Shown here piece by piece: positions 1-64,000 of a DNA stretch of 64,000 nt. The notes below the pieces were generated by a model that saw only the letters and a list, made by a program, of their open reading frames with translations, had not been told where the DNA came from and made no database searches. Position 1 is the stretch's first letter. Each line of letters starts with the position of its first letter. The DNA is from Actinomadura citrea (GTDB lineage Bacteria; Actinomycetota; Actinomycetes; Streptosporangiales; Streptosporangiaceae). Position numbers and translations under genes: made by a program. The stretch is from the NCBI RefSeq assembly GCF_013409045.1, contig NZ_JACCBT010000001.1:682001-746000 (forward strand), in the 5' to 3' direction.

Positions 1-30
1 TTGCCGGATGGTGCCTGACGCCTTCACCAT
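1..30 (-). CDS. 5' end of a divergent gene cut by the window edge
   Basis: An open reading frame runs off the left edge on the minus strand. It can start at ATG 30 (reading MVKASGTIRQ) or at the in-frame ATG 45. The start at 30 is preferred because GAAGGTGA lies about six bases upstream of it. Only about ten codons are visible, so no family can be assigned. Its position, divergent from a DUF4097/ABC-exporter operon with an inverted repeat between them, would suit a regulator of that operon, but this is inference. Confidence 0.35.
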   Translation of the reverse strand, partial: MVKASGTIRQ

Positions 31-47
31 AGCGTTCACCTTCATTG

Positions 48-101
48 CATTGCAACGATCGAAGGATGGAGTGTTGCGTTAGTCGACAGAACGTTGCAAT
101 G
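48..101. promoter_or_regulatory. Inverted repeat CATTGCAACG / CGTTGCAATG, possible operator
   Basis: CATTGCAACG at 48-57 is matched by its exact reverse complement CGTTGCAATG at 92-101, with 34 bp between the arms. Each arm contains the small palindrome TTGCAA, so this could be two sites for one dimeric regulator, about four helical turns apart. It lies between the divergent partial gene and the DUF4097 gene, where an autoregulator would bind. No clear -35/-10 pair was identified. Confidence 0.4.
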
Positions 102-217
102 ATTCCAGTGCTCTGACCTGCAAGGATGCTGTTCCGATGCAAAGAGCTTGTTGTGCGATTCTGGAAAGCAACGTAGCTTTTGCGATGTCAGAAACGACGA
201 GCCGCAAGGAGAGCACG

Positions 218-880
218 ATGCAGAAGTTCGAAACCCCCGCCCCGATCGCCACCGTCCTGGACGTCCCCGCGGGGCGCATCCAGCTCATCGCCGCCGACCG
301 GGCCGACACCGCGGTCGAGGTCCTGCCCGCCGACGCCTCCAAGGGGCGCGACGTGAAGGCCGCGGAGCAGACCACGGTCGAGTACGCCGACGGCGTCCTG
401 CGGATCGCGGTCCCGGTGAAGAACCAGTACCTCGGCGCCTCCGGATCCATCGAGGTGACGGTCCAGCTGCCCACCGGCTCCCGGGTCGAGGCGAAGGCCG
501 CCAGCACGGAGTTCCGGGCCGTCGGACGGTTCGGCGACGTCGCCTTCGAGGGCGCCTACCGCTCGATCAAGCTGGACGAGGCCGCGAGCGTCCGCCTCAC
601 CGCCACCGACGGCGACGTCGAGGTCGGCCGGCTGGGCGGCCCCGCGGAGATCAGCACCCAGCGGGGCGACATCCGGATCGCGGAGGCCGTGCGCGGCAAG
701 GTCGTCCTCCGCACCCAGTCCGGCGACATCTCGGTCGGCGCCGCCGCCGGGACGTCGGCCTCGCTGGACGCCGGCACCGGCCACGGCCGCATCAGCAACG
801 CCCTCAAGAACGACGGCACCGCCGAACTCGACATCCACGCCACCACCACGCAGGGCGACATCACCGCCCGCAGCCTCTGA
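218..880 (+). CDS. DUF4097 family beta-repeat protein
   Basis: A 220-residue protein with no signal peptide or membrane segment. Short repeating beta-strand units rich in Gly, Asp and Val (for example GDVEVGRL, GDIRIAEA, GDISVGAA near residues 125-175) are typical of the DUF4097 adhesin-like beta-solenoid fold. I chose ATG 218 because AAGGAG at 206-211 sits six bases upstream; an in-frame ATG at 185 lacks such a site. It is followed after 37 bp by a DrrA-type ATPase and its permease. DUF4097 genes commonly accompany such exporters in actinomycetes, but their molecular role is not known to me. Confidence 0.85.
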   Translation: MQKFETPAPIATVLDVPAGRIQLIAADRADTAVEVLPADASKGRDVKAAEQTTVEYADGVLRIAVPVKNQYLGASGSIEVTVQLPTGSRVEAKAASTEFRAVGRFGDVAFEGAYRSIKLDEAASVRLTATDGDVEVGRLGGPAEISTQRGDIRIAEAVRGKVVLRTQSGDISVGAAAGTSASLDAGTGHGRISNALKNDGTAELDIHATTTQGDITARSL

Positions 881-917
881 CCCGCGGCCCCCGAAGCGAC
901 CCCCCAAGGAGCAGCAC

Positions 918-1901
918 ATGACCGACCTGGCCATCGCGGCGAGCGGACTGCGCAAGTCCTACCGCGACAAGAAGGGCGAGAAGGTCGTCCTGGACGGCAT
1001 CGACCTGGCCGTCCCCGAAGGAACGATCTTCTCCCTGCTCGGCCCGAACGGCGCGGGCAAGACCACCACCGTCCAGATCCTGTCCACGCTGATCCGCGCC
1101 GACGAGGGCGAGGTCCGCGTCGCGGGGTTCGACCTCGGCCGCCAGGCCGACGACGTGCGCGGCGCGATCGGGGTGACCGGGCAGTACTCGGCGGTCGACA
1201 AGCTGCTGACCGGCGAGGAGAACCTCCTCCTCATGGCCGACCTGAAGCACCTGCCGAAGGGCGAGGGCAGGCGGAAGGCCAAGGAGCTGCTGGAGAAGTT
1301 CGACCTGGTCGACGCGGCGGGCAAGCCGGCCTCCACCTACTCCGGCGGCATGCAGCGCCGGCTCGACCTGGCGATGACCCTGGTCGGCGACCCGCGCCTG
1401 ATCTTCCTGGACGAGCCCACCACCGGCCTCGACCCGCGCAGCCGCCGCGCCATGTGGGGCATCGTCCGCGACCTCGTCCGGAACGGCGTCACCATCTTCC
1501 TCACCACGCAGTACCTGGACGAGGCCGACGAGCTCGCCGACCGCATCGCCCTCCTCGACCACGGGCGGCTGATCGCCGAGGGCACCGCCGAGGAGCTGAA
1601 GCGGCGCATCCCCGGCGGCCACATCCAGCTGAAGTTCGGCGACCCGGGCCGTCTCGACGCCGCCGCGCTGGCCCTCGGCGCCGGCACCCCCGACCCCGAG
1701 GCGTTCACCCTGCAGGTGCCGAGCGACGGCAGCGTCCGGATGATCCGGGACGTGCTCGCCGTCCTGGACGAGCACTCGATCGAGATCGACGAGATGTCGG
1801 TGCACACGCCCGACCTCGACGACGTCTTCCTCACCCTCACCGGCCGGGAGGCCGACGACCAGGCCGACAGCAAGGCCGACAGCAAGGAGGCCCTCCGATG
1901 A
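918..1901 (+). CDS. ABC transporter ATP-binding protein, DrrA family
   Basis: A 327-residue nucleotide-binding subunit of a drug-exporter-type ABC transporter. Walker A GPNGAGKTT is at residues 42-50, the signature YSGGMQRR at 141-148 and Walker B LIFLDEPT at 161-168, followed by the usual D-loop. The last 90 or so residues form the DUF4162-type C-terminal region of DrrA/CcmA-like exporters. AAGGAG at 906-911 is six bases from ATG 918. The stop overlaps the permease start as ATGA, so the two subunits are probably translationally coupled. Substrate unknown: the daunorubicin-resistance label is a family name only. Confidence 0.93.
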   Translation: MTDLAIAASGLRKSYRDKKGEKVVLDGIDLAVPEGTIFSLLGPNGAGKTTTVQILSTLIRADEGEVRVAGFDLGRQADDVRGAIGVTGQYSAVDKLLTGEENLLLMADLKHLPKGEGRRKAKELLEKFDLVDAAGKPASTYSGGMQRRLDLAMTLVGDPRLIFLDEPTTGLDPRSRRAMWGIVRDLVRNGVTIFLTTQYLDEADELADRIALLDHGRLIAEGTAEELKRRIPGGHIQLKFGDPGRLDAAALALGAGTPDPEAFTLQVPSDGSVRMIRDVLAVLDEHSIEIDEMSVHTPDLDDVFLTLTGREADDQADSKADSKEALR

Positions 1902-2671
1902 GCACCCTCACCCTCGCCGCGCGCGACTCCTCCACCATGGTCCGGCGCCAGCTCAAGCGCATGATCCGCTACCCGTCCATGACCGTGCAGCTGATCATCA
2001 CGCCCGTCATCATCCTGCTGCTGTTCGTCTACGTCCTCGGCGGCACGCTCGGGAACGGGCTCGGCGGCGGCCGCGACGCCTACGTCAACTACGTCGTCCC
2101 CGGCATCCTGCTCATGACGGCCGCCACCGCCGCGACCGGGACCGCCGTCATGGTCGCCACCGACATGACCGAGGGCATCGTCGCCCGGTTCCGCACCATG
2201 CGGATCTCCCGGGCCTCGGTCCTCACCGGCCACGTCGTCGCCAGCGTCGTCCAGCAGCTCTTCGGGATGGCCGTCCTCATCGGCATCGCCCTGGCGATCG
2301 GCTTCCGCCCGAATGCCAACGCCCTCGAATGGCTGGCGACCGCGGGAATGCTGACCCTGTTCGCCGTGGCCGTCACCTGGCTGTCGGTCGCCCTCGGCCT
2401 GAAGTCCTCGACCCCCGAGGCCGCCAGCAACGCTCCGATGCCGCTGATCCTGCTGCCGTTCCTCGGCAGCGGCTTCGTCCCCACCGACTCCATGCCCACC
2501 GCCCTGCGCTGGTTCGCCGAGTACCAGCCCTTCACCCCGATCATGGAGACCGTCCGCGGCCTCCTGCTCGGCACCCCGATCGGCAACAGCGGCGCCATCG
2601 CCGCCGCCTGGTGCGCCGGCCTCGCCGTCCTCTCCTACCTCTGGGCCAAGCGCACCTACAACAAGGCCTGA
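1898..2671 (+). CDS. ABC transporter permease, DrrB/ABC-2 family
   Basis: A 257-residue integral membrane protein with about six hydrophobic segments, partner of the preceding ATPase, whose stop it overlaps by four bases (ATGA). The sequence carries the ABC-2 permease pattern: an N-terminal amphipathic stretch, a first helix near residues 30-50, and a C-terminal PFTPIMETVRGLL motif with a final helix, common in DrrB-like proteins. A strong bidirectional-type terminator begins 17 bases after the stop, closing the DUF4097/DrrA/DrrB transcription unit. Confidence 0.92.
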   Translation: MSTLTLAARDSSTMVRRQLKRMIRYPSMTVQLIITPVIILLLFVYVLGGTLGNGLGGGRDAYVNYVVPGILLMTAATAATGTAVMVATDMTEGIVARFRTMRISRASVLTGHVVASVVQQLFGMAVLIGIALAIGFRPNANALEWLATAGMLTLFAVAVTWLSVALGLKSSTPEAASNAPMPLILLPFLGSGFVPTDSMPTALRWFAEYQPFTPIMETVRGLLLGTPIGNSGAIAAAWCAGLAVLSYLWAKRTYNKA

Positions 2672-2687
2672 CCGTGAACCGGCCGAC

Positions 2688-2721
2688 CAGGGCCGCCAGA
2701 CCGAAAGGTCTGGCGGCCCTG
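2688..2721. terminator. Perfect 15-bp stem terminator with GAAA loop
   Basis: The arm CAGGGCCGCCAGACC at 2688-2702 pairs perfectly with 2707-2721 around a GAAA tetraloop. No long U-tract follows, as is usual in high-GC actinomycetes. It lies between the convergent DrrB and LUD-domain genes and could serve both. Confidence 0.85.
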
Positions 2722-2742
2722 AACGCTTTCCGGCCGCCCGGT

Positions 2743-3372
2743 TCAGAAACCGATGGTTTCGCGGAGCAGCAGGACGGTGCCGCGTCCAGGCTGGTACTCC
2801 GCGTTGAGGATGAGAACGCGGTTGACCGCGCTGGGCCAGCCGTGGACCGCCTGGGTCCGGGCGTTCTCCAGCGGGAGGCAATGCTCTTCGACGCGGCGCA
2901 GCGCGGTGCTCAGGTCGGGGACGACCTTCTGCGCCCCGACGATCCAGATCGCACGGGCGGCGCCGCCGGAGTAGGCGGGCAGCTGGCTTCCGCTGCCCGA
3001 GGCGGCCACGAGGGACCCGGTCTCGGTGACCGCGGCGACGCTGCCCACGACGACGTCGGGGCCGGCGCACAGCCGCCGGATCTCGTCCATCTGGGTGGCG
3101 CGGTCCATGGCCAGGATGCGCGGCTTGACGGCCTCATATCGTCCGCTGCCGTTGATGTCCTCATCGAGACCGGACAGGCGGAGGGTCTCGCTGGCCCCGG
3201 TGAACACGCTGGCGCCCGCCGGTATCAGCTCGCCGACGCGGGCGCGCGCGGCGGCGGCGTCGTCGAGGATCTCCACGGTGAAACCGTGCGCGGTCAGCGC
3301 GGCGGCCGCCCGCTCCAGCTGCCGCGCGGGCGCCGGGCGGGTGAACGGTGTGGCCGGTACGGGGGTCGTCAT
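2743..3372 (-). CDS. LUD-domain protein (LutC/YkgG, DUF162 type)
   Basis: A 209-residue protein matching the LUD domain found in lactate-utilisation proteins LutB/LutC: an N-terminal segment, SVFTGASETLRLSGL near residues 55-70, and the core pattern VGSVAAVTETGSLVAASG near 110-128 followed by a nucleotide-sugar-like Rossmann segment ending in RVEEH. No LutA or LutB partner is nearby, so lactate oxidation is not supported. The gene is divergent from an ECF41 sigma gene, and a motif matching the ECF41 promoter lies 30 bp upstream, which suggests this gene is the sigma factor's target. Confidence 0.85.
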   Translation of the reverse strand: MTTPVPATPFTRPAPARQLERAAAALTAHGFTVEILDDAAAARARVGELIPAGASVFTGASETLRLSGLDEDINGSGRYEAVKPRILAMDRATQMDEIRRLCAGPDVVVGSVAAVTETGSLVAASGSGSQLPAYSGGAARAIWIVGAQKVVPDLSTALRRVEEHCLPLENARTQAVHGWPSAVNRVLILNAEYQPGRGTVLLLRETIGF

Positions 3373-3401
3373 GATGTCTCTGAGCTTCCTGTTCGCTGGA
3401 T

Positions 3402-3427
3402 GACGGGTTCGTCTCAGCGGTTCGACA
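3402..3427 (-). promoter_or_regulatory. Candidate ECF41-type promoter for the LUD gene
   Basis: Reading the minus strand, TGTCGAA (3427-3421) is followed after exactly 15 bases by CGTC (3405-3402). The published ECF41 consensus is TGTCACA, a spacer of about 15 bases, then CGTC. The predicted transcript would start about 25 bases before the LUD start codon at 3372. No equivalent motif was found in front of the sigma gene itself. Confidence 0.55.
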
Positions 3428-3530
3428 ACACAGGCCGCCGGATCGTGAGGCGACGCACCGGCCTCACATTCCGGGGCCCTGCCTTGTCGGTCTGGTGCGG
3501 GCGGATTCGACCGAGGGAGGTGCCGGCGCC

Positions 3531-4469
3531 ATGACCACCGGACCCGGGCAAGGACACGGCCGGCCCGATCCGGGCCTGGACGCGCTCATGAGTGAGCGGC
3601 GCCGGCTGATCGGTCTCGCCTACCGGCTCCTCGGCTCCCTGGCCGAGGCCGAGGACGCCGTGCAGGAGACGTACACCCGCTGGTACGCCATGTCCCCGCA
3701 GCGGCAGGACGCCATCGAGTCGCCCGGCGCCTGGCTGACGACGGTCGCCGGCCGCATCTGCCTCAACATGCTCGGCTCGGCCCGTGCCCGGCGAGAGACC
3801 TACGTGGGCGACTGGATCCCCGAGCCGCTGCCCGGGCGCACGGAATGGATCAGCGGGCGGCCGGGCGGTGCGACCGCCGACCCGGCCGACCGGGTCACCC
3901 TGGACGAGTCGCTCAGCCTGGCCTTCCTGGTCGTGCTCGAATCGATGACCCCGGCCGAGCGCGTCGCCTTCATCCTGCACGACGTCTTCCGCCACCCCTT
4001 CGCCGAGGTGGCCGAGATCGTCGGCCGTACCCCGGCGGCATGCCGCCAGCTGGCCTCCTCGGCCCGCCGCCGCGTCCGCGCCTCGCAGCCTTCCGCGACT
4101 CCGGCGGCCCGGCACGCCGGCATCGTCAGAGCCTTCAAGCGGGCATGGGAGGCCAAGGACATCGAGGCCCTCATCCGCCTGCTCGACCCCGACGCCACGG
4201 CGATCGCCGACGGCGGCGGCCTCGCCGTCACCTTCCCGCGCCCCATCGAGGGCGGCGAGGAGATCGCGCGCGCCTGGATCGAGATCGCCCGGCGCAGGCC
4301 CGGCGACATGACGTTCCTGGAACGCACGGTCAACGGTCAGCCCGGCCTGGTGGCTCAGCAGGACGGCGTCATCGTGACGGTGTTCGCGTTCCAGGTCGCA
4401 GGCGACCGGATCCAGCACATCTGGGTGGTGCGCAACCCCGAGAAACTCCGCCGTTGGACGGCGGGCTGA
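3531..4469 (+). CDS. sigJ: ECF41-group RNA polymerase sigma factor (SigJ-like) with SnoaL-like tail
   Basis: A sigma-70 region 2 (AEDAVQETYTRWYA near residues 37-50) and region 4 are followed by a C-terminal NTF2/SnoaL-like domain of about 120 residues. Three ECF41 hallmarks are present in order: DWIPEPL between regions 2 and 4 (WLPEP type), ADGGGLAV in the tail (DGGGK type) and RNPEKLRR at the end (NPDKLRH type). In this group the tail acts as a built-in regulator, so no separate anti-sigma gene is expected, and none is adjacent. ATG 3531 was chosen over GTG 3495 because GAGGGAGG lies ten bases upstream. ECF41 genes usually neighbour a carboxymuconolactone decarboxylase, oxidoreductase or epimerase; here the neighbour is a LUD protein. 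Confidence 0.9.
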   Translation: MTTGPGQGHGRPDPGLDALMSERRRLIGLAYRLLGSLAEAEDAVQETYTRWYAMSPQRQDAIESPGAWLTTVAGRICLNMLGSARARRETYVGDWIPEPLPGRTEWISGRPGGATADPADRVTLDESLSLAFLVVLESMTPAERVAFILHDVFRHPFAEVAEIVGRTPAACRQLASSARRRVRASQPSATPAARHAGIVRAFKRAWEAKDIEALIRLLDPDATAIADGGGLAVTFPRPIEGGEEIARAWIEIARRRPGDMTFLERTVNGQPGLVAQQDGVIVTVFAFQVAGDRIQHIWVVRNPEKLRRWTAG

Positions 4470-4710
4470 CGCGCCGGTCGCGGCATGGCCGCTTTCGTGG
4501 TGCGGAAATTGCGCATTGCGGGACAGCGGCTTTCGGGAATGTTGTCGCTGGTTTCTATAACGGCATTCGGGTTCCCGAGGCGGGGCGTTAGAAAACTCAC
4601 AGAGGTGAGTAAACGGCTCCTTTTCTTCGTCGCGGACTGGGTTCATCCGGTGGTCCGCCGCTCAATACGGTTCTTCTCCCCGTCCACGCCGTAGCGAAGG
4701 GGGGAGCACG

Positions 4711-6306
4711 GTGACCGCCTCCGTAGCGGTGGAAGAACCGGCGTCCGCGACCGACGCGCCGGCCGGCCGGCGCGCGTCCGCGTGGGGCTGGCTCGGGCCG
4801 CTGCTCGTCGCGGGTTTCGCCGGTTTCCTGGTGTTCCATCGGCTGGGCTCCCCGCACGCCCTCGTCTGGGACGAGACGTACTACGCCAAGGACGCCTGGG
4901 CGTTCCTGCACTACGGGGTCGAGCACAACTGGCGGCGCGGACCGAGCGGCGGCCTCGCCGACTCCTCCTTCCTCGCCGGGCATCCGGTGGCGGGGCTCGC
5001 GGGCGGCGGCGAGTGGGCCGCGCACCCGCCGCTCGGGAAGTGGCTCATCGCCGCCGGAATGGCGGTCTTCGGCTCCGGCCCGTTCGGCTTCCGGTGCGCG
5101 GCCGGCGTGGCGGGCGTGCTGGCGGTTCTGCTGCTGGCCCGCATCGCCCGGCGGCTGACCGGCTCGACGGTTCTCGGCTGCGCGGCCGGGCTGCTGCTCG
5201 CGCTGGACGGCTCGTGGCTCGTGTCGAGTCGCGCGTCCATGCTCGACATCTTCCTGCTCGTGTGGGTGCTGGCCGGGTTCGGCTGCCTCGTCGCCGATCG
5301 GAACCGGACCCGCGTCGCTCTCGTCGCGCGTTCTGAGCACGGGAGGCTTGGCGGGCCGTTCGTCTGGCACGGGTGGCGCCTGGTGGCCGGGGTCTGCTTC
5401 GGCCTCGCCTGTGCCACGAAATGGTCCGGCGCCTACGTGCTCGTGTTCTTCTGGGCGCTCGCGCTGATCTGGGACGGGAACGCGCGCAAGGACGCCGGGG
5501 CCGCCCGGCCGTGGCGTGGCATGGTCGGGCTCGACCTCCTGCCGTCGCTGCTCCAGGTGTGGGTCGTCGCCGGGATCGTCTACCTGGCCAGTTGGTGGGG
5601 CTGGTTCGTCTCGGGGACGTCCCTGCAGAAGGCCCTCTTCGGCCAGAACGTCCCAGGCTTCCAGCGGCGCTGGGCCGAGGCGCATCCGAGCGGCCTGTGG
5701 CCGTCGTTCGTGGATCCGCTCCGGTCGCTGTGGCACTACCACGCGATGACGCTGGACTTCCACAACGGTGTGACGCAGGTGAATCCCGGCCGGTCGTGGC
5801 CGTGGCAGTGGCCCGTCCTCGGGCATCCGGCCGTCATGTGGCGCACTTCCGTGCCGCGGGGGAGGGACGGCTGCGGCGCCGCGACCTGCGTCAGCGAGAT
5901 CTCCCACCTGGGGACGCCCGCCATCTGGTGGTTCTCCATCGTCGCGCTGCTCGGCATGGTGGTCTGGGCGTTCGCGGCGCGCAGCTGGCGGGCCGTGGCG
6001 GTCGTGGGCGGCTACCTCGCGAGCTGGCTGCCCTGGTTCCCGGCCGCGCTCGCCGGCCGGACGATGTACTCCACCTACGCGCTGCCGATGCTGCCGTTCG
6101 CGATCCTCGCGATCGTCCTGCTCTTCGACGGCGTCTCCGCCCCGTACCGGGACCGCCCGGTGCCGCGCCTGCTGCTCGGCGCCGCCGGGGCCGCCTACCT
6201 CGCGCTCGTCGCGGTGAACCTGGCCCACCTCCTGCCGATCCTCACAGGCCGGCCGGTCCCGGAGGCGGGCTGGCAGGCGCGCCTGTGGCTCCCCGGCTGG
6301 ACGTGA
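4711..6306 (+). CDS. pmt: Dolichyl/polyprenyl-phosphate-mannose-protein mannosyltransferase (PMT, GT39)
   Basis: A 531-residue membrane protein that would transfer mannose from a polyprenyl-phosphate donor to Ser/Thr of proteins leaving the cell. The first extracytoplasmic loop carries the Asp-Glu pair of the family (VWDETYYAKDAW, DE at residues 54-55), followed by roughly ten hydrophobic helices and the PMT C-terminal four-helix region. Length is near that of mycobacterial Rv1002c. GTG 4711 follows AAGGGGGGAG. The 241 bp upstream (4470-4710) hold no convincing gene. Its position next to secreted proteins, one with a long Thr-Pro linker, suggests local substrates, which is inference. Confidence 0.92.
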   Translation: MTASVAVEEPASATDAPAGRRASAWGWLGPLLVAGFAGFLVFHRLGSPHALVWDETYYAKDAWAFLHYGVEHNWRRGPSGGLADSSFLAGHPVAGLAGGGEWAAHPPLGKWLIAAGMAVFGSGPFGFRCAAGVAGVLAVLLLARIARRLTGSTVLGCAAGLLLALDGSWLVSSRASMLDIFLLVWVLAGFGCLVADRNRTRVALVARSEHGRLGGPFVWHGWRLVAGVCFGLACATKWSGAYVLVFFWALALIWDGNARKDAGAARPWRGMVGLDLLPSLLQVWVVAGIVYLASWWGWFVSGTSLQKALFGQNVPGFQRRWAEAHPSGLWPSFVDPLRSLWHYHAMTLDFHNGVTQVNPGRSWPWQWPVLGHPAVMWRTSVPRGRDGCGAATCVSEISHLGTPAIWWFSIVALLGMVVWAFAARSWRAVAVVGGYLASWLPWFPAALAGRTMYSTYALPMLPFAILAIVLLFDGVSAPYRDRPVPRLLLGAAGAAYLALVAVNLAHLLPILTGRPVPEAGWQARLWLPGWT

Positions 6307-6356
6307 CCTCTCGCCGGCCCGCACATCCGCAGCAGTTCCAGGAGAGGTGATCGACG

Positions 6357-7736
6357 ATGAGGACCCCGGCCCGCTGGAGACTCGGTGCCGTGACGGCCGT
6401 CGGGCTGGGCGCGCTCGTGACCGGATCGCTGCCGGGCGGCGCGGCGCGGGCGCAGGAGGCCGACGCCGCCCTGACGTACGCGTGCCGGCTGCCGTCCGGG
6501 ACGTCGCGGGAGGTCGGCGTCCGGGTGCGGGGGACGTTCCCCGCGACGGGGACGGCCGGGCGGCCCGTGCGGCCCGGGCACGTCACGGTGAGCGTGACGA
6601 TCCCCGAGGCCGCGGTGCCCGAGGTGAGCGCGCCGGGGGGCGCCTCCGTCGTCGGCACCGCGGAACTCGGCGTCTCCGTGCGGCAGAACGGCCAGGCCGC
6701 CCCGGCGACCTGGCCGGGGCTCGCCACGCCCGCCACCCCGGTCACGGACGGCGCCGACCTGGTACTGGCCGCGTCCGGGGACGTCCCGCCGGTCACGCCC
6801 GCAGGGACCGGAGACCTCACGTTCACCGCCGGAGACCTGGCGCTGGAGCTGAGTTCCCGCGACGCCCACGGCGGCGTCCCCGAGGACGCGAAGCCGGCGA
6901 TCACCATCGGGTGCGAGCCGTCCGGGGAGCACGTCCTCGCCACGGTGCCCGTACCCGCCGGGACGGCCCCGGCGGCGCCCGCGCCGCCGAAGCCCATGCC
7001 GCCGAAGACGGGGAAGCGGGCCGCAGCCGAGGCGCCCGGCGGGACCCCGGCCGAGTGCGGGAAGTTCACCGGGCCGACCGACGACTGGTACCCCGGATGC
7101 GTCTACCTGTCCGGGTTCTCCAACGTCACCAAGCTCAAGGGCGCCGCGATCCTGAACGATCCGGAGTTCGGCCGCCCGGCCCTCACCAACCTCGTCTACT
7201 CGCTCACCGACACCGGTGCCTCCGTCCGGCAGCGGTTCGTCTCGCCCCTGCGATCGCGGTCGACGTTCCTGACCTTCGGGTTCATGCCGACGACCGCGAC
7301 GATGGAGATGACGCAGCGTCCCCTGAGGCCCGGTGAGGACTACGGGACGTTCGAGGCCGTCAGCGACATGCAGACGGGCATCCAGTCCGTCAACGCCCAC
7401 ATGCGGATGTCGATCCGCATCTCGGACGTCTCCGTCAACGGCACACCGCTGAACGTCGGCGGGAACTGCCGCACCGCGACCGACGCCGACATCGCCCTCA
7501 AGGGCGAGATGACCAGCGTCCTGGAGGGCGGGATGCTCGACGGCTCGTTCAGCATCCCGCGCTTCACCGGCTGCGGCGTCGGCGAGGACCTCGGCCCGCT
7601 CTTCAACGGGACCGTCTCCGGCCCCGGGAACCTGCTGCGCGTCAGCCTGGGCGCCACCTGCATCCCGGACGCCGACATCAGCTGCCCGCCGGTCGTCCCC
7701 GCGCCCGCGCGCACCGCCCCACTCCCTGCGGGCTGA
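6357..7736 (+). CDS. Secreted DUF6801-type protein, paralogue 1
   Basis: A 459-residue exported protein with a signal peptide ending near GGAARAQEA (about residue 33). The mature part begins with the DUF6801-like domain (LTYACRLPSG, with its partner Cys in IGCEPSGE), a Pro/Ala/Lys linker near residues 198-225, then a second beta-rich domain. The second domain shares landmarks with the two paralogues downstream: GFMPTTATMEM, GGNCRT and FTGCGV. GGAGAGG precedes ATG 6357, 51 bases after the mannosyltransferase stop. Function is unknown; several conserved Cys and export suggest a disulphide-stabilised surface protein. Confidence 0.8.
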   Translation: MRTPARWRLGAVTAVGLGALVTGSLPGGAARAQEADAALTYACRLPSGTSREVGVRVRGTFPATGTAGRPVRPGHVTVSVTIPEAAVPEVSAPGGASVVGTAELGVSVRQNGQAAPATWPGLATPATPVTDGADLVLAASGDVPPVTPAGTGDLTFTAGDLALELSSRDAHGGVPEDAKPAITIGCEPSGEHVLATVPVPAGTAPAAPAPPKPMPPKTGKRAAAEAPGGTPAECGKFTGPTDDWYPGCVYLSGFSNVTKLKGAAILNDPEFGRPALTNLVYSLTDTGASVRQRFVSPLRSRSTFLTFGFMPTTATMEMTQRPLRPGEDYGTFEAVSDMQTGIQSVNAHMRMSIRISDVSVNGTPLNVGGNCRTATDADIALKGEMTSVLEGGMLDGSFSIPRFTGCGVGEDLGPLFNGTVSGPGNLLRVSLGATCIPDADISCPPVVPAPARTAPLPAG

Positions 7737-7747
7737 ACGTCGAGCCC

Positions 7748-7810
7748 GCTGACCGAACGCCTGCTGACCGAACACGCCTGCTGACCGAACACGCCTGCTG
7801 ACCGAACACG
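7748..7810. repeat. Tandem repeat, 17-bp unit, nearly four copies
   Basis: The unit GCTGACCGAACACGCCT occurs at 7763-7779 and 7780-7796, with a 15-bp version at 7748-7762 lacking two bases and a partial copy at 7797-7810. It fills most of the 85-bp gap between the DUF6801 paralogue and the cupin gene and ends just before the ribosome-binding site GGAGG. It may be replication slippage or a multi-site binding element. Confidence 0.85.
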
Positions 7811-7821
7811 GAGGGAACGCC

Positions 7822-8835
7822 GTGACCACCACCCGACCGAAGGACCAGTGGCGCCGCTGGATCGCCGAGAACCTGCTGCTCGGCAACCCGCCGGAAGCGA
7901 TCCGCGCGGGGCTGACGAGCAACGGGTTCACAGAGGAGGAGGCCGCCCGCGAGGTGGCCGGCGCGCTGGCGAGCCCGTACGTGCTGGGCGCGACCCGCGT
8001 CGCCAACCGGCTCCGCAAGCGCGAGTGGACGCTGACCGTCTACGGGCGGCTCGCCCGGATGCGCGCGGGCGGGGGCGAGATCGTCCGGCGGGAGCGCCTC
8101 TCCCGGGACGAGTTCTTCGAGGAGTACTACTTCCAGAACAGGCCGGTCATCATCACCGGGATGCTCAAGTCGTGGCCCGCGCTCACGAAGTGGGACTTCG
8201 ACCATCTGCGGGAGACGTGCGGCGACAACGAGGTCGAGGTGCAGTTCGGGCGCGAGTCCGACGAGAACTACGAGATCAACGGGCCGAAGCACAAGCGGCT
8301 GATGCCGTTCCGCGAATACGTCGACATGGTCGAGGCGGCCGGGACGACCAACGACTTCTACATGACGGCCAACAACGCGTCCCGCAACCAGCGGGCACTG
8401 GACGTCCTGTGGGACGACGTCGACCCGATCTCCGAGTACCTCGACGGCGACGAGGCCAAGGGCCGCAGTTTCTTCTGGCTCGGCCCGCCCGGCACGAAGA
8501 CGCCCTACCACCACGACCTGACCAACAACTTCATGGCGCAGGTGATGGGCCGCAAGAAGGTCCGGATGGTGCCGATGCACGACACCGCCCACGTCTACAA
8601 CACGCTGCACTGCTACTCGGAGGTCGACGGGAGCGACGTCGACTACGAGAGGTTCCCCGCCATGCGCGGGGCGCAGGTGCTGGAGTGCACGCTCGCCCCC
8701 GGTGAGCTCCTGTTCATCCCGATCGGGTGGTGGCACTACGTCGAGGGCCTCGACGCCACGATCACGATGAGCTTCACCAACTTCCTCCACTACAACGACT
8801 TCGCCTCCGACTACACCACCTACCAGCACCTCTGA
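7822..8835 (+). CDS. JmjC-like cupin-8 Fe(II)/2-oxoglutarate oxygenase
   Basis: A 337-residue cytosolic protein. Residues 1-60 form an added helical region, then a cupin_8/JmjC fold starts near 88. The iron ligands are visible: HxD at H230-x-D232 (TPYHHDLTNN) and the distal histidine H305 in IPIGWWHYVEGL. FIH-like members of this family hydroxylate protein side chains, while others act on small molecules; the substrate here is not shown by the sequence. Start GTG 7822 follows GGAGG by seven bases. The gene sits among genes for secreted proteins, which suggests an envelope-related substrate modified before export, but this is speculation. Confidence 0.85.
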   Translation: MTTTRPKDQWRRWIAENLLLGNPPEAIRAGLTSNGFTEEEAAREVAGALASPYVLGATRVANRLRKREWTLTVYGRLARMRAGGGEIVRRERLSRDEFFEEYYFQNRPVIITGMLKSWPALTKWDFDHLRETCGDNEVEVQFGRESDENYEINGPKHKRLMPFREYVDMVEAAGTTNDFYMTANNASRNQRALDVLWDDVDPISEYLDGDEAKGRSFFWLGPPGTKTPYHHDLTNNFMAQVMGRKKVRMVPMHDTAHVYNTLHCYSEVDGSDVDYERFPAMRGAQVLECTLAPGELLFIPIGWWHYVEGLDATITMSFTNFLHYNDFASDYTTYQHL

Positions 8836-8858
8836 TCGGCCCGCACCGGTAATTCGAG

Positions 8859-8896
8859 CACCGGATGACAAAGTGCAGAAATACTGTCGTCCGGTG
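8859..8896 (+). terminator. Hairpin after the cupin gene, probable terminator
   Basis: CACCGGATGACA at 8859-8870 pairs with TGTCGTCCGGTG at 8885-8896: a 12-bp RNA stem containing one G-U pair and a 14-base loop, 23 bases after the cupin stop codon. The rest of the 255-bp gap to 9090 is less GC-rich than its surroundings and probably holds the promoter of the next gene, but I could not pick out a firm -35/-10 pair. Confidence 0.55.
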
Positions 8897-9090
8897 ATCG
8901 GATGCTGCCCTGAGAAAGTCGAGGAAATGTCGGATCATGCGCGCGGGACAACATTTTTGAAAAGCCGTTGAACGGTGAGCGTGAACGTCTTCGTTTTTGT
9001 CAGTCGATCGTGGAGACTCGCCCGATGGCGGCCGGTAATTTACCGATTCGAAACGTACGGGAAATCTGGTTCCGGACGAAAGGCAGAAAG

Positions 9091-10446
9091 TTGGACGACA
9101 AGCTCGGTACGCGCAAGCGGCGCACGGCCAAGGGCCTCGCGACCGCGGCCATCGGGGGCCTCGGCCTCTCCCTGCTCGGCGTCGTCGGCGTCGGCCCCGC
9201 CCTGGCGGACCCGATCCACCAGACGCTGAACTTCCACTGCGTCTTCCCGCTGATCGGCAACCAGCCGCTCACCGTCGACATCGACAGCGACTTCCCGTCG
9301 ACCATCAAGGTCGGGGAGCTGTCGCCGCCGTTCCACATCAAGTCGACGGCGCACATCACCGGCGCCATCACCAACGGCCTGCGCGCGGTGAAGGCCGTCA
9401 CGCTGGAGGGCACGGCCTCCGCCGACTCGGTCGTGTCGGTGCCCGAGGACCCGAACCTGCCGGTCGCGACGGACGTCGTCATCAACAAGGTCGACATCCC
9501 GCAGCAGGCCGGGGCGACCTGGGACCTGGTCGCCGAGGGCGACGCGCCGCAGCTGGTGTTCAGCCAGACCGGCGAGGGCAAGATCACCATCGTCGGGCTG
9601 ACGCAGCACATCAACCCGAAGAAGGCCGACGGCAGCGAGGTCTGGGCCGGCGGCAAGGACGTCGTCTGCACCAAGGACCCGGGGCAGGACGAGCCGTTCG
9701 CCCACTTCACCATCACCGACGGCGGCACCCCCACCCCGACGCCCACCCCGACTCCGACCCCCACTCCGACGCCTACTCCGACGCCGACCCCCACCCCGAC
9801 TCCGACCCCCACCCCCACGCCGACCCCCACCCCGACTCCGACCCCCACCCCCACGCCTACTCCCACCCCGACCCCCACTCCCACCCCGACCCCCACTCCC
9901 ACTCCCACCCCGACTCCGACCCCCACCGGCGGTGAGCACTACGACTTCACCCTCGCCGGTGAGACGTTCGTGAAGGCGCCGAACGGCAAGGCGCCCCTGA
10001 CCGGCTCCGTCGGTGCCGACCTGAACCTGGACACCGGCGCCGTCTCCGCGGACCTGAGGCTGGAGCCGACGAAGGGCAACTTCCAGATCCTCGGCTTCCT
10101 GCCGGTGACCGCCGACATCGGCCTCGTCACGCAGGGCCCGACCACCGGGCTCTACAAGGACGGCCAGCTGACGACCAACAGCAAGGTCATCACCAAGATG
10201 TCGTCGTTCAACGCGTTCGGCGCCATCCCGATCGGCGGCGGTGAGAACTGCCAGACGACCAAGCCGTCCGACATCCAGCTCCAGTCGCCCGCGGGCGAGT
10301 TCTTCGACCCGGGCGTCGGCGGCAAGATCAGCGGCCAGTACTCGCTCTCGTCGATCGACCAGTGCGGGCCGCTGACCGGCATCCTCAACCTCTTCACCGC
10401 CGGTGACGGCAACACCATCGACCTGACCCTCACGCCCAAGGCGTGA
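9091..10446 (+). CDS. Secreted DUF6801-type protein with a (Thr-Pro)33 linker, paralogue 2
   Basis: A 451-residue exported protein in two domains joined by a Thr-Pro spacer. I chose TTG 9091: AAAGG lies seven bases upstream and the resulting N-terminus is a clean signal peptide (basic KLGTRKRRTAK, hydrophobic core, cleavage after GPALA near residue 38). Earlier in-frame starts at 8968 or 9025 would give an over-long n-region. The DUF6801 domain (FHCVFPLIGNQPL) covers about residues 40-210, the linker 213-279, and the C-terminal beta domain (GFLPVTADI, GGGENCQT, IDQCGPL) the rest. The linker is an obvious candidate for O-mannosylation by the nearby PMT. No LPXTG motif or C-terminal anchor is visible. 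Confidence 0.82.
   Translation: MDDKLGTRKRRTAKGLATAAIGGLGLSLLGVVGVGPALADPIHQTLNFHCVFPLIGNQPLTVDIDSDFPSTIKVGELSPPFHIKSTAHITGAITNGLRAVKAVTLEGTASADSVVSVPEDPNLPVATDVVINKVDIPQQAGATWDLVAEGDAPQLVFSQTGEGKITIVGLTQHINPKKADGSEVWAGGKDVVCTKDPGQDEPFAHFTITDGGTPTPTPTPTPTPTPTPTPTPTPTPTPTPTPTPTPTPTPTPTPTPTPTPTPTPTPTPTPTPTPTPTPTGGEHYDFTLAGETFVKAPNGKAPLTGSVGADLNLDTGAVSADLRLEPTKGNFQILGFLPVTADIGLVTQGPTTGLYKDGQLTTNSKVITKMSSFNAFGAIPIGGGENCQTTKPSDIQLQSPAGEFFDPGVGGKISGQYSLSSIDQCGPLTGILNLFTAGDGNTIDLTLTPKA
9727..9927 (+). repeat. Hexanucleotide Thr-Pro codon repeat, 201 bp
   Basis: Thirty-three consecutive Thr-Pro dipeptides plus one Thr, encoded by an uninterrupted run of ACN-CCN codons. Third positions vary among C, G and T without a strict order, so the DNA is an imperfect 6-bp repeat. 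The reading frame is preserved throughout. Such a tract may change length by slippage in 6-bp steps without a frameshift. Confidence 0.97.
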
Positions 10447-10488
10447 CGGCGGCGGTGAGCTGACGGTCAACCAAGGCGGGCCCCCGCC

Positions 10489-10506
10489 GCGCCGCGAACG
10501 CGGCGC
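10489..10506 (+). terminator. GC-rich hairpin, possible terminator
   Basis: GCGCCGCG (10489-10496) and CGCGGCGC (10499-10506) are exact reverse complements, about 40 bases after the stop of the Thr-Pro protein gene. The innermost pairs must stay open to form a loop. No U-tract follows. In sequence this GC-rich such a palindrome may be fortuitous. Confidence 0.35.
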
Positions 10507-10570
10507 GCAGCAGGCGCGATGAAGTTCAGGCGCGGTGAGGGGCCCGTCCCGTACGAGGCGAGGTCGACAG

Positions 10571-11713
10571 GTGACGAAGACGAAGAGAACGGGCGCCGCC
10601 CTGGCCCTGGCCGCCGCCCTGCTGGCGTCGAGCCTCGCCGGCACGGGCACCGCCGCGGCGGGCCCGGCCACCCTCGGGCTGGACTACCACTGCACGTTCC
10701 CGCTCCTCGGGCCCCAACCGGTGCACGTGGAGCTCAGCGCGGACGTCCCCGAACGGGTCGCGATCGGCGAGGTGATGCCGGGGATCGTCGTCGACTCGGT
10801 GTCGACGGTGGGCGCCGGGTCCGCGCGGGGCCTGCGGGCGCTGTACGCGACGACCCTGGAGGGCCACGCGCTGGCCGACGCGACGCTGACCGTCCCCGAG
10901 ATGCCGGACGGCCTGCCCGTCGAGGTCGACTCCGCGCTGGACAGGACGCCCATCCCCGCGTCCGGCGGCTTCACCGTGAAGGGACGCGGCACGGCGCCCG
11001 ACCTGACGTTCACGCAGGCCGGGCCCGGCAAGGTCACCGTCGGGAACCTCGTCCTGACCCTGACCCCGCGGACGGACGACGGCGGCGCCTCCGGGCTCGG
11101 CACGTTCGAGTCCGAATGCACGCAGGACCCGGGGCAGGACGGCGTCCTCGCCTCCTTCCAGATCGTGGACGAGGACGGCGGCCCGGGGGCCGCGCCGTAC
11201 TCCTACGCCCTCCGGGGCTCCTCCACGATCAAGGCGTCCGGCGGGACGCTCCCGCTGACCGGCGCCCTCGACACGAAGGTCGACGGCGGCGCGGTCACCG
11301 GCGCTCTCACGCTCGACCCGTCCCAGGCACGGTTCTCGATGCTCGGCTTCCTGCCCGTGACGGCCGACGTCACGTTCGCCGCCGAAGGCGGGACGACCGG
11401 GACGTACAAGGACGGCGTCCTCACGACCACCTCCAGGATGACCGCGCGCTTCCCCGCGTTCACGGTGTTCGGCTTCCTGCCGGTCGGGGGCGGCGACGCG
11501 TGCCGGACGTCCCAGCCGTCCGGCATCACGCTGACCTCCGCCGCCGGGTTCGACCCGAAGGCGGGCGGCGTCCTGACCGGCGTCTACGAGCTGCCGCCGA
11601 TCGACGGCTGCGGCGCGCTCACCGGCGCGCTCGGCTCCTCCCTCGCCGGCCCCGGCAACGCGATCACCGTGACGCTCACCCCGAAGCCGAGCACCCAGAA
11701 GAAGACGAGCTAG
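10571..11713 (+). CDS. Secreted DUF6801-type protein, paralogue 3
   Basis: A 380-residue exported protein, clearly the closest relative of the preceding gene product: FPLLGPQPVHVEL against its FPLIGNQPLTVDI, GFLPVTADVTF, GGGDACRT and IDGCGALTG in the same order. It lacks the Thr-Pro spacer; a short EDGGPGAAP link joins the two domains. GTG 10571 gives MTKTKRTGAALALAAALL, a typical signal peptide cleaved near AAAG. Tandem duplication is the likely origin of the pair. The stop is eight bases from the lipase start, so the two are probably co-transcribed. Function unknown. Confidence 0.82.
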   Translation: MTKTKRTGAALALAAALLASSLAGTGTAAAGPATLGLDYHCTFPLLGPQPVHVELSADVPERVAIGEVMPGIVVDSVSTVGAGSARGLRALYATTLEGHALADATLTVPEMPDGLPVEVDSALDRTPIPASGGFTVKGRGTAPDLTFTQAGPGKVTVGNLVLTLTPRTDDGGASGLGTFESECTQDPGQDGVLASFQIVDEDGGPGAAPYSYALRGSSTIKASGGTLPLTGALDTKVDGGAVTGALTLDPSQARFSMLGFLPVTADVTFAAEGGTTGTYKDGVLTTTSRMTARFPAFTVFGFLPVGGGDACRTSQPSGITLTSAAGFDPKAGGVLTGVYELPPIDGCGALTGALGSSLAGPGNAITVTLTPKPSTQKKTS

Positions 11714-11721
11714 GAGCAGGG

Positions 11722-12945
11722 ATGCCGAACCACCACCCCCGGCGCACGGCGCTCCTCGCCCTGGCCGTCGCGCTGCTGGCCGCGCTCTGCGCCGTCCCCG
11801 CGTCCACCGCGCCCGCGTCGGCGGCCCCGGCGACCGACCCCGGCCCGGCCGGGGACGCCTTCTACACCCCGCCCTCGCCGCTGCCGGCCGGCTCCCCGGG
11901 CGACGTCATCCGGGCGCGCCCCGCGAAGGCCGGCCCTCCGGCCGCGCGCTCGCTCGCCGACGCCTGGCAGGTCATGTACCTGTCGACCAACGCGCTCGGC
12001 ACACCCGTCGCCGTCACGGGGATCGTCCTCGTGCCGAAGAAGGCGGACGCGGCGAAGGCCCCGATCGTCGGGTTCGGCCCCGGCACCAGCGGCCCGGCGT
12101 TCCGCTGCGCGCCGTCCAGGTTCATCGACCAGGGCGCCTTCTACGAGCAGGCCGCGCTGAACGCGATGCTCGGCAAGGGCTACGCGGTCGCCGTCACCGA
12201 CTACGAGGGCTACCACGAGAACCCGGCGACCACCTACGTGGTCGACTCCATGGGCCACTCCGTCATCGACGCGGTCCGCGCGGCGCAGCGGCTCCCCGAG
12301 TCGGGCCTCTCGAAGGACGCGCAGGTCGCGTTCCGCGGCTACTCGCAGGGCGGCGCGGCCGCGATGTGGGCGGGACAGAAGCAGCCGGCGTACGCGCCGG
12401 AGCTGAAGCTCACGGGCGTCGTCGGCGGCGGCGTGCCGTCCGACCTCGCCGCCGTGGGCCTGCCGCTGGAGGGCCGGGACCCGTTCGGCTTCCTCCTCTA
12501 CTCGATGGTCGGCATGGACCACGCCTACCCCGAGCTGGACCTCGCGTCCTACCTCAACGACGCCGGCCGCGCCATGGTCGACGGCCTGGAGGGCGGCGCC
12601 TGCACCCTGGAGCTGCTGCTCGACTACAAGGGCAGGACGATCCCCGACTACTTCACCACCAGCCCGTTCGCGACCGAGGCGTGGCTGAACCGGGTGGCGG
12701 AGAACCAGCTCGGCGCCGAACCCGTGAAGGTCCCCGTCTTCCAGTACCACTCGGTCTCCGACGAGATCGTCGCGTACGGGCAGGCCAGGCAGCTCCGGGA
12801 CGACTACTGCAAGCTCGGCGTCCCCGTCACGTGGAAGACCTGGGACGGCGTCGGCCACATCACCCTCGTCTACCGCGGCAACGAGGACGCGATGGCGTTC
12901 CTCGCGGACCGCTTCGCCGGGAAGCCCGCGACCTCCAACTGCTGA
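11722..12945 (+). CDS. Secreted lipase/esterase of the LIP (secretory lipase) family
   Basis: A 407-residue exported alpha/beta hydrolase. The signal peptide ends near TAPASAAPA (residue 37). The nucleophile elbow is GYSQGG with Ser208; the likely acid is Asp347 in HSVSDEIV and the base His379 in GVGHITL, matching the secretory lipase pattern seen in fungal LIP enzymes and their actinobacterial homologues. VGFGPGTSG near residue 117 fits the oxyanion region. Start ATG 11722 follows GGAGCAGG. It would release fatty acids outside the cell. The Mce lipid importer begins 1 kb downstream, so the products could be imported; that link is inference. Confidence 0.88.
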   Translation: MPNHHPRRTALLALAVALLAALCAVPASTAPASAAPATDPGPAGDAFYTPPSPLPAGSPGDVIRARPAKAGPPAARSLADAWQVMYLSTNALGTPVAVTGIVLVPKKADAAKAPIVGFGPGTSGPAFRCAPSRFIDQGAFYEQAALNAMLGKGYAVAVTDYEGYHENPATTYVVDSMGHSVIDAVRAAQRLPESGLSKDAQVAFRGYSQGGAAAMWAGQKQPAYAPELKLTGVVGGGVPSDLAAVGLPLEGRDPFGFLLYSMVGMDHAYPELDLASYLNDAGRAMVDGLEGGACTLELLLDYKGRTIPDYFTTSPFATEAWLNRVAENQLGAEPVKVPVFQYHSVSDEIVAYGQARQLRDDYCKLGVPVTWKTWDGVGHITLVYRGNEDAMAFLADRFAGKPATSNC

Positions 12946-12990
12946 ACCCGACCCGCTGAAGCGGTCACCACCCCCGAGAAGGAGACAACC

Positions 12991-13509
12991 ATGGTTCGGC
13001 GATCCGTCGCCCTTGTGGCGCTGGCCGCGGCGGCCGCACTGTCCGCGGCCGGATGCGGCTCGGAGAAGAAGGACGGCCCCGAGGTCGCCTGGGCGGGCAG
13101 GGCCTGCGGCGTCCTCACCCAGAGCGCCCCGATGCAGGCGCCGAAGCTGGACAGCGCGAGCGTGCTGAAGTCCAAGGCGTCGCTCGTCCGGCTCCTCGAC
13201 GGCATCTCCGACCGGATGCGGACGCTGGAGACGAACCTGTCCGGGCTCGGCGCGCCGCCCGTCGACAACGGCCAGGCCGTGTTCTCCACCACCATGAACA
13301 ACCTCACCCGGACGCACTCGACCGTCTCCACCGCGTCCAAGAACCTCAAGCGCGCGAAGGTGACCGACAAGCGGTCGCTGCAACGGGCCGTCGACCAGAT
13401 GGGCAAGGCGTTCGGGCAGTACAGCGGCTACCAGGGACCCGAGCAGGACCTCCGGGCGAACCCGCAGCTGGCCGCGGCGTTCGCCAAGGCGCCGGCATGC
13501 AAGAGATGA
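12991..13509 (+). CDS. Small lipoprotein of unknown function
   Basis: A 172-residue lipoprotein: signal peptide with lipobox SAAGC (lipidated Cys near residue 22) followed by a charged GSEKKDG segment. The mature part is mostly helical, with Leu and Ser-rich heptad-like spacing between residues 55 and 150 and a terminal Cys pair partner near APACKR. I do not recognise the family. GAGAAGGAG precedes ATG 12991, 45 bases after the lipase gene, so it probably ends that transcription unit. Confidence 0.8.
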   Translation: MVRRSVALVALAAAAALSAAGCGSEKKDGPEVAWAGRACGVLTQSAPMQAPKLDSASVLKSKASLVRLLDGISDRMRTLETNLSGLGAPPVDNGQAVFSTTMNNLTRTHSTVSTASKNLKRAKVTDKRSLQRAVDQMGKAFGQYSGYQGPEQDLRANPQLAAAFAKAPACKR

Positions 13510-13531
13510 CACCGCGCCACGCGACGACACC

Positions 13532-13548
13532 GCGCCACGAGGTGGCGC
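13532..13548. terminator. Short bidirectional hairpin between convergent genes
   Basis: GCGCCAC (13532-13538) pairs with GTGGCGC (13542-13548) around a GAG loop, in the 43-bp gap between two convergent lipoprotein genes. The gap also holds ACACCGCGCCACG twice (13510-13522 and 13526-13538). Confidence 0.5.
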
Positions 13549-13552
13549 CGCA

Positions 13553-13906
13553 TCAGGACCTGGGTGCTCCGGCGGACTTCATGCAGGCCATGAGCGCCTT
13601 CTGCGTCCGGCCGTCCTGGGGGTCGGGCCGCCAGCCGGTCGTGTCCTTCGGCACCTTGACGCCCTGCCTCCGCATGCAGGCGACGAACGCGTTCACGACC
13701 TTCGGCGGCGCGGACGTCGGCACCCCCGCCGGGGCTTTGGCCGAACCGCCCCTGGCCGAGTCGCCCGCGCCCGGGGCGTCGGAGGGAGAGTCCGTGGCCT
13801 CGGCCCGTGCCGGGGCCGACGGTCTCGGTTTCCCACCGTCGCCCCCGCACGCGGTGAGGGCCAGCGCCGGGACGAGCAGCAGAGCCGCCAGATGAAGTCG
13901 GTTCAC
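13553..13906 (-). CDS. Small lipoprotein of unknown function
   Basis: A 117-residue lipoprotein starting at GTG 13906, which has GGAGGG a few bases upstream. The signal peptide ends in the lipobox ALTAC (Cys near residue 20), followed by a Gly/Pro/Ser-rich low-complexity region to about residue 70. The C-terminal part has two Cys in the pattern FVACMRRQGV ... LMACMKSAGAP, a motif seen in many short actinobacterial lipoproteins. It is divergent from the Mce operon, with only 78 bp between them, so the two may share a control region. Confidence 0.8.
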   Translation of the reverse strand: MNRLHLAALLLVPALALTACGGDGGKPRPSAPARAEATDSPSDAPGAGDSARGGSAKAPAGVPTSAPPKVVNAFVACMRRQGVKVPKDTTGWRPDPQDGRTQKALMACMKSAGAPRS

Positions 13907-13984
13907 AGGGGTCCCTCCAGCGGGATGGGGCCTCGACGATATCGGCCCACCCGAGGGGACCGGGAGAGCAGCAAGGAGGTGCGC

Positions 13985-14767
13985 ATGCCGCCCCTGGCCA
14001 CGTATCCGCTGAGCGCGCTGCGCGAGGCCGGCCGCATGTTCGCGCTCGGCGCCACCGTGTTCGGCATGGCGTTCCGGCGGCCCTTCCAGGTCCGCGAGTT
14101 CGTCGAGCAGTTCTGGTTCATCGCCAGCGTCACGATCCTGCCGACCGCGCTCGTGTCGATCCCGTTCGGCGCGGTGACGTCGCTGCAGGTCGGCTCCCTC
14201 ACCCAGCAGTTCGGCGCGCAGTCGTTCACCGGCGCCGCCAGCGTCCTGGTGGTGATCCAGCAGGCCAGCCCGATGATCGTGGCGCTGCTGGTGTCGGGGG
14301 TGGCGGGCTCGACGATCTGCGCGGACATCGGCGCCCGGACGATCCGCGAAGAGCTGGACGCGATGGAGGTGCTCGGCGTCTCGCCCGTCCAGCGGCTCGT
14401 CGTCCCGCGCGTCCTCGCCTGCGTCGCCGTGGCGTTCCTGCTGAACGGCCTGGTCTCGGTCGTCGGCGTCGCGGGCGGCTACTACTTCAACGTCATGATG
14501 CAGGGCGGGACGCCCGGCGCGTACGTCGCGAGCTTCTCCGCCCTCGCCCAGCTCCCCGACCTCTACGTCGGTGAGGCGAAGGCGCTGCTGTTCGGCTTCG
14601 TCGCCGGAATCGTCGCCGCCTACCGGGGCCTGAACCCGAAGGGCGGCCCGAAGGGCGTCGGAGACGTGGTGAACCAGTCGGTCGTCATCACGTTCCTGCT
14701 CCTGTTCCTGCTCAACCTCGTGATCACCGGGATCTACCTCCAGGTCGTCCCGCCGAAGGGAGGCTGA
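13985..14767 (+). CDS. yrbEA: MlaE/YrbE family permease (YrbEA) of the Mce transporter
   Basis: A 260-residue multi-spanning membrane protein, the first gene of the operon. It carries the MlaE signature region (LVSGVAGSTICADIGARTIREELDAMEVLG near residues 97-125, split here by its known EELDAMEVLGV coupling helix). AAGGAGG at 13973-13979 lies five bases before ATG 13985, and this start gives the normal family length. With YrbEB it should form the membrane core energised by a separately encoded MceG-type ATPase, which is not in this window. Confidence 0.93.
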   Translation: MPPLATYPLSALREAGRMFALGATVFGMAFRRPFQVREFVEQFWFIASVTILPTALVSIPFGAVTSLQVGSLTQQFGAQSFTGAASVLVVIQQASPMIVALLVSGVAGSTICADIGARTIREELDAMEVLGVSPVQRLVVPRVLACVAVAFLLNGLVSVVGVAGGYYFNVMMQGGTPGAYVASFSALAQLPDLYVGEAKALLFGFVAGIVAAYRGLNPKGGPKGVGDVVNQSVVITFLLLFLLNLVITGIYLQVVPPKGG

Positions 14768-14769
14768 GC

Positions 14770-15597
14770 ATGGCCGCACTGAGAGCGGGACCGGCCGGGT
14801 GGTTCGCGTGGCTGGACCAGCCCGGCGACCAGGGCGTCTTCTACGTCCGGGCGCTGCTGTGGACGCCGCGCGCCGTCCACCGCTACCGCAAGGAGGTGCA
14901 GCGGCTGCTCTCGGAGGTCGCGTTCGGCAGCGGCGGCCTCGGAGTGATCGGCGGGACGATCGGCGTGATGGTCGCGATGACCCTCGCGACCGGCGTCGTC
15001 GTCGGCATGCAGGGCTACTCGGCCCTCCAGCAGATCGGGACCTCGGCGTTCACCGGGTTCGCCTCCGCCTACATCAACACCCGCGAGATCGCCCCGGTGG
15101 TGTCGGGCCTGGCGCTGTCGGCGACGGTCGGCGCGGGGTTCACCGCACAGCTCGGCGCCATGCGCATCAGCGACGAGGTGGACGCCCTGGAGGTCATGGG
15201 CATCCCGTCGCTGCCGTACCTGGTGACGACCCGGATCGTCGCGGGCGCCGTCGCGATCCTCCCGCTGTACGCGATCGGGCTGCTGTGCGCCTACCTGGCG
15301 TCCCGGGAGGTCACGGTCCTGGTCAACGGGCAGTCGGCGGGCACCTACGACCACTACTTCGGGCTGTTCCTGTCGCCGGTGGACGTCGTCCTGTCGTTCT
15401 TCAAGGTGCTGGTATTCAGCGTCCTGGTGATCCTGTCGCACTGCTACTACGGCTACCGCGCGGCCGGGGGACCGGCCGGGGTGGGGCGGGCCGTCGGCCG
15501 CGCGGTCCGCACGTCCATCGTCCTGATCAGCGTCAGCGACTTCTTCTTCAGCCTCGCGCTCTGGGGCACCAACACGACGGTGAAGGTGGCCGGGTGA
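14770..15597 (+). CDS. yrbEB: MlaE/YrbE family permease (YrbEB) of the Mce transporter
   Basis: A 275-residue second permease, two bases after the stop of YrbEA. The corresponding coupling segment is AMRISDEVDALEVMGI near residues 135-150, and the protein has the same helix layout. The N-terminus has an extra 40 residues of amphipathic sequence before the first hydrophobic segment, as is usual for the B subunit. The stop overlaps the MceA start (GTGA). Confidence 0.93.
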   Translation: MAALRAGPAGWFAWLDQPGDQGVFYVRALLWTPRAVHRYRKEVQRLLSEVAFGSGGLGVIGGTIGVMVAMTLATGVVVGMQGYSALQQIGTSAFTGFASAYINTREIAPVVSGLALSATVGAGFTAQLGAMRISDEVDALEVMGIPSLPYLVTTRIVAGAVAILPLYAIGLLCAYLASREVTVLVNGQSAGTYDHYFGLFLSPVDVVLSFFKVLVFSVLVILSHCYYGYRAAGGPAGVGRAVGRAVRTSIVLISVSDFFFSLALWGTNTTVKVAG

Positions 15598-16850
15598 ACG
15601 CCCGCGGGACCCTGGGCCGGCGGCTCGCGGGGGTGGCGTTCCTGCTCGTGCCGGTCCTGCTGGTCTGGCTGTCGATCGCCGTCTACGGCAAGAAGTTCAC
15701 GGGCGTCGCCTGGGTGACGCTGCGGACGGCGAGCGCGGGCAGCGAGATGCGCCCGCACGCCGACGTGAAGCTGCGCGGCGTCGTCGTCGGCGAGGTCCGC
15801 GAGGTCTCCTCGGACGGCGGCGTCGCCACGCTGAGGCTCGCGATCCGGCCGGACAAGGTGAGGCTGCTGCCGCGCAACGTGTCGGCGCAGCTCCTGCCGA
15901 CGACGCTGTTCGGGGCGCGGTTCGTCGCGCTCGTCCCGCCCGCGCGGCCGTCCCCCGAGCGGCTCACCGCCGGCAGCGTCATCAGCCAGGACCGGTCGGC
16001 GAACGCGATCGAGCTCCAGCAGGTGATGGACCACCTGTACCCGCTGCTCACGGCCGTCCGGCCGGCGGAGCTGGCGGCGACGCTCACCGCCGTGTCCCAG
16101 GCCCTGGACGGGCGGGGCGCCGACCTCGGGCGGACGATGGTCGAGCTGGACGCCTACCTCAAGAAGATCAACCCGAGCCTGCCCGCCCTCAACCGCGACA
16201 TCAGGCTGCTCGTCGAGGTGAGCCGCGACTACACCGAGGCCGCGCCCGACATCCTCCAGGCCCTCCACGACTTCGGCTACACGAGCCGGTCGCTGGTCGA
16301 GCAGAGGAACGACCTCGCGCGGCTGTACGCGTCGGTGACGGACGCCTCCCAGGACCTGGCCGACTTCCTGCACGAGAACTCCGCCAACGTCATCCGCCTC
16401 TCGGCCGCGAGCCGTCCGACGCTCGAACTGCTGAGCGAGTACTCGCCCGAGTACCCGTGCACGCTTCGGATGCTGACCGACTTCGTCCCGGTGATGGACA
16501 AGGTGCTCGGCAAGGGCACCGGCCGGCCCGGACTGCACGTGAACGTCAGGACGCTGCCGTCCAAGGGGCGCTACGTCCCGGGCAAGGACCGTCCGCGCTA
16601 CACCGACAAGAGCGGCCCGCACTGCTACCCGGTGGGCGGGACCGCCGTCCCGAGGTCGGCCCCGGCGGATGCGGCCACGCCCGTCGCGGTGGCGCCGGGC
16701 GCGCTCGGCCTGCCGAACTCGCCCGAGGAGAACCGCCTCGTCAACGAGCTGCTCGCCCCCGGGCTCCAGGACGTCCCGGAGGCGCTTCCGGACTGGAGCA
16801 GCGTCCTCGTCGGGCCCGTCTACCGGGGCACGGAGGTGAGGCTGAAATGA
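15594..16850 (+). CDS. mceA: MCE family protein, MceA position
   Basis: A 418-residue protein starting at GTG 15594, overlapping YrbEB by four bases. One N-terminal membrane helix (residues 12-30) is followed by the MlaD/MCE domain (LRGVVVGEVREV near 58-70, up to about residue 130), then a long helical region that should build the lipid tunnel, and a Pro/Ala-rich C-terminal extension containing two Cys. This is the longest Mce protein but MceF. ATGA overlap with the next gene indicates coupled translation. Confidence 0.92.
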   Translation: MNARGTLGRRLAGVAFLLVPVLLVWLSIAVYGKKFTGVAWVTLRTASAGSEMRPHADVKLRGVVVGEVREVSSDGGVATLRLAIRPDKVRLLPRNVSAQLLPTTLFGARFVALVPPARPSPERLTAGSVISQDRSANAIELQQVMDHLYPLLTAVRPAELAATLTAVSQALDGRGADLGRTMVELDAYLKKINPSLPALNRDIRLLVEVSRDYTEAAPDILQALHDFGYTSRSLVEQRNDLARLYASVTDASQDLADFLHENSANVIRLSAASRPTLELLSEYSPEYPCTLRMLTDFVPVMDKVLGKGTGRPGLHVNVRTLPSKGRYVPGKDRPRYTDKSGPHCYPVGGTAVPRSAPADAATPVAVAPGALGLPNSPEENRLVNELLAPGLQDVPEALPDWSSVLVGPVYRGTEVRLK

Positions 16851-17887
16851 ACCGGAGGGGGCTGGCGAAGCCGCTGGTCAAGTCGCTGGTGTTCGTCGCG
16901 GTGACCGTGGTGGCGACCGCGATGCTCGCGCTCAGCATCACCCGGACCGGCGGCGGCGACACCGTCTCCTACCGGGCGCGGTTCACCGACGCGTCCGGGC
17001 TGCGCGAGGGCGACGGCGTCCGGATCGCGGGCGTCGAGGTCGGCAGGGTCGGCCGCATCGAGGTCGTGGACCGCCGCGTCGCGCTCGTGTCGTTCTCCGT
17101 CGAGCGCGGGCGCCGGCTGCCCGCCGCGTCCACCGCGACGATCAAGTATCTGAACCTGATCGGGCAGCGGTACGTCGAGCTCGGGCGCGGCGCCGGGACC
17201 GGCGGGACGCTGCGGCCCGGCGCCACCATCCCGGTCGAGCGGACGGCGCCCGCGCTGAACCTGACGCAGCTCTTCAACGGATTCCAGCCGCTGTTCCAGG
17301 CGCTGTCGCCGCGGGACGTGAACCAGCTCGCCGGGTCGATCGTGCAGGTGCTGCAGGGCGAGGGCGGGACGGTCGAGGGGCTGCTGTCCACCGTCGGGTC
17401 GCTGACGCGCGGCATCGCCGACAAGGACCAGGTCATCGGGCAGGTCGTCGACAACCTGAACGCCGTCCTCGACACGATCAACTCGCGTGGCGACGAGCTC
17501 GGCGACCTGATCGGGACGCTGCGGCGGCTCGTGTCCGGGCTGGCCGCCGACCGCGCCGCGATCGGCGAGGCGATCGGCGCGCTGGACGACCTCGCGAGCA
17601 CCACCACCGGCCTGCTGCGCGACGGGCGCGAACCGCTCAGGCGCGACATCGCGCAGCTCGGGCGGTTGTCGGAGAACCTGTCGGACGACTCCCCGAAGGT
17701 CGAGTCGTTCCTGCGGCTGCTGCCGGTGAAGATGACCGCGATCGGGCGCATCGCCTCCTACGGGTCGTGGATGAACCTCTACCTCTGCGAGGCCGACCTC
17801 AGCGGCGCCACCTACCGGCAGTACCCGGGCGAGGCGCATCCGCCGCCCACCGGTGTCCCGCTCACGGCCGAAAGGTGCGGCGCATGA
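16847..17887 (+). CDS. mceB: MCE family protein, MceB position
   Basis: A 346-residue MCE protein. The N-terminal helix covers about residues 11-30; the MCE domain has the typical GVRIAGVEVGRVGRI motif near residues 55-70 and ends around 130. The helical part (130-310) has repeated small/hydrophobic spacing, and the tail contains LCEADLSG with a conserved Cys. The start and stop both use ATGA overlaps with neighbours. Confidence 0.92.
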   Translation: MNRRGLAKPLVKSLVFVAVTVVATAMLALSITRTGGGDTVSYRARFTDASGLREGDGVRIAGVEVGRVGRIEVVDRRVALVSFSVERGRRLPAASTATIKYLNLIGQRYVELGRGAGTGGTLRPGATIPVERTAPALNLTQLFNGFQPLFQALSPRDVNQLAGSIVQVLQGEGGTVEGLLSTVGSLTRGIADKDQVIGQVVDNLNAVLDTINSRGDELGDLIGTLRRLVSGLAADRAAIGEAIGALDDLASTTTGLLRDGREPLRRDIAQLGRLSENLSDDSPKVESFLRLLPVKMTAIGRIASYGSWMNLYLCEADLSGATYRQYPGEAHPPPTGVPLTAERCGA

Positions 17888-18927
17888 AGAAGAGTCGCCC
17901 GTCCGCCCGCCGGCGGCCCCGGCTGAGACCCGTCCGGGAGCGGAACCCGGTCGCGGTCGCGGTCGTGTCGCTCGTGCTGATCATCGCGCTGGGCCTGCTG
18001 GCGTTCAACGCCAGGGACCTGCCGGTGATCGGCGGCGGCACCCGCTACACGGCCGAGTTCGGCGAGGCCGCCGGGCTGCGTCCCGGCAACGAGGTCCGCG
18101 TCGCCGGGGTGAAGGTCGGCGAGGTCACGGGGGTCCGGCTGGACGGCGCGAAGGTCGCCGTCGCCTTCCGGGTGCGCGACACCTGGGTCGGGGACGCCAG
18201 CACCGCCGCCATCGCGATCAAGACGCTGCTCGGCGACAAGTTCCTCGCCGTCGACCCGCTCGGCGCCCGGCCGCAGGATCCGGGCCGCCGCATCCCCCTC
18301 GCCCGGACGACCTCCCCCTACGACGTGACGAAGGCGTTCGAGGACCTCGCCGGGACGGTCGGGCAGGTCGACTCGGCCAAGCTCGCCGCAGGCCTGGACG
18401 CGATCTCCACGACGTTCTCCGGGACGGCGCCGAGCGTGCGCGGGGCGCTGGACGGCGTCTCGGCGCTGTCGAAGACGATCTCGTCGCGGGACGCCGAGCT
18501 GGCGCGGCTGCTCGCCAACTCGCGGCAGGTCACCGGGACGATGGCGGGCCAGAGCGCGAACGTCGAGGCGCTGCTGCGGGACGGGAACCTGCTGCTCGGC
18601 GAGATCCGGCGCCGCCGCGAGGCGATCCACGCGCTGCTCACCGGCACGCAGGCGCTGTCGCGGCAGCTCGTCGGGCTCGTCGAGGACAACCAGCGGCAGC
18701 TCGGCCCGACGCTGCGCGCCCTCGGCCGCGTCACCGACCTGCTGCGCAGGAACCAGGACGACCTCGACCGGGCGCTGAGGACGGCCGGCCCCTACACGCG
18801 GCTGCTCGGCAACACGCTCGGCAACGGGCGCTGGATGGACGGCTACCTGTGCGGGCTCGTCCCGAAGGAGTACGGAGCGAAGGCTCCGGACAAAGGGTGC
18901 ATGCCGCCGAAGAAGGGGGGCGGCTGA
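17884..18927 (+). CDS. mceC: MCE family protein, MceC position
   Basis: A 347-residue MCE protein with a strongly basic cytoplasmic N-terminus (about ten Arg/Lys in the first 22 residues), one helix near 24-42, and the MCE core VRVAGVKVGEVTGV near residues 73-86. The C-terminus is short, with a Cys pair (LCGLVPKEYG ... GCMPPKK). Overlaps MceB by four bases and shares one base with the MceD start (TGATG). Confidence 0.92.
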   Translation: MKKSRPSARRRPRLRPVRERNPVAVAVVSLVLIIALGLLAFNARDLPVIGGGTRYTAEFGEAAGLRPGNEVRVAGVKVGEVTGVRLDGAKVAVAFRVRDTWVGDASTAAIAIKTLLGDKFLAVDPLGARPQDPGRRIPLARTTSPYDVTKAFEDLAGTVGQVDSAKLAAGLDAISTTFSGTAPSVRGALDGVSALSKTISSRDAELARLLANSRQVTGTMAGQSANVEALLRDGNLLLGEIRRRREAIHALLTGTQALSRQLVGLVEDNQRQLGPTLRALGRVTDLLRRNQDDLDRALRTAGPYTRLLGNTLGNGRWMDGYLCGLVPKEYGAKAPDKGCMPPKKGGG

Positions 18928-19919
18928 TGCTGCGCCGGATGAGTGTCCCGCTGGTCGCCGCCGGGCTCGCCGTCGTGGTCGCCGCCGTCGTCCTGGTCGC
19001 CCTGCGCGACCTGGGCGGGACCCGGATCACCGTGTACTTCCCGACCGCGGTCGGCGTCTACAGGGGCTCCGACGTGCGGGTGCTCGGCGTGAAGGTCGGC
19101 ACGGTCGACTCCGTCCGGGCCGAGGGGACCCGGGTCCGGACGGTCATGACCGTCGACCGCGGCGTGGACGTCCCGGCCGGGGCGAAGGCCGTGGCGGTCG
19201 CGCCGAGCCTGGTGGCCGACCGGTACGTCCAGCTCACGCCCGCCTACACGTCCGGCCCGAAGATGGCGGCCGGGACGGTGATCCCGGCCGACCGGACCGC
19301 GACGCCCATGGAGCTCGACAGGGTCTACGACAGCATCCGCAAGCTGGCCGCCGACCTCGGGCCCAAGGGCCTGAACAAGGACGGCGCGCTGTCGCGGCTC
19401 CTCGAAACGGGCGCGGAGAACCTGAGCGGCAACGGGCGCGACATCCGCACGACCACCGAGCGGATGGCGCAGGCGGCCAGGACGCTGTCCGGTTCGCAGA
19501 AGGACCTGTTCGCGACGATCCGCGGCCTCCAGACGTTCACGACGACGCTGAAGACCAACGACGGGCAGGTCAGGGAGGCGGAGCGACAGCTCGCCGACGT
19601 CTCCGGCTTCCTCGCCGACGACCGGGAGGAGCTCGACGCCGCGCTGCGGGCGCTGGCGGAGGCGCTCGCCCGGGTCAAGGCGTTCGTGCACGACAACCGG
19701 AAGCAGATCGCCGGGAACGTCGGGAAACTCGCCGACATCACGCAGTTGCTGGTGAAGCAGCGCCGGTCGCTGGCGGAGGCCCTGGACGTCCAGCCGCTCA
19801 ACGCGACCAACATCCTGAACGCCTACGACCCGGCGACGCGGTCGCTGATGGGGCGGCAGAACCTCGGCGAGCTGGCCCCGCCGCTGCCGGCGGCCGGGCC
19901 GCGGAAGGCGGAGCCATGA
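18927..19919 (+). CDS. mceD: MCE family protein, MceD position
   Basis: A 330-residue MCE protein with an N-terminal helix at residues 7-27 and the MCE domain motif VRVLGVKVGTVDSV near 51-64. It has no Cys in the C-terminal part, unlike MceA-C. Its ATG shares a base with the MceC stop, and its stop overlaps the next gene by four bases. Confidence 0.92.
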   Translation: MLRRMSVPLVAAGLAVVVAAVVLVALRDLGGTRITVYFPTAVGVYRGSDVRVLGVKVGTVDSVRAEGTRVRTVMTVDRGVDVPAGAKAVAVAPSLVADRYVQLTPAYTSGPKMAAGTVIPADRTATPMELDRVYDSIRKLAADLGPKGLNKDGALSRLLETGAENLSGNGRDIRTTTERMAQAARTLSGSQKDLFATIRGLQTFTTTLKTNDGQVREAERQLADVSGFLADDREELDAALRALAEALARVKAFVHDNRKQIAGNVGKLADITQLLVKQRRSLAEALDVQPLNATNILNAYDPATRSLMGRQNLGELAPPLPAAGPRKAEP

Positions 19920-20941
19920 TCCGGCAGGTCGTGTGGACGGCCCTGACCTGCGTCGCCCTCGGCGGCTGCGGCTTCTCCGGCGCGGCGGACCTCCCGCTGC
20001 CGGGCGGCGCCGACCTCGGCGACCACCCGTACACGGTGCGGGCGCGGTTCGCGAACGTGCTGAACCTCGTCCCGCAGTCGGCGGTGAAGGTCAACGACGT
20101 CGCGGTCGGGCGGGTGGTGAAGGTCGCGCTGCCCCGGGACGGCTGGACGGCCGAGGTCACCATGAAGGTCAACGGCGATGTCCGGCTCCCCGCGAACGCC
20201 TACGCCGAGCTGCGCCAGTCGAGCCTGCTGGGCGAGAAGTTCGTGCAGCTCAGCGCGGGACCCCAGGGCAGGGCCCAGACCGCCGCGGGGACGGGCGCGC
20301 TGGCGGACGGCGGGGTGATCCCGGAATCCCGGACGAACCGGAACCCCGAGGTCGAGGAGGTCTTCGGCGCGCTGTCGATGCTGCTGAACGGCGGCGGCAT
20401 CGCGCAGCTCCGGACGATCACCGTCGAGCTGAACCGGGCGCTCGGCGGCAACGAGCCGCAGGTCCGGTCGCTGCTGGAGCAGGCCCGCAGGCTCGTCGGC
20501 GACCTGGACGCGAACAGGCAGGGCATCACCGACGCCCTCGACGGCCTGAACCGGCTGTCGGCCACGCTGCGCGGCCGCAAGGACCAGATCGGCGTCGCCC
20601 TCGACGACATCGAACCCGGCCTCGCGGTGCTGGCCGAGCAGCGCGGGGCGCTCGTCCGGATGCTGCGGTCGCTGGACGGGCTGTCGCGTGCGGCGGTCAC
20701 GACCGTCCGGCGCAGCAAGGACGACATGATCGCCGACCTGCGCGCCCTCGAACCGACGCTGCGCAAGCTGTCCGACGCCGGCCGCGACCTGCCGAACGCG
20801 TTGCAGGTGCTGGTGACGTATCCGTTCACCGACGCCGTCCTGCCCGCGGTGAAGGGCGACTACCTGAACGTCTACCTCCAGATCACCGCCCGGCCCGGGA
20901 CGCAGGTCGTCCCGCCGATCAAGCCCGCGCAGGGGGACTGA
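19916..20941 (+). CDS. mceE: MCE family lipoprotein, MceE (LprK-like) position
   Basis: A 341-residue MCE protein made as a lipoprotein: the signal peptide ends in the lipobox VALGGC with Cys at about residue 18, the expected feature of the fifth Mce subunit. The MCE domain motif VKVNDVAVGRVVKV lies near residues 57-70. The C-terminus ends with the usual VTYPFTDAV ... GDYLNVYLQI segment. Lipidation would tether it to the outer face of the membrane. Confidence 0.93.
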   Translation: MIRQVVWTALTCVALGGCGFSGAADLPLPGGADLGDHPYTVRARFANVLNLVPQSAVKVNDVAVGRVVKVALPRDGWTAEVTMKVNGDVRLPANAYAELRQSSLLGEKFVQLSAGPQGRAQTAAGTGALADGGVIPESRTNRNPEVEEVFGALSMLLNGGGIAQLRTITVELNRALGGNEPQVRSLLEQARRLVGDLDANRQGITDALDGLNRLSATLRGRKDQIGVALDDIEPGLAVLAEQRGALVRMLRSLDGLSRAAVTTVRRSKDDMIADLRALEPTLRKLSDAGRDLPNALQVLVTYPFTDAVLPAVKGDYLNVYLQITARPGTQVVPPIKPAQGD

Positions 20942-22188
20942 TGCTGACCGCCGCCACCAGGGTCAAGAACCTCGTCTTCCTCGTCGTCGGCCTGCTGGCG
21001 ATGGGCTACGTCGGCCTCTCCTACGCCGACCTCGGCGGGTACGTCGGCTACCGCGACCACTACGTCGTGCGGGCCGACCTCGCCGAGGCGGGCGGCCTCG
21101 CGGAGAACGCCGACGTCACCTACCGGGGCACATCGGTCGGACGGGTCGGCGCGCTGCACCTGACCGGCGACGGCGTGCTGGCCGACCTGAAGATCAAGAA
21201 GTCGGCGCCGCGGGTTCCTGCACGCACGCAGGCCGTCGTCGCCAACCGGTCGGCGATCGGCGAGCAGTACATCGACCTCCGCCCCGCCACGTCCGCGGGG
21301 CCGTTCCTGGCGGGCGGCTCGGTGATCCCGCGCTCGTCCACGGCGACTCCGGCCCCGGTGACGGACCTGCTCACCAGCGTGAACGCGCTCGCCTCGTCCG
21401 TCCCCACCGACGCGCTGCGGACGGTCGTCGGGGAGCTGGGCCAGGCGTTCGCCGGGCAGGGACCCAACCTCCAGGTCCTGCTGGACGGCACGAGGTCGCT
21501 CTCCCGCGCCGCGAACGAGAACGCGGAGCCGACCATCTCGCTCATCGGCGATGGCGAGACCGTCCTGCGCACCCAGAACCAGGAGGCCGCGTCGTTGAAG
21601 GCGTTCGGCCGCAACGCGCGGCTCCTCTCCGAGCAGCTGCGCAAGTCCGACCCGGCCTTCCGGAAGCTGGTGGCGACGGCGCCGGGCGCGGCGGGCGAGT
21701 TCCGGACGCTGGTGCGCGACCTCGACCCGTCCCTCAGCGTCCTGGTCGCGAACCTGCTGACCACGTCCGAGCTGCTGGAACCCCGGGCGGACGGCCTGGA
21801 ACAGCTCCTGGCGAAGCTGCCCGCGGCCGTCTCCACCGGCATGTCGGTCGCCCAGGACGGCAGGCTCAACTTCGGGATGGTCACGACGTTCTTCAACCCG
21901 CCGGACTGCACGAGCGGCTACGGCGGCACGAAGTACCGCAACGGCCTCGACACCTCGCGCGGCCCGGCGCTCAACACCGCCGCCCACTGCGGCGCGCCGC
22001 CGTCGAGCGGCGTGAACGTGCGCGGCGCGGGAAACGCTCCGCGACGTCCGGTCCCGGCTCCGGCGCGGGCGGGCTCGGTGCTCTCCGCTGGTTCGCCCGC
22101 CCTTCCGGGCGCGCTCGCTCTGCCGGGCGTCGCGGACGGACCCGCCGGCATGGGCGGCCTGCTCGGCGTCGAGGGAGCAGGCGGATGA
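20941..22188 (+). CDS. mceF: MCE family protein, MceF position
   Basis: A 415-residue MCE protein, last of the six, with an N-terminal helix at residues 7-28 and the MCE core VTYRGTSVGRVGAL near 59-72. The C-terminal 90 residues are rich in Ala, Pro and Gly and carry Cys in NPPDCTSGYGG and AAHCGAPP. Its start shares one base with the MceE stop; its stop overlaps the first Mce-associated gene by four bases. Confidence 0.92.
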   Translation: MLTAATRVKNLVFLVVGLLAMGYVGLSYADLGGYVGYRDHYVVRADLAEAGGLAENADVTYRGTSVGRVGALHLTGDGVLADLKIKKSAPRVPARTQAVVANRSAIGEQYIDLRPATSAGPFLAGGSVIPRSSTATPAPVTDLLTSVNALASSVPTDALRTVVGELGQAFAGQGPNLQVLLDGTRSLSRAANENAEPTISLIGDGETVLRTQNQEAASLKAFGRNARLLSEQLRKSDPAFRKLVATAPGAAGEFRTLVRDLDPSLSVLVANLLTTSELLEPRADGLEQLLAKLPAAVSTGMSVAQDGRLNFGMVTTFFNPPDCTSGYGGTKYRNGLDTSRGPALNTAAHCGAPPSSGVNVRGAGNAPRRPVPAPARAGSVLSAGSPALPGALALPGVADGPAGMGGLLGVEGAGG

Positions 22189-22736
22189 CCGCGAGCGCCG
22201 AGCGGGGGGCCCGGAGGCGGCGGGACGGGCTCCTCGCCGGATGGGGGCTGGTCGGGTGGGCGGCGATCGCGGCCGCCACCGTGTTCCTCGCCTGGTCGGG
22301 CTGGACGGTGTGGCGAGACGAACCGGACGCGCGGAGCGGGCCCGAACGCGCGCGGGACGTCGTGCTGCGGAGCGCCCGAGAGCAGATCGCCGCGCTCAAC
22401 TCGATGGACCCCGCGCGGGTGGACGCCGGGCTGCGCGCCTGGCGGGACGCCTCCACCGGCGCGCTGCACGACCAGCTCGCCCGGGACGAGCCGCGGAACC
22501 GCACCAAGATCGGCCAGTCGCGGACCACCGCCGCGGCGACCGTCACCGGAGCCGCCGTCACGTCGCTCGACGTCCGGGAGGGGAAGGCGAAGGTCATCGC
22601 GTCCGTGCAGGTGAAGCTGGCTTTGCAGGGCGGTGCGCCCACGGTGCAGCGCAAGCGGTTCGAGATGGGGACGGTCCGCACGCCGTCCGGCTGGAAGCTC
22701 GAATCGCTCACCGCGATCCCGGTCGGTGCACGATGA
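22185..22736 (+). CDS. Mce-associated membrane protein (Mam), type 1
   Basis: A 183-residue protein with a basic N-terminus, one hydrophobic helix near residues 20-42 and an extracytoplasmic NTF2-like region. AREQIAALNSMD and the conserved VxxGLxxWRDASTGAL pattern near residues 65-90 identify the Mam family encoded downstream of mce genes, reported to stabilise the Mce complex. It resembles the protein at 23267-23818 more than its direct neighbour. Confidence 0.85.
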   Translation: MTASAERGARRRRDGLLAGWGLVGWAAIAAATVFLAWSGWTVWRDEPDARSGPERARDVVLRSAREQIAALNSMDPARVDAGLRAWRDASTGALHDQLARDEPRNRTKIGQSRTTAAATVTGAAVTSLDVREGKAKVIASVQVKLALQGGAPTVQRKRFEMGTVRTPSGWKLESLTAIPVGAR

Positions 22737-23257
22737 GGCGGCTGCTCGGGCTCTACCGGCCGTTCTCCGTCGCGCTCGCGCTCGTCGTGCTCGCGCTGGC
22801 CCTGCGTCCCGCCGCCGGGACGGCACGTGACCACGGGCTGAGGGGCGAGAAGGAGCCTGCGCACGACCTCGCCGTCCTGGACGACGTGGCCACGACCGAG
22901 GTGATCGGGGACGTGTCGACGGCCCTCGCCCGGGTGTTCAGCTACGCGCCGGACGACGTCGCCGCCACCGAGCAGGCCGCGGGGCGGGAGCTGGCAGGCC
23001 GGGCACTGGACGAGTACCGGCGGCTCTTCGCGCAGGTCAGGCAGCAGGCCCCGGCCCAGCGCGTCACGCTCGCCACCCGTGTCGTCCGGGCCGGGGTCGT
23101 CTCGCTGACCGGCGACGACGCCCGGCTTCTGGTCTTCCTCGACCAGACCGCCACCCGCGCGGGCGAACCGGACGGGACGCCCGCGGCCGCGCAGCTCATG
23201 GTGACCGCGCACCGCGACCGCGGCCACTGGACGATCACCGGTCTCACCTCGGCCTGA
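22733..23257 (+). CDS. Mce-associated membrane protein (Mam), type 2
   Basis: A 174-residue protein starting at ATG 22733 with an ATGA overlap. One helix lies at residues 11-28. The mature part contains ALARVFSYAPDD and DARLLVFLDQTATR, which recur almost unchanged in the protein at 23820-24380. The pairing of a type 1 and a type 2 Mam gene, then a second such pair, points to duplication of a two-gene unit. Confidence 0.85.
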   Translation: MRRLLGLYRPFSVALALVVLALALRPAAGTARDHGLRGEKEPAHDLAVLDDVATTEVIGDVSTALARVFSYAPDDVAATEQAAGRELAGRALDEYRRLFAQVRQQAPAQRVTLATRVVRAGVVSLTGDDARLLVFLDQTATRAGEPDGTPAAAQLMVTAHRDRGHWTITGLTSA

Positions 23258-23266
23258 GGGGCTCGC

Positions 23267-23818
23267 ATGGCAGACGCAACCCTGCACCGTACGGACGGCA
23301 CCCTGCACAGCCCGGACGACACCCCGCAACGGACGGCGGCCGCCCTGCTCGTCCTCGCCGCGCTGTTCGCCGCCTGGGCCGGCTGGTCCTGGTATGCGGC
23401 CGCGCACGACGACGCCCGGGCCTACTCCCGCGCGCGCGACGACGTCCTGGAGGCGGGGCAGCAGGGCGTCCAGAACCTCAACACCCTCGACTACCGCTCC
23501 CTCGGGCCCGGCCTGAAGACCTGGCAGGACTCCACCACCGGCGACCTGCACCGCCAGATCACGCAGGGCCGTCCGGCCTTCGAGGAGCAGGTGGCCAAGG
23601 CCCGGACGATCACCAGCGCCCGCATCCTGGACGCCGCCGTCGCCGAACTGGACGAGCGCTCCGGCAAGGCCCGGATGCTGGTCGCCGTCGAGATCACCGT
23701 CACCCCTCCGGACGGCGACCCCGCCACCAGGCAGAGCCGCCTGGTCGGCGAGCTGACCAGGACGCCCGGCGGCTGGAAGCTCAGCACGCTGGGCCAGGCA
23801 TCGGCGGAAGGCGCGTGA
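23267..23818 (+). CDS. Mce-associated membrane protein (Mam), type 1, second copy
   Basis: A 183-residue protein with its helix at residues 24-43 and the type 1 motif LNTLDYRSLGPGLKTWQDST near residues 68-87. The first 22 residues are an unusual Thr/Asp/His-rich stretch built from short repeats (LHRTDGTLHSPDDTPQRT), absent from the first copy. It begins nine bases after the preceding stop. Confidence 0.85.
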   Translation: MADATLHRTDGTLHSPDDTPQRTAAALLVLAALFAAWAGWSWYAAAHDDARAYSRARDDVLEAGQQGVQNLNTLDYRSLGPGLKTWQDSTTGDLHRQITQGRPAFEEQVAKARTITSARILDAAVAELDERSGKARMLVAVEITVTPPDGDPATRQSRLVGELTRTPGGWKLSTLGQASAEGA

Positions 23819-23819
23819 C

Positions 23820-24380
23820 ATGGCGGAGCTTGGTGACAGGGCCGTGCAGACCACCGCGTGGTGGCGTGCCCGCGCGTCCTCGCCCATCGCGCTCGGCCTC
23901 GCCGCCGTCCTGCTCGCCGCGCTCGGCGTGTGGGCGCTCCGGCAGGCGGACGGCCTGGGGGACGACCCGTCCACCCGCAACACCGCCCTCACCGACGGCG
24001 CCGCCACCAGCGAGGTCAAGGGCGCCGTCGCCGACATGATCGGCAAGGTCTTCTCCTACGACTACACCGATCCGTCCCGCACCTCGGAGGCCGTCCGCGC
24101 GTTCCTCACCGGCGATGCCGTCCGCCGGCACGAAGCGGTCTTCGGGAAGGTCCGCGAGGACGCCCCGAAGGCGCGGACCGTGCTCAGCACCCGCGTCACC
24201 GACAGCGCCGTCACCACCCTGACCGGGGACCGCGCGGCCGTGCTCGTCTTCGCCGACCAGCAGACCACCCGCACCGGCGACGGCGAGAGCACCCACGCCC
24301 CCGCCATGCTCACCGTCACCGCCGTCCGTCGCGACGGCCAATGGAAAATCACCGCCCTCGACACCTTCACCCCCGGCTGA
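23820..24380 (+). CDS. Mce-associated membrane protein (Mam), type 2, second copy
   Basis: A 186-residue protein, one base after the preceding stop. The helix is near residues 19-38; the mature domain has KVFSYDYTDPSRT and DRAAVLVFADQQTTRT, matching the type 2 protein at 22733. It is the last gene of the twelve-gene operon. Together with its partner it would form the second heteromeric Mam pair, if these proteins pair as their order suggests (inference). Confidence 0.85.
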   Translation: MAELGDRAVQTTAWWRARASSPIALGLAAVLLAALGVWALRQADGLGDDPSTRNTALTDGAATSEVKGAVADMIGKVFSYDYTDPSRTSEAVRAFLTGDAVRRHEAVFGKVREDAPKARTVLSTRVTDSAVTTLTGDRAAVLVFADQQTTRTGDGESTHAPAMLTVTAVRRDGQWKITALDTFTPG

Positions 24381-24523
24381 CCTCGGATCGGTCGGACGGG
24401 CGGGCCCGGCCGCACGAGGGAGGCGGTCGTTTCGCTTGACAACCGGGCCGGAAACTAAGACGGTTCGTCGTGCGGTCGACAGTCGATCGCAGCAATTTCG
24501 CGCAAAACCAGGAGATGACCGAT

Positions 24524-24646
24524 GTGACCAAGGGTAAGAAGCCGGCCGACCAGGTCGCCGCGGACATGGGCAAGATCGCCGGTACGGCGATCACCACCAC
24601 GGCGCGGCTCGTCATCAAGGTGCTCACCCCCCCGAAGAAGAAGTAA
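24524..24646 (+). CDS. 40-residue basic small protein downstream of the mce operon
   Basis: A short reading frame with a basic N-terminus (MTKGKKPADQ), a hydrophobic central part (IAGTAITTTARLVIKVL) and a PPKKK end. AGGAG at 24510-24514 abuts an in-frame ATG at 24515, which is too close to use, while GTG 24524 lies nine bases away; I therefore prefer GTG 24524. A terminator follows 53 bases after the stop. The size and charge pattern suggest a membrane-associated peptide. TTGACA at 24436-24441 may be a -35 element of its own promoter, but the -10 is weak. Function unknown. Confidence 0.55.
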   Translation: MTKGKKPADQVAADMGKIAGTAITTTARLVIKVLTPPKKK

Positions 24647-24698
24647 TCCGACCGAGGCCGGTCCCGCGCACTGGACAGGCCCTGGGCGGTTAATTTGT

Positions 24699-24727
24699 CC
24701 GGCTCTCACCCTGTGGGTGGGAGCCGG
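24699..24727 (+). terminator. Strong terminator after the small protein gene
   Basis: A 13-bp stem joins CCGGCTCTCACCC (24699-24711) to GGGTGGGAGCCGG (24715-24727) around a TGT loop, with a single G-U pair, followed by TTCGCTTTG. It closes the mce/small-protein region. Confidence 0.85.
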
Positions 24728-24910
24728 TTCGCTTTGTCGCCACGCGAGCCGTGGAGGCCGTTGGCTTGCCGCTGAGCTGGGGATTTGTTAGATGACTCCA
24801 GGAAAGGGCGCGGAACAGGTTATTTCGGCGACAACTCTTTTCCCGGGCGGTCCGCGAAGCTGGGGAGGCGCTCCGCGGGTCGGCGGGCGTTCGTCAGGGG
24901 GGATCGGCGC

Positions 24911-26131
24911 ATGGTGCGAACCGGGTTGGACGTCCGCGCGTTCGAGGCGGTGCCCGCGTGGGTGGCGCGGCGGCTGCGGCCGCACGTGGACCGGGCCGCC
25001 GACGGGCTGCTGGCCGAACTGCGCCGGGCCGACCCGCAGATCGGCGAGGAGGAGGCCGGGCGCGCCCGCGCCGGGATCGCCGCCGGGATACGGCACTTCT
25101 GCGACCTCGTCGAGGACCCGGGCGCGGGCTGGGAGCGGGTCGCCGCGTTCTACCTGCGGGTCGGGCGGCACCTGGCGCGCGACGGCCGCGACCCCGTGGA
25201 GACGCACCAGGCGCTGCGCCGGTCCGCGCTCGTCGCGTGGCGGACGCTCGGCGCCGTCCCCGGCGGCCTCGACCTCGACCGCGCCGCGCTCAGCCTCGTC
25301 GTGGACGCCCAGTTCTGCTACATGGACGCGGTCGCGAAGGTGATCGCCGCCGGGTACTCCGCCGAGGTCGCCGAGCGCAGGGACCGCCGCGAGGAGCCGA
25401 CCCGGCGGCGGCGCGGGGCGAAACTGCTGCACCTGCTGCTCGCCGAACCGCCCGCCGCCCCGGCGCGGGTCGCGGCCCTCGCGGCGGACGCGCGGTGGCC
25501 GCTGCCCGTGACCGTCGCCGTCGCGACCGCCCGGCGACGGCGATCGGGCTCCGCGCCGGCACCCCTCGCGCTGCCGGACGGCCTGCTGGCCGACCTCGCC
25601 GCGGCGGAGCCGTGCCTGATCGTCCCCGACCCGGACGGGAGGGGACGGGGCCTGCTGCCCGCCGCGCCGCTGCGCGACTGGACGGTGGCCCTCGGCCCGG
25701 CCGTACCCGTCGCGCGCGCCGCCGACTCGCTGCGCTGGGCGCGCGAGACCCTCGCCCTCGCGACCCGCGGCGTCATCCCGGACGGCGGGCTGATCCGCAG
25801 CGCCGAGCACGTCCCCGTGCTCGTGGTGTCGCGGGCGGGGGAGCTGATCGACGACGCGGCCGCCGTCCGGCTCGCGCCGCTGCTGGCCGTCCCGCCGCCC
25901 CGCCGGGAAAGGCTCGCCGAAACGCTGCTGGCCCTGCTGGAGCACAATTTCAACGCCGCCGACGCGAGCCGCCGGTTGCGGGTCCACCCGCAGACGGTCC
26001 GCTACCGCCTGCGCGCTTTGAGGGACCTTTTCGGGGACGAACTGCGCGACCCGCGGCGGTGCCGGGAAATGGAGCTGATCCTGCACGCGCGAATGGTCAA
26101 CGGCGACCGCGGCCAGGCGCCCGCCCGCTGA
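24911..26131 (+). CDS. PucR/CdaR-type helix-turn-helix regulator
   Basis: A 406-residue regulator. The C-terminal 60 residues form the PucR-type HTH (LLALLEHNFNAADASRRLRV followed by HPQTVRYRLRAL near residues 335-370), as in CdaR/PucR activators. The N-terminal 150 residues are helical and resemble the RsbRD-like N-terminal region seen in many actinobacterial members; a GGDEF-related middle domain is expected but is divergent. ATG 24911 was chosen over an upstream in-frame start at 24785 because AGGGGGG precedes it and homology begins there. Ligand and targets are unknown. It lies between the mce operon and the ChoD-like gene and could regulate either. Confidence 0.82.
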   Translation: MVRTGLDVRAFEAVPAWVARRLRPHVDRAADGLLAELRRADPQIGEEEAGRARAGIAAGIRHFCDLVEDPGAGWERVAAFYLRVGRHLARDGRDPVETHQALRRSALVAWRTLGAVPGGLDLDRAALSLVVDAQFCYMDAVAKVIAAGYSAEVAERRDRREEPTRRRRGAKLLHLLLAEPPAAPARVAALAADARWPLPVTVAVATARRRRSGSAPAPLALPDGLLADLAAAEPCLIVPDPDGRGRGLLPAAPLRDWTVALGPAVPVARAADSLRWARETLALATRGVIPDGGLIRSAEHVPVLVVSRAGELIDDAAAVRLAPLLAVPPPRRERLAETLLALLEHNFNAADASRRLRVHPQTVRYRLRALRDLFGDELRDPRRCREMELILHARMVNGDRGQAPAR

Positions 26132-26458
26132 GCCCGTCTCTTCCCCGGGCGGTGCGGGCGACCGGTGGTTCCGCCGGGACGGCGACGGCTCGACGCGGTC
26201 GGCCATGCTCACGTTACGGCGCGGATCGCGCACGGTCCGCCAAGATTCCGGTGCGCGGGAATTTTTGGTTGACGATGCCCCCGGAGCCCGGACTGTCAGG
26301 TCCGACCATGCCGCAAAGGGCATGGTAGGGCGACCATCTGGGGACGTCTGGAAAAAGCGGGCGGGAAATGTCGCTGAACGTCTTCGGAATGACGTTCGAG
26401 TCGGATCCCACGGCGACGGTCCATTCTTCTCCAGTGGCCACAAACAAAGGGCACTGCC
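26132..26458. other. 327-bp intergenic region
   Basis: No convincing gene is present; short frames across it lack a ribosome-binding site and family signal. The stretch from about 26220 is less GC-rich than its flanks and includes an inverted repeat, CCATGCC (26306-26312) with GGCATGG (26319-26325), which could be an operator for the methyltransferase gene. The sequence before ATG 26459 has no strong Shine-Dalgarno match. Confidence 0.5.
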
Positions 26459-27205
26459 ATGAAAGGTGACCGAGACCGTTTGGTCTCGAACGCCGAGGCG
26501 AGGTGGCCCGAGTTCGACTCGGACGCCTACCACGGCAATAACTATCGCCTGATGAGGGGCGATGACAGGAAAATGCTCGAGATCATGGTGAAGTGGTTCG
26601 CCGGGTCGGGAGCACGGGGCTGCAGCGGATTCGATGCCGGAGCAGGGGCCAACCTGTACCCGGCGCTGGCCATGCTGCCGTTCTGCGACAAGATCACCCT
26701 CCTCGAGTTCTCGCTCAGGAACGTCGAGTACCTCCGCCGCCAGGTGGCGAGGCTCGACGCGTCCTGGGCCCCGTTCTGGAAGGTGGTCCGCCGGCACGCC
26801 GACGTGGGGGATTTTGCTTGGGCACGGTGAAAGGTGTCCAAGATCGCCACGGTGGAGCAGGGGTCGATCCTCACTGACCTGAGCGGTCGGGGGTTCACCA
26901 TGGGGACGATGTTCTGGGTCGCCGAGTCACTCTCGGACCTCCGCTCGGAGTACGAGACGGCGAACCGCAACTTCGGCAATGCCATGGAGCCGGGATCGCC
27001 GTTCTGCGCCGGGTACATGGAGGACTCGCACGGCTACGAGGTGGACGGAATCCGCTTCCCCGCCACCCCTGTCGGTGTGGCGGACGTGGAGGCCAGCCTC
27101 GGGTCGCGCTCCACCGACCTGGTGGTGCGTCACATCGACCCGGACCCTGCTCCGATTCGTCCCGGCGAGCCCGGGTTCGTCTTGGCGACGGGGAGGGCGG
27201 CCTGA
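26459..27205 (+). pseudogene. SAM-dependent methyltransferase (NNMT/PNMT/TEMT-like) split by an in-frame TGA
   Basis: Two reading frames in the same phase make one complete methyltransferase of about 248 codons. The first half (26459-26830) has the SAM-binding FDAGAGANLYPAL and the family motif MLPFCDKITLLEFS; the second (from GTG 26834) has VEQGSILTDLS, MGTMFWVAESLSDLR and FCAGYMEDSHGYEVDG, then a C-terminal strand. A single TGA at 26828-26830 (CGG TGA AAG) separates them. Relatives in actinomycetes are uninterrupted here. Reading through would restore the protein with one changed residue. It may be a recent nonsense mutation, a sequencing error, or translational re-initiation at GTG 26834 after AAAGG. 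The substrate is unknown. Confidence 0.8.
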
Positions 27206-27260
27206 AGGGTCTACCGACCTGAAGGGCCAGCCGGCTTGAAAAGTCAGCCGGCTTGAATGG

Positions 27261-27314
27261 AGGGCCTCTCGGCACGATGCGACTCAAGTCGCGCATCGTT
27301 CGCCGGGAGGCCCT
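27261..27314 (+). terminator. Long two-part hairpin after the methyltransferase gene
   Basis: An outer 13-bp stem (AGGGCCTCTCGGC at 27261-27273 with GCCGGGAGGCCCT at 27302-27314, one G-U pair) encloses an inner stem ACGATGCG (27274-27281) with CGCATCGT (27292-27299), and the right arm is followed by TTT. Just upstream AGCCGGCTTGAA is directly repeated (27229-27240 and 27246-27257). This looks like a strong intrinsic terminator. Confidence 0.75.
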
Positions 27315-27322
27315 TTGTCGTG

Positions 27323-27354
27323 CCCGTGTTTGTCACTCCGATGACAAACACGGG
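27323..27354. promoter_or_regulatory. Perfect 13-bp inverted repeat, probable operator
   Basis: CCCGTGTTTGTCA (27323-27335) and TGACAAACACGGG (27342-27354) are exact reverse complements separated by six bases. The size, symmetry and AT-richer core resemble a TetR-type operator. It lies 91 bp upstream of the ChoD-like start codon and after a terminator, so it probably controls that gene. It is not the KstR motif of mycobacterial sterol genes. It could also act as a second terminator hairpin. Confidence 0.6.
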
Positions 27355-27361
27355 TCCGTAA

Positions 27362-27435
27362 TCGCTGCGTTGCGTGCATGGCGCGCGACGCAGCGAAGGG
27401 GCCACACTCGGCCCCTTCGTTCCCCCCGACGAAGG
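27362..27435 (+). promoter_or_regulatory. Leader with three mutually exclusive hairpins, last one masking the Shine-Dalgarno
   Basis: Hairpin A pairs TCGCTGCGT (27362-27370) with ACGCAGCGA (27388-27396). Hairpin B pairs CGAAGGGGCC (27394-27403) with GGCCCCTTCG (27410-27419). Hairpin C pairs CCTTCGT (27414-27420) with ACGAAGG (27429-27435), which holds the ribosome-binding site of GTG 27445. A and B share three bases; B and C share six. Formation of B would therefore free the ribosome-binding site, and formation of C would hide it. This is the layout of a translational attenuator; the signal is unknown. Confidence 0.55.
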
Positions 27436-27444
27436 TGGTGTGCG

Positions 27445-29142
27445 GTGTCCGATGACTGTGACTTCGACGTGATCGTGGTGGGCTCGGGGTTCGGCGGCAG
27501 CGTGTCGGCCCTGCGGCTGGCGGAGAAGGGCTACCGGGTCGCGGTGATCGAGGCCGGGCGCCGCTTCGACGAGGGCACGCTGCCCAAGACGTCCTGGCGG
27601 CTGCGCAAGTACGTGTGGGCGCCGCGCCTCGGGATGCGCGGGATCCAGCGCGTCCACCTGGTGGGCGGGAAGGCCGGCGTCCTCGTCCTGGCCGGGGCGG
27701 GCGTCGGCGGCGGCTCCCTCGTCTACGCCAACACCCTCTACGTCCCGCCGGAGCCGTTCTTCAAGGACCGCCAGTGGGGCCACATCACCGACTGGCAGGA
27801 CGAGCTGGCGCCGTTCTACGACCAGGCCCGCCGCATGCTCGGCGTCACCGTGAACCCGCTCGTCACGCCCGCCGACGAGGCGATGAAGCGGGTCGCCGAC
27901 CGGATGGGCGTCGGCGACACCTACCATCCGACGCCGGTCGGCGTGTTCTTCGGCGAGAAGCCGGGCGAGGAGACCGCCGACCCCTACTTCGGCGGCGCGG
28001 GCCCTCGCCGCACCACCTGCACCGGCTGCGGCTCCTGCATGATCGGCTGCAGGGTCGGCGCGAAGAACATGCTCACCAAGAACTACCTGTACCTGGCGGA
28101 GAAGGCGGGCGTTCGCGTCATCCCCGACACCACCGTCACGGCCCTGGCGGCCCGGGAGCCCGGCGGGTACGAGGTGACCGTCGAGCACACCGGCCCGCTC
28201 CGCAGGCGCCGCCGGACGCTGACCGCCGAGCACGTCGTCCTCGCCGCCGGGACCTACGGGACGCAGCGCCTCCTGCACCGCATGCGCGCCGCCGGCCGCC
28301 TCCCGCACCTGTCGCCGCGCCTCGGCGAGCTCACCCGCACCAACTCCGAGGCGCTTCTCGGCGTCGAGCGCATGACCGTCTGGCACCGCGAGAAGGACGT
28401 CGACCACAGCACGGGCCTCGCCATCACCTCGTCCTTCCACCCCGACGACAAGACCCACATCGAACCCACCCGCTACGGCGCGGGCAACAACGCCATGGGC
28501 GTCATCAGGACCCTGCTGGTCGACGGCGGCGGCGCGCCCCGCTGGCTGAAGTTCCTCGGCCAGGCCGCCCGGCATCCGACGATCATCCTGCGCGGCCTGT
28601 CCCTCAGGGACTGGGCCAAGCGGACCGTCATCGCCCTCGTCATGCAGACCGCCGACAACTCCATCACCGTCGGCGAGAAGCGCGGCCGCCTCGGCCGCCG
28701 CAGGCTCGTCGCGCGCCAGGGCGCCGGGGAGCCCAACCCCACCTGGATCCCCGTCGCGCACCAGGCCGTCCGGATGCTCGCCGAGGAACTCGACGCCACC
28801 CCCGGCGGGACGTGGTTCGACCTCTTCAACATCCCGACGACCGCGCACTTCATCGGCGGCTGTGTCATCGGCGAGACGCCCGACACCGGTGTCGTCGACC
28901 CCTTCCACCGCGTCCACGGCCACCCCGGCCTGCACATCGTGGACGGCTCGGCGGTCACCGCGAACCTCGGCGTCAACCCGTCCCTCACCATCACGGCCCA
29001 GGCCGAGCGCGCCATGGCCTTCTGGCCGAACCGCGGCCAGAAGGACCCCCGTCCCGAACCCGGCCGCCCCTACGAGCGCATCGACCGCGTCCTGCCCGAC
29101 CGTCCCGCCGTCCCGCCCACGGCCCCCGGGGCGCTGAGGTGA
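27445..29142 (+). CDS. choD: ChoD-like GMC-family FAD oxidoreductase (cholesterol oxidase homologue)
   Basis: A 565-residue flavoenzyme homologous along its length to mycobacterial ChoD. The FAD-binding GSGFGGS is at residues 13-19; next come LVGGKAGVLVLAGAGVGGGS, YANTLYVPPEPFF and the Cys cluster TCTGCGSCMIGCRVGAKN near 190-208. The C-terminal part has FNIPTTAHFIGGC and LGVNPSLTITAQAER typical of GMC enzymes. No signal peptide is visible. Expected reaction is oxidation of a 3-hydroxysteroid or similar alcohol, though ChoD-type proteins are not proven sterol oxidases in all hosts. GTG 27445 follows GAAGG at 27431-27435. The Mce operon 3 kb upstream suggests lipid or sterol use. Confidence 0.88.
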   Translation: MSDDCDFDVIVVGSGFGGSVSALRLAEKGYRVAVIEAGRRFDEGTLPKTSWRLRKYVWAPRLGMRGIQRVHLVGGKAGVLVLAGAGVGGGSLVYANTLYVPPEPFFKDRQWGHITDWQDELAPFYDQARRMLGVTVNPLVTPADEAMKRVADRMGVGDTYHPTPVGVFFGEKPGEETADPYFGGAGPRRTTCTGCGSCMIGCRVGAKNMLTKNYLYLAEKAGVRVIPDTTVTALAAREPGGYEVTVEHTGPLRRRRRTLTAEHVVLAAGTYGTQRLLHRMRAAGRLPHLSPRLGELTRTNSEALLGVERMTVWHREKDVDHSTGLAITSSFHPDDKTHIEPTRYGAGNNAMGVIRTLLVDGGGAPRWLKFLGQAARHPTIILRGLSLRDWAKRTVIALVMQTADNSITVGEKRGRLGRRRLVARQGAGEPNPTWIPVAHQAVRMLAEELDATPGGTWFDLFNIPTTAHFIGGCVIGETPDTGVVDPFHRVHGHPGLHIVDGSAVTANLGVNPSLTITAQAERAMAFWPNRGQKDPRPEPGRPYERIDRVLPDRPAVPPTAPGALR

Positions 29143-29145
29143 CCC

Positions 29146-29177
29146 TTGCCATAGTCAGATGATCGATATATAACGAT
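29146..29177 (+). promoter_or_regulatory. Promoter and overlapping operator of a leaderless PadR gene
   Basis: TTGCCA (29146-29151), a 17-bp spacer and TATAAC (29169-29174) form a near-consensus housekeeping promoter whose predicted start falls at or next to the A of ATG 29181, giving a leaderless transcript; no ribosome-binding site precedes that ATG. The imperfect palindrome ATCGATAT/ATAACGAT (29162-29177, seven of eight positions) covers the -10, as expected for PadR self-repression. Confidence 0.65.
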
Positions 29178-29180
29178 GAC

Positions 29181-29543
29181 ATGCCCAAGACGATGCAGGA
29201 GCCGACGTTCCTGATCCTCACCGCGCTCGCGGACGGCCCGCAGCACGGCTACGGGATCATGGCCGACGTCGAGCAGATCTCCGCCGGGCGCGCCCGGCTG
29301 CGCGCAGGCACGCTCTACGCGGCGCTGGACCGGCTGCAGGACGAGGGGCTCATCGCGCCCGACCGCGAGGAGGTCGTGGACGGCCGGCTGCGCCGCTACT
29401 ACCGGCTCACCGAGGACGGCGCCGCCGCGCTGACCGCCGAGGTCGAGGCGCTCCAGCACCGGACGAAGGTCGCCGCCCGCCGCCTGGCCGCCTTCCCGCG
29501 CCCGCGCGGCGGTGCGGCCCCGGCCTTCGGGGGGCTTCGGTGA
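29181..29543 (+). CDS. PadR family transcriptional regulator
   Basis: A 120-residue winged-helix regulator with the PadR core: FLILTALADGPQHGYGIM at residues 10-27, RAGTLYAALDRLQDEGLI and the wing RRYYRLTEDG. The C-terminal dimerisation helix is short and ends in a Pro/Gly-rich tail. Its GTG/TGA junction overlaps the next gene by four bases, and it is a common actinomycete pair: PadR followed by a membrane protein that it controls. Confidence 0.93.
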   Translation: MPKTMQEPTFLILTALADGPQHGYGIMADVEQISAGRARLRAGTLYAALDRLQDEGLIAPDREEVVDGRLRRYYRLTEDGAAALTAEVEALQHRTKVAARRLAAFPRPRGGAAPAFGGLR

Positions 29544-30595
29544 GCGCGCTCGAACTCCGCTACCGCCGCCTCCTGGCCTGCTACCCGGCCGCTCACCGCG
29601 CCGAGCACGGGGAGGAGATGCTGGACGTGCTGCTGTCCGCGGCCCGGCCGGGGCAGACCCGGCCGTCGCTCGCCGACGCGGCCGACCTGCTCCTCGGCGC
29701 CGCCCGCATCCGCCTGCGCCGCGCCGCCGGCGACGCCACCGGGTCGCCGTGGCCGGGTGCACTCGCCGTGGCCGGGTTCGTCTCGATGCTCATGCTGCTG
29801 GCCGACGGGGCGCGGTTCGCTCTCAACGTCCCGCAGACGGGGATACTGGCCGGCAGGCGGATCGACGACGGCGCCACCCTGTGGGGCATGCTCCCCGTCT
29901 ACTTCGGCACCGCGCCGTTCTGGCTGGCGTGGACGGTCGTCGCGGCCCTGGCTTGGCGCGGAGCCCGCCGCCACGCCGCCACCGCCGCCTGCACGGTGAC
30001 CGCCGCGCAGGTCGTCCTCGCGATCTGGGCGGCGAACTTCGAGGAGGCCCCGTACGCGTTCGTGGCGTCCTCCGTGGCGGGTACCCCGCTGCCGCTCGCG
30101 CTGCTGGCCACAGCGTCGCTGGTCGCGTCGCCGGGCCCCCGGCACGGCGCCCGCCTGCTCGGTCGCGCCCGGGTCACCGGGGCCGCGGTCACGGCGGGTC
30201 TCCTGGTCGCGCTCTCGTCGCAGCCGCTGTTCACCCTCCTCCTCCAAGGCGACCTCGACATACCGAATCTGATGAAGGACCCTGACCGGGCTTACGGCTT
30301 CGCGCAGATGTGGGGCCGCCTTCAGTTGGCGGCCGTTCTGGGCATCGCCGTGCTCGCGTGCGCCGCCCTGTCGAGGTCCGCCCAGGGCCGCCGGACCTGC
30401 GCGCTCCTGGCCATGGTGGGTCTGCCGCTCCTCATCCGCCTCGGTGTGTTCCATATCGGGGCGTACGGCGACATTCCAGTGCTCACCCACCTTCTGGTGG
30501 AGTGCCTGGCAGGTTTCGCCGTGACGATGCTCTGCGTCCGCCTTGTGGAACTCCCGCTCAAGAACAGGGCACCCGGCCGTCCCGGCAAAGCCTGA
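29540..30595 (+). CDS. PadR-linked membrane protein of unknown function
   Basis: A 351-residue protein. The first 30 residues (LRYRRLLACYPAAHRAEHGEEML) form the amphipathic motif that opens many PadR-coupled membrane proteins in actinomycetes. About seven hydrophobic segments follow, between residues 70 and 340, with short Arg-rich cytoplasmic loops. No catalytic motif was recognised. Translation is probably coupled to the PadR gene, which it overlaps by four bases. Confidence 0.8.
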   Translation: MSALELRYRRLLACYPAAHRAEHGEEMLDVLLSAARPGQTRPSLADAADLLLGAARIRLRRAAGDATGSPWPGALAVAGFVSMLMLLADGARFALNVPQTGILAGRRIDDGATLWGMLPVYFGTAPFWLAWTVVAALAWRGARRHAATAACTVTAAQVVLAIWAANFEEAPYAFVASSVAGTPLPLALLATASLVASPGPRHGARLLGRARVTGAAVTAGLLVALSSQPLFTLLLQGDLDIPNLMKDPDRAYGFAQMWGRLQLAAVLGIAVLACAALSRSAQGRRTCALLAMVGLPLLIRLGVFHIGAYGDIPVLTHLLVECLAGFAVTMLCVRLVELPLKNRAPGRPGKA

Positions 30596-30615
30596 CGGCC
30601 TCCGACGCGCGGGGG

Positions 30616-31833
30616 CTACTCCCCGGCTTCGGCTTCTTCGGGCTCGGCCGGCGGGTCCTCTATCGCGCGGCGGGTCGCCTGGTGCACGCGGACGGCCAGG
30701 ATCGCGCGGGCGAACCGTCCGGCCAGCTCACCGTCCATCAGCTCCGGGACCTGGTCGACGCCGACCAGGCCGCCGGGCTGGGCGGTGACCGCGCCCACGT
30801 CGCCGACCCGCACGCCACGGCCGTCGTCGAGATCGTCCACGGACGGGAGGTCCAGCGCCGCGCGCAAGGTGTCCTGCAACGCCCGCACGGTCGCGGCGTC
30901 GCGGTCGATGCGGATCTCGGCGGCGTCCGCGCGCTCCTCGGCCCGGTCGGCCCGCGCCCTCTCGCCGTCGATCCGGGCGTCCGCCGTGTCGGCGAGCTGC
31001 TCGGCGCGCTCGGCACGCGCGGCCAGATCCGCGGCCCGCGCCGTCGCGGCGTCGCGTTCCACGCTCAGCCCCGCGACCTCGCCCTGCACGACGCTCAGCT
31101 CCGCGCGCAGCCGCCGCTCGCTCTCGGCCGCGGCCTCCAGCTTGGCGCGCGCCTCCGACAGCTCGGCCCGCACGTCCGCCAGCTCGACCCGTGCGTCCGC
31201 CAGGTCGCTCTTGGCCGTGGCCAGCGCGATCTGGTCGTTGCTCAGCCGCGCGGCGAGGTCGTCGCGTTCGCGCTCGGCCTCGGTGCGCGCCTGGTGCTCG
31301 GTGCTCCACGCCGCCTCCGCGCGCTTGCGGAGCCCCTCGGCGCTCGCGGCCTCGTTGGCGGACGTGGCGCGGGCCTGCTGGTGGGCGCCGGCCTCCTTCC
31401 ACGCGTTGGCCTCGCTCTCCTGCGCCGCCGTGACGCTGGCCTTGGCGGCGGCGAGCCCCTTGACCAGGTCCTCCTGCGCCTCGACGGCCTCCTGGCGGGC
31501 GGCCTCGGCGCGGGCCTCGGCCTCGCTCGCCAGGATGTCCGCCTGGGCGGCCTCCCGCCGCGCGTCCCGCGCCTCGGCGAACGCCTTCTCCGCGCCGGCC
31601 AGCACGTCGCGGACCTCGCCGTCCAGCCGCACGCCCAGCACGCCCGCGCTCTCGACGAGCTGCGCGACCAGCCCGGCCAGCCGCTCCACGTCCTGCCCGA
31701 ACGCGCCCACCGGCGCCGGAACGCTGCTCATGGCGCGCTCCACGGGCTCGTCCGCGGCCGCCGGCGCGCCGCCCGGCAACCGGATCGGCGCGGTCAGCAC
31801 ACCGTCGTCCGGGACCTCTTGATCTTCGCGCAC
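30616..31833 (-). CDS. Long coiled-coil protein of unknown function
   Basis: A 405-residue soluble protein. After a Pro/Gly-rich head of about 45 residues, residues 70-320 form a nearly unbroken coiled coil rich in Ala, Glu, Arg and Asp, with seven-residue periodicity (for example AEARAEAARQEAVEAQEDLV, ADARVELADVRAELSEARAK). The last 85 residues are a separate, less helical domain. No HTH was found at the N-terminus, so a KfrA-type DNA-binding role is not supported. It is convergent with the PadR-linked gene (20 bp apart) and appears to be monocistronic. Confidence 0.75.
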   Translation of the reverse strand: MREDQEVPDDGVLTAPIRLPGGAPAAADEPVERAMSSVPAPVGAFGQDVERLAGLVAQLVESAGVLGVRLDGEVRDVLAGAEKAFAEARDARREAAQADILASEAEARAEAARQEAVEAQEDLVKGLAAAKASVTAAQESEANAWKEAGAHQQARATSANEAASAEGLRKRAEAAWSTEHQARTEAERERDDLAARLSNDQIALATAKSDLADARVELADVRAELSEARAKLEAAAESERRLRAELSVVQGEVAGLSVERDAATARAADLAARAERAEQLADTADARIDGERARADRAEERADAAEIRIDRDAATVRALQDTLRAALDLPSVDDLDDGRGVRVGDVGAVTAQPGGLVGVDQVPELMDGELAGRFARAILAVRVHQATRRAIEDPPAEPEEAEAGE

Positions 31834-31892
31834 GCGAGCATCCTAGTGAACCACCCTGTTTCGCACCTCCCCCGCGAACAGGTAGTTATCGG

Positions 31893-32030
31893 ATAGCCGA
31901 GGAGGCCGCGCTCGTAGGCCGCCGCGACCGCCGACGCGCGGTCCCGGACGCCGAGCTTGCGGTAGAGGTGCAGCGGATGGGTCTTCACGGTGGTCTCGCT
32001 GACCAGCAGGCGGCGGGCCGCGGCCGGTGC
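31893..32030 (-). pseudogene. Remnant of a LuxR-family HTH response regulator
   Basis: The minus strand encodes the C-terminal half of a LuxR-type HTH: AARRLLVSETTVKTHPLHLY then RKLGVRDRASAVAAAYERGLL, matching the end of many NarL/LuxR regulators. The receiver domain and the first HTH helix are absent; upstream lies only the start of the SMI1/KNR4 gene, read on the other strand. No start codon or ribosome-binding site is available. It is a degenerate fragment, showing past deletion at this site. Confidence 0.75.
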
Positions 32031-32067
32031 TTGAATTCGGTCACACGAATGGGGAAGTGGGTGTCCG

Positions 32068-32808
32068 ATGGTGGACGAGGTCATCGCCCGGCTGGAGGCG
32101 CTCGCCGCGGTCTCGGGGGGCCAGGTCGAGCTCGCGCCGCCGCTGAGCGGCCAGGAGATCTCCTCGTGGGCGACGAGCGTGCCCGACGACTTTCGCGCGC
32201 TCCTCGAACGAACCTCCGGTTTCACGGTCGGAGGCCATCCGCACGTCTTCGACTTCAACCTTCCCGACAACCATGTGCCGGTGGTCAACGAGTACTGGCC
32301 GCTGCAGGACGAGTCCGCGAGCTGGATCCTGCACAGCGACGGCTCCGCGACGACCTACTACGTGGACGTCGATCCCGAGAGCGGCGCATGGGGCCGCGTC
32401 TTCAGCTTCTGGGAAGAGCCGTACGCCCGCTTGGTCGCCCCGGACTTCCTGACCTGGATCGACAACCTGGTCACGGGAGTGCGCCTCACCCTGGAGGCGG
32501 CGCAGCCGGGAACCGACCTGCGCCGCGCGTTCTCCGAATGGCTGTACGGCGCCGACGACTCCCTCTCCCGCCATCCCTTGGACGTCGTCGAGCCCTTGCC
32601 CGTCGCCACGGCCCGAACGTCCGGCGACCCGCGGCTGGCGGAGGTCGCCGCCGGCCTCCCCGACGACGCCTTCCTGGCAGACCTGCGGACCGCCGCCTAT
32701 CCCACCGAGGTCCCGTTCGCCCGCGTCGTCCCCATAGGAGAGGTCGTCACCTACACCCGCTTCCACAACGGAGGCTTCCTGGCCGCGGCCCTCGTCCCCG
32801 ATCTGTGA
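32068..32808 (+). CDS. SMI1/KNR4 (SUKH) family protein
   Basis: A 246-residue cytosolic protein. The N-terminal 120 residues fit the SUKH pattern: LAPPLSGQEISSWATSVPDDFRALLERTSGF near 24-55, then acidic and aromatic strands and FLTWIDNLVTG near 130. Many SUKH proteins are immunity proteins for secreted toxins, but no toxin gene is adjacent, so a general housekeeping or orphan-immunity role is equally possible. The last 100 residues form an extra domain I do not recognise. Confidence 0.65.
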   Translation: MVDEVIARLEALAAVSGGQVELAPPLSGQEISSWATSVPDDFRALLERTSGFTVGGHPHVFDFNLPDNHVPVVNEYWPLQDESASWILHSDGSATTYYVDVDPESGAWGRVFSFWEEPYARLVAPDFLTWIDNLVTGVRLTLEAAQPGTDLRRAFSEWLYGADDSLSRHPLDVVEPLPVATARTSGDPRLAEVAAGLPDDAFLADLRTAAYPTEVPFARVVPIGEVVTYTRFHNGGFLAAALVPDL

Positions 32809-32955
32809 CCCGTCCCCGCCGGACGTGCGGCCGGACGGTCCGAGCACAAGGATCTTCAAGCCCGCGACCGCCGGTGTCGGCAGGCTGGTCGCACGCGGGG
32901 CGCTGAGAAGGCGCCCGGTCGTTCGTTCCCGTCATGTTCGTCAGCAGGGGGTCCC

Positions 32956-33318
32956 ATGTCCGTCCTCAACGCTCTCGGCGCGGTCATCATCGACTGCGCC
33001 GATCACACCGCGCTGGCCGAGTTCTACCGGAAGGCCACCGGCTGGGAGGTCGCCTACGGCGACGACGACGTCGTCTACCTCGGCAACGGGTCCGCGCCGC
33101 AGCTGGCGCTCCAGCGGATCGAGGGCTACCGGCCCCCCGCGTGGCCCGGTCCCGCCAAGCACGCGCACCTGGACTTCGCCGTCACGGACGTCGAGGTCGC
33201 GGTGAAGGAACTGCTCGCTCTCGGCGCGAGCCGCCCGGACACCCAGCCCGGCGAGGGCGAGTGGGCGGTGCTCATCGACCCGGCGGGCCACCCGTTCTGC
33301 ATCGCCGCCGGCGACTGA
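32956..33318 (+). CDS. VOC superfamily (glyoxalase-like) protein
   Basis: A 120-residue protein of one paired beta-alpha-beta-beta-beta module, the Glyoxalase_6 size class. It starts with LGAVIIDCADHTALAEFYRK and ends with VLIDPAGHPFCIA, as in many actinobacterial VOC proteins. Metal-ligand positions are partly conserved (His in KHAHLDFAV). The substrate cannot be inferred. AGGGGG precedes ATG 32956. Confidence 0.88.
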   Translation: MSVLNALGAVIIDCADHTALAEFYRKATGWEVAYGDDDVVYLGNGSAPQLALQRIEGYRPPAWPGPAKHAHLDFAVTDVEVAVKELLALGASRPDTQPGEGEWAVLIDPAGHPFCIAAGD

Positions 33319-33450
33319 CCGGACTGGGACGGGTGAGGCTGCCGCGCGGTGCGGTGAGGGCCCGCTCCACGCGCCGGACGGGGGCGTGGCATCCGACCAA
33401 AGTCGGGGCGGGCGCTGACGGCGGTCGAAGCCGCCCTCACCTGCTTCGCG

Positions 33451-34569
33451 GTGGCGCCTCGGCGCGGCCCCCGGATCCTCGGGACGCTGAGCTTCCGGCT
33501 GGGGCTGGCGATCAACGAGCTCCCGTTCGTCGGCCTCGCCTGGCTCCTGGCGTCCACCCTGCTCGCGGCCGTCCAGGGAGATCTCGCGTCACCCGCCGCC
33601 CGGACCACGCTGGGGGCCGCCGTCCTCACCTCGGCCGGGCTCGCGGTCGTCGCGCGGCGGGGGCTGCTGGCGGGCCCCGTCTTGGAGAACGCCCTGGTCG
33701 AGGCATTGGGCAGCGACGCGCCCGGACCGCAGCGCGGTGTTCCGCTCGTCCGCATCGTGCTCAGGCCCTTCTCCGTCCGGCGACGCGACGTCGAGCGGGT
33801 GGCCGACGTCGCCTACGGGCCCGCGGGCAAGCGGAACCGGCTGGACGTCTACCGGCACCGCTCGCGTCCCGAGGGCGGCCCGGTGCTGGTCTACTTCCAC
33901 GGCGGCGGGTTCGTCGGCGGGCGCAAGAACAAGGAGGCGCGCCCGCTGCTCTACCGCCTGGCGAGCCAGGGATGGGTGTGCGTGAGCGCGAACTACCGGC
34001 TCCGGCCGGACGCGGACTTCCCCGACCACCTCGTCGACGCCAAGAGGGCCATCGCCTGGGTGAGGGAGCACGGGCACGAGTACGGCGCCGATCCTTCGAC
34101 GCTGTTCGTGGCGGGCAGTTCCGCGGGCGGGCACCTGGCGTCCATGGCGGCGCTGACGCCGAGCGACCCCGCGTTCCAGCCCGGCTTCGAGGCCGCCGAC
34201 ACCTCCGTGACCGGGGCGATCTCCCTGTACGGATACCACGGGGGCCTCGACGGCGAAGTGGACTCACCATCGTCGCCCGTGTCGCACGTCCGGCCGGACG
34301 CTCCCCCGTTCTTCGTCGCGCACGGCACCGCCGACACCCTCGTGCACATCGAGGGCACCCGCCTCTTCGTCGACCGTCTGCGCGGCGTCTCGACGAACCC
34401 CGTCGTGTACGCCGAACTGCCGGGCGCCCAGCACTCGTTCGACCTCTTCCGCTCGCTCCGCTTCGAGGCGGTCGTCAACGCCGTCGAAGCCTTCACCACC
34501 CAAGCTCGCCGGGCGGTGGCCCCCCGCGAGGGCGCTAGGCGGGCTGAGGGGACGTGCGGTCGGCGGTGA
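33451..34569 (+). CDS. HSL-type alpha/beta hydrolase (esterase) with N-terminal membrane region
   Basis: A 372-residue protein with two hydrophobic segments (about residues 24-42 and 52-72), then an HSL/GDXG-family hydrolase. HGGGF at 150-154 is the oxyanion motif, GSSAG at 222-226 holds nucleophile Ser224, Asp lies in HGTADTLV and His in LPGAQHSFD. GTG 33451 is the only upstream start; no clear ribosome-binding site precedes it, so the N-terminus is uncertain. Its last 35 bases overlap the end of the convergent ArsR gene. The tail beyond TTQARRAV is probably extra sequence. Confidence 0.82.
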   Translation: MAPRRGPRILGTLSFRLGLAINELPFVGLAWLLASTLLAAVQGDLASPAARTTLGAAVLTSAGLAVVARRGLLAGPVLENALVEALGSDAPGPQRGVPLVRIVLRPFSVRRRDVERVADVAYGPAGKRNRLDVYRHRSRPEGGPVLVYFHGGGFVGGRKNKEARPLLYRLASQGWVCVSANYRLRPDADFPDHLVDAKRAIAWVREHGHEYGADPSTLFVAGSSAGGHLASMAALTPSDPAFQPGFEAADTSVTGAISLYGYHGGLDGEVDSPSSPVSHVRPDAPPFFVAHGTADTLVHIEGTRLFVDRLRGVSTNPVVYAELPGAQHSFDLFRSLRFEAVVNAVEAFTTQARRAVAPREGARRAEGTCGRR

Positions 34570-34876
34570 CGATGGCGTCGACCAGCCCCGGGAAGACCTC
34601 GTCGATCTCGTCGCGCCGGAGGGCGTTCATCCGCGAGGTGCCGACGTAGTACTGCCGGATGAGCCCGGCCTCGCGCAGGATCCGGAAGTGGTGCGTGGCG
34701 GTGGAGTTGCTCACCGGCAGGTCGAAGGCCCCGCAACGGATGTCGGCGGAGGCTTCGCAGAGCTTCGTGACGATGCTCCGGCGCACCGGGTCGACAAGGG
34801 CTTCGAGGATCTGCTGCAGCGGGATCGTCCCGACGTCGGGGTGTGACGGGATGCGGTCGGCCTCCATGGAACCCAT
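34535..34876 (-). CDS. ArsR family winged-helix regulator
   Basis: A 113-residue regulator with LVDPVRRSIVTKLCEA, the recognition region NSTATHHFRILREAGLIRQ and the wing YYVGTSRMNALRRDE, characteristic of ArsR proteins acting on oxidoreductase genes. No Cys metal-binding ELCVCDL-type motif is present, so it is probably not a metal sensor. Start may be ATG 34876 or the in-frame ATG 34867. It is divergent from a quinone-oxidoreductase-like gene, with an inverted repeat directly at its start. Confidence 0.9.
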   Translation of the reverse strand: MGSMEADRIPSHPDVGTIPLQQILEALVDPVRRSIVTKLCEASADIRCGAFDLPVSNSTATHHFRILREAGLIRQYYVGTSRMNALRRDEIDEVFPGLVDAIVTADRTSPQPA

Positions 34877-34913
34877 AGTACGACACCCATCAAAGTTTGA
34901 CAGCGATCGTACT
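34877..34913. promoter_or_regulatory. Inverted repeat AGTACGA / TCGTACT, likely ArsR operator
   Basis: AGTACGA (34877-34883) and TCGTACT (34907-34913) are exact reverse complements 23 bp apart, in the 81-bp gap between the divergent ArsR and dehydrogenase genes. The left arm abuts the ArsR start codon, so binding would block both promoters. Confidence 0.55.
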
Positions 34914-34957
34914 TAGGGGTTCAGTAGACCGACCTGCTACGAGGAAGGGCCTGCGCA

Positions 34958-35956
34958 ATGGCCAAGACGGTGATGTTCCACGAGCTCGGCGGTCCCGAGG
35001 TGATGAGGCTTGAGGACGTGGAGGTCGGCGAACCCGGCCCGGGTGAGCTGCGGATCCGCGTGGAGGCGATCGGGCTCAACCGGGCCGAGGTGCTGTTCCG
35101 GACCGGCCGCTACATCGAGCCGGTGAAGGCGTTCCCGGCCAGGCTGGGCACCGAGGCGGCGGGCGTGGTGGAGGCGGTCGGCGTGGGCGCCGGCTGGTTT
35201 CGGCCAGGGCAGCCGGTCAGCACCGTGCCGGGGTTCTCGCAGAACGAGTACGGGGTCTACGCCGAGCGGGCGATCGTGCCCGCCTCGGCCGTCCTGCCCC
35301 GTCCCGAGGGCCTCGGCGCGGTCGAGGGCGCGGCGGTGTGGATGCCGTATCTGACGGCCTATGGCGCGCTGGTCGAGGTCGGCGGCATGCGGCCCGGCGA
35401 CACGGTCGTGCTGAACGCGGCGTCCAGCAGCGTGGGGCTGGCCGCCATCCATGTCGCCGACCGGATCGGGGCGACCCCGATCGCCCTGACCCGGACCGCC
35501 GCCAAGAAGGACGCGCTGCTCAGGGAGGGCGCGGCCGAAGTGATCGTCACCGGGTCGGACGACGTGGCCGGACGGGTGCTCGCGGCGACCACCGGCCGGG
35601 GCGCCGAGTTCGTCTTCGACGCCGTCGCGGGCCCCGGCGTGACGGACCTGGCCCGGCTGGTCGCACCCGACGGGACGCTCCTGGTGTACGGGGCGCTGAG
35701 CGGTGAACCGACCCCCTATCCGGGCATCGACCTCGGCATGCCGGCACTGAACATGCGCACGTACACGATGCTGGAGACGACCAGGGACCCCGAACGCCTC
35801 CGCCGCGCCGCCGCCTTCGTGACCTCCGGCCTGCGCTCAGGCGCGTTCCGCCCCGTCATCGACCGCACCTTCTCCCTGGCCGACATGGCCGACGCCCACC
35901 GCCACCTGGAGTCGAACACCCAGATCGGCAAGATCGTCGTGACCGTCCCCCGCTGA
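34958..35956 (+). CDS. Zinc-independent MDR quinone oxidoreductase
   Basis: A 332-residue medium-chain reductase of the NADPH:quinone reductase group: GROES-like N-terminal domain (GLNRAEVLFRTGRY near residues 38-51), then a Rossmann domain with VLNAASSSVGLAAI near 149-162 as the cofactor loop, and a C-terminal MADAHRHLESNTQIGKIVV. The catalytic-zinc Cys/His set of alcohol dehydrogenases is missing. GAGGAAGGG precedes ATG 34958. Probably repressed by the divergent ArsR protein. Confidence 0.88.
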   Translation: MAKTVMFHELGGPEVMRLEDVEVGEPGPGELRIRVEAIGLNRAEVLFRTGRYIEPVKAFPARLGTEAAGVVEAVGVGAGWFRPGQPVSTVPGFSQNEYGVYAERAIVPASAVLPRPEGLGAVEGAAVWMPYLTAYGALVEVGGMRPGDTVVLNAASSSVGLAAIHVADRIGATPIALTRTAAKKDALLREGAAEVIVTGSDDVAGRVLAATTGRGAEFVFDAVAGPGVTDLARLVAPDGTLLVYGALSGEPTPYPGIDLGMPALNMRTYTMLETTRDPERLRRAAAFVTSGLRSGAFRPVIDRTFSLADMADAHRHLESNTQIGKIVVTVPR

Positions 35957-36038
35957 CGCCGAGCGGAGCCCGCGCCGGCGCCCCGGTGGAGAGCGTGGAT
36001 CCGGGGGAGCGCTCACCCGCGGGGCGGCGGCGCAACGA

Positions 36039-36614
36039 TCACTCCGCTGAGCTGGAGTGTTTGCGCTGGTTGGCATTGAAGCGCGCCTTCTTCTGGCGAT
36101 TCCCGCACGTGTTCATGTCACACCATTTGCGGGTGCGGCTTTGGCTGGTGTCGAAGAAGGCGGCCCGGCAGGTCGGCGATGCGCACAAGGCCAGTTTTCC
36201 GTCTCGTTCGCCGGCAAGGATGCTGATCGCGTCGGCGGCGATCACGCTGAGGGCGTCCTCCACGCACGAGGCCGAGCTGAGCCGCCATTGCCGCCTGCCC
36301 TCGGGCGTCAGGATCGCAGCGGCCCGGCCCTCGGCGCTGCGGTCATTGATGACCTGGACGGCGGATGCGGGGAGAGCGTCCTGGATCGCGGCCGCTGTCG
36401 CGGCGAGGTGGATCGACTCCCTCAGTTCCCGGGCGAGGTCGAGCTGGGCAGGGGTGCAGGAGTCCACGGCGAGGCCGTTCACTGCCAGCCAGTCGACGAG
36501 TCGGTGCGGCGTGGGGATGCGCTCCAGAGCGTCGCCGTGACGCTCCGTCAGAGTCCCCGTGAAGCTGGTCGCCAGCACGGTACCGAGGCGAAAGTCAGGG
36601 AAGCCGGCACGCAT
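36039..36614 (-). CDS. CGNR zinc-finger/ABATE-domain regulator
   Basis: A 191-residue protein with an N-terminal ABATE-like region (residues 1-130) and a C-terminal CGNR zinc finger, LCASPTCRAAFFDTSQ then RKWCDMNTCGNRQKKARF, with four Cys as metal ligands. Such proteins are taken to be stress-linked DNA-binding regulators. It is divergent from an epoxide hydrolase gene, and a strong palindrome lies between them, so autoregulation with control of the hydrolase is likely. Confidence 0.9.
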   Translation of the reverse strand: MRAGFPDFRLGTVLATSFTGTLTERHGDALERIPTPHRLVDWLAVNGLAVDSCTPAQLDLARELRESIHLAATAAAIQDALPASAVQVINDRSAEGRAAAILTPEGRRQWRLSSASCVEDALSVIAADAISILAGERDGKLALCASPTCRAAFFDTSQSRTRKWCDMNTCGNRQKKARFNANQRKHSSSAE

Positions 36615-36622
36615 GGAACCAC

Positions 36623-36675
36623 CTTAGCCGGTTGCATGCCGTCGTGACGGCATGTTAGAACCGTCTTAGCCGGTT
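36623..36675. promoter_or_regulatory. Operator region: 9-bp palindrome flanked by 11-bp direct repeats
   Basis: CATGCCGTC (36635-36643) and GACGGCATG (36646-36654) form a perfect inverted repeat with a two-base centre. CTTAGCCGGTT occurs on both sides, at 36623-36633 and 36665-36675. It sits between the divergent CGNR and epoxide hydrolase genes. Confidence 0.6.
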
Positions 36676-36696
36676 CCTCGATGGCCAGGAGGTCTC

Positions 36697-37869
36697 ATGC
36701 CCCGTCCGACCAGCGACGTCCGAGCATTCGAAGCCCGCGCGACTGACGCCGACCTCGACGACCTGCGGGCGCGACTGGCCGCGGCGCGGCTACCGGAGGC
36801 CGAGACGGTCCGTCGCGCCGCGCCCGACCCTCGCCGATGGGAACAGGGCGTTCCTCTCGCCGACCTCGTCGATGTCGTGAACTACTGGCGCACCGGGTAC
36901 AAGTGGCGGCCGTTCGAAGAGCGCCTCAACCGTGTCGGCCAGTACCGCACGACCATTGATGATCTGGGAATTCACTTCCTGCACCGCCGCTCCGCGCGCG
37001 CGGACGCCACTCCTCTGATCCTGACGCACGGCTGGCCGGGCAGTATTGCCGAGTTCATCGATGTGGTGGACGAGCTGGCGGATCCGAAAGATGCGGACGC
37101 GCCGGCGTTCCACGTCGTGGTCCCGTCGCTGCCAGGCTTCGGTTACAGCGACAAGCCGGCCACCACCGGGTGGGGAACCGAAAAGATCGCGGCCGCATGG
37201 GTGGAACTGATGGGAAGGCTCGGCTACAGCAAGTTCGCAGCCCACGGCGGCGACTGGGGAGGCAATATCACCACGGTTCTCGGCGGCAGGTTCCCGGCGC
37301 ACGTTCTCGGCATCCACACACTGTTCGCGGAGGCGCCGCCCGGGTTGACGACGGACGGGCTGACGGCGGTCGAGCGCAGGTGGACCGAGGAAACCCGCGA
37401 TTTCTGGCGGCACCGCGCGGCGTACGCGAAGCAGCAGGCAACCCGACCGCAGACCATCGGCTACTCGCTCGTCGACTCACCGGTCGGGCTTCTCGCCTGG
37501 ATCCTCGACAAGTTCGCCGAGTGGTCGGACACCGAGGACAGCCCGTTCGAGACGATCTCCAGAGACAGGATTCTTGACGACGTCACCCTCTACTGGCTGA
37601 CGCGAAGCGGCGCATCGGCGGCCCGCATTTACTACGAAAGCCACAACTCGCTCGATCCCGAACTTCGGGTCGACGTCCCGTCGGCGATCAGTATGTATCC
37701 CCGCGACATCGAGAAGTGTCCGCGCCCCTGGGCACAGGAGCGGTACCGACAGATCGTCCGGTGGAGGTCGCCCGAAAGCGGGGGACATTTCCCGTCGCTG
37801 GAGGTTCCCGAGTACTTCGTCAAGGATCTGCAAGAAGGCCTCGCGGCGGTGCTGGCCGCTCATCGGTGA
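36697..37869 (+). CDS. Epoxide hydrolase (EHN domain, alpha/beta fold)
   Basis: A 390-residue enzyme converting epoxides to diols. The N-terminal EHN segment (residues 8-110) is followed by HGWPGS at 111-116 (oxyanion region), HGGDWGGN with the nucleophile Asp186, and GGHFPSLEVPE with the base His near 364. Length and order agree with microsomal-type bacterial epoxide hydrolases. GGAGG precedes ATG 36697. No signal peptide. Probably controlled by the divergent CGNR regulator. Confidence 0.92.
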   Translation: MPRPTSDVRAFEARATDADLDDLRARLAAARLPEAETVRRAAPDPRRWEQGVPLADLVDVVNYWRTGYKWRPFEERLNRVGQYRTTIDDLGIHFLHRRSARADATPLILTHGWPGSIAEFIDVVDELADPKDADAPAFHVVVPSLPGFGYSDKPATTGWGTEKIAAAWVELMGRLGYSKFAAHGGDWGGNITTVLGGRFPAHVLGIHTLFAEAPPGLTTDGLTAVERRWTEETRDFWRHRAAYAKQQATRPQTIGYSLVDSPVGLLAWILDKFAEWSDTEDSPFETISRDRILDDVTLYWLTRSGASAARIYYESHNSLDPELRVDVPSAISMYPRDIEKCPRPWAQERYRQIVRWRSPESGGHFPSLEVPEYFVKDLQEGLAAVLAAHR

Positions 37870-37902
37870 ACGCGCTGGATTGCCACCCCTCGTCGCGTTG
37901 GT

Positions 37903-38298
37903 CTACAGCGTGTAGGTGAGGGTGAGAACCTGGAATTCGCGTTCCATCGCCTGGCCGGAGATGCCGGCCAGGCCTCCGGTTCCGGAGTTGGGGACGATGC
38001 TGCCGTGGCTGCTCTGCTCCTCCCCGTCGGCGAGCCCGAAATGCTGGATGACGAAGGTGCCCTGTCGCCCGTCGAGCGTCCCCTCGATCCGCTCGGATGC
38101 CACATAGCCGCCGCCGGCACCTCCCTGGGTGGTCAACACCTCCGCGACGCCCGTACCGTCGATCACGCCCTGGTACCGCTTGCGGATCGCGACCCGGGTC
38201 ATCCTGGGCCCCTCGGAAGGCTCCTCGTACACGCTCTCGTCGAAGTCGGTGATCTCGAACTTGGCCTCGACAGTGCGCTGTTCCTGCTGGTAGGTCAT
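37903..38298 (-). CDS. DUF3224 family protein
   Basis: A 131-residue soluble beta-barrel type protein. Conserved landmarks are AKFEITDFDES near the start, AIRKRYQGVIDGTG, YVASERIEGTLDGRQGTFVIQHFG and VVPNSGTGGLAGISG near the end, all typical of DUF3224. Family function is unknown; members resemble allene-oxide-cyclase-like barrels. Convergent with the epoxide hydrolase gene, 33 bp apart. Confidence 0.88.
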   Translation of the reverse strand: MTYQQEQRTVEAKFEITDFDESVYEEPSEGPRMTRVAIRKRYQGVIDGTGVAEVLTTQGGAGGGYVASERIEGTLDGRQGTFVIQHFGLADGEEQSSHGSIVPNSGTGGLAGISGQAMEREFQVLTLTYTL

Positions 38299-38345
38299 GG
38301 TGCCGAAGACTAGTCCGCGCCTCTCGAAGCACCTCCAGCCCCCCG

Positions 38346-39008
38346 GTGATCCCCGCGTGCCGCCGCGGTCTCAGCGCAGTAGGGACGTACGAAGGAGTCT
38401 TATGCTCGCCCTCGCGCGAATCGCCGAGGCCCCCGAAAGTCCTGACCCGCCATCTGGAGTCGCCCGATGGCGCGCGCCTCGTTTTTCGCCCCATGGCCCG
38501 CACCGACGCCGAGAGCCTGGCCGGTTTCCTCACGGGGCTGTCCCCTGAGACTCGAAGGTTCAGCACGTTCGACGGCCACGACCTGGCGGCCGCCCGGGAG
38601 TTGTGTTCGGCCATCGCGCGCTACGACAAGCTTCGTCTGGTGCTGGAGGAAGAAGCGTCGGGCGGGATCGTAGGGCTGCTGGAGTTCAGTCTCTCGCTGC
38701 CGCAGAACGACGTCGCGCGCTACCGCAAGGCCGGAATCCACCTGGACGAGGGGACCGACTGCCGGTTCGGCCCGACCCTGGCCGACGAACACCAGGGCAA
38801 GGGGCTGGCGACGCAGGTCTTTCCGCTCATATGCGAGGTCGCCCGGCGACTCGGCAAGCGCAGGATCATCCTGTGGGGCGGCGTCCTGGCGGACAACCCC
38901 CGTGCCATCCGCTACTACGAGAAGAACGGCTTCAGGACGGTCGGATCCTTCACCGGGCCCGACGGCCAAAGATCCCTCGACATGATTCTGGACATCATCC
39001 CTCGGTAG
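38346..39008 (+). CDS. GNAT family N-acetyltransferase, start uncertain
   Basis: The GNAT core is clear: ARLVFRPMARTDAESLAGFL, an acetyl-CoA loop near GPTLADEHQGKGLATQVF, and NPRAIRYYEKNGFRTVG near the end. The in-frame GTG 38346 has no ribosome-binding site. A well-placed AGGAG precedes ATG 38402 in a different frame (MLALARIAEAPES), and the homologous region begins only near VLTRHLESPDG. Either translation begins at a weak in-frame codon or a small frameshift between 38402 and 38440 broke the natural start. The acceptor is unknown. Confidence 0.78.
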   Translation: MIPACRRGLSAVGTYEGVLCSPSRESPRPPKVLTRHLESPDGARLVFRPMARTDAESLAGFLTGLSPETRRFSTFDGHDLAAARELCSAIARYDKLRLVLEEEASGGIVGLLEFSLSLPQNDVARYRKAGIHLDEGTDCRFGPTLADEHQGKGLATQVFPLICEVARRLGKRRIILWGGVLADNPRAIRYYEKNGFRTVGSFTGPDGQRSLDMILDIIPR

Positions 39009-39188
39009 GCGGCTGCCAACATGGTCGCGGCGGGCATGTCATCGAGACCGCGCTGAGGGCCGATGCGCGCCGCCGTGTCCGCCCCGGCGATGTGCCCCCG
39101 GAGTCGGCTGCCACCGCCAGGAAGTGGGAACCGGAAGCGGGCGGCTCGGCAACAACGGGTGTCCCGACCCGAAGCCGAGAGGCCGTGT

Positions 39189-39788
39189 ATGAGCACTGCG
39201 AGTGAAGAGGACGCCGATGACGCATCCGTCATCAGGCGCTCCCGGCAGGAGCCCGAGGCGTTCGCCGAGGTGTTCCGGCGATACGCCCCGGACATCAAGC
39301 GGTACGTGATCCGCCGGCTGGGCGCCGATGCGGCCGAGGACGTGGTGGCCGAGACGTTCCTGGCCGCGTTCCGGCAGCGCGACCGGTACGACCTGGCTCG
39401 TCCGAACGCGCGTCCCTGGTTGTACGGGATCGCCACCAACCTGATGGGCCGGCATGTGCGGGCGGAGGTGCGGCAGCTCCGCGTCCTGGAGCGGATGGGC
39501 ACCGACCCGGTGATGGAGCCGTTCACGGAGCGAAGTGACGAACGGCTCAGCGCGGGGGCGTCCGCCAGGGCGCTGGCGAGGGCGCTGGCCGCGCTGCCGA
39601 GGGGGCACCGCGACGCGCTGCTCCTGGTCGCCTGGGGCGATCTCAGTTACGCGGAGGCCGCGCAGGCGCTGGACGTGCGCGTCGGGACGGTGCGGTCCCG
39701 CATCAACCGGGCCAGGCACAGGCTTCGCAGGCACCTCGGTGCGACCGAATCCAATATCTACGTCCGTGAGGAGCCCGTCCATGAATGA
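39189..39788 (+). CDS. ECF RNA polymerase sigma factor
   Basis: A 199-residue ECF sigma factor: region 2 covers FAEVFRRYAPDIKRYVIRRLG to DRYDLARPNARPWLYGIATN, and region 4 has LPRGHRDALLLVAWGDLSYAEAAQALDVRVGTVRSRINRAR. ATG 39189 is used, as the upstream frame from 39063 is rich in Arg and Pro and lacks homology. Its stop overlaps the following gene by eight bases. Such sigma factors are paired with CU044_5270 membrane proteins that appear to act as anti-sigma factors. Confidence 0.92.
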   Translation: MSTASEEDADDASVIRRSRQEPEAFAEVFRRYAPDIKRYVIRRLGADAAEDVVAETFLAAFRQRDRYDLARPNARPWLYGIATNLMGRHVRAEVRQLRVLERMGTDPVMEPFTERSDERLSAGASARALARALAALPRGHRDALLLVAWGDLSYAEAAQALDVRVGTVRSRINRARHRLRRHLGATESNIYVREEPVHE

Positions 39789-40827
39789 GATGACCGAGCT
39801 CGACCGGTTCCGCTCGGACGTCCCCGAGCTCGACCTGACCGACGTGCGGGCCGAGGAGCGCCTACTGATGAACGCCATTCAGGAAACGAGCCCGGATCGG
39901 GAGCGCGCCGCCGTGCAGCGCACCTCCGACCGCCGCCGGCGGGCCCGGCGGGGATGGGTCGGTCTCGCGGCCGGGTTGACTGCCGCCGCCACGGCCGGGG
40001 TCATCGCGGTCAACGCGGGCGGGGAGCCCGGCGCTCCTCAGGTCGTGCACACGATGCCCGTGGCGTCGGTGCAGGTGCTCAAGCGGGCCGCCGACAGCGC
40101 GGCCAAGTCCCCGGAGCTGCACCCCCGTCCCGGCCAGTTCCTGGTCTTCGCCTCGCGGACCACGGACACCGTCGAGAGCAACTCCGGCGGTCGCCACGAA
40201 CGGTACCTGGACCGGCAGGAACGGAAGATCTGGCTGCCCGTGGACGGCGACGCAACACACGGCGTCCTGTGGGCCAAGAAGCTGGAGCCCAAGGCTTACC
40301 CGGGATGGCCTGTCCCGTCCCAGGCCCGTCAGGACGTCGGCAACAGTTCGCTGTCCAAGGCCGCCGACTTCGACGACCGTGCCGAGCACCTGCGCAACGA
40401 CTACGCCTACCTGAGCCGCCTGCCGGTCGATCCGGCGAAGATGTACGAGCACCTGTACATCGGCCTGGGCACCGGCCCCGAAGCCGACGCCACGGCGTGG
40501 CAGAACGTCGGAGGCATGCTCACCGAGGCCTACATGCCCCGCGCGCAGAGGGCCGCGCTGTTCCGGGCGGCGGCGGCCATCCACGGCGTCACGACCGTCG
40601 GCCGCGCGGTGGACGCGGCGGGCCGGACCGGCGTCGCCGTCACGCTGGCCACGGCCGGCTCTGGTGTCCGCGAGGAGTACATCTTCGACGAGAAGACCTA
40701 CGAGTTCCTCGGACATCGCAGCGTCGTCACCAAGGCCCGGGAGGCGCAGGCGCCGGTCGGGAGCGTGCTGACCAACTCGGCGCAGCTGAAAATCTCCATC
40801 GCCGACCAGCCCCCCGCGGTGAACTGA
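39781..40827 (+). CDS. CU044_5270 family membrane protein, probable sigma-factor partner
   Basis: A 348-residue single-pass protein. Residues 1-55 are a charged cytoplasmic part with LDRFRSDVPELDL and EERLLMNAI, the family hallmark next to ECF genes. A helix at about 58-78 follows, then an extracytoplasmic domain of 260 residues with MYEHLYIGLG, LPVDPAKMY and EYIFDEKTYEFLGHR. It starts eight bases before the sigma stop, so expression is coupled. An anti-sigma function is inferred from position and family. Confidence 0.87.
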   Translation: MNEMTELDRFRSDVPELDLTDVRAEERLLMNAIQETSPDRERAAVQRTSDRRRRARRGWVGLAAGLTAAATAGVIAVNAGGEPGAPQVVHTMPVASVQVLKRAADSAAKSPELHPRPGQFLVFASRTTDTVESNSGGRHERYLDRQERKIWLPVDGDATHGVLWAKKLEPKAYPGWPVPSQARQDVGNSSLSKAADFDDRAEHLRNDYAYLSRLPVDPAKMYEHLYIGLGTGPEADATAWQNVGGMLTEAYMPRAQRAALFRAAAAIHGVTTVGRAVDAAGRTGVAVTLATAGSGVREEYIFDEKTYEFLGHRSVVTKAREAQAPVGSVLTNSAQLKISIADQPPAVN

Positions 40828-40925
40828 GCCCGATGCGCAGGTGGGGCCGGTGACCTCGACCGGCCCCACTCCGCCGTGACGGCCGCGTTCCCTGTGGAGG
40901 CCGCAGTGGGGGCACTCAGGACCGG

Positions 40926-41522
40926 TCAGGACGCCGTCGCGATCGAAACGAGCGCCAGCGCCATGGCTCCGGCGCACACGACGCCGGCGACCGCGAAGGC
41001 GATCCGGTAGGGATGCCGCTCGGCCCACGACACAAGGCCCGGATACGTCTTGGCGAATTCCTTGGCGTCGACGGGACCCTCGGGCCCGCCGCAGGGCACG
41101 CCGAGCGCGTCCACCAACCGGGTGAGATCCTCGCGCGTGTAGAGACCGCCCTGCACCCTGAAGAGCAGGGCGCGTTGCGCGTCGAGTAGGAACAGGCTCT
41201 CGCCCGCCCCTCCGCGGGGCGCGATGATGCTCGCGCGCACGACTTCTGCGACGCGCGAGCGTGGCCGGCGCTTCCGGCCGAACAGTCCCTGGACGACCAA
41301 CTCGTGAGCCGTCAGGGTGATCCGGGCGCTGAGGAGGGCCCCGATCCCCAGGGGGATCAGCACGGCGAACAGGCCGCCCACGATCAGGGCGAAAACGGCC
41401 GGGGCGTCGCCGATCAGGATCGCGGCGACGATGCTCACCGTGGCCGCCGCCAGGACGGCCAGAACGATCAGTCCTGCCCGGAAGTCCGGCCGGAGCACGA
41501 GATCATCCTGAACGCCGCTCAC
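40926..41522 (-). CDS. PH-domain-like membrane protein of unknown function
   Basis: A 198-residue protein from GTG 41522. Two N-terminal helices (about residues 13-32 and 36-58) are followed by a small bacterial PH-like domain (RITLTAHELVVQGLFGRKRR ... LLFRVQGGLYTREDLTRLVDALG), and a third helix lies near 175-195. The layout matches small actinobacterial PH-domain proteins. AAGGGG lies about a dozen bases upstream of the start. No operon partner is evident. Confidence 0.7.
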   Translation of the reverse strand: MSGVQDDLVLRPDFRAGLIVLAVLAAATVSIVAAILIGDAPAVFALIVGGLFAVLIPLGIGALLSARITLTAHELVVQGLFGRKRRPRSRVAEVVRASIIAPRGGAGESLFLLDAQRALLFRVQGGLYTREDLTRLVDALGVPCGGPEGPVDAKEFAKTYPGLVSWAERHPYRIAFAVAGVVCAGAMALALVSIATAS

Positions 41523-41635
41523 GCCGACACCGCCCCTTCCCCGACTCCTCAAGAGCTTGCCGTAACGCTGGTGATGCTCCGGCTGTCGTGCTCGGGTTCG
41601 GGTGGTGCGTAGCTCACCGGCGTGCCGCGCCAGGT

Positions 41636-42691
41636 TCATCTGCTCAGGGCGTCGACACGGTCTCTGACGTCGGCGTATGCGTTCTCTGCGTCCTCGACGA
41701 CCGCCTTCGGGGTTCGGCCTTCGCGGCGCTGGAGGTGGATTTCGGCGATGCGGGCGAGTTCGGGTCGCAGGGCGGTGTCCTCGTCGTCGATGTCCTCGTC
41801 GGATGTGTACGCCATGGCGGCCTCGAAAGGGCCGACGCCGGCGGCGAGAAGGTGGAGCAGGTCGCACAGGTCCTTGGCGACCGGGCCGACGTAGCCTTCG
41901 CTTCCGAACAGCACGACGGGTTGCTGCTCGATCGGGAGTCCCTCATGGACCCGCCAGAACGCGACCTGCCCGCCGCTGCCGTCCGTCCCGAACACGCGGA
42001 ACTCCCGGTCGGCGTCGTCGTCGCCGGTCCAGGACGCGACCGCCCCCGACTCGAAGTGGTCGGACGTCTCGAAGTCGAGGCCGTCGAGGCCGGAGGCGTC
42101 CTGGTGCACCTTCAGCGCCCGCAGGGCGGTGGGGAAGGACTCATCGGGGTCGAGGGACGGCCAGAACGGGATCTCCCGGGCATCCGGTGCCGCCGCCCGC
42201 AGCAGCTCGGGGTCGTTCTCGGCGCGTTCGTTGAGGGTCAGCAGGTACCAGATGAACCGGCCGTCCTCGTGGTACCGCACCTCGAACGTGCTCTCTTCGT
42301 CGCGGTGCAGCACGTGGACCACGTTCCCGTACTCCGCGGTCATGCTGTCCAGTGCCCGTGCGCGCGCCTCCGGCTCGGGCAGCGCGACCGTGAGACCGTC
42401 CCGCACCGGCGCAGGGTAGGACTCGGTGATGTAGACCTTGGTGACATAGCCGATCACCGGACCGCAGCCGCGCACACGGAGTGAGGGGTAGCGATCGGGA
42501 ACCCTCACGGTGGCCTTGTAGGCCATCTCCCACCCTTGCTCGGTGACACCCATGCCGTCCCAGCCGTCCCTGTCGGGGAACGTCGGCGGCGGTCGCAGAC
42601 CGTGGGCCCGGTGCAGGTCGGCCAGCCGAGGATCGTCGGTCCGGCTGCCGAGCAGGTCTTCCAGCAAGGCGAAGGGCGGCGGAGTGATCAC
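41636..42691 (-). CDS. Hypothetical protein, possibly SUKH-related
   Basis: A 351-residue cytosolic acidic protein starting at GTG 42691 (MITPPPFALLEDLLG); the frame extends upstream to 42739 but without homology-like sequence. Its centre contains VHVLHRDEESTFEVRYHEDGRFIW, and the second half WRVHEGLPIEQQPVVLFGSEGYVGPVAKDL then FLLHLLAAGVGPFEAAM-like helical sequence, which resembles SMI1/KNR4-associated proteins of actinomycetes. I cannot assign a function. No toxin gene is adjacent. Confidence 0.65.
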   Translation of the reverse strand: MITPPPFALLEDLLGSRTDDPRLADLHRAHGLRPPPTFPDRDGWDGMGVTEQGWEMAYKATVRVPDRYPSLRVRGCGPVIGYVTKVYITESYPAPVRDGLTVALPEPEARARALDSMTAEYGNVVHVLHRDEESTFEVRYHEDGRFIWYLLTLNERAENDPELLRAAAPDAREIPFWPSLDPDESFPTALRALKVHQDASGLDGLDFETSDHFESGAVASWTGDDDADREFRVFGTDGSGGQVAFWRVHEGLPIEQQPVVLFGSEGYVGPVAKDLCDLLHLLAAGVGPFEAAMAYTSDEDIDDEDTALRPELARIAEIHLQRREGRTPKAVVEDAENAYADVRDRVDALSR

Positions 42692-42814
42692 ACCTGGACG
42701 GTAGCGGCACGCGTGTCCGCACGCAGGCCCGGGATCCACGCCGGTGATCGTGATGGCGATGCCCCAGAGGGCGGGACGGGGAGCTTGCGGGGGAGGCCGT
42801 CAGTACCGGCGTCT

Positions 42815-43063
42815 CCTCGTCTCCTGGAGCAGATCACTGATGGCCTGGAGCACGGCGTCCCGGTCAACCTGGCCGACGCCTACCGCCGACTCGGGTCCTT
42901 CGACGCGGCCACCGAGCACATCAACGCGGCCAAAGAGCACGCCCCCAACCTCCGTCGGGACGCCTATGGCGCCTTCCTGCGCACCGCCCTTGATGAGGTG
43001 GCAGAGGCCATCTCCAGGCGGGACACCACCAAGCGGCCCTCCGCGCCTGGCTCCACCGCATGA
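42815..43063 (+). pseudogene. Orphan C-terminal fragment without a start
   Basis: An open frame ending at 43063 encodes RLLEQITDGLEHGVPVNLAD then AYRRLGSFDAATEHINAAKE and a helical tail LRTALDEVAEAISRRDTT. This is regular, helix-rich and gene-like, unlike random shadow frames, and resembles the end of a helical-repeat (TPR-like) protein. It has no ribosome-binding site or start codon in a plausible place, and directly abuts an IS481 remnant whose ATG overlaps its stop. I regard it as the surviving end of a disrupted gene. Confidence 0.45.
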
Positions 43064-43256
43064 CACACCGGAACGTGCCCCTCACCGTGGAGGGACGCCG
43101 TCGACTGGTCGAGCGTTGCCGGACGAGACCGATTGCGCATGTCGCAGCCGAGATGGGGTGTCCCGGGCGTGCGCTTCGAAGTGGGTCGATCGATATCGGA
43201 GCCACGGCGAACTCGGACTGGAAGACCGCTCGTCCACGCCGCCCCACCTGGTGCTA
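43060..43256 (+). mobile_element. IS481-family transposase remnant with a one-base deletion
   Basis: ATG 43060 opens the conserved IS481 transposase N-terminus MTHRNVPLTVEGRRRLVERC then RTRPIAHVAAEMG. At 43155-43158 the frame is lost: ATGGGGTGTCC lacks one G compared with the expected ATG-GGG-GTG-TCC, and the next frame continues as VSRACASKWVDRYRSHGELG then LEDRSSTPPHL. Homology stops near 43250, against the end of a DUF397 gene. The catalytic DDE domain is gone and no terminal inverted repeat is visible, so the element is dead. Confidence 0.88.
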
Positions 43257-43442
43257 CGGGAGTTCGCCCTGCTTGGCAAGGTCGAGCAGGGTGGCGAAGG
43301 TGTGAGTCGTGAGGGTGATGTGACCGGCGTCGGGTGCCTTGCTGTCCCTGATGCTGACGGCGTGGGGAAGCCGGGCCACTTCCACGCACTGGACGGAGGT
43401 GCCCTGGGTGCTTTTACGCCACACGGGGAGATCTTCCGTCAC
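43254..43442 (-). CDS. DUF397 protein (copy 1)
   Basis: A 62-residue protein from GTG 43442 with the DUF397 pattern LPVWRKSTQG, CVEVARLPHAVSIRDSKAPD and ITLTTHTFATLLDLAKQG. It differs clearly from the two other copies in this region. No XRE-type partner is next to it; the IS481 remnant directly downstream suggests its neighbour may have been lost. Confidence 0.85.
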   Translation of the reverse strand: MTEDLPVWRKSTQGTSVQCVEVARLPHAVSIRDSKAPDAGHITLTTHTFATLLDLAKQGELP

Positions 43443-43479
43443 ATCGTCTCCTACTTGTTCCGTCCCGGAGGGCGGTAGG

Positions 43480-43665
43480 TCAGGGCGGCAGTCTCCCCAG
43501 TTTGGCGCGGGTGACGAGGTCGGCGAAGGCGTGGGGGGTGAGGGTGAGGTGACCTGCGCCGGGGGCTTTGCTGTCCCTGATGCCGACCGCCTGAGGGAGT
43601 GCGGCCAGTTCGACGCAGTTGCCGTGATCTTCTGACCGAGTGGATTTACGCCAGTGAATCGACAC
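43480..43665 (-). CDS. DUF397 protein (copy 2), orphan
   Basis: A 61-residue protein with IHWRKSTRSEDHGNCVELAA, GIRDSKAPGAGHLTLTPHAF and ADLVTRAKLGRLPP. Its last 40 residues are almost identical to copy 3 at 45034-45219, including at DNA level. Like copy 1, it lacks an adjacent XRE gene. DUF397 proteins are small partners of DUF5753-type XRE regulators involved in development and antibiotic control in Streptomyces. Confidence 0.85.
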   Translation of the reverse strand: MSIHWRKSTRSEDHGNCVELAALPQAVGIRDSKAPGAGHLTLTPHAFADLVTRAKLGRLPP

Positions 43666-43790
43666 CGTCTCCGACGATCTCGTCTCAGCTCATACGAGAC
43701 CCGCCGGTCCCCGCCGATGCGGCCGACTCGGTACGGTTTCTTCCGAACCCGTGCGAGTAAGCGGGCAAAAACGAAATCGGGAGAGAACCT

Positions 43791-44213
43791 ATGAAGGCTG
43801 GCACCATCCTTCGCGCCATCCTCGTCGCCGCGCTCGTCGGTGGTATCGCCGGCAGTGTGGTCCTCGTGGTCTCCATGGCCGGCGCCATCAGCGCGAGCCA
43901 TGTCGGAGAGGTCGCCACGCTGGGCGGTGTTGTCGGCGCCTTCTTCGCCATCAGCTCCAGCGCAGTCAGCGCCCTCTTCGGCACGGTCGGCAGGTACGCC
44001 ATCCTGGGGACCGGCTTCGCGGCTCTCGGCCGGAGCGGCTACCTGCTCGTCTTCGGCCACGGCGGAGCCGTCTACTGCGCCGTCGGCCTGGCCCTGTTCG
44101 CAGGTGTCCTCGCCGACTCCATCACCCGCCGCGCCGGCATGGTCCGCGCGGCCGGAACAGCGACCCCTCAGGGGCAGGACCTCAAGTCCTCCGGTGACGC
44201 TTCGAAGAAGTAA
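43791..44213 (+). CDS. Small multi-helix membrane protein of unknown function
   Basis: A 140-residue protein with four hydrophobic segments (about residues 8-32, 42-62, 66-84 and 88-108) and a polar C-terminus rich in Gln, Ser and Lys. No conserved motif was recognised. GGGAGAG lies about ten bases before ATG 43791. A perfect terminator follows 21 bases after the stop, so it is monocistronic. Confidence 0.7.
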   Translation: MKAGTILRAILVAALVGGIAGSVVLVVSMAGAISASHVGEVATLGGVVGAFFAISSSAVSALFGTVGRYAILGTGFAALGRSGYLLVFGHGGAVYCAVGLALFAGVLADSITRRAGMVRAAGTATPQGQDLKSSGDASKK

Positions 44214-44234
44214 GGCCGGAGAACCAACCCCCTG

Positions 44235-44266
44235 CAGGCGGCCGGGACCGTGTTCCCGGCCGCCTG
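44235..44266 (+). terminator. Perfect 13-bp stem terminator
   Basis: CAGGCGGCCGGGA (44235-44247) pairs exactly with TCCCGGCCGCCTG (44254-44266) around a six-base loop, 21 bases after the preceding stop. The 215 bp from 44267 to the next gene end at 44482 contain no supportable gene. Confidence 0.85.
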
Positions 44267-44481
44267 ATCTGCTCGAGTCACCCGGGGCCGTCGAACGGCG
44301 TCAGGCAAGGACCGATCTGAGCGGGCCCGGCGCCGGCAGCCCAGGGCGGGCCGCACCGGACGCCCGCGAAGAGTTGGCGAGCGGATGGAGCTGGTGCTGA
44401 AGGGCTCGGTGGCGGTGCCTCCGCCGCGAAACCGGCCGGGGGAGGGGCGACCTGGCCCCGCACCGGGAACGAGATGGCGTC

Positions 44482-44904
44482 TCAGGCGACCTTGGTGATC
44501 TTGCATTCGATGCCTGCGGATCCGATCGGAGCCTGCGCCGCAGTGGTTCCCTCGAAGGTGTTCGTGCCGCGAACCTCGAAGGTTTGAAGGCCGACCCGCT
44601 GGTGGGAGGCCGCATCCATGACCTCGACGGTGACCGTGTAGCTCTTCGCGTCGCCCCTGATCGTGCCACTGATCGTTACCGTGCCCTGTGACCCGGATGT
44701 GTTCACCCGGCATTCGACCTGGGTGCTGTAGCTCTTCGGGCCGGGGGACGAGGTGTTCCCTCCCAGCGCGCCGATCGAGTAGAGCGCGGCGAGCAGCCCC
44801 AGGAGCCCCGGCACACCCAGGGAAAAGATCAAGAAGGTCTTCCGCCTCGGGCGCGGACGCGAGCCATGGTCATCATCGGCCATGGTCCACTCGTGAGTCG
44901 GCAT
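44482..44904 (-). CDS. Single-pass membrane protein with FxLYD-like outer domain
   Basis: A 140-residue protein with a basic cytoplasmic head (SRPRPRRKT), one helix near residues 24-44 and a beta-sandwich-like outer part of about 90 residues (VECRVNTSGSQGTVTISGTI, VEVMDAASHQRVGLQTFEV) with two Cys that may pair. It resembles FxLYD-type domains of actinobacterial envelope proteins. Start may be ATG 44904 or the in-frame ATG 44883. No neighbour suggests a role. Confidence 0.65.
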   Translation of the reverse strand: MPTHEWTMADDDHGSRPRPRRKTFLIFSLGVPGLLGLLAALYSIGALGGNTSSPGPKSYSTQVECRVNTSGSQGTVTISGTIRGDAKSYTVTVEVMDAASHQRVGLQTFEVRGTNTFEGTTAAQAPIGSAGIECKITKVA

Positions 44905-45033
44905 CGCGGTCCGGTCACCCCGATCGATCCTGATAGGCGAAGTTCGCGCAGATCAGCCTATAGGTCAGTGGGCCATGGCTTGATCGTGAGCGCCCAGCAC
45001 ACCGGATCGTCAGCATGGGCAAGGGTCCTCAGG

Positions 45034-45219
45034 TCAACGCGGCAGAGAGTCTCGCTTGGCGCGGGTGACGAGGTCGGCGAAGGCGTGAGGGGTGAGGGTG
45101 AGGTGACCTGCGCCGGGGGCTTTGCTGTCTCGGATGCCGATCGCGTGGGGGAGTGCGGCCAACTCGACGCACTGGCCACCAGTCTCGTCACTGCGAGAGG
45201 ATTTGCGCCAAGTGATCAT
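45034..45219 (-). CDS. DUF397 protein (copy 3), partner of the XRE regulator
   Basis: A 61-residue protein, ITWRKSSRSDETGGQCVELA then LPHAIGIRDSKAPGAGHLTL and TPHAFADLVTRAKRD. ATG 45219 overlaps the XRE stop by four bases, the classic arrangement in which the regulator and its DUF397 partner are made together. This is the only one of three DUF397 genes here with its regulator. Confidence 0.9.
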   Translation of the reverse strand: MITWRKSSRSDETGGQCVELAALPHAIGIRDSKAPGAGHLTLTPHAFADLVTRAKRDSLPR

Positions 45220-46025
45220 TCAATCAACCTCAACATGTGCTTGATCAGCGCCGCTGACTGGTCCTCGGGGAGCGCAAGCGCTCCGATCTTGTCATAGCGT
45301 ACGCTGAACTCCCGTATTTCGGACTGGCGATCGACCAGTCGTCCCATGCGCCCGGACTCCAGGTACGCGACTTCTGCGTTGCGTGTGCTCATGAGGCTGA
45401 GTGAACCACTCACTCCCGGCCATCCTGCTGAGACGGGAAGCACCCGCAGGCTGACGTGGTCGAGCTCCGCCATTCGGAGCAGGTTGGCGAGTTGCTGGGC
45501 CATCACTTCTGCGCCCCCAACCTGCCACCACAGGACCGGCTGGGCGAGTATTACCCAGAGGTGAGGCGGGTTGGCCGTGTAAAGGCGCTGCTGCCGCTCC
45601 AGGCGTTCTCTGACGGCTCCTTCGACGTCCTCCACCACGCCGCCTCTCTGGAAGAGTGCGCGAGCATAGGACTCACTCTGGAGCAGGCCGAACACGACGT
45701 CGGACGTGTAGGCCTTGATGGACGTGGCGTTGCGCTCGTACTGCAAGAAGGCGCCTACGCGGGGGCGGTCGTGGCCGTCCTTGGCGTGTTCGGCGAGGGA
45801 TGTCAGTAATCCTGCCGTGCCCCATGCCTCGTCCAACGGCACGAGATTCGCCTGGTTGGGGCGTCGGCGGCCTGCCTCCCAGTTTGAAACATGCGACCGA
45901 GAGGCGTTCGCCACGTCCCCCACTTGCTGGCACGTCCAACGGTGGTTCAGGCGGAGAAGTCGCAGCTGAACGGCTACGAGGTCCCAGAGTGATGATCCCG
46001 GATCGAGTGAGTCGTGACTTTCCAT
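45216..46025 (-). CDS. XRE-family regulator with DUF5753 domain
   Basis: A 269-residue regulator: HTH at residues 16-72 (LRLLRLNHRWTCQQVGDVAN then SRSHVSNWEAGRRRPNQ) and a DUF5753 ligand or partner domain thereafter (AYTSDVVFGLLQSESYARAL near 104-123, RQQRLYTANPPHLWVILAQP, MSTRNAEVAYLESG). These regulators, with DUF397 partners, form the WhiJ-like family controlling development in Streptomyces. It is divergent from an anti-sigma-type ATPase gene, a recurrent triad. Confidence 0.92.
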   Translation of the reverse strand: MESHDSLDPGSSLWDLVAVQLRLLRLNHRWTCQQVGDVANASRSHVSNWEAGRRRPNQANLVPLDEAWGTAGLLTSLAEHAKDGHDRPRVGAFLQYERNATSIKAYTSDVVFGLLQSESYARALFQRGGVVEDVEGAVRERLERQQRLYTANPPHLWVILAQPVLWWQVGGAEVMAQQLANLLRMAELDHVSLRVLPVSAGWPGVSGSLSLMSTRNAEVAYLESGRMGRLVDRQSEIREFSVRYDKIGALALPEDQSAALIKHMLRLIE

Positions 46026-46135
46026 TGCCGACCCTCCTGAAGATCCTTTGTTTTCGGTCCGATTGAAAGTGTGGCCAATTTAACTCGGCGATCGCACTGT
46101 TGTCTCGACGACTTGGAGAGAGGGGGGTGGTGGAA

Positions 46136-46576
46136 ATGGTGGTAGAAGCCGTGGGTGTGGGCGAGGTGGACATTTCTTGCCTGGCTGATCGGACGGTGCC
46201 GGGGATGGTGCGGACGGTGGTCGGGCTGCGGCTCTCGGAATGGGGGCTGGAGAGGGTGGCCGAGAGCGTTCTGCTGATCGTCGCGGAGCTCGTCACCAAT
46301 GCCGTGCGGGTCGCGGGGGAGCGGGAGATCAGGATCAGGTGCGTGCGGGAGGCGCGGGGCGTCCTGGTCGCGGTGTGGGACTCGGCTGAGGAGAGGCCGG
46401 TGACGCGGCCTGCGATGCGGCCGGGGGATTTCGGGCCGGACGCTCGGGCGCTGGACGACGGGTACGACGACGGGACGGGTGGCTGGGGGCTGCCGCTTGT
46501 GCAGGCGTTGGCGTCCGGGTGCGGGGTCGCCGAGGGCGAGACCGGCAAGTGGGTGTGGGCGAGGGTCTCGTGCTGA
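46136..46576 (+). CDS. HATPase_c protein of the RsbW/SpoIIAB anti-sigma kinase type
   Basis: A 146-residue GHKL ATPase: N-box VLLIVAELVTNAVRVAG near residues 46-62, a G1-type segment VAVWDSAEERP near 82-92 and GGWGLPLVQALAS near 120-132. ATG 46136 fits the AGGGGGG eight bases upstream better than GTG 46100. It is divergent from the XRE/DUF397 pair; such ATPases are the third member of WhiJ-type loci. Its stop overlaps the next gene. Confidence 0.88.
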   Translation: MVVEAVGVGEVDISCLADRTVPGMVRTVVGLRLSEWGLERVAESVLLIVAELVTNAVRVAGEREIRIRCVREARGVLVAVWDSAEERPVTRPAMRPGDFGPDARALDDGYDDGTGGWGLPLVQALASGCGVAEGETGKWVWARVSC

Positions 46577-46878
46577 GGCGATGGCGTAGGCGGAGGTCCG
46601 TCCGGTATCTGGATCTGCTCGCGCTCGCGGTCGGGGCGCGTGGGTGGCGGTGCGTGAAGCTGTACGGGCGCGAGTTCCCCACGCCGCTGCTCTGGGTCTA
46701 TGCCAGTGGGGTCGCTGAGGACGTGGGGATGGTTCTGCGGGTGCGGGTCGTCGGTGGGGCGTGGGTCTACCAGGACGTCCAGCGGGGGAAGGCCCTCTTC
46801 CCGTGCGGGGACGCCAAGGCTGCCGGGGAACGAGTCGATCTGGTGCTGAAGGGGCGGATGTTCCCGGCTACGTGGTGA
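46570..46878 (+). CDS. Small protein linked to the HATPase gene
   Basis: A 102-residue protein from GTG 46570, overlapping the ATPase stop by seven bases. It begins with an Arg-rich head (LRRWRRRRSVRYLDLLALAV), then CVKLYGREFPTPLLWVYASG and a mixed beta part with DAKAAGERVDLVLKG. Small proteins of this kind commonly follow RsbW-like ATPases in XRE/DUF397 loci; no function is known to me. The last 11 bases overlap the end of the convergent sulfotransferase-like gene. Confidence 0.7.
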   Translation: MLRRWRRRRSVRYLDLLALAVGARGWRCVKLYGREFPTPLLWVYASGVAEDVGMVLRVRVVGGAWVYQDVQRGKALFPCGDAKAAGERVDLVLKGRMFPATW

Positions 46879-47980
46879 GGCGCTGGCGTAGGCGGCGGAT
46901 GTTGCGTTGGATCATGGTCTCCTGGAGGGCCACCGCTGCCAGGGCCAGGGCCGCTTCGGCGCCGGCCTGGGCCATCTCCTCGGGGGTCGGCGGAGATGCC
47001 GGGTCCGAGGACGGGTCGTAGCGCAGGTCTTCGATGTCGCCGACGATCTGGGCGGGCGTGTGCTGGAGGGCGGCCAGGTCTTCCTCGCTCCACTCCGCCA
47101 GACGGGCCTGCCATTCGGGCGGGATGGCGACCTTGCCGCCGCGTTGGCGGCGGGCCTGGAAGCGGGCCGTGACGGCCTGGCGGATCCAGTCGGCGTTCTG
47201 GCCGCTCCAGGACGTCTGCTTCATGGCCGCGTTCATCGACGAGAGGACCAGTGTCTCCGGAGCCGTCAGGCCGGTGTGGGCGCGGTCTGTGGGCATGGTG
47301 GGCGGTTCGGCGAAGGCGAGGAGGTCGATCGCCTCGGCGAACCGTTGCCACAGGAGGCGCGGGGGCGTGCCGGGAGTGGTGACGACACGGATGCGGGTGA
47401 TGCCCGCGTCCGACCAGCGCCGGGTCAGGCCGCCGAGGTCGAACGCGCGCCACAGGTGGGCGGACGGGTCCGTCTCGATGTGGTCCCGGCCCTTCTCCCG
47501 CTGGGTGGCGAGACCGGAGAGGTAGCGCTCGAAGGTCATCGTGCGGCCGTTGCGGATGTGCTGCTGCCAGAGGGAGGGCAGGGCCGAGCCCAGGGTGCGG
47601 GCCGTGACCACGACCTCGACCTCGTCGGCGCCCAGGGCGTCCAGGAGGCGGTGGATCGCGGATTTACGGATGACCGCCAGGGCCTCCGCCGAGAGCAGCA
47701 CCGTGCCGGGCGTCGACTTCACGTCGTCCAGCAGGGTCTGCCAGGAGGAGGTCTCCTCGGACGCGCGGTCCCGCGACACCCAGGGGAACTCCGTGCCCAG
47801 CAGCCCGTAGCTCGCCCATTCGTGGTTCGCGACCGTCCGCTTCCCCCGGGCCCAGTCTGGGCTGACGGGGTAGCGGACGCCCGCGTCGGCGAGTGCTTCG
47901 GCGTTCGCCTGCAGCACTTGTTGCAGGAACGTCGTGCCCGACTTCTGCACGCCGATGTGAAGGATGATTCTCGCTGCCAC
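46868..47980 (-). CDS. Sulfotransferase-like protein
   Basis: A 370-residue protein. The N-terminus LHIGVQKSGTTFLQQVLQAN is a PAPS-binding P-loop as in carbohydrate sulfotransferases, and VVVTARTLGSALPSLWQQHI near residue 125 matches the 3'-phosphate-binding region. The C-terminal 100 residues are helical and charged. GTG 47980 is preferred over GTG 48010, as the sequence upstream of 48010 has no ribosome-binding site and the P-loop normally begins near residue 5. Similar orphan proteins occur widely in actinomycetes, and the acceptor is unknown. Confidence 0.78.
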   Translation of the reverse strand: MAARIILHIGVQKSGTTFLQQVLQANAEALADAGVRYPVSPDWARGKRTVANHEWASYGLLGTEFPWVSRDRASEETSSWQTLLDDVKSTPGTVLLSAEALAVIRKSAIHRLLDALGADEVEVVVTARTLGSALPSLWQQHIRNGRTMTFERYLSGLATQREKGRDHIETDPSAHLWRAFDLGGLTRRWSDAGITRIRVVTTPGTPPRLLWQRFAEAIDLLAFAEPPTMPTDRAHTGLTAPETLVLSSMNAAMKQTSWSGQNADWIRQAVTARFQARRQRGGKVAIPPEWQARLAEWSEEDLAALQHTPAQIVGDIEDLRYDPSSDPASPPTPEEMAQAGAEAALALAAVALQETMIQRNIRRLRQRLTT

Positions 47981-48032
47981 CCGGGCACCCCCCCGCGACC
48001 TGTTGGTCACGAAGGGTAGTGGCCGGGACGGG

Positions 48033-49271
48033 TCAGGCGTGGGACGTGGTGATGGGCTTGCCGAGGGCGCTGCCGCTGGTCCACTTGGAGAAGGAGAGCT
48101 GCCAGTAGCCCCAGCCGTTCGTCCACTGGAGGCTGCGCTTGGTGCCGCTGATGGTGACGAGGTCGCCGCGGTAGGACCAGTGGAAGAACCACTGCGCGTC
48201 GCTCGCGGGGGAGCGGACGCAGCCGTGGCTGCAGTTGCGGTTACCGAGGCAGGTCGGGTCGTCCATGTTCTGGTGGATGTACTCGCCGCTGTTGGAGATG
48301 CGGGTCGCCCACGGGACCTTCTCGTCGTACCAGCCGGGGTCGCCCTTCTTCTTGCCGGGCGGGCGCATCCGCTCCAGGCGGACGTGGTCCATGGTCAGGT
48401 GGACGCCGCTGGTGGTGAGCAGGTGGTCGACGCCGTCGCCCTGGACGTCGCCGCCGCTGCCGAGGCTGACGCCCCAGTTGCGGACGACGCGGCCGTTCTT
48501 CTTCACGACGGCGCGGTGCGTCCTGGCGTTGATGTTGACGACGTGCGAGTCGCCCACCTTGAAGGTGCGGATCGTGTCGCGGTCGCCGAAGACGTCGTCG
48601 CCGATCTTCAGGCCCGCGAAGTGGACCTTGACGGTGACGGTCTGGCGCGCCTTCCACGGGTGCTTCGGGCGGAAGACGACCGAGGGCAGCCCGTTGAAGG
48701 ACTCGCCCGCGGTCAGCCAGCGCCAGGCGCCCTCGGTGGGCGTGGTGGAGGAGATCTCGATGGCGCGCTCGATGGCGGGCTTGGCCTTCTCCGGGACGGC
48801 CTTGTTGAACTGGACGAAGACCGGCATCCCGGTACCGACCGTCTCGTTCTGGCTCGGCACGACGTTGTTGACGCGGGTGGCGGCGGTCGAGCGGGTGGTC
48901 CGGAACGCGCTCGTCGCGGTGGTGGACTTGCCCTTGTCGGACGTCGCCGTGGCCGACACCTGGTAACTGCCGCCAGGCTGCAGCGTCCACGTCGAGCGCC
49001 ACTTGGTCTTGTCGGCGGAGAGGCTGCCGGGGACGTCGGCGCCCTTCAGCTTCACCGACACGTCGCCGAGCCTGCCGCCCGCGGCCGACACCATGACGCC
49101 CTGGTCGGGGCGCGCCTTGCCGCTGCCGTTCGCCGGAGTGATCGTCACCTGGGGGGCGCCGTCGTCGCCCTTCGTGGTCGTCCCGCCGCCGCCATCGCCG
49201 CCGCCGCTGCTCCCGCCGCACGCGGTCGCCAGGCCCAGGACGAGCGCCACCACCAACGCCTTACCTCGCAC
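48033..49271 (-). CDS. ldt: Lipoprotein L,D-transpeptidase with Ig-like domains
   Basis: A 412-residue cell-wall enzyme forming 3-3 peptidoglycan cross-links. The signal peptide ends with lipobox LATAC (Cys18), followed by a Gly/Thr spacer. Two Ig-like domains cover about residues 38-130 and 135-240, then a YkuD domain whose catalytic motif is S348-H-G-C351-V-R (NCSHGCVRSP). The final Trp-rich strand region (LQWTNGWGYWQ) resembles mycobacterial LdtMt2. Architecture and length are normal for actinobacterial Ldt proteins. Confidence 0.95.
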   Translation of the reverse strand: MRGKALVVALVLGLATACGGSSGGGDGGGGTTTKGDDGAPQVTITPANGSGKARPDQGVMVSAAGGRLGDVSVKLKGADVPGSLSADKTKWRSTWTLQPGGSYQVSATATSDKGKSTTATSAFRTTRSTAATRVNNVVPSQNETVGTGMPVFVQFNKAVPEKAKPAIERAIEISSTTPTEGAWRWLTAGESFNGLPSVVFRPKHPWKARQTVTVKVHFAGLKIGDDVFGDRDTIRTFKVGDSHVVNINARTHRAVVKKNGRVVRNWGVSLGSGGDVQGDGVDHLLTTSGVHLTMDHVRLERMRPPGKKKGDPGWYDEKVPWATRISNSGEYIHQNMDDPTCLGNRNCSHGCVRSPASDAQWFFHWSYRGDLVTISGTKRSLQWTNGWGYWQLSFSKWTSGSALGKPITTSHA

Positions 49272-49613
49272 CGTTCTCCCTCAACAGCCCGCCGGATCCC
49301 GCGCGACGCGGGTCCGGCTACAAGATCGAATACGGAACGGCCTTTTATTCCCGTCCCACTCGGAGGCGGGACGGCAGGTCTCGGCGTCCGACTCACCTAT
49401 AGACGTCCATGGTCTCGCAGAGGTTCGCATGCGGTGGCCACTTCGCATGATCTTTCTGAGGCCATGTCCGTGGCGACCGCCCTGTCGATCTTCTCTTCAA
49501 GACTGCGGCGGCCCCGGTTAAAAGCGGCGATTTGTGCTCTGACCAGGTGCGATTCTGATCCGTGGCCGCTTGCGACGGCCCCGCAAGGTGCTTGTCTGTG
49601 AAGGGGACGCGCG
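49272..49613. other. 342-bp intergenic region between divergent ldt and EPS genes
   Basis: No gene is seen. On the ldt side there is a GC-rich hairpin around 49291-49316 with one bulged base, and a second stem CCGTCCC (49351-49357) with GGGACGG (49368-49374); both would lie in the ldt leader. TTCGCATG occurs twice (about 49425 and 49445). The region must hold promoters for both operons, but none matched a consensus well. GAAGGGGA precedes ATG 49614. Confidence 0.5.
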
Positions 49614-51020
49614 ATGAGAGCCCAGGGGCTGAGTTTCTCCGTCGACTCCGGCGCGGTCCCTCCGGACCTTCTTTCGGCGGGCGGCCGGCCGGTCGTTCCG
49701 CGAAGGACGCGGATGCTGGCCGGGCTGTGCCCGGTGGGCCTCGCCGTACTGGACGGCTGGACGATGGCGGCCGCCGTGTCACTCACCGGAGGCGGCGTCC
49801 TGCCGGGTCTCGCCGCCCTGACGGTCGTCGGGCTCAACGGCGCGGCCGGGCTGTACCGGGCGCGCCGCGCTCCGTCCCTGTTCGCCGACGCGCCGCCGCT
49901 CCTGCTCCGCACGCTGCTCGTCTGCGGGATCGCGGCGCTGCTGCGGGCGGACGCCCCGGCCTGGCTGTGGACGGCCGCCCTCTGCGGGACGGTGCAGCTC
50001 GGCACGCGCGGGTTCGTGAACGCGATGGTGAGGACCTACCGCAGCCGCCGCTCCCGGGCCCGCTCCACGCTGGTCGTCGGGACGGGCGGGACCGCCGCCC
50101 ACGTGCTCGACGTCCTGCGCGAACGCGGCGATCTCGGGCTCGCGGTGGCGGGGCAGGTGTCCGCGGGGGACCCGGAGGGAACTCCGGGCGCGGCGCCCGT
50201 CCTCGGGGAGACCTCCGACCTGCCGTCGCTCGTCGAGGCGCACGGGATCGAGACGCTGGTCGTCGTCGCGGAGGACGTGCCGCCCGACCGCCTGGACGCG
50301 GTGCTGCGGCTGTCGTTCGCGCTGCCCTGCGAGACGCTGCTCGTCCAGCCGCCGTCGGACGTCGTCCCGGTCGCGCCGGGGCGGCGCGAGTACCTCGCCG
50401 GGCTGCCGTGCGCGCGGGTGGAGTGGCGCCTGCGCGACCCGGCTGCCCGCTGCGCCAAGCGGGTGCTCGACGTCGTCGTGGCGTTCGTGGTCCTGGTGCT
50501 CGCGTTTCCGCTGCTCGCGGCGTGCGCGGTCGCGGTCCGGGCCGAGGGCGGCCCGGGGGTGCTGTTCCGGCAGCGGCGGATCGGGCTCGGCGGCGGGGAG
50601 TTCGTCCTGCTGAAGTTCCGGACGCTGAAGCCCGCGGACGAGCAGGAGGCCGACACCCGCTGGACCGTCAAGGACGACGAGCGGATGGGCCGTGTCGGCC
50701 GCTTCCTGCGCGCCACGTCGCTGGACGAGCTCCCGCAGCTGTGGAACGTCATCCGCGGCGACATGAGCCTCGTGGGGCCGCGCCCGGAACGCCCCCACTT
50801 CGTGGAGCAGTTCTCCCGCACCTGCCCCGGCTACGTGGCGCGGCACCGCGTCCCGGCCGGGATGACGGGTTGGGCGCAGATCCACGGGTTCCGGGGCGAC
50901 ACCTCCATCGAGCTCCGGGCGAGGCTCGACAACCACTACATCGACCACTGGTCGTTCACCGGCGACTTGAAGATCCTGCTTCTGACGGCGCGGGCGATGC
51001 TCTTCCGGGACCCCGCATGA
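49614..51020 (+). CDS. Exopolysaccharide priming polyprenyl-phosphate sugar-1-phosphate transferase
   Basis: A 468-residue membrane enzyme that starts repeat-unit synthesis by loading a sugar phosphate on the lipid carrier. Four N-terminal hydrophobic segments (residues 20-130) and a CoA-binding-like cytoplasmic domain (VVGTGGTAAHVLDVLRERGD near 152-171) precede the bacterial sugar transferase domain from about 280: KRVLDVVVAFVVLVLAFPLL, GPGVLFRQRRIGLGG, LRATSLDELPQLWNVIRGDM and VGPRPERPHFV. It opens the polysaccharide operon; the stop overlaps the next gene as ATGA. Confidence 0.95.
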   Translation: MRAQGLSFSVDSGAVPPDLLSAGGRPVVPRRTRMLAGLCPVGLAVLDGWTMAAAVSLTGGGVLPGLAALTVVGLNGAAGLYRARRAPSLFADAPPLLLRTLLVCGIAALLRADAPAWLWTAALCGTVQLGTRGFVNAMVRTYRSRRSRARSTLVVGTGGTAAHVLDVLRERGDLGLAVAGQVSAGDPEGTPGAAPVLGETSDLPSLVEAHGIETLVVVAEDVPPDRLDAVLRLSFALPCETLLVQPPSDVVPVAPGRREYLAGLPCARVEWRLRDPAARCAKRVLDVVVAFVVLVLAFPLLAACAVAVRAEGGPGVLFRQRRIGLGGGEFVLLKFRTLKPADEQEADTRWTVKDDERMGRVGRFLRATSLDELPQLWNVIRGDMSLVGPRPERPHFVEQFSRTCPGYVARHRVPAGMTGWAQIHGFRGDTSIELRARLDNHYIDHWSFTGDLKILLLTARAMLFRDPA

Positions 51021-52348
51021 CGGCGCACGCCGCCACCGCTCCCTTCCTGGCGAGGCCGCTGCCGAGGCGCCCGAGCCTGCTGGTCGCGGCGGTCGTGGCG
51101 TGCGCCGGGATCCCGCCCGGCGCGCAGGCGTTCGGGCCCGGCACGCAGGTCACGGCCGGGGACGTCGCCAGCGTCGTGCTCGTGCTGGTCGCGGCCGGGA
51201 TGCTGGTCACGGGAAGAGCGCGCCTGCCCCGCCTGGCCCTGCCGGCGTTCGGGCCGCTGGTCGCGGCGCTCGGGATCAGCACCGTGCACTCGGCCGACAT
51301 CGGCTCCAGCCTCGCCGGGTTCGTCCGCGACCTCCAGGTCTTCGTGCTGGTGCCGCTCGCCGTCGTGGTCCTCGTCCGGGACCGGCGCGACCTCGCCACC
51401 GTCTGCTGGTCGGTGCTCGGCCTCGGCCTCGCGGAGGCGGCGTACGGGATCTGGCAGGCGGTCACCGGGAACGGCGCGTCGATGGGCGGCCGGAACATCC
51501 GCGCGGTCGGGACGTTCGGCGCGCTCGACGTGATGGCCATGTCGATCGTCGTCGGATTCGCGTTCCTCGTGCTGATCGCCTTCGCGCTGACGGCGCCCGG
51601 GCACGGCGCCGCGGCCGTCCCGTCCGCGCTCGCCGGGATCGCCGTCATGGGCGCCGCGCTGGCGCTCGCGCTCAGCCGCGGGACGTGGATCGCGCTCGGC
51701 GCGGCCGCCGTCCTCACCCTGGTGCTGTTCGACCGGTGGACGGCCGTCAAGGTGCTGACCTGCTGCGGCGCGCTGATGTTCGTCCTGCTCGGCGTCGCGG
51801 GCGGCGGGTCGCAGGCCGTCGTCGAGCGCGCGAGGTCGACGGTGGGCTCGGTCAGCGACCCGGACCAGTCCGTGGACGACCGCTACAACCTGTGGGCGGC
51901 CGCCGTCCGGATCTGGGAGGACCACCCGGTGACCGGCGTCGGGGTGAAGAACTTCCCGGCCTACCGCGACACCTACGCCACGATCGAGCTGTCGTCCGGC
52001 AGCGAGACCGACGACCCCGTCAACGGCTACGTGCGGCAGCCGCTCCTGTCGCCGCACAACGAGTACCTGCTGTTCCTGTCCGAGCAGGGCGTGGTGGGCC
52101 TCGCCGGGTTCGCCGCGCTGCTCGCCATGATCGTCGCCGGGCTGTGGAGGCGCCGGGACGCCCGCGACCCGTTCTGGCTGGCGAGCGTCGGGCTCCTGGC
52201 CTTTCTGCTGATCAACTTCCTGTACGCGGACCTGGGCGGGCCCACGTGCGCGCTCGTCGGCGTCATCCTCGGCCTCACGGCGGCACGCGCGTTCGGGGCG
52301 GCCGGCGCTTCCGCGGCCATGGCGTCCCCCGGCGGGAGGACGTCATGA
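51017..52348 (+). CDS. O-antigen ligase/Wzy-type polymerase family protein
   Basis: A 443-residue protein with about eleven hydrophobic helices. A large outer loop near residues 275-350 contains RYNLWAAAVRIWEDHPVTGV then GVKNFPAYRDTY and SPHNEYLLFLSEQGVVGLAG, the family signature (H in SPHNEYL). In a pathway with a flippase and priming transferase it is most likely the repeat-unit polymerase. Four-base overlaps link it to both neighbours. Confidence 0.9.
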   Translation: MTAHAATAPFLARPLPRRPSLLVAAVVACAGIPPGAQAFGPGTQVTAGDVASVVLVLVAAGMLVTGRARLPRLALPAFGPLVAALGISTVHSADIGSSLAGFVRDLQVFVLVPLAVVVLVRDRRDLATVCWSVLGLGLAEAAYGIWQAVTGNGASMGGRNIRAVGTFGALDVMAMSIVVGFAFLVLIAFALTAPGHGAAAVPSALAGIAVMGAALALALSRGTWIALGAAAVLTLVLFDRWTAVKVLTCCGALMFVLLGVAGGGSQAVVERARSTVGSVSDPDQSVDDRYNLWAAAVRIWEDHPVTGVGVKNFPAYRDTYATIELSSGSETDDPVNGYVRQPLLSPHNEYLLFLSEQGVVGLAGFAALLAMIVAGLWRRRDARDPFWLASVGLLAFLLINFLYADLGGPTCALVGVILGLTAARAFGAAGASAAMASPGGRTS

Positions 52349-54063
52349 CCGAGCGCGGCGAGCGTCTGCGGAAGGAGCGGGCCCCCGGTTCGGTGGGACG
52401 GGCCGCGATGGTGTCGGGGGTGCTCATCGCGGCGGGCACCGGGCTCGGGTTCCTGCGCGACCTCGTGATGGCGGACCTGTTCGGCGCCAGCGGCAGCACG
52501 GACGCGTTCCTCGTCGCCTGGACGATCCCCGAGACCGTCTCGCCGCTGCTGATCGAGGACGCCATGGCGCTGCTCATGGTCCCCGTCATCACGCGGCTCC
52601 TCGCGCGCGGGGACGGCCTGCGCCCCCTCGTCGGCACGGCCCTGCCCCGCATGGTGCTCGGCCTGTCGGTGATCACCGGCGCGCTGGCGTTCGCGGCGCC
52701 CGCGGTGGTAGACGCCCTCGCGCCCGGCCTGGCCGAGCAGGGCCCGGCCGTCCAGTGCGTCCGGCTGACCGCGGTCACCGTCGTGACGTTCGGCGTCGCG
52801 GGCTTCATGAGCGCGACGCTGCGCGCCCACCACCGGTTCGGGCCGCCCGCCGCGATCTACCTCGCCTACAACGTCGGCATCCTCGCGCTGATCGCGGGCC
52901 TGTCCGGCGCCGTCGGCATCACCAGTGCGGCGATCGGTGTCGCCGCCGGAAGCTTCCTGATGGTCGCGGTGCAGCTCCCGGCGTTCGTCCGGTGCCTGCG
53001 GGACGCGCCGGCGCCGGCCGGGAGCGTGGACGTGCGGCTCGGTCTGGCGGCCATCGCCCCCATCGTCGTCTACACGGTCACGCGGCAGGCGCAGGTGTTC
53101 GTGGAGCGGTTCCTCGGGGCCGGGCTGGCCGCCGGGTCGATCTCGCACCTGAACTACGCGCAGAAGGTCGCGCAGGTGCCGATGGTGCTGTCGCTGCTGA
53201 TCGTGACGGTGACGTTCCCGAGGCTCGCCCGCGCGTCGGCGGACGGGGACACCGCGCAGGTCGCCCGCCGCATCCGGCAGGACCTCGCCGTCGCCAGCGC
53301 GATGGTGCTGGCCGCGACCGCGTTCCTGGTCGCGTGCGCGCCGGCCGTCATCGGGGTGCTGTTCGAGCACGGCGAGTTCACGTCCGCCGACACCGCGAGC
53401 ACCGCGGCCATCCTGCGCGTGTACGCGCTCGGCCTGTGGGGGCAGATGGCGGTCGGCCTGGCCGCCCGCGCGTTCTTCGCGGGCAGGAAGCCGACCTGGC
53501 GCCCGGCGGCCGTGCTCGCCGCGGGCCTGGCCGTCACGGCGGCGATCGGCGGCGCGTTCGCCGCGTCCGCCGGGACGCTCGCGCTGGCCGCCGCGAACGC
53601 CGCCGGGATCACCCTCGCCGCCGTCCTGATGCTGGCCGGGCTGCGGCGCGGCGTCGCGCCCGTCCCGCTGCGCCGGGTCGCCGCCGACGTGTCGCGGCTG
53701 GTGCTCGCCGCCGCGGGGGCCTGCGCCGCGGGGATGCTCGCCGCCGGGGCCCTGGACGCGCCGGTGCTCCTCCAGCTGGCGGCCGGCGGGCTCGCGGTCG
53801 CCGCCGTCTTCGCCGTCCTCGCCGTCCTGGCGGGACCCGACCTCGTCGCTCCAAGGATCGCTTCACGGCCGTTCGGTGGGCGCCACCGGCGCGGCCGCAT
53901 CGAATCGGGGGACAGCAGTGAGCAAGCCGACAGAACCGACTCATCTGACCGAACCGGCGCAGCTGCCGGGGCCGGCGCAGCTGCCGGGGCCGGCGCGGAC
54001 GGCGGAGGGCATCCGGCACGCGCCGCCGGTACTGATGTACCACTCGGTCGACCACTTCGATGA
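52345..54063 (+). CDS. MurJ/MviN-like MOP-superfamily lipid-linked glycan flippase
   Basis: A 572-residue protein with about fourteen helices and the MurJ-type start RAAMVSGVLIAAGTGLGFLRDLVMADLFG (given here in part), SGSTDAFLVAWTIPE and FGVAGFMSATLRAHHRF. In this operon it most probably flips the lipid-linked repeat unit rather than lipid II. Normal family sequence ends near residue 515; the last 60 residues are Gly/Ala/Arg-rich and are the out-of-frame reading of the next gene, which begins 146 bases before this stop. Confidence 0.9.
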   Translation: MTERGERLRKERAPGSVGRAAMVSGVLIAAGTGLGFLRDLVMADLFGASGSTDAFLVAWTIPETVSPLLIEDAMALLMVPVITRLLARGDGLRPLVGTALPRMVLGLSVITGALAFAAPAVVDALAPGLAEQGPAVQCVRLTAVTVVTFGVAGFMSATLRAHHRFGPPAAIYLAYNVGILALIAGLSGAVGITSAAIGVAAGSFLMVAVQLPAFVRCLRDAPAPAGSVDVRLGLAAIAPIVVYTVTRQAQVFVERFLGAGLAAGSISHLNYAQKVAQVPMVLSLLIVTVTFPRLARASADGDTAQVARRIRQDLAVASAMVLAATAFLVACAPAVIGVLFEHGEFTSADTASTAAILRVYALGLWGQMAVGLAARAFFAGRKPTWRPAAVLAAGLAVTAAIGGAFAASAGTLALAAANAAGITLAAVLMLAGLRRGVAPVPLRRVAADVSRLVLAAAGACAAGMLAAGALDAPVLLQLAAGGLAVAAVFAVLAVLAGPDLVAPRIASRPFGGRHRRGRIESGDSSEQADRTDSSDRTGAAAGAGAAAGAGADGGGHPARAAGTDVPLGRPLR

Positions 54064-54712
54064 GGACCCGCACCTGGTGACGGTGTCGCCGGCGCGTTTC
54101 GGGCGGCAGATGGCGTGGATGCGGGCGCGCGGCCTGCGCGGCGTCGGCACGCGCGAGCTGCTGGAGGCGCACGCCGCCGGACGGGCCCGCGGCCTGGTCG
54201 GCCTCACCTTCGACGACGGGTACGCCGACTTCGCGACCCGGGCCGTCCCGGCGCTGGTGCGGTACGGGTTCGGCGCGACGGTGTTCGTCGTGTCCGGGCG
54301 GATCGGCACCTACAACGCGTGGGACGACGGACCGCGCAAGCCGCTCATGACGGCCGAGCAGATCCGCGCCGTCGCGGGCGTCGGCATGGAGGTCGCCTCG
54401 CACGGACGCCACCACGTCTCGCTCCCCGAGACGGACGACACCGAGCTGCGCGAGGAGCTGGAGGAGAGCCGCGCCGTTCTGGAGGACCTCGTCGAGGGCC
54501 CCGTCACCGGCTTCGCCTACCCCTACGGGCACGCCACCGCCCGCGAGGTCGAGGCCGTGCGCGCCGCCGGATACGACTACGCGTGCGACATCCGCCCCGA
54601 GGAGCCGGGACGGCACGCGCTGCCGCGCACCTATGTCGGCGACCGGGACGGCCCGCTGCGGCTGCGCGTCAAGCTCGTCCGGCACGAGCTGCGCCGGAGG
54701 AGCCGCGTGTGA
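53918..54712 (+). CDS. Polysaccharide deacetylase (CE4/NodB-like)
   Basis: A 264-residue protein. The metal-binding NodB motifs are GLTFDDGYADF near residues 92-102 and VASHGRHHVSLPE near 156-168; the third motif FAYPYGHATARE lies near 195. The N-terminus to residue 35 is a Pro/Thr/Gln-rich segment built partly from a repeated PAQLPG. GTG 53918 follows GGGGGA; no later start keeps the first conserved strand VLMYHSVDHF. It would remove acetyl groups from the glycan; no signal peptide is evident, so where it acts is unclear. Confidence 0.9.
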   Translation: MSKPTEPTHLTEPAQLPGPAQLPGPARTAEGIRHAPPVLMYHSVDHFDEDPHLVTVSPARFGRQMAWMRARGLRGVGTRELLEAHAAGRARGLVGLTFDDGYADFATRAVPALVRYGFGATVFVVSGRIGTYNAWDDGPRKPLMTAEQIRAVAGVGMEVASHGRHHVSLPETDDTELREELEESRAVLEDLVEGPVTGFAYPYGHATAREVEAVRAAGYDYACDIRPEEPGRHALPRTYVGDRDGPLRLRVKLVRHELRRRSRV

Positions 54713-55842
54713 CCCGGGTCCTGCACGTCATCACCGGACTGGAGCACGGCGGCGCCGAACGCCAGCTCGCGTTGCTGCTGCGTCACCTGCCCGTTTCCTG
54801 CGAGGTCGCGACCCTCACCCGGGCCGGCGCCGTCGGCGCGGAGATCCGCCGCTCCGGCGTGCCCGTCCACGAGATCGGGATGCGCGGCAACCGGGACCTC
54901 GGGGCGCTGCCCCGGCTGGCCCGGCTGATCCGCCGGGGGCGGTACGACGTCGTCCACACCCATCTCTACCGGGCGTGCGTGTACGGCCGGATCGCCGCGC
55001 GCATGGCCGGGGCGCCCCGCGTCATCGCCACCGAGCACTCGCTCGGCGACGGCCACATCGAGGGCCGGGCCACGACGCGCGGCGTCCGGGCCCTGTACCG
55101 GGCGACCGAGCGGCTCGGATCCGCCACCGTCGCGGTGTCGCCCGCCGTCGCCGCCCGGCTCCGCGCCTGGGGCGTGCGCCCCGGCCGGATCGTCGTGATC
55201 CCGAACGGCGTCGACGCCGCCGCCTTCGCGTTCGACCCGGCGCGCCGGGCCGCGACGCGCCGCCGCCTCGGGATCGGCCGGGACGAGCCCGTCGTCGGCG
55301 GCGTCGGGCGGCTCGTCCCGACCAAGCGGTTCGACCTGCTGGTCGAGGCGATCGCGCGGCTGGACGGCGTCCGGCTGCTGCTCGTCGGCGCGGGTCCGGC
55401 GCGGGACGCGCTCGCCCGGCTGGCGCACGAGCGCGGCGTCTCCGGCCGCGTGGTCTTCGCCGGGGCGTCGTCGGACGTCGCGGGCGCGCTCGCCGCCATG
55501 GACGTGCTCGCCGCGCCGTCCGTCCAGGAGACGTTCGGGCTCGGCGTCCTGGAGGGGCTGGCCGCCGGGCTGCCCGTCCGCTACACCGCCTGCCCCGCCC
55601 TCGACTGCCTGCCGCCGGGCGACGCCCCGGACGCGCGCCGCCTGCCCTCCGACGCCGGGGTTTGGAGCACCGAACTCGGGCGCGTCCTGCGCCGGCCCCG
55701 GGACCGGACGCGGGTGCCGCCCGCCGTCGCCCGCTACGCCGTCGCCGAGCGGGCCGCCGAGCTCGCCCGGCTCTACCGCCCCGGTCCGTTCGCGGGCGGG
55801 GCCGAACCGATACGAGAAAGGGCTCATGATGCAGCGACGTGA
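54709..55842 (+). CDS. GT4-family glycosyltransferase
   Basis: A 377-residue retaining GT-B enzyme. The N-terminal nucleophile loop is HVITGLEHGGAERQLALLLR near residues 6-25; the C-terminal donor domain has VIPNGVDAAAF, VGGVGRLVPTKRFDLLVEAI and APSVQETFGLGVLEGLAAGL with the EX7E-type glutamates. GTG 54709 overlaps the deacetylase stop by four bases. Donor and acceptor are not deducible; it should add one sugar to the lipid-linked repeat unit. Confidence 0.9.
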   Translation: MTRVLHVITGLEHGGAERQLALLLRHLPVSCEVATLTRAGAVGAEIRRSGVPVHEIGMRGNRDLGALPRLARLIRRGRYDVVHTHLYRACVYGRIAARMAGAPRVIATEHSLGDGHIEGRATTRGVRALYRATERLGSATVAVSPAVAARLRAWGVRPGRIVVIPNGVDAAAFAFDPARRAATRRRLGIGRDEPVVGGVGRLVPTKRFDLLVEAIARLDGVRLLLVGAGPARDALARLAHERGVSGRVVFAGASSDVAGALAAMDVLAAPSVQETFGLGVLEGLAAGLPVRYTACPALDCLPPGDAPDARRLPSDAGVWSTELGRVLRRPRDRTRVPPAVARYAVAERAAELARLYRPGPFAGGAEPIRERAHDAAT

Positions 55843-56572
55843 CGCCAGGAGGAGGCCGCAGAGACCGCCGGGATCGGTGCGTCGGGCCGGCCGGGTCGGC
55901 CCGGCCGCCCGGCGCCTGCGCGGGTGGGTCACCGCGACGGTCCGGCGCTTCGGCCTGCCCATCGCGTTCGTGCTCGCCGGGTTCCTCGGCGGGCTCGGCT
56001 ACGCGGTGTTCGCGCCCACCACCTACACCGCGACGGCGTTCGTCCTGGTCGTGGAGGCCAGGCAGGGCCAGTCCGGCCCGGCGGCGGTCAGCTTCGCGCA
56101 GGCGTTCGGGCGGCTCGCGCCGCTCCCGGAGACCCTCGCCTACTCCTCGCTCCCGCTGCCGGACGGGGAGAACGGCTCCACCCGCGAGCACATCCAGGCG
56201 TCCACCTCGCCGGACACCCCGCTGATCAAGCTCGCGGGGAGCGGCCGGACGGCCGGCGACGCCGCCGCGTTCGCCAACGCCGCCGCCGACGCGCTCGTCC
56301 GGTACGGGACGTCCCACCGCTCCGACACCGGCGTCCGCGTCGCGCTGATGACGCTCGCCGAGCCGCCCGCCGCGCCGTCGTCGCCGAACCTGCCGCTCGG
56401 CGTCGCCGTCGGCACCGCGTCGGGGATCCTGCTCGCCGGGCTCGCCGCCGCCGTCATGAGCGGACGGCGCGAGCGGGCGGGCCGGCGGGAGAGGGGCCGC
56501 GTCCCCTCGGCGGGGGGCACGGCCGCCATCCCCGGTCCCGTCCCCACCGGACGGGTGGAGGTGGGCTCATGA
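55826..56572 (+). CDS. Wzz/chain-length-determinant-like membrane protein
   Basis: A 248-residue protein with a very basic cytoplasmic head (about 14 Arg in the first 40 residues), a first helix near 48-68 (FGLPIAFVLAGFLGGLGYAV), an outer domain typical of the Wzz family (FAPTTYTATAFVLVVEARQG), and a second helix near 195-212. The cytoplasmic tail is Arg-rich; no tyrosine-kinase domain follows. It should set chain length of the polymer. It begins 17 bases before the end of the preceding gene. Confidence 0.85.
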   Translation: MMQRRDARRRPQRPPGSVRRAGRVGPAARRLRGWVTATVRRFGLPIAFVLAGFLGGLGYAVFAPTTYTATAFVLVVEARQGQSGPAAVSFAQAFGRLAPLPETLAYSSLPLPDGENGSTREHIQASTSPDTPLIKLAGSGRTAGDAAAFANAAADALVRYGTSHRSDTGVRVALMTLAEPPAAPSSPNLPLGVAVGTASGILLAGLAAAVMSGRRERAGRRERGRVPSAGGTAAIPGPVPTGRVEVGS

Positions 56573-57753
56573 CCGTGACCGCGCCCTCACCACTGGCCGC
56601 CTCGCCGAGCGGCCACACCGAATGGTCTGCGGAGGTGCACCGGGACGAGCAGGCCCTCATCGCCCTGGCCGACGACCTGCGCGACCTCTACGACCGCAGC
56701 CCGGCCGCGACGCCCTTCCAGGCGTACGAGTGGATCAAGGCGTGGTGGGGCTGGTACGGGGCGCGCGGGCGGCTCCGCCTCGCCACCGTCCGGTGCCGCG
56801 GCCGGCTCGTCGCGGCGGCGCCGCTGGCGGCGGGCGTCCGGCACGGGTTCCCGGTGCTCGTCCCGATCGCCGCGGACCAGAGCGACTTCACCGACGTCCT
56901 CCTCGACCCGGACTACGCGGGCGGAGCCGTCCGGCACCTCGCCAGGGCCCTGCTGGACGAGCGCGGATGGTGCGCGCTCGACCTGCGGGAGGTCCGTCCC
57001 GGCTCGGCGGCGCACCTGGTGGCGGCGCAGTGGCCGCGCCGCGCGTGGCGGACGCCGTCCTCGGTGTGCCTCGAACTGCCCGCCGGCGGGGGCGCCGGTT
57101 TCGACACGGGCATCGACGCCGTCCTGGACCGGCTCCCGGGCCGCACCGCCGGGAAGATGCGCGCCAAGCTCCGCAAGATCGACGTGCGCGGCATCACGGC
57201 GGAGAGCGTTCCCGCGGACCGCGTCCCGGACGCCGTGCACGCGCTTCTCGACCTGCACGTCCGGCAGTGGCGGGGCCGCCCGATCAATCCCGAGCACACC
57301 CGCGGGCGGTTCCGCCGCCACCTCGCCGAGGCGGCGGCCGGGATGGTCCGCGACGGGCGCGCCGCCGTCCTGCAGTACCGGTGGGACGACCGGCTTGTCG
57401 CCAGCGACCTCGTCCTGATCGGGCACCGCCACGTCGGCGCCTACCTGTACGGCGCGCTTCCGGACCTGCGGTCCTGCGTGGACGTCTCGCTGATGATGCT
57501 GCGCGAGGACCTCGCCCTCGCCCGCGACCTGCAGCGCCAGGGCGTCAGCCTCCTGCGGGGGGACGAGCCGTACAAGCTGAAGTGGCGGCCGACGCCCGTC
57601 CGGAACGAGCGGATCATCCTCGGGCGGACCGCCTCGGCCGCCGCCTACGCCGGGCTCGCCCGGACCCGCGCGTACCTGGCGGAGCGGCGGCGCGGGGGAC
57701 CGGGAGCGCACGCCGGCCTGTCCGGGAGCGCGTCCCCGCTGCTCCATGACTGA
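56569..57753 (+). CDS. GNAT-fold acyltransferase of the CelD/FemAB-like (Acetyltransf_6) type
   Basis: A 394-residue cytosolic protein. The N-terminal half has FQAYEWIKAWWGWYGARGRL near residues 47-66, and the C-terminal half the GNAT-like core AAVLQYRWDDRLVASDLVLI then SCVDVSLMMLREDLALARD and DEPYKLKWRP near 340, all typical of BcsL/CelD acetyltransferases in polysaccharide clusters. Likely role: acylation of the repeat unit, opposing or complementing the deacetylase. It is joined to its neighbours by overlaps of four and eight bases. Confidence 0.85.
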   Translation: MTVTAPSPLAASPSGHTEWSAEVHRDEQALIALADDLRDLYDRSPAATPFQAYEWIKAWWGWYGARGRLRLATVRCRGRLVAAAPLAAGVRHGFPVLVPIAADQSDFTDVLLDPDYAGGAVRHLARALLDERGWCALDLREVRPGSAAHLVAAQWPRRAWRTPSSVCLELPAGGGAGFDTGIDAVLDRLPGRTAGKMRAKLRKIDVRGITAESVPADRVPDAVHALLDLHVRQWRGRPINPEHTRGRFRRHLAEAAAGMVRDGRAAVLQYRWDDRLVASDLVLIGHRHVGAYLYGALPDLRSCVDVSLMMLREDLALARDLQRQGVSLLRGDEPYKLKWRPTPVRNERIILGRTASAAAYAGLARTRAYLAERRRGGPGAHAGLSGSASPLLHD

Positions 57754-59206
57754 CCCGCGGGACGACACCGCGCTGCGGATCCTGCACGTGAGCCAGCCGA
57801 ACGCGGGCGGGGTCGCCGTCTACGTCGGGCAGGCGGCCGGCGACCAGCGCCGGCGCGGCTGGGAGGTGGCCGTCGCCTGCCCGCCGGGCGGCGACCTGCC
57901 CGAACGGTGCATGGCGGCGGGGGTGCCCTGGCTCAACTGGGACGCCGGGCGCGCCCCCGGCCCCCGCACCCTGCTGGAGGCGCTGAGCCTCCGCCGCCTG
58001 GTGAAGGGCTTCGCCCCGGACGTCGTGCACCTGCACTCCTCGAAGGCGGGCCTGGCCGGGCGGCTGCTGCGCCGCCCGCTCGGCACGCCCACGATCTTCC
58101 AGCCGCACGGCTGGTCGTGGCTCGCCGCCACCGGCCGGCTGGACACCCTCAGCCGCCTGTGGGAGCGCGCCGGAGCCCGGTGGAGCGACGCCCTGGTCTG
58201 CGTCGGGATCGGCGAGCTGCGCGAGGGCATGCGCGCGGGCGTGCGCGGGCCGTACCGGCTCGTCCGCAACGGCGTCGACCGGCGCCGGTTCACGCCCGCC
58301 GACGCCGACGCGCGCCTCGCCGCCCGGACCCGGCTCGGCCTGGAGGCGGCCGCGCCGCTCGCGGTGTGCGTCGGACGGCTGACCCGGCAGAAGGGTCAGG
58401 ACGTCCTGGTCGCGGCGTGGCCGGGCGTCACCGCGCGCTGCCCCTCCGCCCAGCTCGCCATCGTCGGCGACGGCGAGGACCTGGACCGGCTGCGCCGCGA
58501 GCGGGTGGCCGGGGTCCGGTTCGTCCCGGCGGTGGAGGACCCGCGGGACTGGCTCTCGGCGTCCAACCTCGTCGTGCTGCCGTCCCGGTGGGAGGGCCTG
58601 CCACTGACCGCGCTGGAGGCGCTGGCCACCGGGCGCCCCCTCGTCGGGACGGACATCCCGGGCATCACCGAGGTCGTCCGTCCGGGCCTGGGCGCGCTGG
58701 TGCCCATGGAGGACCCCGCGGCGCTCGCCGAGGAGATGGCCGGGCGGCTGCTGTTCCCCGGCATCGCCGAGCGGGAGGGGCGCGCGGCGGCCGCCGCGTC
58801 CGCCGCCTACGACATCGGCCGGACGGTGGCGCTCCTCGCGGCCGTCACCCGCGACGTCGCCGGGTTCGGGGAGACCCCCGCGGAGGCCCTGGTGGACGCG
58901 CGGGCGGTGGCGGGCGGCCCCGTCCACGGCGGCCTCGGTGGCGTCACCGGCTTGGCGGGCGGCCTGGAGGGCGGCCCGATCGACGAGGTGACGGACGGCG
59001 CCGCGGGTGAGGGCGCCGCCGGCGGGGTCGGCATGGGTGGGGTCGGTGCGGGTGCGGTCGGTGCGGAGGGCACCGGATCGGCCGATCCCGGGGCGGCCGG
59101 GGCCGCCGGGGCGGAGGCGGCCGGAGCGGAGGCGGCCGGTGTCGGGGTGAAGGGGCCCTTGCCCGGCGGTGGCGGGGCGGTCACGCCGCCGAACAGCTCC
59201 CGGTAG
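57746..59206 (+). CDS. GT4-family glycosyltransferase with long Gly/Ala tail
   Basis: Residues 1-375 form a complete GT-B enzyme: HVSQPNAGGVAVYVGQAAGD near 13-32, LVRNGVDRRRFTPAD, CVGRLTRQKGQDVLVAAWPG and LPSRWEGLPLTALEALATGR with the donor-site glutamates. The remaining 110 residues are Gly/Ala-rich low complexity and lie entirely opposite the coding sequence of the GH26 gene. The natural end may once have been near 58870; the extension probably exists because the opposite strand constrains the sequence. Confidence 0.88.
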   Translation: MTDPRDDTALRILHVSQPNAGGVAVYVGQAAGDQRRRGWEVAVACPPGGDLPERCMAAGVPWLNWDAGRAPGPRTLLEALSLRRLVKGFAPDVVHLHSSKAGLAGRLLRRPLGTPTIFQPHGWSWLAATGRLDTLSRLWERAGARWSDALVCVGIGELREGMRAGVRGPYRLVRNGVDRRRFTPADADARLAARTRLGLEAAAPLAVCVGRLTRQKGQDVLVAAWPGVTARCPSAQLAIVGDGEDLDRLRRERVAGVRFVPAVEDPRDWLSASNLVVLPSRWEGLPLTALEALATGRPLVGTDIPGITEVVRPGLGALVPMEDPAALAEEMAGRLLFPGIAEREGRAAAAASAAYDIGRTVALLAAVTRDVAGFGETPAEALVDARAVAGGPVHGGLGGVTGLAGGLEGGPIDEVTDGAAGEGAAGGVGMGGVGAGAVGAEGTGSADPGAAGAAGAEAAGAEAAGVGVKGPLPGGGGAVTPPNSSR

Positions 59207-60216
59207 GCGGCAGAGGAGCGCGGGTTGCCGCCGCCGCACGACCAGACCCCGTGCGGGCAGTAGTCGGTGATCGTCTGGTAGAGGACGTCGTGCGACATGA
59301 TCCAGTCGTGCATCCCCCGCACATAGGCGGGATTGTCGGAATTGCGAAACAAGCCCCATTCGGGAAACGAGAGGGGCTTGCCGTGCGCGGTCGCGAACTC
59401 CGCCTGCTCGCGCAGACCGTACGGCTCGTGGACGAAATCCTGGAACGACTTTCCCTCGGGTTGGTCATAACTGTCGGAACCGATGATGTCGACGACGTCG
59501 TCACCCGGATAGCAGTCCGTCCACGGGATCGCGTCCGGTCCCCGGTTCGGCGCGAAATCGAACCGGAAACGCGCGCCCCGCACCGCGCGCATGGTGCCGA
59601 CGATCCTGCGCCAATACGCCTTCCACGAGGACGGATCCGGGGCGCACCGCCCGGCGTAGACCTCCCCGTTCATCTCCCAGCCGAGGACGATGACCGTGTC
59701 GCGCGCGCCCAGGGAGACCAGCCGCCCGGCGAGCGTCCGGTAGTGGCGGTCGAACGTGCCGCGCGCGCCGGCGCGCAGCAGCGAGGCCAGCACCGGCGTG
59801 GGGAGCCCCGCCTCGTTCGGCGCCATCATCGGGACGTTGACCACGAGCATGCGGCGCTGGTCGGCGGCCTTCCAGTGCGCCCACGCGGCCAGCATCTCCC
59901 GGGGGCCCTCGATTCCCGGCCAGTCGTCACCCGGCAGGTAGGTGCGCCCGACCGTCACGGTCGAGCCCAGCCAGCGCTCGAAGCGGGCCACCCGGGCCAC
60001 GCCCTCCGGGCCCGACCCCAGAAACGCCCCCAACGGCACATGTGCCGTCCATCGGTGAATTGCCCGGGGCTGCTGCCACGTCACCAGAGCCGACGCCATG
60101 AGCGCGAACAGCACCACAGATGCAGCCAGAATAGGAGGGAGTGGACACCAGAACGGCGACCTTTTCCGCCGGGGTCCGGACGGTCGTCCTGCCGAATGGA
60201 TATCCGCAGCTCGCAT
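58807..60216 (-). CDS. Membrane-anchored GH26 glycoside hydrolase
   Basis: A 469-residue protein with a basic head, a helix at residues 28-47 and an outer GH26 domain. The acid/base is E181 in LGWEMNGEVY and the nucleophile E286 in SFPEWGLF, as in GH26 beta-mannanases and related enzymes. From residue 347 the protein is Pro/Ala/Thr-rich, and its last 135 codons overlap the glycosyltransferase gene on the other strand. It probably cuts or edits the polysaccharide made by this locus. Converging with the operon, it would be transcribed separately. Confidence 0.88.
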   Translation of the reverse strand: MRAADIHSAGRPSGPRRKRSPFWCPLPPILAASVVLFALMASALVTWQQPRAIHRWTAHVPLGAFLGSGPEGVARVARFERWLGSTVTVGRTYLPGDDWPGIEGPREMLAAWAHWKAADQRRMLVVNVPMMAPNEAGLPTPVLASLLRAGARGTFDRHYRTLAGRLVSLGARDTVIVLGWEMNGEVYAGRCAPDPSSWKAYWRRIVGTMRAVRGARFRFDFAPNRGPDAIPWTDCYPGDDVVDIIGSDSYDQPEGKSFQDFVHEPYGLREQAEFATAHGKPLSFPEWGLFRNSDNPAYVRGMHDWIMSHDVLYQTITDYCPHGVWSCGGGNPRSSAAYRELFGGVTAPPPPGKGPFTPTPAASAPAASAPAAPAAPGSADPVPSAPTAPAPTPPMPTPPAAPSPAAPSVTSSIGPPSRPPAKPVTPPRPPWTGPPATARASTRASAGVSPNPATSRVTAARSATVRPMS

Positions 60217-60294
60217 GCGTATCGTATGCCCTTAGAAGCCCACCGCGAAAAAGCCGGGCGGGCGGAAAATGTGAAAATTTACCGTGAGGAAGGG

Positions 60295-61623
60295 ATGCCG
60301 TGCGCCGCGATACGAGGGAATGGGTCTGAACGAATGTTCTTCGACAGCCGGCCGCGGGCCACCCGGTCCCGCAACGTGCGCCTCGACCCGGGCCTTCCCG
60401 TCCTGCTGCTGCGCACCGACCGCAACCTCTTCCACCACGGCACCCTGGCGGTGATCCGCAGCCTCGGCCGCGCCGGGGTCCCCGTGCACGCGATCCTCGA
60501 AGGGCGCGACAACCCCTCGTCCCGCTCCCGCTACCTGTACCGGGGGCACCCCTGGGGCCCGCCCGCCGAACGGGCGGACGAGCTGCTGCTCCACCTGCGG
60601 ACCATCGCCGAGCGCATCGGCCGACCCGCGCTCCTCGTCCCGATGGACGACGCGGGAGCGATCTTCGTCGCCGAGCACGCGGACGGTCTCCAACCCCACT
60701 TCGTCTTCCCCCGCCAGGACCCCGGCGTCCCCCGCGGCGTCGCCGACAAGGCCCGGCTGCTGGAGGCGTGCCACCGGCACGGCGTCCCGTGCCCGCCGAG
60801 CCTGACGCCGGAGTCGGCCGCCGACGTCGACGAGGCCGCCGCCGCGCTCGGGCTGCCGCTGATCGCGAAATGGGCGCGGCCGTGGCGGCTGCGCCCCGGG
60901 CTGCGCAGCACCACGCTGGTGCCCACGCTCGGCGAACTGCACCGGCTGTTCGCCGCCACGCGCGACCGTCACCCGGACGGCGGCGCGGGCCCGCTCATCC
61001 TGCAGCGGCGCATCCCGCCCGCGGGCGGCGACTGGTTCTTCCAGGGCTACTTCGACGACAACGGCGACTGCCTGTTCGGCGGAACCGGCCGCAAGCACCT
61101 CGCGCACCCGCCGCAGGCCGGGCACACGGTCGCGGGGGAGTGGGTCGCCAACCCCGACCTCGAACGCCTCGCGGTCCGCATCGTCGACCTGCTCGGTTGC
61201 CGCGGGCTCGTCGACCTCGACTTCCGGTTCGACGCGGCCGGCGGCGTCCACCACCTGCTGGACTTCAACCCCCGCATCGGGGCGCAGTTCCGGCTGTTCA
61301 CCGACCGGGACGGCCTCGACCTCGCGCGCGTCCTGCACCTGCACCAGTCGGGCCGGCCCGTCCCGGACGCGCGCCCCGCGCCCGGCCGCAACCTGCTCGT
61401 GGAGAACCACTACCTCGCGCGGTCGGCCCGGCGCCCGCGCCACGGAACGCCTTCGCGTCCCGCATCGCCGCGGCTTCCGCGGCTGCGCCCGCTGCGGGAG
61501 ACCCTCCGCCCGCTGCGGGCGGCCGACGAGTTCGCCTGGTACGCGGGCGACGACCTGCCGCCCTTCCTAGCCATGGGGCGGCGCAGCGCGCTCCGCGCCG
61601 TGGAGCGGCTCCGCACCAGGTAA
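60295..61623 (+). CDS. ATP-grasp carboxylate-amine ligase-like protein
   Basis: A 442-residue protein. The N-terminal domain has GLPVLLLRTDRNLFHHGTLA and RSLGRAGVPVHAI; ATP-grasp elements follow (GLPLIAKWARPW near 200, LILQRRIPPAGGDWFFQGYF near 250, LVDLDFRFDAAGGVHHLLDF then NPRIGAQFRLF near 325). ATG 60295 is chosen because GAGGAAGGG lies directly upstream; ATG 60334 is an alternative. Relatives in glycan loci are thought to form amide bonds, perhaps with sugar acids. Divergent from the GH26 gene by 78 bp. Confidence 0.85.
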   Translation: MPCAAIRGNGSERMFFDSRPRATRSRNVRLDPGLPVLLLRTDRNLFHHGTLAVIRSLGRAGVPVHAILEGRDNPSSRSRYLYRGHPWGPPAERADELLLHLRTIAERIGRPALLVPMDDAGAIFVAEHADGLQPHFVFPRQDPGVPRGVADKARLLEACHRHGVPCPPSLTPESAADVDEAAAALGLPLIAKWARPWRLRPGLRSTTLVPTLGELHRLFAATRDRHPDGGAGPLILQRRIPPAGGDWFFQGYFDDNGDCLFGGTGRKHLAHPPQAGHTVAGEWVANPDLERLAVRIVDLLGCRGLVDLDFRFDAAGGVHHLLDFNPRIGAQFRLFTDRDGLDLARVLHLHQSGRPVPDARPAPGRNLLVENHYLARSARRPRHGTPSRPASPRLPRLRPLRETLRPLRAADEFAWYAGDDLPPFLAMGRRSALRAVERLRTR

Positions 61624-61651
61624 CACCACGCACACACGGGGGGAATCGAAC

Positions 61652-62905
61652 ATGAGCGACTCGGCCAGCGACGTCGTCATCGCCGGCGCCGGGCCCTACG
61701 GCCTGTCGACCGCGGCCTACCTGCAGAACCTCGGGCTCGACGTCCGGGTCATCGGCGAGCCGATGCGGTTCTGGGACGCGAACATGCCGCTCGGCATGTT
61801 CCTCAAGTCCGAGCCGTTCGCATCCAATCTCGGGGCGCCGCAGGCGGGCCTGCGGTTCACCGACCGCCACCCCGGCTGGCGGGTCGGGCAGCCGATCCCG
61901 CTGGAGACGTTCGTGGAGTACGGGCGCTGGTTCGCCGCGGAGGCCGTCCCTGGCACCGAGGACGCGCAGGTCGTGAACGTCGAGCAGGGCGTCGCGGGCG
62001 GCTACCTCGTCACGCTGTCGTCGGGCGAGGCGATCGCGGCGCGCGCGGTCGTCGTCGCGGTCGGCGTCGGGCCGTTCGCGCACATCCCGGAGCAGCTGGC
62101 GGGCATGCCGTCCTGGCTCGTCTCGCACAGCAGCGCCCACAGCGACCTCGGCCTGTTCGCGGGCAAGGAGGTCGCGGTCGTCGGCGCCGGGCAGTCCGCG
62201 CTGGAGACGGCGGTGCTGCTGGCCGACGCCGGGGCGCGGCCGCACCTGATCGCCCGGCGGCGCGTCCTGGACTGGAACACCGTCCCCGAGGAGCACCGGT
62301 CGCCGCGCACCTTGCTGCGGCAGGGCCCGAGGTCCGGGCTCGGCACCGGGTACCGGACATGGCTGTGGGCGGAGCGGCCCGGGCTCGTCCGGTACCTGCC
62401 GGAGCGGACCCGGCGGCGGATCGTCCGCGAGACGCTCCCGCCGGCGGGCGCGTGGTGGCTGCGCGACCGGCTGGACGAGCGGATCCGCGTCTCGACGGGC
62501 CGCCTGCCCGCCAAGGCCGTCGAGCAGGACGACGGCGTCGCCCTCACCACCACCGACCACGAGGGGCGCCGCCTCGTCACGGAGGTCGAGCACGTCATCG
62601 CCGCCACCGGGTACGTCCCCGACGTCGAGCGGCTCAGCCTGCTCGCGCCCGAACTGCGCGACCGCATCGCCACCCGGCTCGGCGCGCCCGTGCTCAGCCG
62701 CGACTTCGAGGCGTCCACGCCAGGCCTCTACTTCGCCGGCCTCGCCGCCGCCCCCACCTTCGGGCCGGTCATGCGGTTCGTGCACGGCGCCGACTTCGCC
62801 GCGCGGCGGATCGCGCACCACATCGTCCGGCGGACGCCGCGCGTGCGGGTGCCGGCCGGCCGGCCGTCGGGCTTTCTGGAGCCGGGAACCTCGTCCCAGC
62901 GGTGA
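61652..62905 (+). CDS. FAD/NADPH-dependent monooxygenase-like protein
   Basis: A 417-residue flavoprotein with two nucleotide-binding motifs: GAGPYG at residues 12-17 for FAD and VVGAGQSALETAVLL near 175 for NAD(P)H, and the ATGYVPDVERL motif near 315 typical of N-hydroxylating or Baeyer-Villiger-like monooxygenases. It lies 28 bases after the ATP-grasp gene with GGGGG upstream of ATG 61652, so the two probably act together on one substrate. The substrate is unknown; amino-group oxidation is one possibility. Confidence 0.87.
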   Translation: MSDSASDVVIAGAGPYGLSTAAYLQNLGLDVRVIGEPMRFWDANMPLGMFLKSEPFASNLGAPQAGLRFTDRHPGWRVGQPIPLETFVEYGRWFAAEAVPGTEDAQVVNVEQGVAGGYLVTLSSGEAIAARAVVVAVGVGPFAHIPEQLAGMPSWLVSHSSAHSDLGLFAGKEVAVVGAGQSALETAVLLADAGARPHLIARRRVLDWNTVPEEHRSPRTLLRQGPRSGLGTGYRTWLWAERPGLVRYLPERTRRRIVRETLPPAGAWWLRDRLDERIRVSTGRLPAKAVEQDDGVALTTTDHEGRRLVTEVEHVIAATGYVPDVERLSLLAPELRDRIATRLGAPVLSRDFEASTPGLYFAGLAAAPTFGPVMRFVHGADFAARRIAHHIVRRTPRVRVPAGRPSGFLEPGTSSQR

Positions 62906-62978
62906 AAAATCCTCCTCCGGGCCGGCGGTGCGCCTCAGGGCGCCCGCCGGCTTCCGGTTCTCCGGAACCGGCCGGTCG

Positions 62979-63230
62979 TCACACCCAGGGCGGCCGCGCC
63001 CGGCGGCGCGCGCGCTCGGCCCTGGCGACGGCCACGGACCACTGCAGGCGCGAGTAGAGCGTCCACGCGCCGCACCGGCCGCGCGCGGGCGTCGCCTCCT
63101 GAGCGGTGGAAACGGTGGAGAGCATGATCAGGTCGGCGTCGGCGCGGGTGACGAACCGGCGGGCCTCGCGCCGGGGGCGATGGGTACGCGCGGGCAGCAG
63201 GCGCCCCATCGCGGACGAGGGATCGATCAT
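62979..63230 (-). CDS. Small basic protein of unknown function
   Basis: An 83-residue protein rich in Arg (about 18), including HRPRREARRFVTRADADLIM and a terminal ARAERARRRARPP. GAGGAG lies a few bases before ATG 63230, which supports expression. No family recognised. It is convergent with the flavoprotein gene and divergent from the last gene of the window. Confidence 0.6.
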   Translation of the reverse strand: MIDPSSAMGRLLPARTHRPRREARRFVTRADADLIMLSTVSTAQEATPARGRCGAWTLYSRLQWSVAVARAERARRRARPPWV

Positions 63231-63604
63231 CGCAGGCTCCTCGCTGGACGGCCAGGAGTGACCGCCTGTTCACCGAATGTAGCGCACCGATACCGTCCGC
63301 CATGCTTCTCCCGGACGCCAGGCATACGGGCGGCGCCTGCCGGTCCCGCAAGGGCACCGAGGCCCCGAAGAAAGCGTGTGCGTATCGACAAAATGCAAGA
63401 GCCTGGCAAAAAGGGCGATGGGTGCCGGGAAACCGGCCGCGATAAAAGCCAGATTAATGCCACGGTAAATGATGGGAAGACACGCCGGGAGACCGGCCAA
63501 TGGCTCCTTGATCGGTTCCGTCGCGGTGCTACGTTCTTGCCGACCGGAACGACCGGGACCAGAAAGCGGCCTGAAGACGGCCGCGACGACGAGGGGAAGC
63601 GGCT
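63231..63604. other. 374-bp intergenic region
   Basis: No gene is supported. The segment 63390-63480 is clearly less GC-rich than the rest of the window. TTGATC (63508-63513) and TACGTT (63530-63535), 16 bp apart, are a possible promoter for the gene starting at 63605, giving a leader of about 60 bases; AGGGGAAG lies just before that start. No riboswitch family was recognised. Confidence 0.45.
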
Positions 63605-64000
63605 GTGCACACCGAACCGATCCAGCGCGGGGCCGAGCGCCCGCAGGGTCGGCCGCGGCACGCCCTCCCCTCCGCTCTGGTGCGCATGGTCGCGATCGCG
63701 GGCCTCGTGTTCGCGGGATGGCTCACGCTCTCCGCGCTGACCCACTCCGCCTTCGCCGCCGAGCGGGCCGCACACCCCGCCGCCGGCCCGGACGCCGCGC
63801 AGGACGACCACGGCCTGATCGGCCAGGCCCCGCGCGTCGCCAACCTGGACGCCGCGGCCGCACTCGATCACCTCACCGCCGACCACACCCGCCGGTCCCG
63901 TCACGACGGGCAGGTCCGTCACGACGGCCGGGTTCGCCATGAGGGGCTGGTCCGTCACGACGGCCGGGTTCGTCACGACGGGCGGGTTCGCCATCACGGG
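63605..64000 (+). CDS. Membrane or secreted protein with hexapeptide repeats, cut by the window edge
   Basis: From GTG 63605, 132 codons are open to the right edge. Residues 1-30 are polar and basic, then MVAIAGLVFAGWLTLSALTH is a membrane helix or uncleaved signal near 33-52. A polar outer part (AERAAHPAAGPDAAQDDHGL) follows, and from residue 99 the sequence becomes a repeat with consensus RHDGxV. AGGGGAAG precedes the start. The long opposite-strand frame here is a shadow of the repeat. The family and the function cannot be named from this fragment. Confidence 0.75.
   Translation, partial: MHTEPIQRGAERPQGRPRHALPSALVRMVAIAGLVFAGWLTLSALTHSAFAAERAAHPAAGPDAAQDDHGLIGQAPRVANLDAAAALDHLTADHTRRSRHDGQVRHDGRVRHEGLVRHDGRVRHDGRVRHHG
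63899..64000 (+). repeat. 18-bp tandem repeat encoding RHDGxV
   Basis: Five full 18-bp units and part of a sixth, reading Arg-His-Asp-Gly-x-Val with one variant unit (RHEGLV) and a last one beginning RHHG. The array continues past the window edge, so its total length is unknown. Confidence 0.9.

Follow-up and report, generated by a model that had tools for sequence, protein, structure and literature searches.

A glycosyltransferase gene (GT) and a glycosidase gene (GH) of Actinomadura citrea, which belongs to a group of soil bacteria, converge within the 64,000-nucleotide stretch of DNA analysed here (the window), and their coding sequences run into one another tail to tail. The best explanation is that this is a real and conserved convergent overlap, which would have arisen by mutual read-through of the two genes and been stabilised by their codon register and by base composition; we put the probability of this reading at roughly 0.7. 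The evidence comes from the conservation and phase of the overlap among relatives, from the codons opposite the two stops, and from what becomes of each tail where its partner is missing.

The gene pair and its neighbourhood

The ORF list places the segment common to GT on the plus strand and GH on the minus strand at 58807–59206, exactly 400 bp, and so bears out the preliminary description, which had proposed a 400-bp antisense coding overlap between a glycosyltransferase and a GH26 glycosidase (Table 1). To judge by their homologs, both ORFs are real genes. GT matches the profiles of both Rossmann-type GT4 domains (PF13692, E 8.5e-33, and PF13579), and GH matches the GH26 profile PF02156 (E 1e-6), a solved mannanase by sequence (4yn5, E 7e-8) and, through its predicted model, GH26 lichenase structures (Foldseek, 2bv9, E 2.7e-11, TM-score by target 0.76). 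Two GH glutamates, E181 in the motif WEMNG and E286 in PEWG, are invariant in all 25 rows compared, consistent with the catalytic pair expected of a GH26 enzyme; we take them to be the acid/base and the nucleophile respectively.

Table 1. Coordinates of the overlapping genes, their parts and their neighbours in the window
Feature	Position	Strand	Remarks
GNAT-fold (PF13480) gene	56536..57753	+	upstream of GT, same polysaccharide cluster
GT4 family glycosyltransferase ORF (GT)	57746..59206	+	486 aa; folded ~residues 10–384
GT C-terminal tail, disordered, Gly/Ala/Val-rich	58898..59203	+	residues 385–486; pLDDT ~28–48; antisense to GH tail; missing in GH-less relatives
GT stop TAG	59204..59206	+	opposite GH dicodon GCC TAC (Ala-Tyr338 of AAYRELFGG)
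GH26-fold glycosidase ORF (GH)	58807..60216	-	469 aa; N-terminal membrane-type helix 28–47, catalytic domain ~60–347, disordered Pro/Ala/Ser/Thr tail 348–469
Hypervariable middle of GH tail	58918..59178	-	87 codons in window; between-species length changes in steps of three
Last GH codons	58807..58917	-	antisense to conserved GT C-terminal helix and to ..EALVDARAVAGG
GH stop TAG	58807..58809	-	opposite GT dicodon GCC TAC (Ala-Tyr355 of AAYDIG)
Next gene	60334..61623	+	ATP-grasp-like by eye; Pfam: no match; NCBIfam: weak match below cut-off

In the predicted models, GT is confident up to about residue 384 (position 58897) and disordered from there to its end, and GH consists of the N-terminal helix, a barrel up to about residue 347 and, behind it, a disordered tail. 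Some 90 bp of the folded part of GT would therefore lie opposite the GH tail, in keeping with the earlier claim that the end of the glycosidase covers the last glycosyltransferase helices, and the remainder of the overlap is predicted to be disordered in both proteins.

The surrounding genes, encoding a sugar transferase, Wzy_C, a MurJ-like protein, a polysaccharide deacetylase and Wzz, fit a polysaccharide cluster. The plus-strand gene that comes after GH in window order is conserved and stays near GT throughout the genus, and it directly follows GT where GH has been lost. At the 5' end of GH (window 60040–60280) third-position G+C is low, at about 0.57–0.65 compared with 0.95 further in. A second convergent ORF overlap, of 218 bp and in a different register, occurs at 21971–22188; its ORFs are putative, having been called by a crude gene finder.

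Conservation among relatives

A first scan of genome contigs gave 56 loci. Among 65 Actinomadura genomes searched, including that of the window, GT was found in 58 and GH in 51, and when the window was taken together with 60 fetched regions, both cores lay on one contig in 48. The preliminary description had recommended comparing stop positions in related loci, and this comparison went in its favour: the distance between the cores (63–909 bp) is divisible by three in 47 of the 48 Actinomadura loci; every long overlap (38/38) has a length of 1 mod 3; and in the window's clade (42 rows, support 97*) all 36 pairs that are intact on a single contig overlap by 148–760 bp (median 287.5) with 34 distinct spacings. 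The other six rows of the clade have no GH beside GT, one of them at a contig end. By comparison with these orthologs, in which more than 60 bp are kept, the overlap is a true long convergent one and not a frameshift or a lost stop in one assembly. So far as sequence can tell, the in-frame changes in length show that at least one frame, be it that of GT or that of GH, is translated.

Some of these counts include imperfect loci. L155, in which the GT match is weak and the cores are out of phase, is outside the overlap tallies and inside the count of 47/48; L119, L139, L142, L150, L153, L154 and L156 lie at or near contig ends, with L142, L150 and L153 still counted; and L143, in which the GT match is split, is counted among both the 36 and the 38. 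Either decay or assembly error could account for the out-of-frame core distance and Arg-rich GH tail of L155 (genome G080) and for the split match of L143 (genome G015; L017 in the first scan).

Lineages without GH are nested within the overlap clade. The tree requires five changes of the 'long' state, at least three of them forced by starred branches, so that long overlaps have been gained or lost more than once in Actinomadura. On the deep branches of the genus the genes meet in 4-bp overlaps, all five loci having either CTAG (three) or CTAA (two). In Nonomuraea, L021 and L045 have no overlap and L033 has one of 49 bp; the overlap of 250 bp in L029 (Nonomuraea jabiensis), where the GT frame enters the GH core, is apparently a separate one.

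Codon register and borrowed stops

It follows from the coordinates that position 1 of a GT codon faces position 2 of a GH codon, position 2 faces position 1, and position 3 faces position 3. NCN codons (Pro/Ala/Ser/Thr) are consequently read antisense as GNN (Gly/Ala/Val/Asp/Glu). The mirror-image tails of the preliminary description are thus real and a consequence of register; since these two sets of residues are images of one another, the mirrored tails amount to one fact and not two. For a stop to appear in one frame, the other strand must have YTA (Y, pyrimidine) or TCA spanning the boundary between two codons, and because third positions face one another in G+C-rich DNA such a stop nearly always falls opposite a Tyr codon whose preceding codon has C as its last base.

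The GT stop lies opposite xxC TAC (Tyr) of GH in 36 of the 38 long overlaps, the two others (L110 and L137) using TGA. The GH stop coincides with the corresponding GT codon in 29 of the 31 pairs with Tyr at that place versus none of the seven with Phe, although all these counts come from related rows and so are not independent trials. Where GT has Phe, GH either runs on for some 90–110 codons (L109, L116 and L140) or stops earlier (L129, L130, L137 and L153). As far as these alignments go, the stops are mutually borrowed, each gene ending only thanks to a Tyr codon in its partner.

An open antisense frame is in itself to be expected. In 32 GH-type tails that overlap no GT (from seven of eight Actinomadura loci tried, plus 25 tails selected among those of the first scan, with loci whose tails were truncated or very short left aside), the overlap register has 11 antisense stops in 3316 codons and the other two registers have 19 and 46, so that openness alone is not beyond chance; it is the conservation of the overlap and its in-frame length changes that are. 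Shuffling of codon order in 35 loci (L143, L137 and L140 having been dropped) gives an expectation of 1.72 stops in the GT frame and 3.06 in the GH frame, and the real sequences have one in each; the GT result means that selection for openness of that frame need not be invoked. By mere ORF calling, long ORF overlaps are not rare in this genome: the crude gene finder, applied to 864 kb (four 200-kb stretches and the window), returned 139 convergent pairs, 18 of them overlapping by at least 150 bp. This serves as a loose upper bound, since most of the longest have weakly scored partners, lie in a different register and are probably spurious.

Which tail is ancestral

Most likely, the disordered Pro/Ala/Ser/Thr-rich tail of GH is a linker of ancestral origin, of which the Gly-rich GT tail gives the antisense reading. 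In nine genomes that have GT and lack GH, the next gene begins 12–269 bp past the GT stop and the Gly-rich tail is absent throughout; these proteins end 5–104 residues past the core, the five from the clade at 28–53 residues and with unrelated sequence, the other four at 5–104. Beyond 25 residues past the core, glycine makes up 5% of 124 residues in GTs without GH alongside and 32% of 2371 residues in overlapping GTs. GH homologs that no GT overlaps carry tails rich in Pro, Ala, Ser and Thr. Two loci, L117 and L118, depart from this composition: Ser, Lys and His (SSKHGSSKHG-like) take the place of Pro and Ala as the prevailing residues of the GH tail, and the GT tail is accordingly rich in Asp, Phe and Cys.

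Substitutions in the middle region, counted on DNA alignments of 12 pairs, number 86, 50 and 116 at GH positions 1, 2 and 3, the asymmetry between the first two being confounded by the fixed C at position 2. This phase pattern differs from that of the GT core (Fisher p 0.0003) and not from that of the GH core (p 0.15). The phase test had originally used a GH-frame alignment, and was repeated on DNA alignments with core controls; the tests of phase and codon usage draw on selected pairs (8 or 12) or on 17 of the loci, and not on the full 38. Gap lengths in the DNA alignments are multiples of three in only 45 of 77 cases, and as we ascribe the others to ambiguous placement in repeats, core-to-core distance was used instead.

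The last GH codons are conserved because of GT, with GH as the passive partner there: over the final 21 codons, opposite the GT helix, codon usage speaks for the GT frame at every one of 17 loci, and several GH genes end before the stretch that faces it. Each gene seems to own its proximal part, and its last stretch to be an image of the partner.

Origin of the overlap and alternative explanations

Under mutual read-through, GH would have started with an old disordered Pro/Ala/Ser/Thr-rich linker behind its catalytic domain, of which there is partial evidence because GH homologs without an adjoining GT carry it too. The deep branches suggest an ancestral junction of 4 bp, for instance CTAG or CTAA; since such a tetramer serves as stop for both genes at once, one mutation could remove both stops and open both frames. 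Every long overlap stands in the register set by the CTAG tetramer. GT would have gained its tail on losing its own stop. Each frame would then have continued until a pyrimidine-TAC in the partner's conserved domain supplied TAG, GH Tyr338 ending GT and GT Tyr355 ending GH, as present-day loci display. Where the GT Tyr changed to Phe, the GH stop at that site would have been lost, leaving GH either extended or with a stop of its own upstream, and both outcomes are seen. The Gly-rich GT tail would be a tolerated antisense image without a function of its own, a step supported by its disappearance upon deletion of the GH gene. Once read-through was tolerated, new stops would probably have been rare, because the linker has no tyrosine.

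Several observations count against this account. Taken over all loci, synonymous codon usage in the middle region gives the GH frame no advantage (-0.028 per codon for GH versus -0.038 for GT, the GT frame scoring better in 12 of 17 loci); GH is favoured in the window and in three near relatives. The proposed 4-bp ancestor is weakened by poor resolution close to the root of the overlap clade, some of whose sister lineages overlap too. Finally, among members with the overlap, separate ends have returned nowhere except where GH was lost, as would also be expected of a selected function.

That last point bears on an explanation which we consider unlikely, namely that the overlap was itself selected: complementary 3' ends of the GT and GH mRNAs, or operon read-through across GH, would let one transcript repress or stabilise the other, as a coding version of a cutoRNA or of a noncontiguous operon that keeps glycan synthesis and glycan cutting apart. 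The order GT (+), GH (-), next gene (+) is conserved genus-wide, the clade loses the overlap solely together with the GH gene, and a promoter and terminator scan of 58400–60500 gave no convincing intrinsic terminator; cutoRNAs are, moreover, described as common in Streptomyces and noncontiguous operons as occurring in S. aureus in excerpts of PMC3765725 and PMC7154746. Against selection stand the wide range of overlap lengths and the hypervariable middle, the fact that antisense RNA has no need of a coding overlap, and a GT frame no more open than codon composition yields. Antisense regulation between GT and GH is nevertheless possible, since the gene order fits these published arrangements. 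A little less probable again is a pair interlocked in both respects, in which translation ends within the partner's conserved codons would couple the evolution of the two genes and the coding double-stranded RNA overlap would mediate mutual regulation of operon and glycosidase; a change of Tyr to Phe in the transferase would then lengthen the glycosidase. The evidence leans towards passive origin and away from a switch, because the GT tail is gone where GH is gone, its composition follows that of the GH tail, and the frame is as open as composition predicts.

It is improbable that the roles of the tails are reversed, the Gly-rich GT tail being the functional, selected frame and the Pro-rich GH tail its passive image. 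The slight preference of middle-region codon usage for the GT frame and a conserved ..DxRAVAGG stretch in that frame speak for it, but this arrangement is disfavoured by the 32 Pro/Ala/Ser/Thr tails on GH homologs without an overlapping GT and by the missing Gly-rich tail in 9/9 GH-less GTs; the altered GT tails of L117 and L118 and a substitution phase unlike that of the GT core also tell against it. Least credible of all is a sequencing or frame error, or a spurious ORF, that would make one tail an artefact of the window. Its very high G+C and the presence of long spurious antisense ORFs invite the suspicion, which the relatives rule out: 36 clade members from separate assemblies share the same layout, all in phase, the sole out-of-phase locus being L155 and the sole genome with a split GT match being G015.

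Significance and comparison with known systems

Long overlaps in databases are often misannotations; the overlap described here can be traced through a genus and comes with natural controls: lineages that have lost one partner, lineages with Phe in place of Tyr where the stop falls, and branches in which 4 bp overlap. It illustrates how high G+C, codon register and low-complexity linkers together can lock two convergent genes to one another, and it carries a warning that what looks like a Gly-rich tail may be no more than a neighbouring gene's Pro-rich linker read antisense. Should the RNAs interact, the pair would provide a compact make-versus-cut control within a polysaccharide cluster.

Our literature searches listed no paper on this pair or on the reciprocal borrowing of stops, and the comparisons below draw on excerpts. 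The pair resembles a noncontiguous operon (PMC7154746), or an excludon, in that GH lies on the opposite strand inside a co-oriented run and its deletion leaves the neighbours contiguous in nine relatives; the likeness is one of gene layout, co-transcription across GH being hypothetical here. As in Streptomyces cutoRNAs (PMC3765725), the 3' ends of the convergent GT and GH mRNAs would be complementary, but cutoRNAs are untranslated 3' overlaps, whereas this overlap would itself be coding on both strands. The 4-bp convergent overlaps CTAG, CTAA, TTAG and TTAA and the phase (123:213) reported in PMC2174442 are matched exactly by the five deeper-branch loci, and all the long overlaps stand in the register that such a tetramer sets; unlike those overlaps, the long form has lost the tetramer in which the stops coincide, and each of its stops comes from a conserved codon of the partner gene. 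Palleja et al. (2008; PMC2478687) regarded 54 of 178 convergent overlaps longer than 60 bp as possibly real, mostly in very close species, and found convergence to be the only orientation allowing some true long overlaps. The GT/GH overlap is of this kind, being convergent, longer than 60 bp and produced by 3' extension after stop loss, but it differs in being kept in 36/36 pairs of a clade in which GT identity falls to about 70%, and in that both genes are extended. It is ordinary in kind, and unusual in its length, conservation, spread and natural controls.
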